From Chloroflexota bacterium (GTDB lineage Bacteria > Chloroflexota > UBA11872), in assembly GCA_022826485.1 (NCBI GenBank), contig JAJDUU010000004.1:1-32207 (forward strand): a DNA stretch of 32,207 bases, read 5' to 3'. The position numbers and the translations under genes were made by a program. The notes under the pieces were generated by a model. It saw nothing but the letters and a program-made list of their open reading frames with translations. It was not told where the DNA came from and ran no database searches. Positions 1 through 32,207 of the stretch are shown piece by piece (position 1 is the first letter of the stretch; every line of letters begins with the position of its first letter).

Positions 1-2
1 GC

Positions 3-49
3 GCCAAGATCGGGCCATGGGGCCGCTCGGTGCCCAAGATACGGCCATG
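3..49. repeat. Imperfect short direct repeat at window edge
   Basis: Two related stretches, 3-19 and 32-49, share the pattern CCAAGAT..GGCCATG about 30 bp apart. They lie in non-coding sequence to the left of the first small gene. No gene is visible in 1-135 on either strand. The repeat may be the edge of a longer array outside the window or chance. Confidence 0.25.
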
Positions 50-135
50 CTCGGCTGACCGATGACGGACATGTGTCGAAATGGCCCACCGCCAAGTCCG
101 CCGACCGAGCCTAACCCGTCCTGCGGCGCGGACTC

Positions 136-291
136 CTAGGCCTCGTCGACCGGCAACTCCGGGGCTATGCCTGCGGGCGCGTCACTTGGTTGACGCCGTG
201 TCACGGCGCGCCACACGCGGTAGCCCAAGTCAAGCCCGATCCCGAGCACGATCGTCCCCACGATGACAAAGAACACGATGGTCTCGGTCAT
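136..291 (-). CDS. 51-aa single-pass membrane microprotein
   Basis: A short reading frame starts at ATG 291 and ends at TAG 136-138. The product has one hydrophobic helix near its N terminus (residues about 4-22, beginning MTETIVFFVIVGTIVLG), then a basic segment (YRVWRAVTRR) and a short acidic Pro-rich tail. This is the standard inside-positive layout of a one-helix inner membrane protein with a cytoplasmic tail. It begins 26 nt after the stop of the DapA-family gene on the same strand, so the two are probably cotranscribed. No strong Shine-Dalgarno is visible before the ATG, which suggests translational coupling. No family is recognised and the function is unknown. Confidence 0.55.
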   Translation of the reverse strand: MTETIVFFVIVGTIVLGIGLDLGYRVWRAVTRRQPSDAPAGIAPELPVDEA

Positions 292-317
292 GGGCGCATC
301 ATGACGGGTGTGACGGG

Positions 318-1181
318 TCAGCCGATCCCCAGCGTCTCACAGAGTCGATCGAGCTTGCGCAGCGCCGCGGTGTCTAAGCGGCTCTCCGCGGGCGCGCGAA
401 AGTGGCTGTGGGTAATCACGCCCTCGCGTCGCAGCATCTCCTTGTACACCGCCCCACCGATGGCGTTGAGAGGCGCGATCTCGCGTTGCCAGGTATCGCG
501 GGCGGCCTCGCGTTCGCCCGCCTGCCACTGGTCCCAGATGCGCGCGAACGATCCCACCAGGGCGGCGTGGGGCATGGTGCCCTGCGACCCGAGGTCCAGC
601 TCCTCGATGAGCGCGCCGCCGCTGGCGCCGCCAATGATCGTCACCCGGTCGCCGGCCTTGTCGATGGCCTCGGCCACGGATTCCGCCGGCGGCGCGCTCT
701 CCACCTTGGCGTATTGCACCTGCGGCACCGCCCGGGCCAGCGCCGCCAGCTCGTCGCCGGTGAGGTGGGCGCCGGTCATCACCTGCACCACGATGGGAAT
801 GTGAATGGACGCGGCCACGGCCCTGAAGTAGCCATGGAGCTCCGCCTCGGGCAGCCCATTGGCCGGCGGAATCAACATGACCGCCGACGCGCCGAGGGCC
901 TCGGCCTCCCGGCTGGCGCGCACGGCCAGGATGGTGGCGGGATACCCGGTTGACATAACAACGGGAATCCGGCCTCGCGCCTGCTCGATGACGGCCCGCG
1001 CCACCAGCGTGCGCTCGGCCTCGCTCAGCTTGGGCAGCTCGCTGCCAAAGGCGATACCCAGGCCGTGCGCGCCGGCGTCGATGCAATAGTCCACCTCGCG
1101 GCGCAGGCTTGCTTCGTCCACTTGGTCCTCGAGATCGAATGGAGTCTTGAGGATGGGAATCACGCCCCGGATGTCGGCCAT
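318..1181 (-). CDS. DapA-family aldolase/lyase (DHDPS superfamily)
   Basis: Class I aldolase of the dihydrodipicolinate synthase/N-acetylneuraminate lyase superfamily, an (alpha/beta)8 barrel that cleaves or condenses pyruvate-type substrates through a Schiff base. An ATG at 1214 is possible, but ATG 1181 is preferred because a GGAG sits 9 nt upstream and the product then starts at the usual N terminus (MADIRGVIPILKTPF). In that numbering the likely Schiff-base lysine is K159 in QYAKVES. The strand before it normally carries the catalytic Tyr (Tyr133 of E. coli DapA, in a YN.P motif) but here reads VVQVMTG, with Gln at that place. The neighbouring zinc dehydrogenase and the sugar genes elsewhere fit a keto-sugar-acid aldolase better than lysine biosynthesis. 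Substrate cannot be assigned. Confidence 0.85.
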   Translation of the reverse strand: MADIRGVIPILKTPFDLEDQVDEASLRREVDYCIDAGAHGLGIAFGSELPKLSEAERTLVARAVIEQARGRIPVVMSTGYPATILAVRASREAEALGASAVMLIPPANGLPEAELHGYFRAVAASIHIPIVVQVMTGAHLTGDELAALARAVPQVQYAKVESAPPAESVAEAIDKAGDRVTIIGGASGGALIEELDLGSQGTMPHAALVGSFARIWDQWQAGEREAARDTWQREIAPLNAIGGAVYKEMLRREGVITHSHFRAPAESRLDTAALRKLDRLCETLGIG

Positions 1182-1256
1182 GGCCTGTAGCTCCGGCGTA
1201 CGGCTGCGCGGCATTGATAGCAGAGCGCCGGGCGGCGGGCATACTGGAGCCCTGTC

Positions 1257-2444
1257 ATGCCGCCGCCGAGGTCAATGACGAGCTCCGCTTCCGACGTCCG
1301 CGTGGCGACCTTCGACGGTCCCGGCTCGCCCCCGGTGCTGCGGCGGGTGCCCCGTCCCTCGATCCCGCCGCGCGGCGCGCTGATACGCATCGCAGCTTGC
1401 GGCGTCTGCGGCACCGATCTGCACATCCTCCAGGGCCACTGGCCGGGTGCGCTGCCCTGGCCGATCACGCTGGGTCACGAGCTGGCGGGCGTGGTGGAGG
1501 AGATCGGGCCGCAACTGCGCACGGATGCCACCGGCGCGCCGCTCCGCGAAGGCGACCACGTGATGCTGCCCCCGCTCAACGCCTGCGGCGTCTGCGAGGT
1601 CTGCGTCGACACGCCGGAGCGCGCCAATAAGTGCCTCAATCCGACCTACTACGGGCGCAAGATTCCCTTCGAGCGACCGCCGCATCTCTGGGGCGGCTGG
1701 GCCGACATGCTGTTCGTGGACCTGGACGCCTTCCCCGCGACCAAGCTCTTCCGCCTGCCGGACGACATGCCGCTGATGGTGGGCACGCTGGTCGAGCCCT
1801 ACAGCTCGGTGACGCGGGCCTTCAATCGAGTGGACGCCCTGGGCCTTACGTCGGGTACGGCGGGATCTACGGTTGTGATCCAGGGCGCCGGACCCATCGG
1901 ACTGCTCGCCACCGTCGCTGCACGCCAGCGCGGGGCCACGACCGTGGTGACGGTCGGCGATCCGGAGGAGCCGCGACTGGCCCTGGCGCGCGCCTTTGGC
2001 GCCGACGCCACCGTGTCGCTGGCGGCGACGCCCGACGCGGAGGAGCGCATCGCCGCCGTGCGCGAGGCCGTGGGCGGCGGCGGCGCCGACATCGTGATCG
2101 GGTGCTCGGGCAATCCCGCCGCCGGACCCGAGGGCGTGGAGATGCTGCGCGACGGCGGGACGTTCGTGGAGATGGGGCAGTTCACCGACGCCGGCAGCTT
2201 CGACACCAGCTGGCATCGCATCTGCACCAAGGAGGTCCAGTTGCTCGGCAGCTGGGCCTTCACGCCGGACGAGGTGGCCCAGGCCCTGCGCGACCTTCAC
2301 GCCATCCAGTCCCACCACGACTGGCCGCGCCTGCACACGAGGTTCGACCTGAGCGTGGCAGGCGTGACGTCAGCGCTCGATGCCGCGACCCGGATGACCG
2401 CCCTGAAGGCGACCGTGGTGCCGGCCATGGCGGGCGTAGCCTGA
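1257..2444 (+). CDS. Zinc-dependent medium-chain alcohol dehydrogenase
   Basis: Medium-chain dehydrogenase/reductase of 395 aa that oxidises a secondary alcohol or polyol with NAD(P). Catalytic zinc ligands are visible as C51 (CGVCGTD) and H74-E75 (GHE). Structural zinc cysteines are C110, C113, C116 and C126, with a wider last gap than the textbook C-x7-C. The Rossmann loop is VIQGAGPIGLLA near residues 207-218. ATG 1257 has a GGAG 7 nt upstream; an internal ATG at 1275 is an alternative. The gene diverges from the DapA-family gene across a gap of only 75 nt (42 nt to that gene's alternative ATG), so the two promoters must overlap or face each other. The pairing suggests a polyol or aldonate oxidation route feeding the aldolase. 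Similar to threonine, sorbitol and galactitol dehydrogenases; the substrate is not determined. Confidence 0.9.
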   Translation: MPPPRSMTSSASDVRVATFDGPGSPPVLRRVPRPSIPPRGALIRIAACGVCGTDLHILQGHWPGALPWPITLGHELAGVVEEIGPQLRTDATGAPLREGDHVMLPPLNACGVCEVCVDTPERANKCLNPTYYGRKIPFERPPHLWGGWADMLFVDLDAFPATKLFRLPDDMPLMVGTLVEPYSSVTRAFNRVDALGLTSGTAGSTVVIQGAGPIGLLATVAARQRGATTVVTVGDPEEPRLALARAFGADATVSLAATPDAEERIAAVREAVGGGGADIVIGCSGNPAAGPEGVEMLRDGGTFVEMGQFTDAGSFDTSWHRICTKEVQLLGSWAFTPDEVAQALRDLHAIQSHHDWPRLHTRFDLSVAGVTSALDAATRMTALKATVVPAMAGVA

Positions 2445-2452
2445 CCAGACCA

Positions 2453-2490
2453 CGTCCGTCATTCCGGCGGAAGCCGGAATCCAGGTCCGG
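2453..2490. repeat. REP-like palindromic repeat, copy A
   Basis: Core stem ATTCCGGC / GCCGGAAT (2461-2468 and 2473-2480) with a GGAA loop, flanked by CGTCCGTC on the left and CCAGGTCCGG on the right. It lies 9 nt after the dehydrogenase stop, where the hairpin could also act as a 3' end. Confidence 0.85.
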
Positions 2491-2544
2491 GCCGTCTGTC
2501 ACTGGCGAGACTCCCTGGACTCGCCCAGTCTGAGCCACCGCGCC

Positions 2545-2582
2545 CGTCCGTCATTCCCACGGAGGCGGGAATCCAGGTCCGG
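2545..2582. repeat. REP-like palindromic repeat, copy B
   Basis: Same flanks as copy A (CGTCCGTC and ATCCAGGTCCGG) with a variant stem ATTCCC..GGGAAT and a GG-rich loop. It is in the same orientation as copy A, about 92 bp to the right. Confidence 0.8.
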
Positions 2583-2728
2583 AATCGCCACCCACATGCC
2601 CGACAACGAACGTCCGAGACTCCTCGCCTGCTGCTCGCAGTGACAGAAAGGAGGATGACAATTGGCGCGAAGATCATGGGCTCTTGCGCCGAGTGACGAA
2701 GCATTCCGCAGGCAACCGCTTAAACGAC

Positions 2729-2756
2729 CGAGGCCCCGCGCGACGGCGGGGCCTCG
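2729..2756 (-). terminator. groEL transcription terminator hairpin
   Basis: An 11-bp perfect GC-rich stem (2729-2739 pairing with 2746-2756) closes a 6-nt loop, 18 nt beyond the groEL stop. On the minus strand it is followed by GTCGTTTAAG, a weak T-tract. It is the strongest hairpin in the spacer and a good candidate intrinsic terminator. Confidence 0.75.
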
Positions 2757-2774
2757 ACCGTTAGTCGGGTTGGA

Positions 2775-4439
<1,665 letters not shown>

Positions 4440-4546
4440 GCTGTCGTTCCTCCGACCAGCCCGTTATCGGTGCATGCGCGTCGGGGCCTCTAGCATTCTG
4501 CCGGCGAGGGCGCCCGACGCCACGGCAAGGGCTTTGGGGTGTCTTG

Positions 4547-4561
4547 GTGCGAATTGCGCAC
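4547..4561. promoter_or_regulatory. Palindrome in groEL leader, possible operator
   Basis: GTGCG-AATTG-CGCAC, 5-bp arms around a 5-nt centre. It lies just downstream of the predicted transcription start of groEL, where a repressor would block elongation or a leader hairpin could form. It does not match the CIRCE consensus of HrcA. Confidence 0.4.
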
Positions 4562-4577
4562 TAGGTCCGTCCGCAAA

Positions 4578-4607
4578 ATTGTAGGGAGCGGCCAAGTCGA
4601 GCGTCAA
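4578..4607 (-). promoter_or_regulatory. groEL sigma-70-like promoter
   Basis: On the minus strand TTGACG (4607-4602) is followed after 18 bp by TACAAT (4583-4578). Both boxes match the vegetative consensus at five of six positions. The transcript would start near 4571, giving a leader of about 130 nt. Confidence 0.7.
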
Positions 4608-4724
4608 GCTTGAATGGCCAAGACCGCGGCGTTCGCCGATGTCAGGCTCACGGGGTTCCCCGAGCAATCGGCGCCTCCAGCGGATCGCCCAACCGCTCCA
4701 GGGTGGCCGACCATGGATGCCCGC

Positions 4725-4790
4725 CCCGGCGAGGATCAACACGGCCGGCAGCCTAACGATCAGTGGCAGCTCGATCGGGCCTATGGCTTA
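4725..4790 (-). pseudogene. Degenerate copy of the 37-aa membrane peptide gene
   Basis: In the frame read down from 4784 the minus strand encodes IGPIELPLIVRLPAVLILAG. This aligns with LGPIELVIIVGVAAPVVLAA of the 37-aa peptide gene at 6728-6841. The codon matching that gene's ATG is TAA here (4790-4788), and it now serves as the stop of the upstream 29-aa frame. There is no AGGAGG ahead of it, and the frame runs on without a stop into the groEL leader. It is best read as a decayed paralogue left by a local duplication. The rest of 4440-4724 holds only the groEL promoter and leader. Confidence 0.5.
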
Positions 4791-4877
4791 CCCGATGCCG
4801 GCGCTGGCAACGGCGGTTGCCGCCATCCAGATACCGATGACGATCAAGGCCATCGCCCCAAGAAGACGCCGTCTCAT
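4788..4877 (-). CDS. 29-aa hydrophobic peptide, coupled to upstream lipoprotein
   Basis: A very short frame starts at ATG 4877 and ends at TAA 4788-4790. Its ATG overlaps the TGA of the preceding small lipoprotein gene (ATGA overlap), and AAGGAG lies 7 nt upstream. The product is a basic start (MRRRLL) and one hydrophobic helix (GAMALIVIGIWMAATAVA), so it would insert in the membrane or be exported as a leader. Overlap, ribosome site and hydrophobicity support translation, but at this size it could still be chance. No family is known. Confidence 0.45.
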   Translation of the reverse strand: MRRRLLGAMALIVIGIWMAATAVASAGIG

Positions 4878-5152
4878 GGTCGAGCTCCTTTGCCGTTGCG
4901 CCCCGGCAACGAATCACCACGACCGACTACCCGGAACATGCGCCACAGCACCACGAGCCCCACGATCATCAGCGGGACGCCAATCACCGCGGCGACTCGT
5001 TGAACGGTCGGTACCGTGACCGGCAGTCGGGAGTCGGGCACCGGATCGGTCGGTTCTGGCGCGCTTCGGAGCGCGCGGGTACAGGCCAAAAGGAGCACCG
5101 CCGGACTTCCGCCGCCGACCACGGCCCGTATGCGCGTGAGTATGTGAGACAT
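4874..5152 (-). CDS. 92-aa small lipoprotein/membrane protein
   Basis: ATG 5152 is chosen because GGAAGGAG lies 6 nt upstream. The N terminus is a signal sequence with a lipobox-like LLAC ending at C24, followed by a Pro/Asp-rich stretch and a second hydrophobic helix (about residues 53-70, RVAAVIGVPLMIVGLVVLW). A basic tail ends the protein. The first 18 residues (MSHILTRIRAVVGGG) closely match the start of the 288-aa lipoprotein encoded at 6857-7723, and the similarity continues through the upstream DNA. Beyond the signal sequence the two products differ. It heads a short operon with the 29-aa peptide. Function unknown; envelope location is inferred. Confidence 0.65.
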   Translation of the reverse strand: MSHILTRIRAVVGGGSPAVLLLACTRALRSAPEPTDPVPDSRLPVTVPTVQRVAAVIGVPLMIVGLVVLWRMFRVVGRGDSLPGRNGKGARP

Positions 5153-5345
5153 TGCTGTCTCCTTCCTCTCGGTGGTCGTCATTGGCCACCTGTTGGCACG
5201 GTAGCTCGCAAAATCTCACATTTCAATACTTTCGTGAAGACGAATTCACTAATGTCAGGCGATACCGCCGCGGCATGCCGTCCCGATTCGGGCGGACCGT
5301 GCATCTGGCCACAGCGCTAGTGGTCGTCGCGGAGATCGTGTGGCC
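5093..5345. repeat. Duplicated divergent promoter module, copy 1
   Basis: This segment matches 7673-7925 at a constant offset of 2580 bp with no insertion or deletion. A hand count over 5101-5280 gives 136 of 180 identical bases, highest from the coding start to the promoter (99 of 120). It contains the 5' end and ribosome site of the minus-strand lipoprotein gene, a shared promoter region, and the start of a plus-strand secreted protein. Confidence 0.85.
5198..5226 (-). promoter_or_regulatory. Promoter of the 92-aa lipoprotein operon
   Basis: TTGAAA (5226-5221) and TACCGT (5203-5198) on the minus strand are separated by 17 bp. The same two boxes with the same spacing occur in the duplicated copy at 7778-7806, which supports function. 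Confidence 0.5.
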
Positions 5346-5704
5346 GATGGCGCGCGATCGGTTGCACGGCGCGCCGATGGCGTCACTGACTGAACCGCTG
5401 TCCCTGGCGCCCACGGGCGCGGTCGGCAGCGCGCCGTTCCCGACCTTCAGCACCGACACCGTTGACATCAGCGGCGCGGGCCCCGGCTCACACACGGTGA
5501 AACTTGCCGCCGGCGTCTACGTCGCCTCGGTTTACGGCGGCACGACGGATCGCCGTGACCATGCAGCCCCTGGACGGGCGCTGCGCCGTGACATGGGGGC
5601 GAGCGCCGTTTGCGTCGCTTGCCGTGGACGTCCAGGTCGAAGCCCCGCTGTACCCAGGGCCGACGCGCATCCTGGTCGTTCCGTCGTCGGACGCTACGCG
5701 CTAG
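5275..5704 (+). pseudogene. Secreted beta-rich protein gene with a frameshift
   Basis: ATG 5275 opens a frame with a signal-anchor (MPSRFGRTVHLATALVVV), a Pro/Ala linker and a beta-strand segment TVKLAAGVYVASVYGG. Near 5540-5555 sensible coding moves to the next frame (one extra base) and continues as RIAVTMQPLDGRCAVTWG to TAG 5702-5704. The original frame continues only as low-complexity Arg/Ala/Gly sequence antisense to the next gene. The strand motif resembles VTLAPGLWRATV and TVHLSTGIWVATLE in the two neighbouring minus-strand proteins. Its stop overlaps that of the converging 166-aa gene (CTAG). Either the gene is broken or the assembly has a one-base error. Confidence 0.5.
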
Positions 5705-6201
5705 GGCCACCGGTCGTCGAAGCGCTCCAGCGTCACCGACCACGCGTGGTTGTCGTCGATTGCGTTCGTGCGGACGCGAAACTCGCGCCCGTAGAGCGTG
5801 ACGCCCTGCGTGCCGCGGTCGCCGACCACGAAGACGGCTGGCTGCGCCCGCGTCGGGCCGCTGAAGGTTCGCGTGTTCCAACCGATCGTGCTGGGATAGT
5901 CGTCAACACCGCTGATCTGCGCCCAATCGATGGCGGAACCGTCGGCCTGGACCGTCGCACGCCACAAACCAGGGGCCAGGGTGACGAACTGGTCCTCGCG
6001 CCCCAGGCCCTCGACCAGCACGACCTCTACCACGACGCCCTCGAGATAGATTTCCTCGTTCTCGAACGTGGCGTAGGGGTCCTGGACAGAGGAACCCGCG
6101 CCCAATAACAGCAGCTCGAACCGCACCACGTGCCACACCAAGGCCACGACGACGATGCCCCCCAGGGTCAGCCCGACTATCCGCGCCAAACGTTTCAGCA
6201 T
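5701..6201 (-). CDS. 166-aa membrane-anchored beta-rich protein
   Basis: ATG 6201 has AGGAG 7 nt upstream. The protein has a basic start and one N-terminal helix (residues about 8-28, IVGLTLGGIVVVALVWHVV), so it is anchored with the rest outside. The remainder is predicted beta-rich, with the motif VTLAPGLWRATV at 73-84 and a C-terminal strand HAWSVTL at 152-158. The end aligns with that of the next gene: VFVVGD...FRVRTNA...AWSVTL here against AFVVGTE...VRVTTKA...AWTVTF there. It is last in a four-gene operon, 26 nt after the preceding stop. I recognise no named family; the L..G.w.At motif recalls prepeptidase C-type beta domains only loosely. Confidence 0.75.
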   Translation of the reverse strand: MLKRLARIVGLTLGGIVVVALVWHVVRFELLLLGAGSSVQDPYATFENEEIYLEGVVVEVVLVEGLGREDQFVTLAPGLWRATVQADGSAIDWAQISGVDDYPSTIGWNTRTFSGPTRAQPAVFVVGDRGTQGVTLYGREFRVRTNAIDDNHAWSVTLERFDDRWP

Positions 6202-6227
6202 GTCGAGTCTCCTAGCTGCTCGCGTGG

Positions 6228-6716
6228 TCACCGCGCCGCGTGCCGCGTGAACGTCACCGTCCACGCATAGCCCGGCAGCGCCTTCGTCGTGACGCGCACG
6301 GCGCCCGCATCCATCGATCGCGGGTGTTCGGTTCCGACCACGAAGGCATACCGATGGCCGCTCCACCACATGAGGCCGAAGCCGTCCACGGACTCGACTC
6401 CCACGCCGTCGTAGTCCTCGGTGTTGATCTCGAGCGTTGCGACCCAGATCCCCGTCGATAGGTGCACCGTGGCCGTCTCGTCCCCAACCGCGCTCGCCGT
6501 GACTTCCTCGACGGCCGCCAGTTCATCGAGGCCGATGGTGGGCGCGAACGGGTCATCGGCAGGCCCCGATTGCGCGAGCTCCCTGAACTCCATGAATTCG
6601 CGCCGCTGTAGCTCGGCGGTGACCGTACCGAAGACGACGGCGGCGCAGATCCCCACCAGGGCAAGCGTCGCCACCGTCATGGCGGTGGCGGTCAGGGTCG
6701 GGTGTGGGATGCGCAT
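6228..6716 (-). CDS. 162-aa membrane-anchored beta-rich protein, paralogue
   Basis: Starts at ATG 6716 with GGGAG 7 nt upstream; that site overlaps the stop of the 37-aa peptide gene, so translation is likely coupled. A single helix (residues about 12-33) is followed by a short helical, acidic stem and a beta domain. The motif TVHLSTGIWVATLE is at 83-96 and the closing strand YAWTVTF at 150-156. It is a clear paralogue of the 166-aa protein encoded next, with the same order of elements. Both would be displayed outside the cytoplasmic membrane. Function and ligand are unknown. Confidence 0.75.
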   Translation of the reverse strand: MRIPHPTLTATAMTVATLALVGICAAVVFGTVTAELQRREFMEFRELAQSGPADDPFAPTIGLDELAAVEEVTASAVGDETATVHLSTGIWVATLEINTEDYDGVGVESVDGFGLMWWSGHRYAFVVGTEHPRSMDAGAVRVTTKALPGYAWTVTFTRHAAR

Positions 6717-6727
6717 GAGAGTCTCCC

Positions 6728-6841
6728 TTATCTAGGTCCTTGAAAGCTGAGCCACAGCCACCGCGCCGCCGCAATGGCGGCGAGGACGACCGGCGCGGCG
6801 ACCCCGACGATGATCACGAGCTCAATCGGTCCTAACGGCAT
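6728..6841 (-). CDS. 37-aa one-helix membrane peptide
   Basis: ATG 6841 follows a perfect AGGAGG by 5 nt and the frame ends at TAA 6728-6730. The peptide is almost entirely one membrane helix (MPLGPIELVIIVGVAAPVVL onward) ending in a Trp-rich basic segment RWLWLSFQ. It sits between the 288-aa lipoprotein gene (15-nt gap) and the 162-aa gene whose ribosome site overlaps its stop. A related but broken copy is at 4725-4790. The ribosome site, operon position and paralogue together make it a probable real gene. Function unknown; it may be a small partner of the neighbouring envelope proteins. Confidence 0.65.
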   Translation of the reverse strand: MPLGPIELVIIVGVAAPVVLAAIAAARWLWLSFQGPR

Positions 6842-6856
6842 TGTGGCCTCCTTCAG

Positions 6857-7723
6857 TTAGTCGTCGGGGTACACGATGCGGGTGGTGGCGTTCGGCGGAA
6901 CGTTGCAGGGCTCCACCGTCTCGACGGGCACGCTGACCCAGCCCTCGCCGACCGCGGGCTCGGTGATCTCGGATGACGGCGAGGCCTGGAGGCTCGCGTC
7001 GTCGGCGCTGGCTGGAACCTCAACCACGACCTCGCTGACCACGATGTTTCCGCACGGGTCGGCGTCCGGTGGCTCGATGGGAATTACTCCCGCAACGGCC
7101 GGCAGCAGATTCGGTCCCGTGCCGCGACTGTCGCGGAAATCGTCAATCGACGCCCACCCCGTGCCCTCGCGCAGGATCTCCGGTGGTACGTCGGACATGC
7201 GCTCCCAGGAGTAGACAATGAGCTCGTCGCGGAACACATCGCCCGTGCGCACGGTCGTGCCCGACGGCACGTGCAGGGCGGGCACTCGCGCGTTGATGAT
7301 GGCCTCGGTGCCCCGCCGGCGCATGTCGTCCAGCGGGTATGCCGAGCGGGCATCGGCCAACCGCCGCTCGATCTCACTGGGGTCCCTGATGATCCGCACG
7401 GCCTCGGAGCTCTCGGCGGGCGAGCTGGTCGTGAAGTAGGGCATCACGGCCGGTCCCGTCACCCGATAGTCATGCAGCCCATTGAGTGACGCGACCCCGA
7501 GGCGCTCTCGCGTGGCTGAATGCATGGTGTCCCAGTAGTAGGCGATCACGTCGTCTGGGACGACATCCCCAAGGCGCACGGTCGTCCCCTCGGGCACGAT
7601 GAGCGCGGGCGCCCGGGCGACGGGCACGGGGCTTCCACATGCCGCCAGCGCGCCGACCACCAGCCCCGCGATGAGCACCGCCAGGACTCCGCCGCCGACC
7701 ACGGCCCGTGTGTGGGTGAGCAA
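6857..7723 (-). CDS. Lipoprotein with two internal repeats (288 aa)
   Basis: A signal sequence with lipobox LAAC (C29) is followed by two related units of about 60 residues at 39-95 and 148-209. Each opens with PAL.VP.GTTVR.GDV, then a segment with Y.W, an ASL/ASI..F/HD stretch and TGP..(L/M)P. A Cys-containing Ser/Glu-rich tail ends the protein. The TTG at 7723 is shown as start, but by alignment with the duplicated copy at 5152 the real first codon corresponds to 7732, which is ACG instead of ATG and has GGAAGGAG 6 nt upstream. An in-frame TAG just upstream excludes an earlier start. First gene of a four-gene envelope operon with its promoter at 7778-7806. No family recognised. Confidence 0.7.
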   Translation of the reverse strand: MLTHTRAVVGGGVLAVLIAGLVVGALAACGSPVPVARAPALIVPEGTTVRLGDVVPDDVIAYYWDTMHSATRERLGVASLNGLHDYRVTGPAVMPYFTTSSPAESSEAVRIIRDPSEIERRLADARSAYPLDDMRRRGTEAIINARVPALHVPSGTTVRTGDVFRDELIVYSWERMSDVPPEILREGTGWASIDDFRDSRGTGPNLLPAVAGVIPIEPPDADPCGNIVVSEVVVEVPASADDASLQASPSSEITEPAVGEGWVSVPVETVEPCNVPPNATTRIVYPDD

Positions 7724-7925
7724 GTGAGACGTTGCTGTCTCCTTCCTCTAGGCGGTCGTAGTTGATCACCTATCGGCACCGTAGCTCGCGAAACCTCACA
7801 TAACAATTCCAGCATGAAGACTCGTTCGCTAGAGTCGGGTGCTCCAGTTGCGCCGTGCTGTCGCGACTTGAGCGGGCCGGGAATTTGGCTACCGCGATCA
7901 TCGTCTTTGTGGCGGTTTCTTGGGG
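7673..7925. repeat. Duplicated divergent promoter module, copy 2
   Basis: Partner of 5093-5345, always 2580 bp away. The ribosome site GGAAGGAGACAGCA and the promoter boxes are kept, while the start codon of the minus-strand gene is ACG. On the plus side only the signal-peptide-sized start of the secreted gene remains. Confidence 0.85.
7778..7806 (-). promoter_or_regulatory. Promoter of the repeat-lipoprotein operon
   Basis: TTGTTA (7806-7801) and TACGGT (7783-7778) on the minus strand are 17 bp apart, matching the boxes at 5198-5226 in position and spacing. Confidence 0.45.
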
Positions 7926-7938
7926 CGTGCCACACTGA
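7855..7938 (+). pseudogene. Signal-peptide stub of the duplicated secreted gene
   Basis: From GTG 7855 the frame reads VLSRLERAGNLATAIIVFVA then VSWGVPH and stops at TGA 7936-7938. This aligns without gaps to the start of the gene at 5275 (MPSRFGRTVHLATALVVV). Only 27 residues remain, so it is a truncated remnant. The Rrf2 regulator gene starts 27 nt further on and may have replaced the rest. Confidence 0.55.
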
Positions 7939-7965
7939 GGCACCCCTCCCGCGGCGACCTGATTC

Positions 7966-8403
7966 ATGCGCCTGTCCATGCGAAGCGACTACGGGGTCCG
8001 CGCCCTCACGGACCTGGCGATGCACCACGGGCAGGGGCCGATCCAGAGCGCGGACGTGGCGCGGCGCATGTCCATCCCGCCGGTGTACCTGGACCAGGTG
8101 TTCAGCGCGCTGCGCAAGGCCGGGCTGGTGCGCAGCACCCGCGGTCCGCAGGGCGGCCACGAGCTGGCGCGCGGACCCGACGCCATCACCATGAGCGATA
8201 TCGTCACCGTGCTGGAAGGTCCGCTGCCGATCCTGGATTGCCTGGAGGACGCGGCGGCCTGCGAGCTGACGGATACGTGCTCGCAGCGGCCGGTGTGGGG
8301 GCGCGTGCGCGAGGCCATCCTGACCTCGCTGGCAGAGGTGAGCCTGGCCGAGTTGGCCGTCGACATGCAGGAAGCCCGCGAGCGGCCCGCCTACAGCATC
8401 TAG
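7966..8403 (+). CDS. Rrf2-family Fe-S type transcriptional regulator
   Basis: A 145-aa winged-helix regulator of the Rrf2/IscR/CymR family. The start MRLSMRSDYGVRAL is the family's usual N terminus. The recognition region is VYLDQVFSALRKAGLVRSTRGPQ, cut here as residues about 41-63. Three cysteines C92, C99 and C105 match the IscR cluster ligands C92, C98 and C104, so an Fe-S cluster is likely. The next gene starts 2 nt after its stop, and LarE follows, so it probably controls its own sulfur-related operon in response to iron-sulfur status or cysteine. The direct ligand is an inference. Confidence 0.9.
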   Translation: MRLSMRSDYGVRALTDLAMHHGQGPIQSADVARRMSIPPVYLDQVFSALRKAGLVRSTRGPQGGHELARGPDAITMSDIVTVLEGPLPILDCLEDAAACELTDTCSQRPVWGRVREAILTSLAEVSLAELAVDMQEARERPAYSI

Positions 8404-8405
8404 CC

Positions 8406-8840
8406 ATGCCGCTGGAAATCACCCGCCGCCACCTCGACGACATGGTGGCGCACGCCCGCGACGAGGCGCCCCTGGAGTGCTGCGGGATCATCGGCGGATC
8501 GGGCGACCGCGCCCTGGCGACCTTCCGCACGCGCAATATCGACCAGAGCCGGGTGCACTACACGATTCACCCCGAGGATCACTACCGCATCACGCGCGAG
8601 ATCGAGGACGTGCAAGAGTGGGACGTGCTCGGCTTCTATCACTCCCACCCCGAGAGCGAGGCGTTTCCCTCCGCCACCGACCTCTGCCACGCGCTGGAGT
8701 CGGGCTACAGCGAGGTCTCGCGCTTCGTGATCGTCTCGCTGGCGGACCCGAGCGACCCGGTGGCGCGCTCCTTTTGGCTCACCGGCGGCGAAGTCAACGA
8801 GGAGTCGCTCGTGATCGTCCCGGACGAGGACTCCGATTAG
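8406..8840 (+). CDS. JAMM/MPN (Mov34/PAD-1) metalloprotease-like protein
   Basis: A 144-aa single-domain JAMM zinc protein. The full metal site is visible: E24 (LECCG), H79-S80-H81-P82, S89 and D92, which fits H-x-H-x7-S-x2-D. Bacterial members process the C terminus of ubiquitin-like sulfur carriers such as ThiS or MoaD-like proteins, exposing Gly-Gly for thiocarboxylate formation. It is packed between an Rrf2 regulator (2 nt) and a LarE sulfur transferase (34 nt). This supports a role in sulfur transfer. No sulfur carrier protein gene is in the window, so the target is unknown. Confidence 0.88.
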   Translation: MPLEITRRHLDDMVAHARDEAPLECCGIIGGSGDRALATFRTRNIDQSRVHYTIHPEDHYRITREIEDVQEWDVLGFYHSHPESEAFPSATDLCHALESGYSEVSRFVIVSLADPSDPVARSFWLTGGEVNEESLVIVPDEDSD

Positions 8841-8874
8841 CACCGCCGCGCCGGCGCAAAGCTACGCGCCCACC

Positions 8875-9714
8875 ATGGATGTCGACGCCCCGCTCGACGA
8901 CAAGCTCGACGCGCTGCGGGAGAACCTGCGCCGCATGGCGCGGGTGGTGGTGGCCTATTCCGGCGGCGTGGACAGCAGCCTGCTCGCCAGCGTGGCGCAC
9001 GACGTCCTCGGCGACGAGGCCGTGGCCGTGACCGCGCTATCGGCCAGTCTGGCCGAATCCGAGCGCGTCGAGGCGGCCAACGTGGCGGCGCAGATCGGCA
9101 TTCGTCACGAAGTGATCCTGACGCACGAGCTCGAGAACGCGGACTATCGACGCAACGACCGCATGCGCTGCTTCCACTGCAAGGCGGAGCTGTTCGACTG
9201 CCTGCAGCGCTACGCCGACGCGCACGGGATTCCCTATATGGTCTACGGCCCGGTGGTGGACGACCTGGGCGATTTCCGCCCGGGCATGGCGGCCAGCCGG
9301 CAGCGCGGCGCGCGCGCCCCGCTGGTGGAAGCCGGATTGCGCAAGGACGACGTGCGCGCGCTGGCCCAGCGCTTCGACCTGCCAACCTGGAACAAGCCAG
9401 CGCAGGCCTGCCTGGCCTCGCGCGTGGCCTATGGAACGGAGGTGACCGTGGAGCGCCTGAGCCAGGTGGAGCGCGCCGAGGCGCTGCTGCGAGCCGAAGG
9501 GCTGGAAGAGTTGCGCGTGCGCCACCACGACGCCATTGCCCGCATCGAGGTTCCCGCCGATGCGCTGCCGCGGCTGGTGGCCGATCCGGAGCGCCGCCGG
9601 CGCATCGTGGACGGCATCAAGTCGCTCGGCTTCGCCTTTGTCACCCTCGACCTGGAGGGCTTCCGCTCAGGATCGATGAACGAGGCGCTGCCGCTGGCCG
9701 ACGAGGAGGCCTAG
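8875..9714 (+). CDS. larE: LarE-type ATP-dependent sacrificial sulfur transferase
   Basis: 279-aa PP-loop ATPase. The pyrophosphate loop SGGVDSS is at 29-35, and a C.xC pair RCFHC at 98-102. The motif KPAQACLASR places C179 at the position of the sacrificial cysteine of Lactiplantibacillus LarE (C176). In the characterised pathway LarE adenylates and then sulfurates pyridinium dicarboxylate to build the nickel-pincer cofactor of lactate racemase, losing its own Cys sulfur. No larA, larB or larC is nearby, and the JAMM neighbour suggests a different sulfur acceptor. No clear ribosome site precedes ATG 8875. Confidence 0.9.
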   Translation: MDVDAPLDDKLDALRENLRRMARVVVAYSGGVDSSLLASVAHDVLGDEAVAVTALSASLAESERVEAANVAAQIGIRHEVILTHELENADYRRNDRMRCFHCKAELFDCLQRYADAHGIPYMVYGPVVDDLGDFRPGMAASRQRGARAPLVEAGLRKDDVRALAQRFDLPTWNKPAQACLASRVAYGTEVTVERLSQVERAEALLRAEGLEELRVRHHDAIARIEVPADALPRLVADPERRRRIVDGIKSLGFAFVTLDLEGFRSGSMNEALPLADEEA

Positions 9715-9718
9715 TGGC

Positions 9719-9737
9719 GGCAGCCCTTATGGCTGCC
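9719..9737 (+). terminator. Hairpin after the larE cluster
   Basis: A 7-bp stem GGCAGCC / GGCTGCC with a 5-nt loop starts 4 nt after the LarE stop. There is no T-tract, so termination efficiency is uncertain. Confidence 0.4.
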
Positions 9738-9822
9738 CGTTGGTGGTGCTGCGCATTTGACCGTGTCAATCCAAGCCGACGCCAGGTCGTGTCTCAAATC
9801 GGAAAGCGGACGATTTGGCGGA

Positions 9823-10056
9823 TCAGCCGGTTTCCGAGTCGCGATTTGCGCGTTCCTCGGCTAGCCACACCGCCGCGTCGACACCGAGATCGGTCATTGG
9901 GCGCTCAGCCAGCCGCCTGGGCCAATCGGCGCGCGCCAATTCACGCTCCAACGCGCTGATAACCAGGGCGCTCATCGTAAGGTTGTGCTCGCGGGCGTGG
10001 CGCCGGAGTCGTTCGAGCAGATCCTCCGAGATGTCTCGGACTTCCAGATTGGCCAT
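9823..10056 (-). CDS. Orphan FitA/VapB-like antitoxin (RHH)
   Basis: A 77-aa protein with a ribbon-helix-helix N terminus: strand MANLEVRDIS, helix EDLLERLRRHAREHN, helix SALVISALERELAR. This is the FitA-type antitoxin pattern; such proteins dimerise on their own operator and neutralise a PIN toxin with the C-terminal tail. The DNA after its stop (9715-9822) was read in all frames and does not start a PIN domain, so the toxin is missing. It lies 113 nt downstream of the histidine kinase gene on the same strand. It may be a remnant or act on a toxin encoded elsewhere. Confidence 0.75.
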   Translation of the reverse strand: MANLEVRDISEDLLERLRRHAREHNLTMSALVISALERELARADWPRRLAERPMTDLGVDAAVWLAEERANRDSETG

Positions 10057-10139
10057 GTCAGGAGCTTAGCCCGAAAAGCACGCGGTCTTGGCAACCAAGC
10101 GAGCTTCTAGCTCCGCTTCGGGGACCCCTCCACTACGGC

Positions 10140-10172
10140 TGAGACCGACCAACGATGCTCGTTTCGGTCTCA
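10140..10172 (-). terminator. Hairpin at the 3' end of the histidine kinase gene
   Basis: Perfect 9-bp inverted repeat TGAGACCGA / TCGGTCTCA (10140-10148 and 10164-10172) around a 15-nt loop. The right arm includes the kinase stop codon. No T-tract follows on the minus strand. Confidence 0.4.
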
Positions 10173-11492
10173 ATCGGCTAGCTGCACCTCGTTCGATTGG
10201 CCGGATGAACCCGGATCCCGGAGCAGCAGCACCGTCATCTCGGTATATGCGCCGGGCTCCGACGCGGGAACGATCTGTCCGCCGTGCTCGCGGACGATTT
10301 CGTGCGACAGGGTCAATCCCAGTCCGGTGCTCCGGCTGCTCTCCTTGGTGGTGAAGAAGGGGCTGAAGACCCTGGCCATGACCTCGGGCGTCATGCCCGT
10401 GCCGTTGTCGCGGACGTCGATGGCCGCACCGTCCGCCGTGCGCCGGCTCGCGATTCGCAACTCCGGTTCATAGTCGTCCCCGGCTGACTCCGCCCGCTTC
10501 GCCATGGCGTGGCAGGCGTTGGTCACCAGGTTGGTGAAGACGCGGGCCAGGTCCTCCTGCACCGCGCTGATCTCGCCGATGGTCGGGTCGAGCTCCTGCC
10601 GAATCTCGGCCGTGAAGCCCGGCATTTGCGCCTGCGCCGCCTGGTAGCCCAGGCCCACCTGTTTCGCCAGGAGCTGATTCAGGTCCACCAGCTCGAAGGT
10701 CCCCTCGCCGCGTCGCCCCATCGCCAGCAGGTCCGCGATGATCCGGTCGGCGCGGTCGCTGTGCGTGACGATGCGCTTCATGTTGTCCACGAGGTCTGCG
10801 GTGAGCTCGTCCGTCGTCTCGAGGTCGCCGTCCGTTGGCTGCGCGGGAGCGTCCTTGATCTGAACGGCAATGGCCTCCGAGCTCGCGGCGAAGTTGCGGA
10901 TGAACTGCAGCGGGTTGCGGATCTCGTGGGCGACCCCGGCGGACAATTCACCAAGCTCGGCCAGCTTCTGCTGGCTGATGATGCGGTCCTGGCTTTTGCG
11001 CAGCTCGTCCAGCGTGTCTTCCAGCGCGGCGTTCTTTTCCTGCAACTCATCCGAGAGCTTCCGCACCAGGTCAAGCTGCATGGCCCGGATGGAGCTCTGC
11101 CGCAGCGTCTCCAGCGCCAGACAGGCCTTGGACACTTCGTCGTTGCCCCGGGGCTCGATGCGGTACTCGAAATCGCCCATGCCCAGACGGCGGATCCAGG
11201 CCTCCACCGCGATCGTCCGAATGCCCACGTGCAGGACGAGCGCGGCCTTTCCCAGTGTCACGGCCAGCGTTGTGCCGGCCAGGACGATCAACACCGGATT
11301 GCCGTGCAGCACGGCCAGCACCGTGGTGGCCGCCAAGAGGCCGATGATCACGAAGATCAGCAGGAAGTGCTGAATCGAATAGCGCCTGATCGAGAACTTC
11401 GACAGCCCAAACGGGTCGTTCTGCTCGAAGGACTGGTCGGCGAGCGGGTCCGGGCGGTTCATCGCGTCAATCGTTGGCGGGGCCGGTGACAT
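10170..11492 (-). CDS. Membrane-bound sensor histidine kinase
   Basis: 440-aa sensor kinase. Two adjacent membrane helices (about 41-62 and 66-88) with almost no loop between them leave no room for an external sensor domain. A HAMP-like region and a coiled coil (about 130-175) lead to the H box AHEIRNPL with H189. The N box is around N325 (LVTNACHAM), G1 is DNGTGM (362-367), the F box FSPFFTTK and G2 GLGL (390-393). The signal is therefore probably sensed in the membrane or cytoplasm. No response regulator is encoded nearby, so it is an orphan. ATG 11462 is an alternative start; neither has a strong ribosome site. Confidence 0.92.
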   Translation of the reverse strand: MSPAPPTIDAMNRPDPLADQSFEQNDPFGLSKFSIRRYSIQHFLLIFVIIGLLAATTVLAVLHGNPVLIVLAGTTLAVTLGKAALVLHVGIRTIAVEAWIRRLGMGDFEYRIEPRGNDEVSKACLALETLRQSSIRAMQLDLVRKLSDELQEKNAALEDTLDELRKSQDRIISQQKLAELGELSAGVAHEIRNPLQFIRNFAASSEAIAVQIKDAPAQPTDGDLETTDELTADLVDNMKRIVTHSDRADRIIADLLAMGRRGEGTFELVDLNQLLAKQVGLGYQAAQAQMPGFTAEIRQELDPTIGEISAVQEDLARVFTNLVTNACHAMAKRAESAGDDYEPELRIASRRTADGAAIDVRDNGTGMTPEVMARVFSPFFTTKESSRSTGLGLTLSHEIVREHGGQIVPASEPGAYTEMTVLLLRDPGSSGQSNEVQLAD

Positions 11493-11577
11493 TGTGCCCC
11501 GGAGGTCTCATCCCATCCCGCACACTGTAATGTCGCGGCGGCGTGGCTGAAACGACGGGCCGAGGAGATACGCAGCG

Positions 11578-11706
11578 ATGGACGACCCTTCGCCCGATCC
11601 GGACACCAGAAGCCATCCCTGCCTCGAAGTGGGCTGCCTGATCGTGGTGGTGATCGCCGTGGTGCTGGCGATCTTAAGCGCCACGGGCGTTTGCGTCGCC
11701 GCGTAG
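11578..11706 (+). CDS. 42-aa membrane microprotein
   Basis: A short frame from ATG 11578 to TAG 11704-11706, with GAGGAG 10 nt upstream. The N-terminal part is polar and Asp/Pro-rich, then CLEVGC, then one hydrophobic helix LIVVVIAVVLAILSATGVCV ending at the C terminus. This is a tail-anchor layout. It is divergent from the histidine kinase gene (85 nt between starts) and could be a partner or simply a neighbour. No family recognised. Confidence 0.5.
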   Translation: MDDPSPDPDTRSHPCLEVGCLIVVVIAVVLAILSATGVCVAA

Positions 11707-11749
11707 CGGAGGCGCGACGGCTTGATGGCTGGAATTGAGCCCAATAAAA

Positions 11750-11771
11750 TCTAGCCAGATAGTCTAGCCAG
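11750..11771. promoter_or_regulatory. Direct repeats before the Phd/PIN pair, likely operator
   Basis: TCTAGCCAG occurs at 11750-11758 and 11763-11771, 13 bp apart, ending 9 nt before the antitoxin ATG. Phd/YefM antitoxins repress their own operons at such repeated sites. The link is inferred from position. Confidence 0.45.
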
Positions 11772-11780
11772 GACAATTGC

Positions 11781-12041
11781 ATGACCGATTGGCCTCTGCA
11801 GGACGCCAAGAACCGCTTCAGCGCCGTGGTCAACGCCGCCCTCGCCGGCGCGCCGCAGCGGGTGACCCGCCGGGGCGAACCCGCGGTCGTGGTGTTGGCG
11901 GTGGACGAGTACGAGCGCCTCCGCCAGCTGGAGAAGACCAACGCGCCCACATTCGTCGAGCATCTGCTCGCCATCCCCAAGGGCGGGCCGGATGACCTGT
12001 TCGATCGAGCCCCGACCAAACTTCGCGACGTTGAGTGGTGA
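11781..12041 (+). CDS. Phd/YefM-family antitoxin
   Basis: 86-aa antitoxin. The N-terminal DNA-binding fold is typical: DWPLQDAKNRFSAVV, then VTRRGEPAVVVLAVDEYERL. The acidic, flexible C terminus (from about residue 55) would wrap the toxin. Its TGA overlaps the toxin ATG (TGATG form, one shared base), so synthesis is coupled. Repeats just upstream are a probable autoregulatory operator. Confidence 0.9.
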   Translation: MTDWPLQDAKNRFSAVVNAALAGAPQRVTRRGEPAVVVLAVDEYERLRQLEKTNAPTFVEHLLAIPKGGPDDLFDRAPTKLRDVEW

Positions 12042-12469
12042 TGTATCTGCTGGACACCAACGTCGTATCCGCCCTCCGCCGGCCCGACCGTCATCCCGGG
12101 CCAATCGCGTGGCTCCAGGCCCAGCGGACATCGGACGTGTTTCTGAGCGTGGTGACTATCGGCGAGATCGAGCGGGGCATCGCCCAGCAGCGGCATCGCG
12201 ACCCATCGTTCGCGTCGGAGCTGTCCGATTGGCTAGACCGGATACTCGCCTGGTACGGCGACCGGGTGATCGCCGTCGGTGTTCCCACCGCACGTCGGTG
12301 GGGAAGTCTGTCGGGGGACCTCGGGAACGAGTCCGCGGACCTGCTCATCGCGGCCACGGCGCTGGAGCACGGGCTGACCGTCGTGACTCGCAACGTCAGG
12401 CACTTCGAGCCGACGGGCGTGGAGGCGCTCGATCCATTTGCCGGAGGCGGGGAGTCCGCCGCTAGTTGA
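12041..12469 (+). CDS. PIN-domain toxin (VapC/FitB-like RNase)
   Basis: 142-aa PIN ribonuclease expected to cut RNA with Mg or Mn. The acidic site is complete: D5 (LLDTN), E42 (IGEIERG), D100 (ESADLLIAATA), with N118 in the TRNVRHF motif. ATG 12041 is preferred; two GTG codons just before it are alternative starts. It is paired with a Phd-type antitoxin in place of the more usual AbrB or RHH partner, a combination known for FitB-like toxins. Confidence 0.92.
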   Translation: MYLLDTNVVSALRRPDRHPGPIAWLQAQRTSDVFLSVVTIGEIERGIAQQRHRDPSFASELSDWLDRILAWYGDRVIAVGVPTARRWGSLSGDLGNESADLLIAATALEHGLTVVTRNVRHFEPTGVEALDPFAGGGESAAS

Positions 12470-12552
12470 CCACCGAGCGTTGATTCGGTGGATCGTGCCT
12501 ACCCAAACGTCGAAAGCTGCCGCGGCGGGGTGCTCGACCCAGATCGCGTTTC

Positions 12553-12588
12553 TCCGTCACCCCGGCGAACGCCGGGGTCCAGGTCCGT
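12553..12588. repeat. REP-like palindromic repeat, copy C
   Basis: Stem ACCCCGGC / GCCGGGGT (12559-12566 and 12571-12578) with a GAAC loop, flanked by CCGTC and CCAGGTCCGT as in copies A and B. Confidence 0.8.
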
Positions 12589-12610
12589 CCGACAAACCCG
12601 AAACCCTGAC

Positions 12611-12663
12611 TGGATTCCGGCCCCGTGTCGAGTACGGGGCAGGCTCTCCGCCGGAATGACGAC
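12611..12663. repeat. REP-like repeat, copy D, long subtype, inverted
   Basis: Reads CTGGATTCCGGCCCCGT... through to CCGGAATGACGAC, so it is opposite in orientation to copy C. A second hairpin (CCCCGT..ACGGGG) is nested in the loop. The same 53-bp form occurs at 20537-20597. Together copies C and D fill most of the 12470-12713 gap; no gene is seen there. Confidence 0.75.
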
Positions 12664-12713
12664 GTGGAGCGTGTCGGAATGGCAATGGGGAGATTGCCGA
12701 CCAGATATGACGG

Positions 12714-12785
12714 AGCGGAAGACGGGATTCGAACCCGTGACCCTCTCCTTGGCAAGGAGATGCTCTACCACTGAGCCACTTCCGC
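12714..12785 (-). tRNA. tRNA-Gly(GCC)
   Basis: The minus strand gives a full cloverleaf: acceptor GCGGAAG / CTTCCGC, D arm GTGGCTCAGTGGTAGAGC, anticodon stem CTCCT / AGGAG with loop TTGCCAA (anticodon GCC at 12753-12751), and T arm with GGTTCGAATCC. The discriminator is T and is followed by CCG, so the CCA end is not encoded. It is 26 nt beyond the stop of the XRE-type regulator gene. Confidence 0.97.
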
Positions 12786-12811
12786 CGGGCGGGACCGGCC
12801 CGCTCGATATT

Positions 12812-13333
12812 CTAGCGCGAGCCGCCGCCACCCGCGGGCGGCATGTCTGGCGGTGATGGGTCGGATCGGGCCGCGGCGTCGGGGTCGTCGGCCAGCTCTT
12901 CGAGCAGGCGGGCCAGAAGCTCGGCGAGCGGCGCCCGATAGCCCGCGGGGATGCCGCGTTCGCCCAGGGCGTCGGCCAGGGCCGTGTCCGCGGCGCGGAA
13001 GTGCCAGGCGCGCACGGCCCGGTCGAGCGCCGGGCTGGCGGCGGTCACGACCGGCGCTTCACCGAGCAGCCAATCCGTCCCGCGGCCGGCATCCGCCAGA
13101 CCGGCTCGCTCGACGAGGCGGCCAAGCTCACGCGCGGCAAATACGCTCGGCGCCCCCTGGCCGCGCGCCCAGCGATTGACCGTGCTGGGGCTCACGCTGA
13201 CGCCCGCCGTCTGCAACTCCGCCGCCACCTCGTCCAGCGTGCGGTCGGCGTAGCCCATGTAGGCCCGCAGCCGGCGGGCAAGCTCGCCGCGCTCCGGACT
13301 GGACGCGTCGCCAGCGTGCGAATCGACGTTCAT
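12812..13333 (-). CDS. XRE-type helix-turn-helix regulator
   Basis: 173-aa protein with an N-terminal helix-turn-helix: residues about 15-75, including TLDEVAAEL, SPSTVNRWARGQG and FAARELGRLVERAG, the order seen in Cro/C1-type repressors. The C-terminal half is Ala/Leu-rich helix (LAELLARLLEELADD) that may dimerise, ending in a Pro/Gly tail. It diverges from a small hypothetical gene across an unusually AT-rich spacer (13334-13395), which is where both promoters and its own operator would lie. Target genes are unknown. Confidence 0.75.
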   Translation of the reverse strand: MNVDSHAGDASSPERGELARRLRAYMGYADRTLDEVAAELQTAGVSVSPSTVNRWARGQGAPSVFAARELGRLVERAGLADAGRGTDWLLGEAPVVTAASPALDRAVRAWHFRAADTALADALGERGIPAGYRAPLAELLARLLEELADDPDAAARSDPSPPDMPPAGGGGSR

Positions 13334-13459
13334 TCAGACCTGAACGGTATCATTTGCTAAGTATAGCGGCGATTACGACAGAATCAACTAAATATGGTAG
13401 TATCTTGCAACTTGAGGGTGGTCACTGGATTCCCAATTCGAGTCGCAAGGCGGTTCCGG
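13334..13459. promoter_or_regulatory. AT-rich divergent promoter region
   Basis: Between the XRE gene and the next gene the sequence drops to well below the local GC level (13349-13405, with TAAGTATAG and CTAAATATGGTAGTAT). Two related T-A-A-(G/A)-T-A-T elements about 31 bp apart may be half-sites or -10 boxes. Exact promoters cannot be fixed by eye. Confidence 0.4.
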
Positions 13460-13747
13460 ATGCTGCATGGAGGACGGGCGGCGGGCGCCCCAATCCATCC
13501 GGGAACCGAGCGCGACCGTCGGTCCGATCTGGCCCGGCGATTGGCCCGCGAGCCGCAAATCGCCGCGCTCGAAGCGGTGGCGAATTGGGCCGAGCAGCAG
13601 GGCCTGCCTCCCGAGTCGGTGGACGGCATGCGCGAGATCATCAAGGTCTTCGCGGCCGACCCTGAGGCGCCAAATCTCGATCTGGCCATGCGCGCGCGGC
13701 GGCGCCGGATCGTGCGGGAGTTGCGCCGGCAGGACTGCCGCGGCTAG
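13460..13747 (+). CDS. Hypothetical 95-aa basic helical protein
   Basis: The frame is open from 13394, but ATG 13460 is taken as start because the residues before it look non-coding and AT-rich. The product is mostly charged helix: DLARRLAREPQIAALEAVANW, then EQQGLPPESVDGMREIIKVFAAD, then an Arg-rich tail RARRRRIVRELRRQD (each cut below twenty residues in reading). It has no signal or membrane helix. It faces the XRE regulator gene across the AT-rich spacer and may be its target. Its TAG overlaps the stop of the converging glycosidase-like gene as CTAG. No family recognised. Confidence 0.5.
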   Translation: MLHGGRAAGAPIHPGTERDRRSDLARRLAREPQIAALEAVANWAEQQGLPPESVDGMREIIKVFAADPEAPNLDLAMRARRRRIVRELRRQDCRG

Positions 13748-15306
13748 TCGATCGGGTCGAAGAAGGTCAGGTCCTGCCCGAAGTTGTCCATGGCCTCCAC
13801 CGCGTCGCCCCGCAGTCTGACCCGAATGTCGCGCGTGCGGTGCCGCAGAACGATCTCGTGAGTCGGTGGATCGAGCCTGAACGCGATACGCCGGGCGTAC
13901 GGCGGCTCAGCCACCATGAGATAGCGCCCCGTGCGCGGCGCGGTCGCGACCGCGCCCTCAACCACGACGTCGTCCGGGTCCGCCCACGCGGGCACCCGAA
14001 CGAAGAGCGGCCCCGGACGCTTGATCGTGACGCCGAGCACGCCGCTGGGATAGGGCGACTCGACTTCAATGTCCTCGGTGCGGTGGTCGAACAGCAGGTT
14101 GACCCAGTGGCCCGCGGCGTCAAACCGGGTTATGTCGCGGTAGGCCTCGCACAGCGATGCCACGGCACCACCGACGATGTCCATGTTGAAGGAGATGCGG
14201 TCGGCCTCGACCGGCCGATGACCGTACGGCGCGGGGAATCCGAAGGCCCCCAGGTGACGCCGGGCCACGTCGCGGCGACCATCGCCGCCTCCCGGATCGG
14301 ACGGCTCGGCGATCCACGACACGTCGCGCAGCTGGCTCGGCAGCAGATGCCCGCGCAGGATGCGCTCGGCGTCGTCGAATGCCTCGGGGTAGCCCCAGCG
14401 GCCCAGAATCAGCGCCGTTTCCAGAATGTCGCCGGTGTTGTTGACCTCGCCAAAGTCGGGCTCCGCGTCCGGCAGGCTGCTCTCGATGACCCAGCCAAGC
14501 TGGTCTCGGATCTCCCACAGCCCGCGGCTGTAGAACGTCCGCACGCGCTCCATGAGCGGCGCGTCGTTGAGCAGGTCGGCGAGCTGCGCCAGCGAGGACA
14601 TGACGCAGGTGGTGGAGTGCGTGTGCGGGCCGAAGCGCTCCGTGGAGTAGCTGCCGTCCGCCGTGAAGTGGTCCGTCACCGCCTTGTCCTTGAGCCGGAT
14701 GGCCAACTCCAGCGCCGGACCGTAGCCGGTCGCGCGGTAGTACTTCACGAGCGGGCCGATGGCGCGCCCCAGCCCCCGAATGAACGTGGTTTCGACCTTC
14801 ACGTCGATGCCGTGGTCGCGGGCGGCGCCTTCGTAGTCCCAGTCGCGGTCGGGATCCCACAGCTCGTTGATCGCCGCGATGCTCGCCTCGGCCACGTCAT
14901 GCGCCTGCGCGGAGTGCCGGAATTGCGCCAGGGCATAGAGCGCGTGGAAGCCTTCGCGCACGTTGTGCGGGCGGAGGTTCACCAGCGGACCGTCCATGCG
15001 TTCGCGGTTGAGCGGCAGCGGCAGTGGGCCGCTATAGGAAAAGAATGCCGCCCGCGCGTGCTTATTGACCGCCGCTTCGTCGATGGGAAAGCCCAGGGAC
15101 TCGGCCGTCAGCAGCGCGTTGAGATGCCGTCCGGGGACGTGGGCTTCCGAGTGCACGGAGCTGAATGCGAGACGCGGGTCGGGCCACACCACGGAGCCAA
15201 AAAACGGGATGTCGTCGTCGTCCGCGTTGAACACGCTCGCCATCGTCCGCGTGCCCGCCTCGATGGCGGCGGCGATATCGGTGGTGTTGACGTTGCGCAG
15301 CTTCAT
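13744..15306 (-). CDS. Six-hairpin glycosidase-like protein (GH127-like)
   Basis: 520-aa cytoplasmic protein without a signal peptide. The N-terminal two thirds looks like an alpha/alpha barrel with repeated helical hairpins (EGFHALYALAQF, GPALELAIRLKDKAV, LMERVRTFYSRGLWEI). The C-terminal third is a beta-sandwich with the segment PLFVRVPAWADPDDVVV, which strongly recalls the RIPSWA segment of GH127-type beta-L-arabinofuranosidases. Conserved-looking His, Asp and Glu residues (FGPHTHSTTC, GEVNNTGDILET) could form the active site. Exact family and substrate are uncertain, since the GH127 zinc-cysteine motif is not obvious. Fits intracellular breakdown of imported oligosaccharides. Confidence 0.65.
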   Translation of the reverse strand: MKLRNVNTTDIAAAIEAGTRTMASVFNADDDDIPFFGSVVWPDPRLAFSSVHSEAHVPGRHLNALLTAESLGFPIDEAAVNKHARAAFFSYSGPLPLPLNRERMDGPLVNLRPHNVREGFHALYALAQFRHSAQAHDVAEASIAAINELWDPDRDWDYEGAARDHGIDVKVETTFIRGLGRAIGPLVKYYRATGYGPALELAIRLKDKAVTDHFTADGSYSTERFGPHTHSTTCVMSSLAQLADLLNDAPLMERVRTFYSRGLWEIRDQLGWVIESSLPDAEPDFGEVNNTGDILETALILGRWGYPEAFDDAERILRGHLLPSQLRDVSWIAEPSDPGGGDGRRDVARRHLGAFGFPAPYGHRPVEADRISFNMDIVGGAVASLCEAYRDITRFDAAGHWVNLLFDHRTEDIEVESPYPSGVLGVTIKRPGPLFVRVPAWADPDDVVVEGAVATAPRTGRYLMVAEPPYARRIAFRLDPPTHEIVLRHRTRDIRVRLRGDAVEAMDNFGQDLTFFDPID

Positions 15307-15354
15307 GGGATAGTCGCGAACCTACGGCCCAGCCTGGGAGTATAGGCCCGCCCC

Positions 15355-15981
15355 ATGTCCGGGGACGCTCACGCCACGACGGACGAGCACCGCCAGGCGT
15401 TGGCGCAGCCGCCGCCGACGCTTCGGGGGCATGAGGTCACGCTCCGGGGACCGCGCCTGCTGCTGCGCCCGCTGACGGAAAACGACTGGGCGCCGCTGCT
15501 GGCCTGGAACAACGACCCCAAGGTGCTCGCGTGTGCCGAGGGCGACGAGATCGAGTCGCGCACGCTGGACGAGGTGCAGCGCATCTATCGCGCGATATCC
15601 GTTAACGCGCACTGCTTTCTCATGGAGCTGGACGGCAGGCCCGTCGGTGAGTGCTGGCTGCAGCGCATGAACCTGCAGCGGCTCGTGGCGCGTCATCCCG
15701 GTGAAGACGTGCGGCGCGTCGACATTGCCATCGGCGTGCCGGCGCTGTGGGGACAGGGATTGGGCCGCGAGGCGGTGAGGCTGCTGCTGGACTTTGGGTT
15801 CCACCGCGAGCGTGTGGACGTCATCTACGCGTGCGTCGACGCGGGGAACGTGCGCAGCCGGCGGATGTTCGAGTCGCTGGGGTTTGCGGTCGGCGCCGAA
15901 AGCAACTCCGCTGCCGGATTGAGTGCGGATGCCGAGCTCGACATGATGCTCACCAGGTCCAACTTCGAGGCGGCCGGATGA
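15355..15981 (+). CDS. GNAT N-acetyltransferase (RimJ/RimL-like)
   Basis: 208-aa acetyl-CoA dependent transferase. After a short variable start come the RimJ-type strand LRGPRLLLRPLTENDW, the cofactor loop IGVPALWGQGLGREAV (Q/R-x-x-G-x-G/A signature), and the C-terminal CVDAGNVRSRRMFESLGF with the conserved N and Y/F positions. It starts 48 nt from the divergent glycosidase-like gene. The substrate (protein N terminus, amino acid, amino-sugar or drug) cannot be told from sequence. No ribosome site is clear, so an internal start is possible. Confidence 0.85.
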   Translation: MSGDAHATTDEHRQALAQPPPTLRGHEVTLRGPRLLLRPLTENDWAPLLAWNNDPKVLACAEGDEIESRTLDEVQRIYRAISVNAHCFLMELDGRPVGECWLQRMNLQRLVARHPGEDVRRVDIAIGVPALWGQGLGREAVRLLLDFGFHRERVDVIYACVDAGNVRSRRMFESLGFAVGAESNSAAGLSADAELDMMLTRSNFEAAG

Positions 15982-16030
15982 GCCGCAACGGTAGCTTCCG
16001 ACGCGGGGCGACTAGGCCAGGAGCAGTGCG

Positions 16031-16063
16031 TCCCTGGATTCCGGCGTCCGCCGGAATGACGAA
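16031..16063. repeat. REP-like palindromic repeat, copy E, inverted
   Basis: Stem ATTCCGGC / GCCGGAAT (16038-16045 and 16050-16057) with a GTCC loop, in inverted orientation. It lies between the converging acetyltransferase and EamA transporter genes and could act as a shared 3' hairpin. Confidence 0.85.
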
Positions 16064-16083
16064 TGGCGGGATCGGCGCGCGGC

Positions 16084-16977
16084 TCACAGGTTGACCAGCA
16101 CCAGACCGACCAGCGCCGCCGCGATTCCGACCAACGTGACCGGCCCGTGACGTTCGCGCCAGACGATCCAGCCGGCCAGGGTGATGAGGAGCACGGTGCC
16201 CGCGCTGTGCACGGGAAAGGCCACCGCGCCGGGCACCTCGCCCAGCGCGGCCAGAAACACCCACAGCTGCACCACGTTGCACAGGCCCAGGCCGACGCCC
16301 ATCACGATCGGCAGCGGGATCCATGACAGCGCGCCGGCCTGTCCCTGCGGACGCAGCGGCGGACCCGGACCCTCGCGCCAGCGTCGGATGGCGAGCGTCG
16401 CGCCCGCCGTCACCGTTGCGCCCGCGAACGTCGCCAGCACGAACGCATCGCGATCCGTGGCGGGCGTGATTTCGCTGACGACCTTCCACGAGATCAGCGT
16501 GCCCGCGGTGAATCCCAGCAGCCCAACCACCACCGCCCAATAGAGGCCCACCCGCGCCGCAGGCAGCATGGGCATGCGGCGATAGGCGATCAGGGGCGCG
16601 GCGACCACGAGCAGCGCAATGCCGACAAGCGTGACCGCCTTGGCCGGCTCGCCAAACACCGCCAGCGACACCGTGATCGGGGCCAGCAGCGCCAGCGAGC
16701 CGAGCGCGAAGGTGACGCCCACGCCCCGCTGTCCGAGCATGAAGTACTGCAAGACGATGAGCACGGCGAACCCGACGCCGTTGAGCGCGCCCACCCAGTA
16801 GGTGAGCGCCGACGCTTCCCAGCCGCCCCGCGCCGCCACCCACACCAGCGCCATGAGTGCGGCGACCAGGTAGTTGGTGCCGGCCACAAAGAAGTAGTGC
16901 CCGCGCCGCCGCTGCGCCGCGCGCTGAATCAGCCCAAACGACACCGCCAGCGCCACGGCTGCCACGAGGTATCCCAT
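16084..16977 (-). CDS. EamA/DMT-superfamily membrane transporter
   Basis: 297-aa polytopic protein with ten predicted helices in two similar halves, the layout of the drug/metabolite transporter superfamily. Each half ends in the typical pattern of a small-residue helix and a short loop, e.g. LAVFGEPAKAVTLVGIALLV and WIVWRERHGPVTLVGIAAAL. Members move metabolites such as amino acids, nucleosides or sugars, often as exporters. The location is the cytoplasmic membrane. It is a single-gene unit; the substrate is unknown. Confidence 0.85.
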   Translation of the reverse strand: MGYLVAAVALAVSFGLIQRAAQRRRGHYFFVAGTNYLVAALMALVWVAARGGWEASALTYWVGALNGVGFAVLIVLQYFMLGQRGVGVTFALGSLALLAPITVSLAVFGEPAKAVTLVGIALLVVAAPLIAYRRMPMLPAARVGLYWAVVVGLLGFTAGTLISWKVVSEITPATDRDAFVLATFAGATVTAGATLAIRRWREGPGPPLRPQGQAGALSWIPLPIVMGVGLGLCNVVQLWVFLAALGEVPGAVAFPVHSAGTVLLITLAGWIVWRERHGPVTLVGIAAALVGLVLVNL

Positions 16978-17043
16978 AACGGCGGATAGGCTCCCATATC
17001 AGGACGGCCGGGCGACATGCGACGTGCCGATCCGCTCTGCGTG

Positions 17044-17064
17044 GGGCGGCTCCAGTGGCCGCCC
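17044..17064. repeat. GC-rich hairpin upstream of the EamA gene
   Basis: GGGCGGC / GCCGCCC, 7-bp stem with a 7-nt loop. It resembles another dispersed repeat type (compare 20630-20648), inserted in a 293-nt gap without genes. Confidence 0.5.
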
Positions 17065-17081
17065 GTCCCTATCGGGTAGCC

Positions 17082-17260
17082 AATATTCACTCTCCCCACC
17101 GGGGGGAGGACTAGGGCCTGCCCCGAACTCGTTACGGGAGTGAGGGGGATTCGACCGACCCTGCCGCCTCTTCCGCGAAACCGATGCGCACCGCGTGCCG
17201 TCGTCGTCTGTCCGACTCCCTCTCCCCTCTGTGGGAGAGGGTTGGGGTGAGGGGGTTGGA
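17082..17260. repeat. CCCTCTCCCC-type repeat pair
   Basis: Two degenerate members of a second repeat type: CTCTCCCCACCGGGGGGAGG at 17091-17110 followed by GGGAGTGAGGGGG, and CCCTCTCCCCTCTGTGGGAGAGGG near 17218-17241 followed by GGGGTGAGGGGG. Such CT/GA hairpins are common between genes in many GC-rich genomes. No gene was found in 16978-17270. Confidence 0.65.
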
Positions 17261-17270
17261 AATACGCCGC

Positions 17271-17852
17271 CTACTCGCTCCCGAGATCGATCCGCACCAC
17301 GTGGCGTCGTCGTCCCAGCGGTCCCAACTCACGCGCGTCCACCGCCTGGAACATGGGCGGGAATCCGCCAAAGCCGTAGCTCGGCGAGTCCGGATCGACC
17401 GGATAAGCCTCAACCGCCGCCGCGCCCTGCTCCTGGGCATAGTCGAGCGCCGCCCGCAGCAGGCGCGACGCCAGGCCGCTCCCGCGCAACCGCCGCGGCA
17501 CGAAGAAGCACGTGAGCGCCCAGACCGATGCATCGTCGGAGCAGGCGGCGCCGGGGATCGCCGAGGTGTTGGGCCGCGCAAACGTGGACCGCGGCGCGAT
17601 CGAGCACCAGCCGACAGGATCATCGCCGGCGTAGGCCAGTAGCCCCACTGGCACACCCGCCATCACGCGCGACCGCATGCCCTCTTTCCAAGTCGTTCGA
17701 TCCAGCCGCCGGTTCTCCTCCGGCGTCGCCCGATAGGGCATGCACCAGCAATACGACGGCCCGCCCCGCGACTCGAACAGCCGCTCGAAGTCAGTCCAGT
17801 TCGAGGCCGCAACCGGCCGAAATGTCAGGTCGGCGGGCAGTGATTCACGCAT
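17271..17852 (-). CDS. GNAT N-acetyltransferase
   Basis: 193-aa GNAT-fold protein. The N-terminal part (FRPVAASNWTDFERLFESRG, CWCMPYR) and the acetyl-CoA loop FVPRRLRGSGLASRLLRAAL with R-x-x-G-x-G/A are clear. The final segment (DSPSYGFGGFPPMFQAVDAR) is usual for the group annotated as GNAT proteins near 200 aa with a CWCM motif. ATG 17852 begins the standard N terminus. Substrate unknown. It diverges from the toxin-antitoxin patch that starts at 17953. Confidence 0.88.
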   Translation of the reverse strand: MRESLPADLTFRPVAASNWTDFERLFESRGGPSYCWCMPYRATPEENRRLDRTTWKEGMRSRVMAGVPVGLLAYAGDDPVGWCSIAPRSTFARPNTSAIPGAACSDDASVWALTCFFVPRRLRGSGLASRLLRAALDYAQEQGAAAVEAYPVDPDSPSYGFGGFPPMFQAVDARELGPLGRRRHVVRIDLGSE

Positions 17853-17908
17853 GCGTCAACCCTAGCGATCTGGGCCGCCCGGCACACCTGGTCGAGCGGG
17901 CGAGTAAT

Positions 17909-17925
17909 GTGTATCGCGCGTACAC
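17909..17925. promoter_or_regulatory. Palindrome upstream of the 66-aa antitoxin-like gene
   Basis: GTGTA-TCGCGCG-TACAC, 5-bp arms with an alternating CG centre, 27 nt before the ATG. It overlaps TAATGT, a possible -10 box, as expected for an autoregulatory operator. Confidence 0.4.
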
Positions 17926-17952
17926 CCTGCTAGCCGCAGGCCGAGAGTCCCG

Positions 17953-18153
17953 ATGTCCAGAGTTCAGTCGAGCATCCCTGAGGACGACCGCGACCGGTCT
18001 GTACAACGGGCGGGACCGTTCAATTCCCCGGAGGACCTTCGGAGGTTCTTCGACGAGTGCGACACCCGCCGCAGTGCCGGTACGGAACCCGATTGGGACG
18101 AGCACCTGCGCACGATCGAAGCCTCGCAGGCGGCGGGACTTCCCAACGATTGA
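17953..18153 (+). CDS. 66-aa antitoxin-like protein
   Basis: A small acidic protein: SPEDLRRFFDECDTRR, then EPDWDEHLRTIEASQAAGL. The short W.EHL..IE.S...G tail is typical of antitoxins encoded before VapC toxins. Its TGA overlaps by two bases a TTG that opens a PIN-type start (TFVDTDLRIFA), exactly the arrangement of a coupled pair. The toxin that follows is truncated, so this may be the surviving half of a broken system. There is no clear DNA-binding domain; identification rests on context and the tail. Confidence 0.6.
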   Translation: MSRVQSSIPEDDRDRSVQRAGPFNSPEDLRRFFDECDTRRSAGTEPDWDEHLRTIEASQAAGLPND

Positions 18154-18266
18154 CCTTCGTCGACACCGATCTGCGCATTTTCGCCGTTGGGGCGGGGAGC
18201 TCGAAGTTCAGTGGGTGGCCTGAGTCAGGGCGCGGGTCATTGGGCTGTGAAGCACAGAATATGTGA
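18150..18266 (+). pseudogene. Truncated PIN-domain toxin
   Basis: From TTG 18150 the frame reads MTFVDTDLRIFAVG, a clear VapC N terminus (normally FVDTN.L.YA), then runs through unrelated residues to TGA 18264-18266. Only the first catalytic Asp remains; the E and D motifs are gone. It shares two bases with the antitoxin-like gene's stop. Interpreted as a toxin inactivated by a deletion that joined it to the next locus. Confidence 0.6.
18245..18257. promoter_or_regulatory. Palindromic operator candidate of the RHH/PIN pair
   Basis: CTGTG-AAG-CACAG, a perfect 5-bp inverted repeat, 19 nt before the antitoxin ATG. A further TGTGAA half-site lies at 18262-18267. RHH antitoxins bind such sites. 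Confidence 0.45.
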
Positions 18267-18276
18267 AACTGTGACA

Positions 18277-18627
18277 ATGAAGAACATCACGGTCTCCGTG
18301 GACGAAGGCACCTACCGGCGCGCCCGCATTCGCGCGGCGGAGTTGGACACGTCGGTCTCGGCTCTGGTGCGCGGCTATCTCAGGAGCCTGGTGGAGGGTG
18401 GCGAGAGCACCCCGCCAAGCGTTGGCGTGGAGATGGGCGCAGAAGCCGAGACGCCGCTGCAGCGCCGCCGGCGCCAGCTTGGCGAGATGTTTGCGGACTT
18501 CGACCGACGCGGCGTGGGCCTGGATCCGCGGGACAACCTGCCGCGGGAGGAGCTGTACGACCGCGCTCGGGCCAGGGCGGAGATCGCCGCATCGGCAGCG
18601 GAGCGGCCGACGCAGACGGGCGAGTAA
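18277..18627 (+). CDS. Ribbon-helix-helix antitoxin (VapB-type)
   Basis: 116-aa antitoxin. The start at ATG 18277 gives MKNITVSVDEGTYRRARIR, a beta strand then helix, followed by DTSVSALVRGYLRSL, the classic RHH fold. The remainder is charged, with LGEMFADFDRRG and a likely toxin-wrapping tail. The toxin begins 5 nt after its stop. Upstream palindromes suit autorepression. Confidence 0.88.
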   Translation: MKNITVSVDEGTYRRARIRAAELDTSVSALVRGYLRSLVEGGESTPPSVGVEMGAEAETPLQRRRRQLGEMFADFDRRGVGLDPRDNLPREELYDRARARAEIAASAAERPTQTGE

Positions 18628-18632
18628 CCGTT

Positions 18633-19055
18633 GTGCGCTTGGTCGATACCAACGTGCTCATCTACGCGGCGAGCCCGGCAACCGTCGAGCCTGACAAGCG
18701 CCGTCGGGCGCGACAACTCCTGACGCAGCCTGACCTTGCCGTGTCGGTGCAGGTGCTGCAAGAGTTCTATCACCAGGCGACGCGTCCGACGCGGCCGGGT
18801 CGGTTGACTCACCGTCAGGCGGTGCGCTTTCTTGAGCCCATTCTGAGATTTCCGATTCAGGCCATGACGCTTGAGGTATTTGCTTCCGCCGTTGCCAACA
18901 GCCAACGGTTCCAGCTGTCGTATTGGGACGGGGCGATCCTCGCCGCTGCGCGCGCCGCTGGGTGCGACGCGGTGTATTCCGAGGACTTGAACCCGGAGCA
19001 GGACTATGACGGCCTGCGCGTGATCAATCCGTTTCGCGAGGCCTTGGCGACGTGA
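18633..19055 (+). CDS. PIN-domain toxin (VapC-like RNase)
   Basis: 140-aa PIN ribonuclease starting at GTG 18633. The acidic residues are D5 (LVDTNVLIYA), E44 (VLQEFYHQ), D99 (SYWDGAILAAA) and D118 (YSEDLN). All are present, so it should be active. It forms a pair with the RHH antitoxin 5 nt upstream and is the only intact toxin in this patch. Confidence 0.92.
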   Translation: MRLVDTNVLIYAASPATVEPDKRRRARQLLTQPDLAVSVQVLQEFYHQATRPTRPGRLTHRQAVRFLEPILRFPIQAMTLEVFASAVANSQRFQLSYWDGAILAAARAAGCDAVYSEDLNPEQDYDGLRVINPFREALAT

Positions 19056-19134
19056 GCCTGCACAGGACCGAATTCGGCAAGGGCTCGTTGGCAATCAAAA
19101 TAGGGTCGTCATCTGGTGCGGGAGGATGCCGCCC

Positions 19135-19299
19135 GTGAAGCGGTCCCGGCAGATCAAGCCGACAAGCAATGCGCAGACCGAGCAGACCCTGGCTCTGCTG
19201 GAGATCCTGGCCCTGGGCGACCGCCAGATCGCCGCGGGTAGAGTGCAACCCGCCGCCGAGATAATCGCGCGGCTGCGAGAGCGGCGACCGACCGGCTGA
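19135..19299 (+). CDS. Orphan small antitoxin-like protein
   Basis: A 54-aa frame from GTG 19135 (ATG 19126 touches the GGGAGG site, so is less likely) to TGA 19297-19299. The sequence TLALLEILALGDRQIAAGRV, then AAEIIARLRER, matches the C-terminal pattern of small antitoxins (LL..L..GD..I..GR..PA.E....L). An N-terminal DNA-binding part is absent and no toxin is adjacent. It may be a fragment or a solitary antitoxin of the same patch. The preceding gap 19056-19134 holds only its leader. Confidence 0.5.
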   Translation: MKRSRQIKPTSNAQTEQTLALLEILALGDRQIAAGRVQPAAEIIARLRERRPTG

Positions 19300-19308
19300 C
19301 CTAGCTGC

Positions 19309-20124
19309 CTACGCCGCTACATCCTCGGCGTCTGCCCCGCAGAGGTAGCGCCACCAGTCATCGCGGACGGCGGCGACCTGGTCGCTGGAGGAGCCTTGCC
19401 AGGCGTGGCGGTTCACGTTGTCGCGGAACAACTCCCACATTTCGAGGCTGTCCCAACCGGTGGCGTCGAAGTGTCCGCGCTGCGGCTCGGCGGGGTGGTA
19501 GCGCACCTTGAACATGAAGCGCGGCTGGTCGGTCAGGTTCGGCTGAGCGCAGTGCCAGACCGCATCGTGGATGAAGGCGATGCGCCCGCCCGGTCCGGCG
19601 AGGTGCTTCTGCCCGGCAATGTTGCGATAGCGCGAGATGTCGTGGCCCACCTGGCGCAGGTGCGATCCGGGCAGGATCAGCGTGGGGCCCATCTCGCGCG
19701 GGACGTCGTGGGTGAAGTAGGCGATCAGGATGTTGAAGCGGTAGAAGTCATCGCGCGTGAGCCGCCGCCCGGCCCGATCGTGATCGACGTGCCAGGACTG
19801 GGCGCTTCGCTGGCCCGCGGGCGTGATGTGCAAATACGAGTGGTCGTGGATGTAGGACGGGCCGAGCAGGCTGGCCAGGATCGCCTTGAAGCGCGGCAGC
19901 TCCAGCACGGCCTGCGTGGCGGGCGAGGTGTCCAGGAACGCGTCGGGAATCTTGGGCTCCCAGCGGGCATCGGTGGGCGCGCGAAGCTGCTCCTCGTGCA
20001 CCGCGGCGTTCAGGTCCTCCGGCACCAGGTCGTCGAACTCGATGAAGCCGTCCATGACGAACTGCGCCATCTGGCGCATATCCAGTCGTTCAGCGGTCTC
20101 GGCGGTCGCGGCGGCGGTAGTCAT
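19309..20124 (-). CDS. Phytanoyl-CoA dioxygenase (PhyH) family protein
   Basis: 271-aa Fe(II)/2-oxoglutarate dioxygenase with the jelly-roll fold. The iron triad is H112-x-D114 (SWHVDHD) and H191 (DAVWHCAQPN). R202 (QPRFMFKVRY) probably binds 2-oxoglutarate. Members of this large bacterial family hydroxylate many small molecules, so phytanoyl-CoA need not be the substrate. Its ATG overlaps the TGA of an 89-aa gene (ATGA), so the two are coupled. Confidence 0.92.
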   Translation of the reverse strand: MTTAAATAETAERLDMRQMAQFVMDGFIEFDDLVPEDLNAAVHEEQLRAPTDARWEPKIPDAFLDTSPATQAVLELPRFKAILASLLGPSYIHDHSYLHITPAGQRSAQSWHVDHDRAGRRLTRDDFYRFNILIAYFTHDVPREMGPTLILPGSHLRQVGHDISRYRNIAGQKHLAGPGGRIAFIHDAVWHCAQPNLTDQPRFMFKVRYHPAEPQRGHFDATGWDSLEMWELFRDNVNRHAWQGSSSDQVAAVRDDWWRYLCGADAEDVAA

Positions 20125-20390
20125 GGGGCAGGCACCATCCTCTCCAGCACGAATTCATGGTCGAGGTAACCGGGATCGAGCTCGTTGGGCGGCTGCGGTA
20201 GCTGAATGACACGCCAACCGTCGCGCATGGCGTCCACCACGGTGGCGTAGGGCGGTTCGTCGGCGTCGCCGGTCCTCATCTGTTCGTCACTGGGCAGCGT
20301 GCCGTCGAACAGCGCCCAGGCCACCACGGACGACGTGAGGTTGAGATTGTTCGCATGCAGGATGAGGATTTGCTGGCGTTGCTCGGCCAT
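20121..20390 (-). CDS. 89-aa hypothetical protein coupled to PhyH gene
   Basis: A small soluble protein that ends in the PhyH start codon. It has a first strand RQQILILHANNLNLTSSVVA, a middle acidic stretch with DADEPPYATVVDAMRDGW and a last segment ELDPGYLDHEFVLERM. The order of strand, helix and strand and the spacing suggest a genuine compact domain. The gene overlap suggests a partner or regulator of the dioxygenase. I do not recognise a family. A palindrome with a GATAAT-like box lies about 67 nt upstream of its ATG. Confidence 0.7.
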   Translation of the reverse strand: MAEQRQQILILHANNLNLTSSVVAWALFDGTLPSDEQMRTGDADEPPYATVVDAMRDGWRVIQLPQPPNELDPGYLDHEFVLERMVPAP

Positions 20391-20456
20391 TTGACCCTCG
20401 TCTCGATCCCGGAGGATTCACGTTCGCCGGATCGCGGCGACGCGCCGGGGACATTA

Positions 20457-20471
20457 TCCAACGTTATTGGA
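20457..20471. promoter_or_regulatory. Palindrome upstream of the 89-aa/PhyH operon
   Basis: TCCAA-CGTTA-TTGGA with 5-bp arms. On the minus strand it runs directly into GGATAATG, a good -10 box, so a bound repressor would block the operon promoter. Confidence 0.45.
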
Positions 20472-20536
20472 CTTGCGTGCGGGGCAATCCCGGTCACCCC
20501 TCACCGTTTCCCATTGGAGAGCTGTTGCGAACACTC

Positions 20537-20597
20537 TCCGTCATTCCGGCGAAGAGCCTGCGCCGTACTCGATACGGGGCCGGAATCCAGTCCGGTC
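20537..20597. repeat. REP-like repeat, copy F, long subtype
   Basis: CGTCATTCCGGCGAAGAGCC ... GGGGCCGGAATCCAG with a nested CCGTACTCGATACGG hairpin. The reverse complement of copy D (12611-12663) matches it almost base for base. Confidence 0.8.
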
Positions 20598-20629
20598 GAA
20601 CCTGAGGGGTGCTGGACATTTCGCGTAGA

Positions 20630-20648
20630 GGCGGGTCTCAGGCCCGCC
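20630..20648. repeat. GC-rich hairpin of a third repeat type
   Basis: GGCGGG / CCCGCC with a 7-nt loop, set in GTAGAGGCGGGTCTCAGGCC, a form that looks like a dispersed hairpin repeat. Confidence 0.5.
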
Positions 20649-20704
20649 CCACACCCGGCTATGCACGCGTCTCCGTTGAGAGAGGGGACCGGACCGTGGC
20701 CAGC

Positions 20705-21613
20705 TCAAGGGCCCGCGGCGGCCGCCTGAACCGCCCGGCGCAGGCCCATAAACGAGTCGTGGGAGTTTTGCGCGCGGCTGCGGCCTTCCGGGTGCCAGTG
20801 GGTTTCCAGGCTGATATGGCCGCTGTAGCCGTCGTCCAGGAGGGCGCGCATCTGACCCGGCCAGTTGAGGCTGCCCTGGCCGATGGCCGTCCAGGCGGTG
20901 AGGCCCGTCTCGGCATTGGCCACCGTGGCGTCCTTGGCGTGGACGTGCACCATCCAGGGCTTGACTGCCTCGTAGCCCGCCCGAAAGTCATCGCCGCCGC
21001 TGACGAAGTCGTTGGCGGGGTCCCAGATGGCGCGCACGGCCGGATGGTCCACGGCCGCCAGAATCGCCGCCGTGTTTACGCCCGTGTTGCCGAAGCAGCT
21101 ACGCACGTTCTCCACGCACAGCGTGAGGCCGAGATCCTCGGCTCGGCGGGCGGCATCGAGCAGAATCGCGCGGATCGCGGCCAGGCGCACGGCGGGAAGG
21201 CCGCCGCCGTCGGGCAATCGGGGGCTGGGATTGTCGCCGCCCACGTCGCGGCGTCCCGTGAAGAGCCGCACGCGCGGACAGGCGATGGCCGCGGCGAAAT
21301 CCATCGCCGCTTCGAGCTCGTCTAGGTGCTCGCGCCAGCCGGCCAGCGAGGCGATGTCGTCGGGGTCGGCGTCGGCCAATCGCAGAGCCTTGAACGCCGG
21401 CGAAAGCACCATGGCCGGTTCGAGTTTCGTGTCTTGCAGGGCGTCGCACACCCGCGCGTGGTCGTCGGCGCCCGCCGTCTCGATGGGCACGCCCCACACC
21501 GTGTCGAGCTCCAGCGCCGACATGCCGTGCGTCCGAGCAAACGACATGGACTCGTCCAGGTCGTCGCTGACTTCGTTGACCACCAGGCTGTAGGTGAACG
21601 AGTGGTTGGGCAT
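20705..21613 (-). CDS. Sugar phosphate isomerase/epimerase (AP-endonuclease 2 fold)
   Basis: 302-aa TIM-barrel protein of the xylose-isomerase-like family. Metal and substrate residues are seen as E in LCVENVRS, D in IWDPANDF, H-x-H in MVHVHAKDA, and E in HISLETHWH. Members isomerise or epimerise keto-sugars and inositol derivatives. It is cytoplasmic and likely part of the sugar catabolic set of this region. The substrate is not determined. ATG 21613 starts at the common NHSFTYSL segment; an APH-type kinase gene diverges from it. Confidence 0.85.
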   Translation of the reverse strand: MPNHSFTYSLVVNEVSDDLDESMSFARTHGMSALELDTVWGVPIETAGADDHARVCDALQDTKLEPAMVLSPAFKALRLADADPDDIASLAGWREHLDELEAAMDFAAAIACPRVRLFTGRRDVGGDNPSPRLPDGGGLPAVRLAAIRAILLDAARRAEDLGLTLCVENVRSCFGNTGVNTAAILAAVDHPAVRAIWDPANDFVSGGDDFRAGYEAVKPWMVHVHAKDATVANAETGLTAWTAIGQGSLNWPGQMRALLDDGYSGHISLETHWHPEGRSRAQNSHDSFMGLRRAVQAAAAGP

Positions 21614-21721
21614 GCCAGGCGGCCCTAAGTGTGGCTTGATCGGACGTCGCAGCCGGAGTGTAGTTGTCCGGGGCGTGCAAAGTTGCAGCGATCTCTGTAG
21701 ACCTGCGTGCGAGCTCAGGGT

Positions 21722-21749
21722 GGATTCCCGTCTTCACGGGAATGACGGA
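21722..21749. repeat. REP-like palindromic repeat, copy G, inverted
   Basis: Stem ATTCCCGT / ACGGGAAT with a CTTC loop inside GGATTCCC..GGGAATGACGGA. It lies in the spacer between two divergent genes, where it is more likely a mobile repeat than a terminator. Confidence 0.8.
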
Positions 21750-21831
21750 CCCTTGCAAATCACGGCCCCCGGCGGCGCAACCTCGGGCAGGCATGATGAG
21801 TAGTGCCATGAAGCGTCGTCTGCGAGCCCCC

Positions 21832-23019
21832 ATGCCTGACATTCCCGCCGACGCGGCGGCCATCGACGCGGCGTGGCTCACGCGCGCGCTGCGGTCGAGC
21901 GGCGTGCTCACCGACGGAGCGGTGACGGATGTGACGGTGGAGCCGCTCGGCGGCAGCCAGGGATTCGCCGGGCAACTGCGGCGCCTGCGCGCGACCTATG
22001 ACGCCGAGTCGCACGGCGTCCCGTCCAGCTTCATCGTCAAGCTGCACAGCCCGATCGCGGTCACGCGCGAGCTAATCCGGCGCATCGGCGCGGCGTCCCG
22101 CGAAATCCGCTTCTACCGCGAGCTGGCCCACCGGGCCGGCGTGCCCACCGCGGCGCTGCACTTTGCCGCGCAGGATGGTGACCGCTACGTGCTGCTGCTC
22201 GAAGATCTCGCCCCGGCCCGCGCCGGCGATCCGGCGGCGGGTTGCTCACCGGAGCAGGTCGAGGCCACGGTTGACCGCGTGGCCGGCATGCACGCCGCGT
22301 GGTGGGACGGCCCGGCGCTTGCATCCCTCGACTGGACCCCTGATTTCGACCAGCTCACCGCCACGCGCCACGCCATCTGCCGGGAGGCCTGGCCGGAGTT
22401 CGTGGAGCGGTATCGAGTCCACGTTCCCGACCTGTGCAACCGCGTCGGCCCGGCGCTGCTCGACGGCCTGGACACCGTGCGCCGCGCCCTGTCGCAGGCG
22501 CCGCCGACCCTGCTGCACGGGGACTTCCGCCCCGACAACGTGATGTTCGAGGCGGACGGCGCCGGAGCGCCGGCGGCATTCGTCGACTGGCAGGTAATGC
22601 TCCGCGGGCCTGGCCCGATGGACGTGGCCTACTTTCTGCTGTCGGCAACGGACCGCGACACGCGCCGCGCGCTGGAGATGGATGTTCTGCGCGCCTATGG
22701 GCAGGCGCTGACGCGAGGCGGCGTGACCGGCTACACCGCCGAGCAGTGCTTGACCGACTACCGCCTCGCGATGGCGGATGTACTCTCCCGCATTGTCGTG
22801 CTCACGACGCGGGTGCTGCCCGAAGGCGCCGCGGGCTGGTCGGTCTTCGACGTGCTGGTTGAACGCGTTGCGGGGGCGGTTGTCGATCTGGACTGCATTG
22901 GGTTGCTGGCGCCAAAGGGGGAGCCGCGGTCGGATGTCCCGATGGTCCCTACGCTAGGGCATCGGCGGGCCGAAACGAGCGCGCGACGCGGAGCATCAGA
23001 ACGGCCCCGGCAAATGTGA
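21832..23019 (+). CDS. APH-fold small-molecule phosphotransferase
   Basis: 395-aa kinase-like protein of the aminoglycoside phosphotransferase/choline kinase superfamily. It shows a nucleotide-binding N lobe with a Lys in FIVKLHSP, the catalytic loop LLHGDFRPDNVMF and the metal-binding FVDWQVMLRGPGPMDVAYF. In-frame ATGs at 21793, 21796 and 21808 are possible starts; 21832 gives the family's usual beginning. It probably phosphorylates a hydroxylated small molecule or is an ecdysteroid-kinase-like protein. Its last 71 bp overlap the end of the converging MFS gene. Confidence 0.85.
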   Translation: MPDIPADAAAIDAAWLTRALRSSGVLTDGAVTDVTVEPLGGSQGFAGQLRRLRATYDAESHGVPSSFIVKLHSPIAVTRELIRRIGAASREIRFYRELAHRAGVPTAALHFAAQDGDRYVLLLEDLAPARAGDPAAGCSPEQVEATVDRVAGMHAAWWDGPALASLDWTPDFDQLTATRHAICREAWPEFVERYRVHVPDLCNRVGPALLDGLDTVRRALSQAPPTLLHGDFRPDNVMFEADGAGAPAAFVDWQVMLRGPGPMDVAYFLLSATDRDTRRALEMDVLRAYGQALTRGGVTGYTAEQCLTDYRLAMADVLSRIVVLTTRVLPEGAAGWSVFDVLVERVAGAVVDLDCIGLLAPKGEPRSDVPMVPTLGHRRAETSARRGASERPRQM

Positions 23020-24190
23020 GCGCGGCGGCGACGGAGAGCGTGAGGTTCGGCCCGCCCGCAATGAGCAGAAGACCGCCGGCAAACGGGCCCGCGACGCCAA
23101 AGAGCCCGGCGGAAGCATTGAAGGTTGTGGCCAGCGGCGGCGTGTCCTCTGGGCGCGCCAGCGACATCAGGGTCGTCTGCGATCCCAGGACGAATCCCGC
23201 GCCGGCAACGCCCATCGCCAAATAGGCCGCGGCGAGGACTCCCACCTGAGTCGTGGCCATGGCGACGAGGAATATGACCGGCGACGCTAATTGAACGCAA
23301 ATGGCCAGCGCGGCGCCGAACGGCCCCGTGCGCCGGTCGATTAGCCGACCCCACAGGGGGAAGCAGACCGCCTGCGCGACACCGGCGAGCAGCGAGAGCA
23401 TGCCCACTGTGCCGAAGCTGGCGTGCAAATGATCCACCAGCACGATCGGAACCGCAGGCATCATCACGGCGATCCCGAAGCCCATCGTGTTCCAGGCGCC
23501 CACGAATCCGCGGAAGGACGGCGTGGCAAAGGCCCCGCGCGCGAGCACCCAGGGGTTCCGCCGTCGAAACGGGCGGGGGTCCGAGGACTTGATGCCGGCG
23601 AAAGCTGCCGTGGCGAGCATGCCGACGACGGATGCACCGGCGAGGATCGGACCGTGGCCAACGACGTCGAGCAGCAGGCCGGCGATCGGAGCGGTGATCA
23701 GCGCCGCGACGGCCATGGCCATGCGCGCGGCTGCCAGGAGGCGTCCGCGTAGCGGGGCGGGATAGGCCCCCTGCATGAGCCAGGTGACGCCTGGCCGCGG
23801 GAGACCCGAGAGGAGGAAGTAGCCGAGCGCGATGATTGCGAACCATGTGGGCGCCGTCACAAACAGCGCCGCGATCCACAGCGCCCGTCCGACCGCCCAG
23901 ATCAGTGCGATACGGCGCGCCGGCTGCAGCGTGCGCAGCACGTATGGCGCGCCCAGACTCAGCAGCGCCCCCAGATAGGTGCCCGCTGTGAGCAGCGCGA
24001 GGAGAAACTCGCCGGCGCCGAGACGGCGAGCCACCACCGGAAAGAAGTTGAGCACCACTCCCAGGAACACGCCAGTGAGCAGCTGAAAGGCGAGGTCTCG
24101 CCGGAAGTTGGCCCTCGCCTCCCCCGTGAGCGGGCCGGACGCCCCCGTGCCCAGCACCGCCCCCACCGTCTCTCCGATTCGTGCCGCCAC
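22949..24190 (-). CDS. Major facilitator superfamily transporter
   Basis: 413-aa protein with 12 predicted membrane helices. Features include a cytoplasmic loop after helix 2-3 region (RLGAGEFLLALLTAGTYLGA), a charged middle loop (IKSSDPRPFRRRNPW) dividing two halves, and LWGRLIDRRTGPFGA, which matches the MFS loop motif G-x-x-x-D-R-x-G-R-R/K. It starts at GTG 24190 without a strong ribosome site. Probably an exporter or sugar permease. The tail overlaps the APH-type gene by 71 bp. Confidence 0.88.
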   Translation of the reverse strand: MAARIGETVGAVLGTGASGPLTGEARANFRRDLAFQLLTGVFLGVVLNFFPVVARRLGAGEFLLALLTAGTYLGALLSLGAPYVLRTLQPARRIALIWAVGRALWIAALFVTAPTWFAIIALGYFLLSGLPRPGVTWLMQGAYPAPLRGRLLAAARMAMAVAALITAPIAGLLLDVVGHGPILAGASVVGMLATAAFAGIKSSDPRPFRRRNPWVLARGAFATPSFRGFVGAWNTMGFGIAVMMPAVPIVLVDHLHASFGTVGMLSLLAGVAQAVCFPLWGRLIDRRTGPFGAALAICVQLASPVIFLVAMATTQVGVLAAAYLAMGVAGAGFVLGSQTTLMSLARPEDTPPLATTFNASAGLFGVAGPFAGGLLLIAGGPNLTLSVAAALTFAGAVLMLRVARSFRPADALA

Positions 24191-24358
24191 GAACGCACCC
24201 GGCCTCGGTCACCAGCGGACCGTCGACAGACCCGCCTGAGCGAACTATAGGCGGCTGGGAAGCCTTGTCGGCATGGTGCGTCGACGTTGCGTGGGCGAAG
24301 TCGCCGTCAGCTTGTGGCGAGCGTGTCGAACCTTCGCGCATCCGGACTCGCTAATCAC

Positions 24359-24383
24359 GCGACCGGCCACCGTTATCGGTCGC
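24359..24383. promoter_or_regulatory. Inverted repeat between MFS and DUF6807 genes
   Basis: GCGACCG / CGGTCGC, 7-bp arms with an 11-nt loop, 44 nt before the DUF6807 ATG and within a 237-nt divergent spacer. It may be an operator or leader hairpin. No gene is seen in 24191-24427. Confidence 0.35.
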
Positions 24384-24427
24384 TTGCGTAGACTGCCTGG
24401 CGATCCCCTGTCGCGATCGGAAGGGCC

Positions 24428-25255
24428 ATGACCAAGTACGAGGTATTCGAGCGCCAGGCCCAGCTGAAGGTGTTTGCCGACGGACGTTACCTGGCCGCAG
24501 TGCAGCAGGGGCTCTATCGGCCCTACGTCTTTCCGGTGCGCACCGCGCAGGGCCACCTGGTCACCCAGGCCGCGCCGGCGGACCACCTACACCACCTGTC
24601 GATCTGGGTGGCTCACTCCAAAGTCAACGGTCTCAACTTCTGGGCGCCCGAGACGCTGGGCATATTCCCCCCGCCGCGGATTCTGGTGCGCGACACACGG
24701 ACCGACGTCACGGCTGACGGGGTCTCCTTCGATCAGCGCATCGAGTGGGTCGACGGCGACGGCGGGCTCGTGCTCGGCGAGCGGCGACGGACCGGCGTGC
24801 GCCTCTGGGCCGGTCATGTAGCCGTCGACGTGGCCTCCACGCTCACCGCGCCGGGACACCCGGTGGAGTTCGGCCAGGACAAGGACGCCGGCCTGGCCCT
24901 GCGGATCGCCGACCAGATCGACGTGCTGGACGGCGGCGAGATTCGCAGCGCGACGGGCGCCCGCAACGAGGCCGCGACGTTCGACACCCACGCAGACTGG
25001 GTGGACTACTCCGGTCCGGTGACGCATGACCATGTCGCCGGCGTCGCCATCTTTCCCTATCCCGAGGTCGCCGACACGCCCTGGTTCACGCGCGACTACG
25101 GCCCGATCTACGTGGGCCCTTGGCGGCACGGCGCCATGACGCTGGAGCCTGGCGAGTCGTTCACGCTGGGCGCGCGGTTCGTGGCCCACGACGGCGGCCC
25201 AGACGACGTGGACATCGACGGGCTGTTCCGGCGGTTCCGGGCGGAGCGGGGCTGA
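24428..25255 (+). CDS. DUF6807 / PmoA-like family protein
   Basis: 275-aa protein of the family often labelled PmoA-like. The family signature is clear: YRPYVFPVRTAQGHLVT, then DHLHHLSIWVAH, then VNGLNFW. Further blocks include FDTHADWVDYSG and GPIYVGPWRHG. The fold is expected to be a beta-sandwich of the galactose-mutarotase type. It is found with sugar catabolism operons in Planctomycetes, Verrucomicrobia and Chloroflexota; its role is not established and it is not a methane monooxygenase subunit. ATG 24428 is preceded by GGAAGG at a short spacing. Confidence 0.85.
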   Translation: MTKYEVFERQAQLKVFADGRYLAAVQQGLYRPYVFPVRTAQGHLVTQAAPADHLHHLSIWVAHSKVNGLNFWAPETLGIFPPPRILVRDTRTDVTADGVSFDQRIEWVDGDGGLVLGERRRTGVRLWAGHVAVDVASTLTAPGHPVEFGQDKDAGLALRIADQIDVLDGGEIRSATGARNEAATFDTHADWVDYSGPVTHDHVAGVAIFPYPEVADTPWFTRDYGPIYVGPWRHGAMTLEPGESFTLGARFVAHDGGPDDVDIDGLFRRFRAERG

Positions 25256-25260
25256 TCGGC

Positions 25261-25390
25261 TGGATCCGTTCGTGGTGAGCCGCTGCCGTTCGTGGTGAGC
25301 CCCTCGGCAAGCTCGGGACAGGCTCCGTCGAACCACGCCCTTCGACTTCGCTCAGAGCCTGCCCTGAGTGCACCGAAGGGACGAACGGAC
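25261..25390. repeat. TTCGTGGTGAGC-type inverted repeat block
   Basis: CCGTTCGTGGTGAGC occurs twice in tandem at the left, and the block ends CGAAGGGACGAACGG at the right. Segments CTCGGGACAGGCTC and CTTCGCTCAGAGCC form internal pairs. This is a distinct dispersed repeat type from the REP-like copies, and it fills the gap between the DUF6807 and aldo/keto reductase genes. No gene is present. Confidence 0.7.
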
Positions 25391-25396
25391 TTCCAG

Positions 25397-26338
25397 CTAG
25401 TCGCCCTCTAGTTCCGCGATCTCCTTGGCGCTCAGGTGCGGCGGGTCGCCCGCGGGCGCGTTGCGCCGGATGTCCTGCTCGTTTGATATGCCGACGATGG
25501 AGCACGACACCGCCTCGTGACCGAGCACGTAGCGGATGGCCGTCTCGTGCGCGGGCTCGTCGCGCGCGTCCGCCGTGGCCTGCAAGCGCTCGCGCAGGCC
25601 GGTCAATTGGCGCACGCGATTGCGGAACGACTCGCGGCGGCGCCAGTCGGTGACCGGGAGGCGGTCGATGCCCGCCTCGTCGAGCATCAGGATGCCGCTG
25701 CCGAACGGCGACCGCGCCAGCACGCCGGTGCCGCGCTCGGCGGCAAGCGGCAGCACGTGCTGGGCGACACCATCGTCCGCGAGGTTGAACGGGGATTCGA
25801 CGACCGGCGCGTTCCACAGCCGAATGGCCTCGGCCGCGGCGGGGGCTGACGCCGACACGCCCCACCAGCGAATCTTGCCGGCCTGCTGCAAGCGCCGCAG
25901 CGCCTCGAAGGGGTCGGGCTGCCGCACGATGTGCAGCGGCGGGTCGTGCAGCAGCAGCGCGTCGATGTGATTCGTGCGTAGGCGCCGCAGCGACAGATCG
26001 CACGCCTGTTGAATCCGTGCCGGGGAGAAGTCCTGGGGCTCGTAGTCCAGGTGCAGATCCTGCGCGCCGTCGCTGCCCGGCAGATAGCCGACTTTGGTGA
26101 CGATGACCGTCTCGTTGCGCACGCCCTCGAGCGCCTTGCCCAGCACGGTCTCGCTGCGACCGCCGCCGTATTGCTCCGCCGTGTCGAAGGTCGTAATGCC
26201 CGCGTCCAACGCCGCGTGCACCAACGCCACCGCATCCAGCGAGGAAATCGGCCCCCACGACAGGCCGCCGATCTCCCAGCACCCCATGCAGAGGCTGCTC
26301 ACGCGTGCGCCGGTCGTTCCGAGATCTCGTTCCGTCAT
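25397..26338 (-). CDS. Aldo/keto reductase
   Basis: 313-aa NADPH-dependent oxidoreductase with a TIM barrel. The catalytic tetrad is complete: D52 (FDTAEQYG), Y57, K82 (VTKVGY), H131 (LLLHDPP). The C-terminal end carries NADP-phosphate residues (SIVGISNEQDIRRN). It reduces sugar aldehydes or ketones, or runs in the reverse direction, and fits the neighbouring sugar genes. ATG 26338 has GGGAG about 5 nt upstream. Similar to D-threo-aldose 1-dehydrogenase-like proteins, but the substrate is unconfirmed. Confidence 0.9.
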   Translation of the reverse strand: MTERDLGTTGARVSSLCMGCWEIGGLSWGPISSLDAVALVHAALDAGITTFDTAEQYGGGRSETVLGKALEGVRNETVIVTKVGYLPGSDGAQDLHLDYEPQDFSPARIQQACDLSLRRLRTNHIDALLLHDPPLHIVRQPDPFEALRRLQQAGKIRWWGVSASAPAAAEAIRLWNAPVVESPFNLADDGVAQHVLPLAAERGTGVLARSPFGSGILMLDEAGIDRLPVTDWRRRESFRNRVRQLTGLRERLQATADARDEPAHETAIRYVLGHEAVSCSIVGISNEQDIRRNAPAGDPPHLSAKEIAELEGD

Positions 26339-26430
26339 GGCGTTCTCCCGTCCGCGTCGCTCAGGCGGTCACCGTACCCAACGCTACAGCACGTACGGCA
26401 CTCACTCTTCGCTCGCGCACCCCCTACCCA

Positions 26431-26466
26431 CCGTCATGCCGGCGGAGGCCGGCATCCAGGTCTGGA
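26431..26466. repeat. REP-like palindromic repeat, copy H
   Basis: Stem ATGCCGGC / GCCGGCAT with a GGAG loop and the usual CCGTC and CCAGGTC flanks. It occupies the 170-nt gap (26339-26508) between two minus-strand genes; no gene is seen. Confidence 0.8.
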
Positions 26467-26508
26467 CGCCGGGTCACGGAGCGGTCGCCGGCGGCATATG
26501 TAACGCCG

Positions 26509-28032
26509 TCACTCGCCGCCAAAGCCAAAGCTATAGAGCTCGGCGTGTCGTAGGTGGAAGCGCAGCTTGAGACCGCCCCGCAGGTTGCCGGGCGCGCCGC
26601 CCGACCAGGTGAGGTTGTGGCGGATGCTGTCGCCCTCGAACCGCTGGCAGGCGGAGCGCTCGAATCCCGGCCAGACGTCGTTGTACGGGTCCATCACCTC
26701 GGCCTCAACGTAGCCGCCGGGCTCGCAGCGGGCGTTGATGAAGAGCTGGCCGCCGGTCGGCAGCACCGGTTTGGTCTCGACGTAGCCCTCGCGCACTGTG
26801 GCGTCGAGCGACACGTAGCCGTCGTAGCGCAGCGTCGCCAGGCACAGGTGGTGGCCGTTCGCGGCAATGCTCGGGTCGTGGACTTCGGGTACGTCCAGAC
26901 CCTGCCCGCTGCCGATGATCCACCAGTCGTGATGCACGCTGTTGCCGCCGTAGTAGAACCACAGCTCATCGCCGACCACGAGCGGCTGCACGGTGGTCTC
27001 GTTGTCGAGCGAGTCGTAGCCACCCTCGGCACTACGCGGAATGAACGGCCGGTGCTCGGTGAAGCGATGCCAGGTGTGCCCGTCGCGGCTGTAGTGCAGA
27101 TACAAATCCAGCGTGTCGTCCACCGTGTGCAGCACGTTGAGGATGCCCAGGTGCATCTCGCCCGCGCGCCAGGGCACGAAGCTGTAGTGCCCGTCGTCGA
27201 GGTTGTCGGCCGGCCCGGGCTCGAAGACGAGCTCCGCCGGCGACCAATTGACCAGGTCCTGGCTCTCCAGCCGCCAGACCCGTCGCCGCGTGCCCCAGAC
27301 CCCTTCGGGCTGGCTGGGCCACACCGGGGCGAACCAGTGGTCGAACTCGGGGTGCCAGGCCTCACCGGCGGAGTCGCCGTAGCGTCCCCAGAGCACGTAC
27401 TTCTCGTCGATCGTGTCGTACGTCAACACCTGGCAGTCCGCCGCCCACTCGGGAATGATCGGGTTGGCGGGATGGCGGGTCCAATCGAGGCCGTTGCCCG
27501 ACATCGCTAGGCCCAGCCCCATCCCGCGCCTGCCCACGCGGTAGACGTGGACCTTCTTGAACCGGCGATCGTGGTCCGTCTCGATCGGGTCCAGCATGAT
27601 CGACGGGAACAGGGTGGACTCGTCGTTGGCATCCGGCGAAACGATGAGCGTGTTCGTGTCCTGGCCGTCGATGGCGTGGCGCCCAAGCAGCGGCTTCTCC
27701 CAGGTGATGCCGTCGGTCGACTGTGCGTAGTAGATGCGGCTGCCCAGGCGCGGCACGCCCTTGCTGCCCCAGTAGTTCGGATAGTCCTCGTACCAGCACT
27801 TGAAGAGGCCGTCCTCGGGATCGCGCAGCACGTTGAACGAGCAGCTGCGAAAGTAGGGCACCACCTCCCACGGCTGGTCATTCTCGATCACCGGGTTGGC
27901 CGGATGCTTGACCGGGTGGTGGAAGCGGCGGGTGACGTTCTTGACCACCGCGACCACGTCGTCGTCGATGAAGAGCTGGCGATCGGCGCCGATGTCCTTG
28001 GCGATCCGATCGGGGGCATAGGCCAGAAACAT
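26509..28032 (-). CDS. Five-bladed propeller glycosidase-like protein (GH32/43/130-like)
   Basis: 507-aa protein, no signal peptide. Repeated blade-type segments follow one another: KCWYEDYPNYWGSKG, IYYAQSTDGITWEKP, GLAMSGNGLDWTRHP, YLHYSRDGHTWHRF, LWFYYGGNSVHHDWW. The S.DG..W pattern is the hallmark of GH32/43/130-type propellers. A C-terminal beta-sandwich (about 400-507, with GYVEAEVMDPYND) follows. It starts at ATG 28032 rather than 28080, where the family usually begins. It is 40 nt downstream of the UgpC-type ATPase gene and on the same strand, so likely cotranscribed. Substrate and activity remain unknown. Confidence 0.75.
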   Translation of the reverse strand: MFLAYAPDRIAKDIGADRQLFIDDDVVAVVKNVTRRFHHPVKHPANPVIENDQPWEVVPYFRSCSFNVLRDPEDGLFKCWYEDYPNYWGSKGVPRLGSRIYYAQSTDGITWEKPLLGRHAIDGQDTNTLIVSPDANDESTLFPSIMLDPIETDHDRRFKKVHVYRVGRRGMGLGLAMSGNGLDWTRHPANPIIPEWAADCQVLTYDTIDEKYVLWGRYGDSAGEAWHPEFDHWFAPVWPSQPEGVWGTRRRVWRLESQDLVNWSPAELVFEPGPADNLDDGHYSFVPWRAGEMHLGILNVLHTVDDTLDLYLHYSRDGHTWHRFTEHRPFIPRSAEGGYDSLDNETTVQPLVVGDELWFYYGGNSVHHDWWIIGSGQGLDVPEVHDPSIAANGHHLCLATLRYDGYVSLDATVREGYVETKPVLPTGGQLFINARCEPGGYVEAEVMDPYNDVWPGFERSACQRFEGDSIRHNLTWSGGAPGNLRGGLKLRFHLRHAELYSFGFGGE

Positions 28033-28072
28033 GGCGCCTCGGAGGTGGTGAGAACAATGCCTCAGCGTAGCG

Positions 28073-29173
28073 CTACGCAATCGCCTCCTGCGTCGCGCGG
28101 TCGAACAGGTGCATGCGGTCCATCTCGAAGGCCAGCTCGAAGGGCTGGTTGGCCTGCGCCGTGGTGCGCGGATCCACGCGCGCCACGAACGAGTCCGAGC
28201 CCGCCAGCATGTAGAGAATGACCTCGCTGCCCAGCGGCTCCATCACGTCCACCGTCGCCGTGATGGTCGCCTGGTGCGTCACGCCGCCGGCCGCAAACTG
28301 CGGGTCGACGATGTTCTCGGGACGGATGCCGAAGATCACGTCCTTGCCGGCATGGGGCGCGACGGCATCGCGCCGGTCCGGCGGCACGGCCACGCGCAGG
28401 GTCTCCGTCTCCACCCACAGGCCGTCCTCGCCCGAGATGTGCGCGTCGAAGAAGTTCATGGCCGGGCTGCCGATGAAGCCGCCCACGAACACGTTGCTCG
28501 GCGCGGTGTAGACCTCCTGCGGCGGGCCCAGCTGCTGCAACACGCCGTCGCGCAGCACCGCGATGCGCGTGCCCATGGTCATGGCTTCCATCTGGTCGTG
28601 GGTCACGTAGATCACCGTGGCCTGCAGGCGCTCGTGCAGGCGAATCAGCTCGGCTCGCGTCTGCACGCGCAGCTTCGCGTCCAGGTTGGACAGCGGCTCG
28701 TCCATCAGGAACACGGCGGGGTCGCGCACGATGGCCCGCCCCACCGCCACGCGCTGCCGCTGGCCGCCGGAGAGCGCGCGCGGCTTCCGCTCCAACAGCT
28801 CGCTGATGTTGAGCAAGTCGGCGGCCTCGGCCACGCGCCGCTGAATCTCGGTCTTGGGCGTCTTGCGCAGCTTCAGGCCAAACGCCAGGTTGTCGTAGAC
28901 GCTCATGTGCGGATAGAGAGCGTAGCTCTGGAACACCATGGCGATGTCGCGGTCCTTGGGCGGCACGTCGTTCACCAGGCGGTCGCCGATATAGATGTTG
29001 CCGCCGGTCAGCTCTTCGAGCCCCGCGACCATGCGCAGCGTGGTGGACTTGCCGCAGCCCGACGGCCCGACAAGCACGAGAAACTCCCGATCCTGGACAT
29101 CAATGGACACCTCATCGACGGCCACGACGTCCCCAAAGTGCTTTGTGACTTGATCGAGCGTGACGCTGGCCAT
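28073..29173 (-). CDS. ugpC: UgpC/MsmX-type ABC transporter ATPase
   Basis: 366-aa ATPase of carbohydrate ABC importers. Walker A is GPSGCGKST at 36-44, the Q loop MVFQSYALYPHM, the signature LSGGQRQR at 134-141, Walker B FLMDEP at 155-160 and D loop SNLDA. The C-terminal TOBE-like domain (IFGIRPENI) is typical. Permeases and binding protein are absent here, so it may serve several transporters, as MsmX does. ATG 29173 is 7 nt after GAGGAG; a TTG 6 nt earlier is less likely. It precedes the propeller glycosidase-like gene, which may act on the imported sugar. Confidence 0.93.
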   Translation of the reverse strand: MASVTLDQVTKHFGDVVAVDEVSIDVQDREFLVLVGPSGCGKSTTLRMVAGLEELTGGNIYIGDRLVNDVPPKDRDIAMVFQSYALYPHMSVYDNLAFGLKLRKTPKTEIQRRVAEAADLLNISELLERKPRALSGGQRQRVAVGRAIVRDPAVFLMDEPLSNLDAKLRVQTRAELIRLHERLQATVIYVTHDQMEAMTMGTRIAVLRDGVLQQLGPPQEVYTAPSNVFVGGFIGSPAMNFFDAHISGEDGLWVETETLRVAVPPDRRDAVAPHAGKDVIFGIRPENIVDPQFAAGGVTHQATITATVDVMEPLGSEVILYMLAGSDSFVARVDPRTTAQANQPFELAFEMDRMHLFDRATQEAIA

Positions 29174-29205
29174 CAGCAAGCTCCTCGTCCTGCCAATGCC
29201 GCGGC

Positions 29206-29219
29206 GGCACCACGGTGCC
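29206..29219. promoter_or_regulatory. Palindrome in the ugpC leader
   Basis: GGCACC-AC-GGTGCC, a perfect 6-bp-arm palindrome 33 nt before the ugpC ATG. Sugar operons are often controlled by LacI- or GntR-type repressors at such sites. The remaining spacer to 29411 shows no gene. Confidence 0.4.
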
Positions 29220-29414
29220 AGGCAAGGACAGAACTGTTCGGCAAAAGCCGTTCCTTACCCCGCCGGTCCGCCCAACCGGCTCGCCCGCACGCTACCCAAC
29301 GGCATGCGCCGCGTCAAAGCGGCCGGGTGGAACCAGGCCTCAGCCGGTCGAAACGCCCGCTTCCGTGATGCTCAGACGTAACACGACGGCCCCGTCATTT
29401 GAGGTGGCCCGGTG

Positions 29415-29433
29415 TTAGTCATACTCTTAGTCA
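29415..29433. promoter_or_regulatory. TTAGTCA direct repeats before the second Phd/PIN pair
   Basis: TTAGTCA occurs at 29415-29421 and 29427-29433, 12 bp apart (about one helix turn), 33 nt before the antitoxin ATG. A probable operator and promoter region in an otherwise GC-rich stretch. Confidence 0.45.
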
Positions 29434-29465
29434 ATCACGCGCGCGACGCGCCCGAGGAGTGGGCC

Positions 29466-29699
29466 ATGGCAACGGTGAACGTCCACGAAGCGAAGACTCA
29501 CCTGTCGCGCCTGCTGGCGCAGGTCGAGGCGGGTGAAGAGGTGACCATCGCCCGCAATGGCAAGCCCGTGGCCCGGATGGTGCCCGCGCGCGAGACAGGC
29601 CGCCCCCAACCCGACGTATTCAAGGGACAAGTCGTCGTTCCCGACAGCTTTTTCGACCCGCTTCCCGAGGAAGAGTTGCGCCTGTGGGAGGGTGGCTGA
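29466..29699 (+). CDS. Phd/YefM-family antitoxin
   Basis: 77-aa antitoxin starting at ATG 29466 with GAGGAG about 7 nt upstream. The DNA-binding half is MATVNVHEAKTHLSRLLA, then VTIARNGKPVARMVPA. The C-terminal tail DSFFDPLPEEELRLWEGG is a common toxin-binding end. The toxin GTG begins 3 nt after the TGA. Confidence 0.9.
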   Translation: MATVNVHEAKTHLSRLLAQVEAGEEVTIARNGKPVARMVPARETGRPQPDVFKGQVVVPDSFFDPLPEEELRLWEGG

Positions 29700-29702
29700 A
29701 CC

Positions 29703-30089
29703 GTGCGGCTGCTGCTCGACACCCACGCGTTTCTATGGTGGTCCGAGGACAATCCGAGGTTACCTCCGCCCGCTCGGCAAGCTATCCGGGACGAGAACAA
29801 CGACGTATTGATCAGCGCCGCCACAGCCTGGGAAATCACCACCAAGCATCGGATCGGCAAACTGCCTGACGCCGACCCCATCGCCTCCGACATTCCCGGA
29901 GCCATCGCCGCCCAGGGCTTCCAGGAACTCCCCATCACCGTCGCCGAAGCCGCCCGCGCCGGCGCCCTCCCCGGCCCCCACCGCGACCCCTTCGACCGCA
30001 TGCTCATCGCCCAGGCCCTCTCCCACAACCTCACCCTCATCTCCAACGACGCCGCCTTTGACCGCTACGCCATTAACCGCCTCTGGTAA
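29703..30089 (+). CDS. PIN-domain toxin (VapC-like)
   Basis: 128-aa PIN ribonuclease starting at GTG 29703. The motifs are D6 (LLLDTHAFLWW), E44 (AATAWEITTKHRIGKL), D98 (RDPFDRMLIAQA) and D116 (SNDAAF), the LLDTH subgroup of VapC. Complete active site. Forms an operon with the Phd antitoxin. It converges on the hsdR gene with 76 nt between them. Confidence 0.93.
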   Translation: MRLLLDTHAFLWWSEDNPRLPPPARQAIRDENNDVLISAATAWEITTKHRIGKLPDADPIASDIPGAIAAQGFQELPITVAEAARAGALPGPHRDPFDRMLIAQALSHNLTLISNDAAFDRYAINRLW

Positions 30090-30108
30090 GACCGGACCTC
30101 GCTCTTAA

Positions 30109-30128
30109 TCTCTCTCCTAGGAGAGAGA
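30109..30128. terminator. Perfect 20-bp palindrome between vapC-type gene and hsdR
   Basis: TCTCTCTCCTAGGAGAGAGA, a perfect palindrome with no spacer, lies between converging stops. As RNA it would fold with a CTAG loop from either strand. It may be a bidirectional terminator or a short relic of the CT/GA repeat type at 17082-17260. No T-tract is visible. Confidence 0.45.
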
Positions 30129-30165
30129 AGCCGATTTCAAACTGCCCCCGCTCGCACGCCTCCGC

Positions 30166-32207
30166 TCAACCCCCCGCCTGCGCCGCCCCACCCTTATACG
30201 TCGCCCTGAACACCGTCTCCGAAACCCACCGCCGGAACGACTCGTTATCGCTGAACTGCTTGAAGAACTCTGTCGGGTCCAGGAGATAGTTCGTGACGGC
30301 TCGCTCCAGGGCCTTGTCATGCTCGATTCGCGCGTTCTGCTTGTCCGAGTTCGCCATCGCGTTCTGGTAGGCCTTGTCGGCGGCAACCCGTGCGGGCAAC
30401 TCTTCCGTAATCATCCGGTCCACCCGGTCCTTGTCCTGCCACTCGATATTCCCGAACCGGTCATTAAAGTCCCGCAGGATCTGCGACAGCGCATCCATCG
30501 CCGCTTCCGGCTTCTGCCCCCCGCCTTCCGTGCTCACCGGATCGATCTCCGCATCCTCGTCCGCCAGCTGGATCTCCTGCACCGCCTGCTTCTCCACCCG
30601 GTAGCTGTCCATGTCGATCGCTTCCAGGATTCCCTTGGATAAGTCGTCTTCCTCCGGCGCCGGCAGCTTCGGCACCAGGAACGTCAGGAAGATCGACAGC
30701 TTCTCCCAGTCCGCGTACGTGTACGACAAGATCGTCGCCAGGAACCCATACGACCGCAGGAACGCCTTCGCCCGCCCCTTGAACTCCACCTGCCGGTCCT
30801 CGTCTAAATCCTCCCGGTACACCTCCACGCACCGGTCCAGGATCGGATCCAGCAACTCCCGGTCCGCCCCGCCCAGGTACATCTCCACTAATTCGTCCAC
30901 CTGCGCCTGGCCGTACACCTGCGCGTCGTCCAGCGTCGCCTGCAGGTCATGCAGTCGGTTCGCGTCGGTTTCCTCGGCCAGCACCGTCGTCCGGTAGTAG
31001 TCGGCAAAGGCGTTCTGGATCGTCTCCGCGTCGTTCATGAAGTCCAGGACAAAGGCGTCGTGCTTCTTCGGGTGCGCCCGGTTCAGCCGCGATAACGTCT
31101 GCACCGCCTTCACGCCCGACAACATCTTGTCCACGTACATCGTGTGCAGCAGCGGCTCGTCGTAGCCGGTCTGGAACTTGTCCGCGCACACCAGGAACCG
31201 GTACGGCTCTTCCTGGATCTTCCCGGCAATCTGGCTCGGCGAGAACCCGTTCATCGACGCCTCGGTCACCTTCCCGTCCCCAAACTCGTGCTCGCCCGAG
31301 AACGCCACGATTGCCTTGTACGGACTCTTCCGCTCCACCAAGTAATCCCGGATCGCCGCGTAATAGCTCACCGCCCGCCGGATGCTGCTCGTCACCACCA
31401 TCGCCCGCGCCTGGCCGCCGATCCGCTGCCCCGCCACCTGCTCGTGGAAGTGATCCACCATGATCTCGGCCTTCAGCCGGATGGCGTGCTCGTGGTCCTC
31501 CACGTAGCGCCGCAGCTTCTTGGCCGCCCGCTTCGTGTCGAACTCCGGGTCGCCCTCCACCGTCTTGACCAGCCGGTAGTAGCTGTCCACCGGCGTGTAG
31601 TTCGACACCACGTCGATGATGAACCCCTCCTGGATCGCCTGCTTCATCGTGTAGGCGTGGAAGGGCCGGTGCTTGGCCTCCGGGTCGGACGCGTCCTTCG
31701 TGCCGAAGATCTCCAGCGTCTTGTTCTTCGGCGTCGCCGTGAAGGCGAAGTAGCTGGCGTTCTTGAGTAGCCGCTTCGACTCCATCAGCCGGTTGATCGT
31801 GTCTTCCGTCGTCTCGTCTTCGTCCACCTCGCGGCCGTTCGCGCTCAGCGCCATCGAGACCGCCGCCGACGTCCGCCCGCCCTGGCTCGAGTGCGCCTCG
31901 TCGATCATGATCGCGAACCGCCGCCCCCGGTGATCGTTCCCAATGGCGTCCAGGATGAACGGGAACTTCTGCACCGTCGTAATCACGATCCGCTTGCCCG
32001 TCTGCAGCAGCCCCCGCAGGTCCGCCGATGTCGATGCGTGACCCACCACCGACCCCACCTGCGCGTACTGCCGGATCGTGTCCCGGATCTGCTGGTCCAG
32101 CACCTTGCGGTCCGTCACCACGATCACCGAGTCGAACACCGTCTCCCCGTCCCCCTCCAGCCCCATCAGCTGTTGCGCCAGCCACGCAATCGAGGTCGAC
32201 TTCCCGC
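30166..32207 (-). CDS. hsdR: Type I restriction enzyme HsdR, helicase part (partial)
   Basis: Only the C-terminal 680 residues are in the window; the 5' end, with the endonuclease domain, is beyond 32207. The frame opens at the edge with GKSTSIAWLAQQL, part of helicase motif I. DEAH (FAIMIDEAHSSQGG), motif III (FAFTATPKNKTL), motif V/VI region (QTLSRLNRAHPKK) and a long helical C terminus follow. In type I systems HsdR with HsdM and HsdS translocates and cleaves unmethylated DNA. HsdM and HsdS genes would be upstream, outside. It ends at TGA 30166 and is next to a toxin-antitoxin pair, usual in defence islands. Confidence 0.93.
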   Translation of the reverse strand, partial: GKSTSIAWLAQQLMGLEGDGETVFDSVIVVTDRKVLDQQIRDTIRQYAQVGSVVGHASTSADLRGLLQTGKRIVITTVQKFPFILDAIGNDHRGRRFAIMIDEAHSSQGGRTSAAVSMALSANGREVDEDETTEDTINRLMESKRLLKNASYFAFTATPKNKTLEIFGTKDASDPEAKHRPFHAYTMKQAIQEGFIIDVVSNYTPVDSYYRLVKTVEGDPEFDTKRAAKKLRRYVEDHEHAIRLKAEIMVDHFHEQVAGQRIGGQARAMVVTSSIRRAVSYYAAIRDYLVERKSPYKAIVAFSGEHEFGDGKVTEASMNGFSPSQIAGKIQEEPYRFLVCADKFQTGYDEPLLHTMYVDKMLSGVKAVQTLSRLNRAHPKKHDAFVLDFMNDAETIQNAFADYYRTTVLAEETDANRLHDLQATLDDAQVYGQAQVDELVEMYLGGADRELLDPILDRCVEVYREDLDEDRQVEFKGRAKAFLRSYGFLATILSYTYADWEKLSIFLTFLVPKLPAPEEDDLSKGILEAIDMDSYRVEKQAVQEIQLADEDAEIDPVSTEGGGQKPEAAMDALSQILRDFNDRFGNIEWQDKDRVDRMITEELPARVAADKAYQNAMANSDKQNARIEHDKALERAVTNYLLDPTEFFKQFSDNESFRRWVSETVFRATYKGGAAQAGG

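Follow-up and report, generated by a model that had tools for sequence, protein, structure and literature searches.

Comparison of a repeated module in a 32,207-nt stretch of Chloroflexota DNA (the window, meaning the whole stretch that was analyzed) with related genomes indicates, at a probability of about 70%, that its two copies are an expression-and-export leader cassette of a small envelope-protein multigene family of one Chloroflexota genus. Although the repeat could pass for a plain duplication, it looks like a leader cassette put to repeated use, with hairpins that covary, and a phage carries it too. The top-scoring and largest direct-repeat family in a repeat search of the window is an ungapped pair of 240 nt, 5093-5332 (copy 1, win1) and 7673-7912 (copy 2, win2), with an offset of 2580 and 75% identity. 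A column count gave 13-18 identical positions per 20 bases inside the repeat and about 6 to the left of 5093 and to the right of about 5330, and BLASTN against the whole own genome returned these two copies only (pair E = 1.9e-41, 77%). The original prediction of two copies at these coordinates, 2580 bp apart and free of indels, is thus borne out by an alignment whose similarity lies far above chance (E ~1e-41) and in which no indel breaks the offset.

A search of related genomes, proposed as a check on that prediction, detected the block by DNA in all six genomes of the genus and in 0 of 35 other genomes of the class. A covariance model found 21 copies in the six genus genomes and one more in a genome of the sister genus; five of the six genus genomes carry 2-8 cassettes, and the remaining one carries a single cassette. 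Pattern matches in public genomes numbered eight, half of them (4/8) in other phyla. From names in public records (isolates RHO3, COS3 and others), we infer that members of the genus are sponge symbionts. Cassette copies in the relatives' genomes are designated G00x plus a letter. In two species, paired cassettes face each other at a distance of ~3 kb (G005c and G005f at locus L030, G002d and G002f at L031) and head convergent gene sets of one and the same family.

Comparison of 23 copies identified the minus-strand half of the module as the portable unit, comprising a promoter, two hairpins and mostly a lipoprotein signal peptide. On the minus strand, conservation extends from a TTG −35 element over 17 bp to TACGGT and on through the 5′ UTR, the ribosome site AGGAAGGAG and the start codon to MSHVLTRTRAVVGGGILAVLLLAC; past the cysteine of the signal peptide the cassette sequences diverge. 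The promoter consensus is TTG-N17-TACGGT with the unusual core GCGAGCTACNNTGC, and its geometry is kept in 20 of the 23 copies and one base shorter in the other three. Both window copies contain the predicted minus-strand promoter with matching 17-bp spacing: TTGAAA-N17-TACCGT in copy 1 (5198..5226, elements at 5226-5221 and 5203-5198, core GCGAGCTACCGTGC) and TTGTTA-N17-TACGGT in copy 2 (7778..7806, elements at 7806-7801 and 7783-7778, core GCGAGCTACGGTGC). Judged by its sequence the promoter is probably active, with a predicted transcription start that was placed by the −10 element. A search for the core GCGAGCTACNNTGC in six genomes returned 17 sites, 16 of which are cassettes, compared to six sites for the reversed control; the core is nearly private to cassettes. 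The core-pattern site at L070 was rejected as a cassette, as it lacks hairpin and leader and is likely a chance match.

The first of the two hairpins lies in the 5′ UTR and has eight pairs. It is formed on the minus strand by AGGTGGCC AATGAC GACCACCG in copy 1 (5170..5191) and by AGGTGATC AACTAC GACCGCCT in copy 2 (7750..7771), as assigned from folding and from compensatory changes across the 23 copies, which are two-sided in five of the eight pairs. Hairpin 2, with five pairs, covers the start codon together with the 3′ portion of the ribosome site (minus strand; GAGAC AGCAAT GTCTC at 5146..5161 in copy 1, 7726..7741 in copy 2), and its stem is intact in copy 2 despite the change from ATG to ACG. 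Here, two-sided changes affect one pair only. The pair that joins the ribosome site to codon 2 occurs as G-C in 12 copies, A-U in eight and G-U in three, and an A-U/G-C difference at this pair separates G005c from G002d, which precede near-identical genes. Hairpin 2 is absent from G005f and G002f.

Over both hairpins (13 pairs, 23 copies), 88.6% of cells are paired versus 28–50% in slid controls, and 25 cells changed two-sidedly versus 10.8 ± 3.1 in shuffles. The observed values exceed all shuffles for cells and for the covariation score, and not all of them for pair types (119/500) or for pairs with a two-sided change (52/500). As the copies are related and gene conversion is possible, cell counts overstate independent events, and the covariation counts as support for the hairpins rather than proof. 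With the first 15 copies alone, the test had a matching outcome, and minimum-energy folds of single copies contain both hairpins in most cases. Rfam covariance models gave no match near the gathering score in 4400-8100. A long-range pairing between the ribosome site and the CTCCTCTT signal-peptide codons, proposed by the alignment fold, is broken by G003a, G005e and win2 and was discarded.

The dyad AGGTGG-N10-CCACCT just past the −10 element could also be read as a DNA operator for a dimeric repressor, which would place the constraint on DNA and spacing; every copy has it where transcription is predicted to start, and its distance from the −10 is nearly constant. We consider an operator improbable, since the half-sites vary among the copies of one genome, G002 (GGTGGTC, GGTGGCC, GGTGGGC, GGTGAGC, GGTAGCC), while complementarity is kept, so that one repressor would hardly read them all. 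Moreover, G-U pairs are tolerated in the dyad, and G-U pairs in the stems point to RNA.

Constraint on spacing was what the original prediction had emphasized, and the hairpins are a second constraint beside it that had not been seen. At the groEL-Rrf2 locus the divergent start codons are separated by 122 nt in seven of seven copies from five genomes (win1, win2, G003a, G004a, G002a, G002b, G005a). No frame is open in all copies, and the interval was therefore rejected as coding. The distal 57 nt of the gap are only 49–84% identical between pairs and accumulated ~121 substitutions on the tree with zero net length change. From the indel/substitution ratio of the locus (1 indel per 21 substitutions in the groEL-side gap to 24 per 322 in the plus-strand gene and its downstream region), about 6–9 indels would be expected, a rough estimate, since a tree length drawn from 57 bases is uncertain. 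The constant 122 nt in seven copies without length change supports and extends the idea of selection on spacing; the spacing would be kept because the promoter, the 5′ UTR and the control region between the divergent genes are still functional. A helical-phase regulator site, suggested as one possible target of this selection, is not supported. The conserved half is the minus-strand one, and the constraint there includes two covarying hairpins.

The groEL-Rrf2 locus, bounded in the window by groEL (2775-4439, minus) and the Rrf2 gene (7966-8403, plus; Pfam E = 1e-38), is syntenic, and its gene content between both ends varies from genome to genome. The module had been described as including the start of a minus-strand lipoprotein gene. 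This is true of copy 2, which leads into a large lipoprotein, a 291-codon ORF with a chimeric leader (6857..7732, minus), but the copy 1 gene (4874..5152, minus) encodes a small membrane protein of 92 aa with the leader MSHILTRIRAVVGGGSPAVLLLAC and a second hydrophobic stretch. The first codons are likewise shared except for the start codon itself, which is ATG in copy 1 (5152-5150) and ACG in copy 2 (7732-7730); translation of copy 2 is in doubt given this ACG, and the alternative start is TTG at 7723. On the plus strand, the predicted gene start is present in both copies, and the gene is frameshifted in copy 1 (5275..5704, a paralogue of the membrane-anchored protein family) and reduced in copy 2 to a 27-codon remnant fused to the Rrf2 upstream region (7855..7938). 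The plus-strand gene is decayed in five of seven locus copies and absent beside most copies elsewhere; the conserved and reused part is thus the minus-strand half, and a defined plus-strand promoter, also suggested in the prediction, finds no support.

Two further minus-strand genes encode a membrane-anchored beta-domain protein of 166 aa (5701..6201) and its membrane-anchored paralogue of 162 aa (6228..6716). In the relative G004 the plus-strand gene is intact, and it shows a match to the 166-aa protein (E = 5.8e-6), indicating that the genes on both sides are one family. Downstream of the copy 2 lipoprotein ORF, and in the same direction, lies a 37-aa single-TM ORF (MPLGPIELVII..., 6728..6841, minus). 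Single-TM ORFs starting with (M)xLGPxE(L/F)xII or similar recur downstream of cassettes (window 6728-6841, L029, L025, L063, L098), and by eye their starts resemble TatA-like N-termini. The copy 2 lipoprotein contains an internal duplication (7196-7292 and 7523-7619; 97 nt, 71%), corresponding to two related domains. Palindromic repeats of the form CGTCATTCCGGCG...CCGGAATCCAGG are dispersed in the window (about eight, at 2453, 2545, 12551, 12605, 16033, 20539, 21721 and 26428), and inspection of translations by eye pointed to PIN-like toxin-antitoxin pairs at 12035-12469, 18633-19055 and 29412-30089.

By eye, translations show a candidate lipobox for putative SPase II cleavage, VLLLAC in nearly all copies and ALAAC in copy 2. 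Numerous cassette-headed genes are disrupted or very short. The cargo proteins had no Pfam match above cut-off and no match among PDB sequences, and the window proteins tested had none in PHROGs. A structure predicted for the 166-aa protein (pLDDT 80, pTM 0.64) returned in a fold search no match with E below 0.001 and only generic beta-sandwich matches with middling Z; no function is therefore read from this fold.

The edges of copy 2 coincide with two rearrangements. Its mature lipoprotein is 69% identical (179/260) to that of G005g and 70% identical to that of G002g, whereas the leaders of these two (MPRMPRPT...) agree with the copy 2 leader at only 11/31 and 10/31 positions. The copy 2 leader instead tracks copy 1 up to GCGGTGCTC, and the switch point at about 7673 is the left edge of the repeat. 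By this comparison, copy 2 is a chimera in which the leader is fused to another protein than usual. All close homologues of its lipoprotein lie behind a cassette promoter and hairpin. At the right edge, the plus-strand gene breaks off and passes directly into the TTGTGGCGG...CACACTGA stretch found ahead of Rrf2 in the compared genomes; this edge is a deletion that leaves 27 plus-gene codons beside Rrf2. Leader exchange and deletion of the plus-strand gene thus account for both repeat edges. Among the cassettes we also observe one kind of leader ahead of differing C-termini and one kind of mature lipoprotein behind differing leaders. Low divergence at fourfold sites of the leader (0–4 of 12–19 between paralogues; groEL, 0.09–0.15 between species) was dropped as a sign of nucleotide constraint, which it does not separate from gene conversion and codon bias.

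A simple local duplication of two divergent genes that decay without special constraint, with the similarity reflecting shared ancestry, would fit the damage to both plus-strand genes, the ACG in place of ATG in copy 2 and the gain and loss of genes at the locus between species. However, in the module tree, which is poorly resolved overall, win1 clusters with G003a instead of win2 (support 90/82), indicating that the duplication behind the second copy is not recent. The event would predate the split from G003, and yet the 122-nt gap is constant in seven copies, the stems covary and the promoter core is kept where the leaders are otherwise unrelated. Mere duplication thus appears an unlikely account of the pair.

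One cassette was detected by pattern scan on a phage contig (L063, IMG/VR UViG_3300012932_000019), where it is flanked by genes for head morphogenesis and for a protease. At L063:5308-5945 it precedes a 198-aa putative lipoprotein, followed by a small LGPLE..-type TM ORF like that at 6728-6841 in the window. This phage copy, the dispersed positions with sharp edges and a transposase gene near G005g might suggest that the cassette is itself a mobile element (MITE-like or phage cargo) landing upstream of genes, which we regard as quite unlikely, as an unsystematic look at the edges noticed no terminal repeats or target duplications and nearly every copy is in promoter position before a gene of a few recurring families. 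Phage 'moron' cargo genes include superinfection-exclusion lipoproteins of the Ltp type (PMC3952083). The phage contig resembles these in gene setting: between phage structural genes lies a gene for a putative surface lipoprotein, headed by a predicted promoter of its own.

Under the leader-cassette reading that we favor, a sigma70-like minus-strand promoter would start an mRNA whose predicted 5′ end is hairpin 1, which may stabilize or regulate the message. Hairpin 2 would hold the ribosome site and AUG and limit initiation, and the signal peptide, of lipoprotein type in most copies, would target the product to the membrane, placing various envelope proteins under one shared control. Recombination within the signal peptide would exchange leaders, and copy 2 would have arisen by such an exchange together with the deletion of its plus-strand gene. 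A bolder version, in which phage and chromosome alike carry a portable RNA-controlled leader that brings along a promoter core of its own plus two regulatory hairpins and is swapped by recombination inside the signal peptide, is conceivable but tentative.

Stem-loops of the ompA type at the 5′ end stabilize bacterial mRNA. Like these, the cassette hairpin is at or near the predicted 5′ end with the ribosome site after it, but here it is part of a duplicated cassette. In the vsp genes of Mycoplasma bovis, a 70-bp non-coding block ahead of the ATG and a lipoprotein signal peptide of 31 aa are conserved, and a variable part comes after them; the genes form one cluster beside a tyrosine recombinase and have repetitive variable regions (PMC3365025). 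The cassette likewise places a conserved non-coding upstream block and a lipoprotein signal peptide before variable mature parts. In contrast to vsp, its copies are dispersed, its cargo falls into several families and is not a set of repeat variants, and it has two covarying hairpins. Tyrosine recombinase (PF00589) matches were found on contigs C41, C48 and C50 only and none on the cassette contig C20; the cassette is thus not a member of the M. bovis vsp system.

The cassette would be a natural case in which one control-and-export front end is retained while the protein behind it is changed, known so far from pathogens (mycoplasma vsp). The promoter core and two hairpins offer a searchable tag for envelope-protein genes of an uncultured Chloroflexota genus and its carrier phages, and the covarying hairpins allow a direct reporter test of translation or stability control. 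If the bolder version is true, a portable leader would let a symbiont place different surface proteins under one common control.
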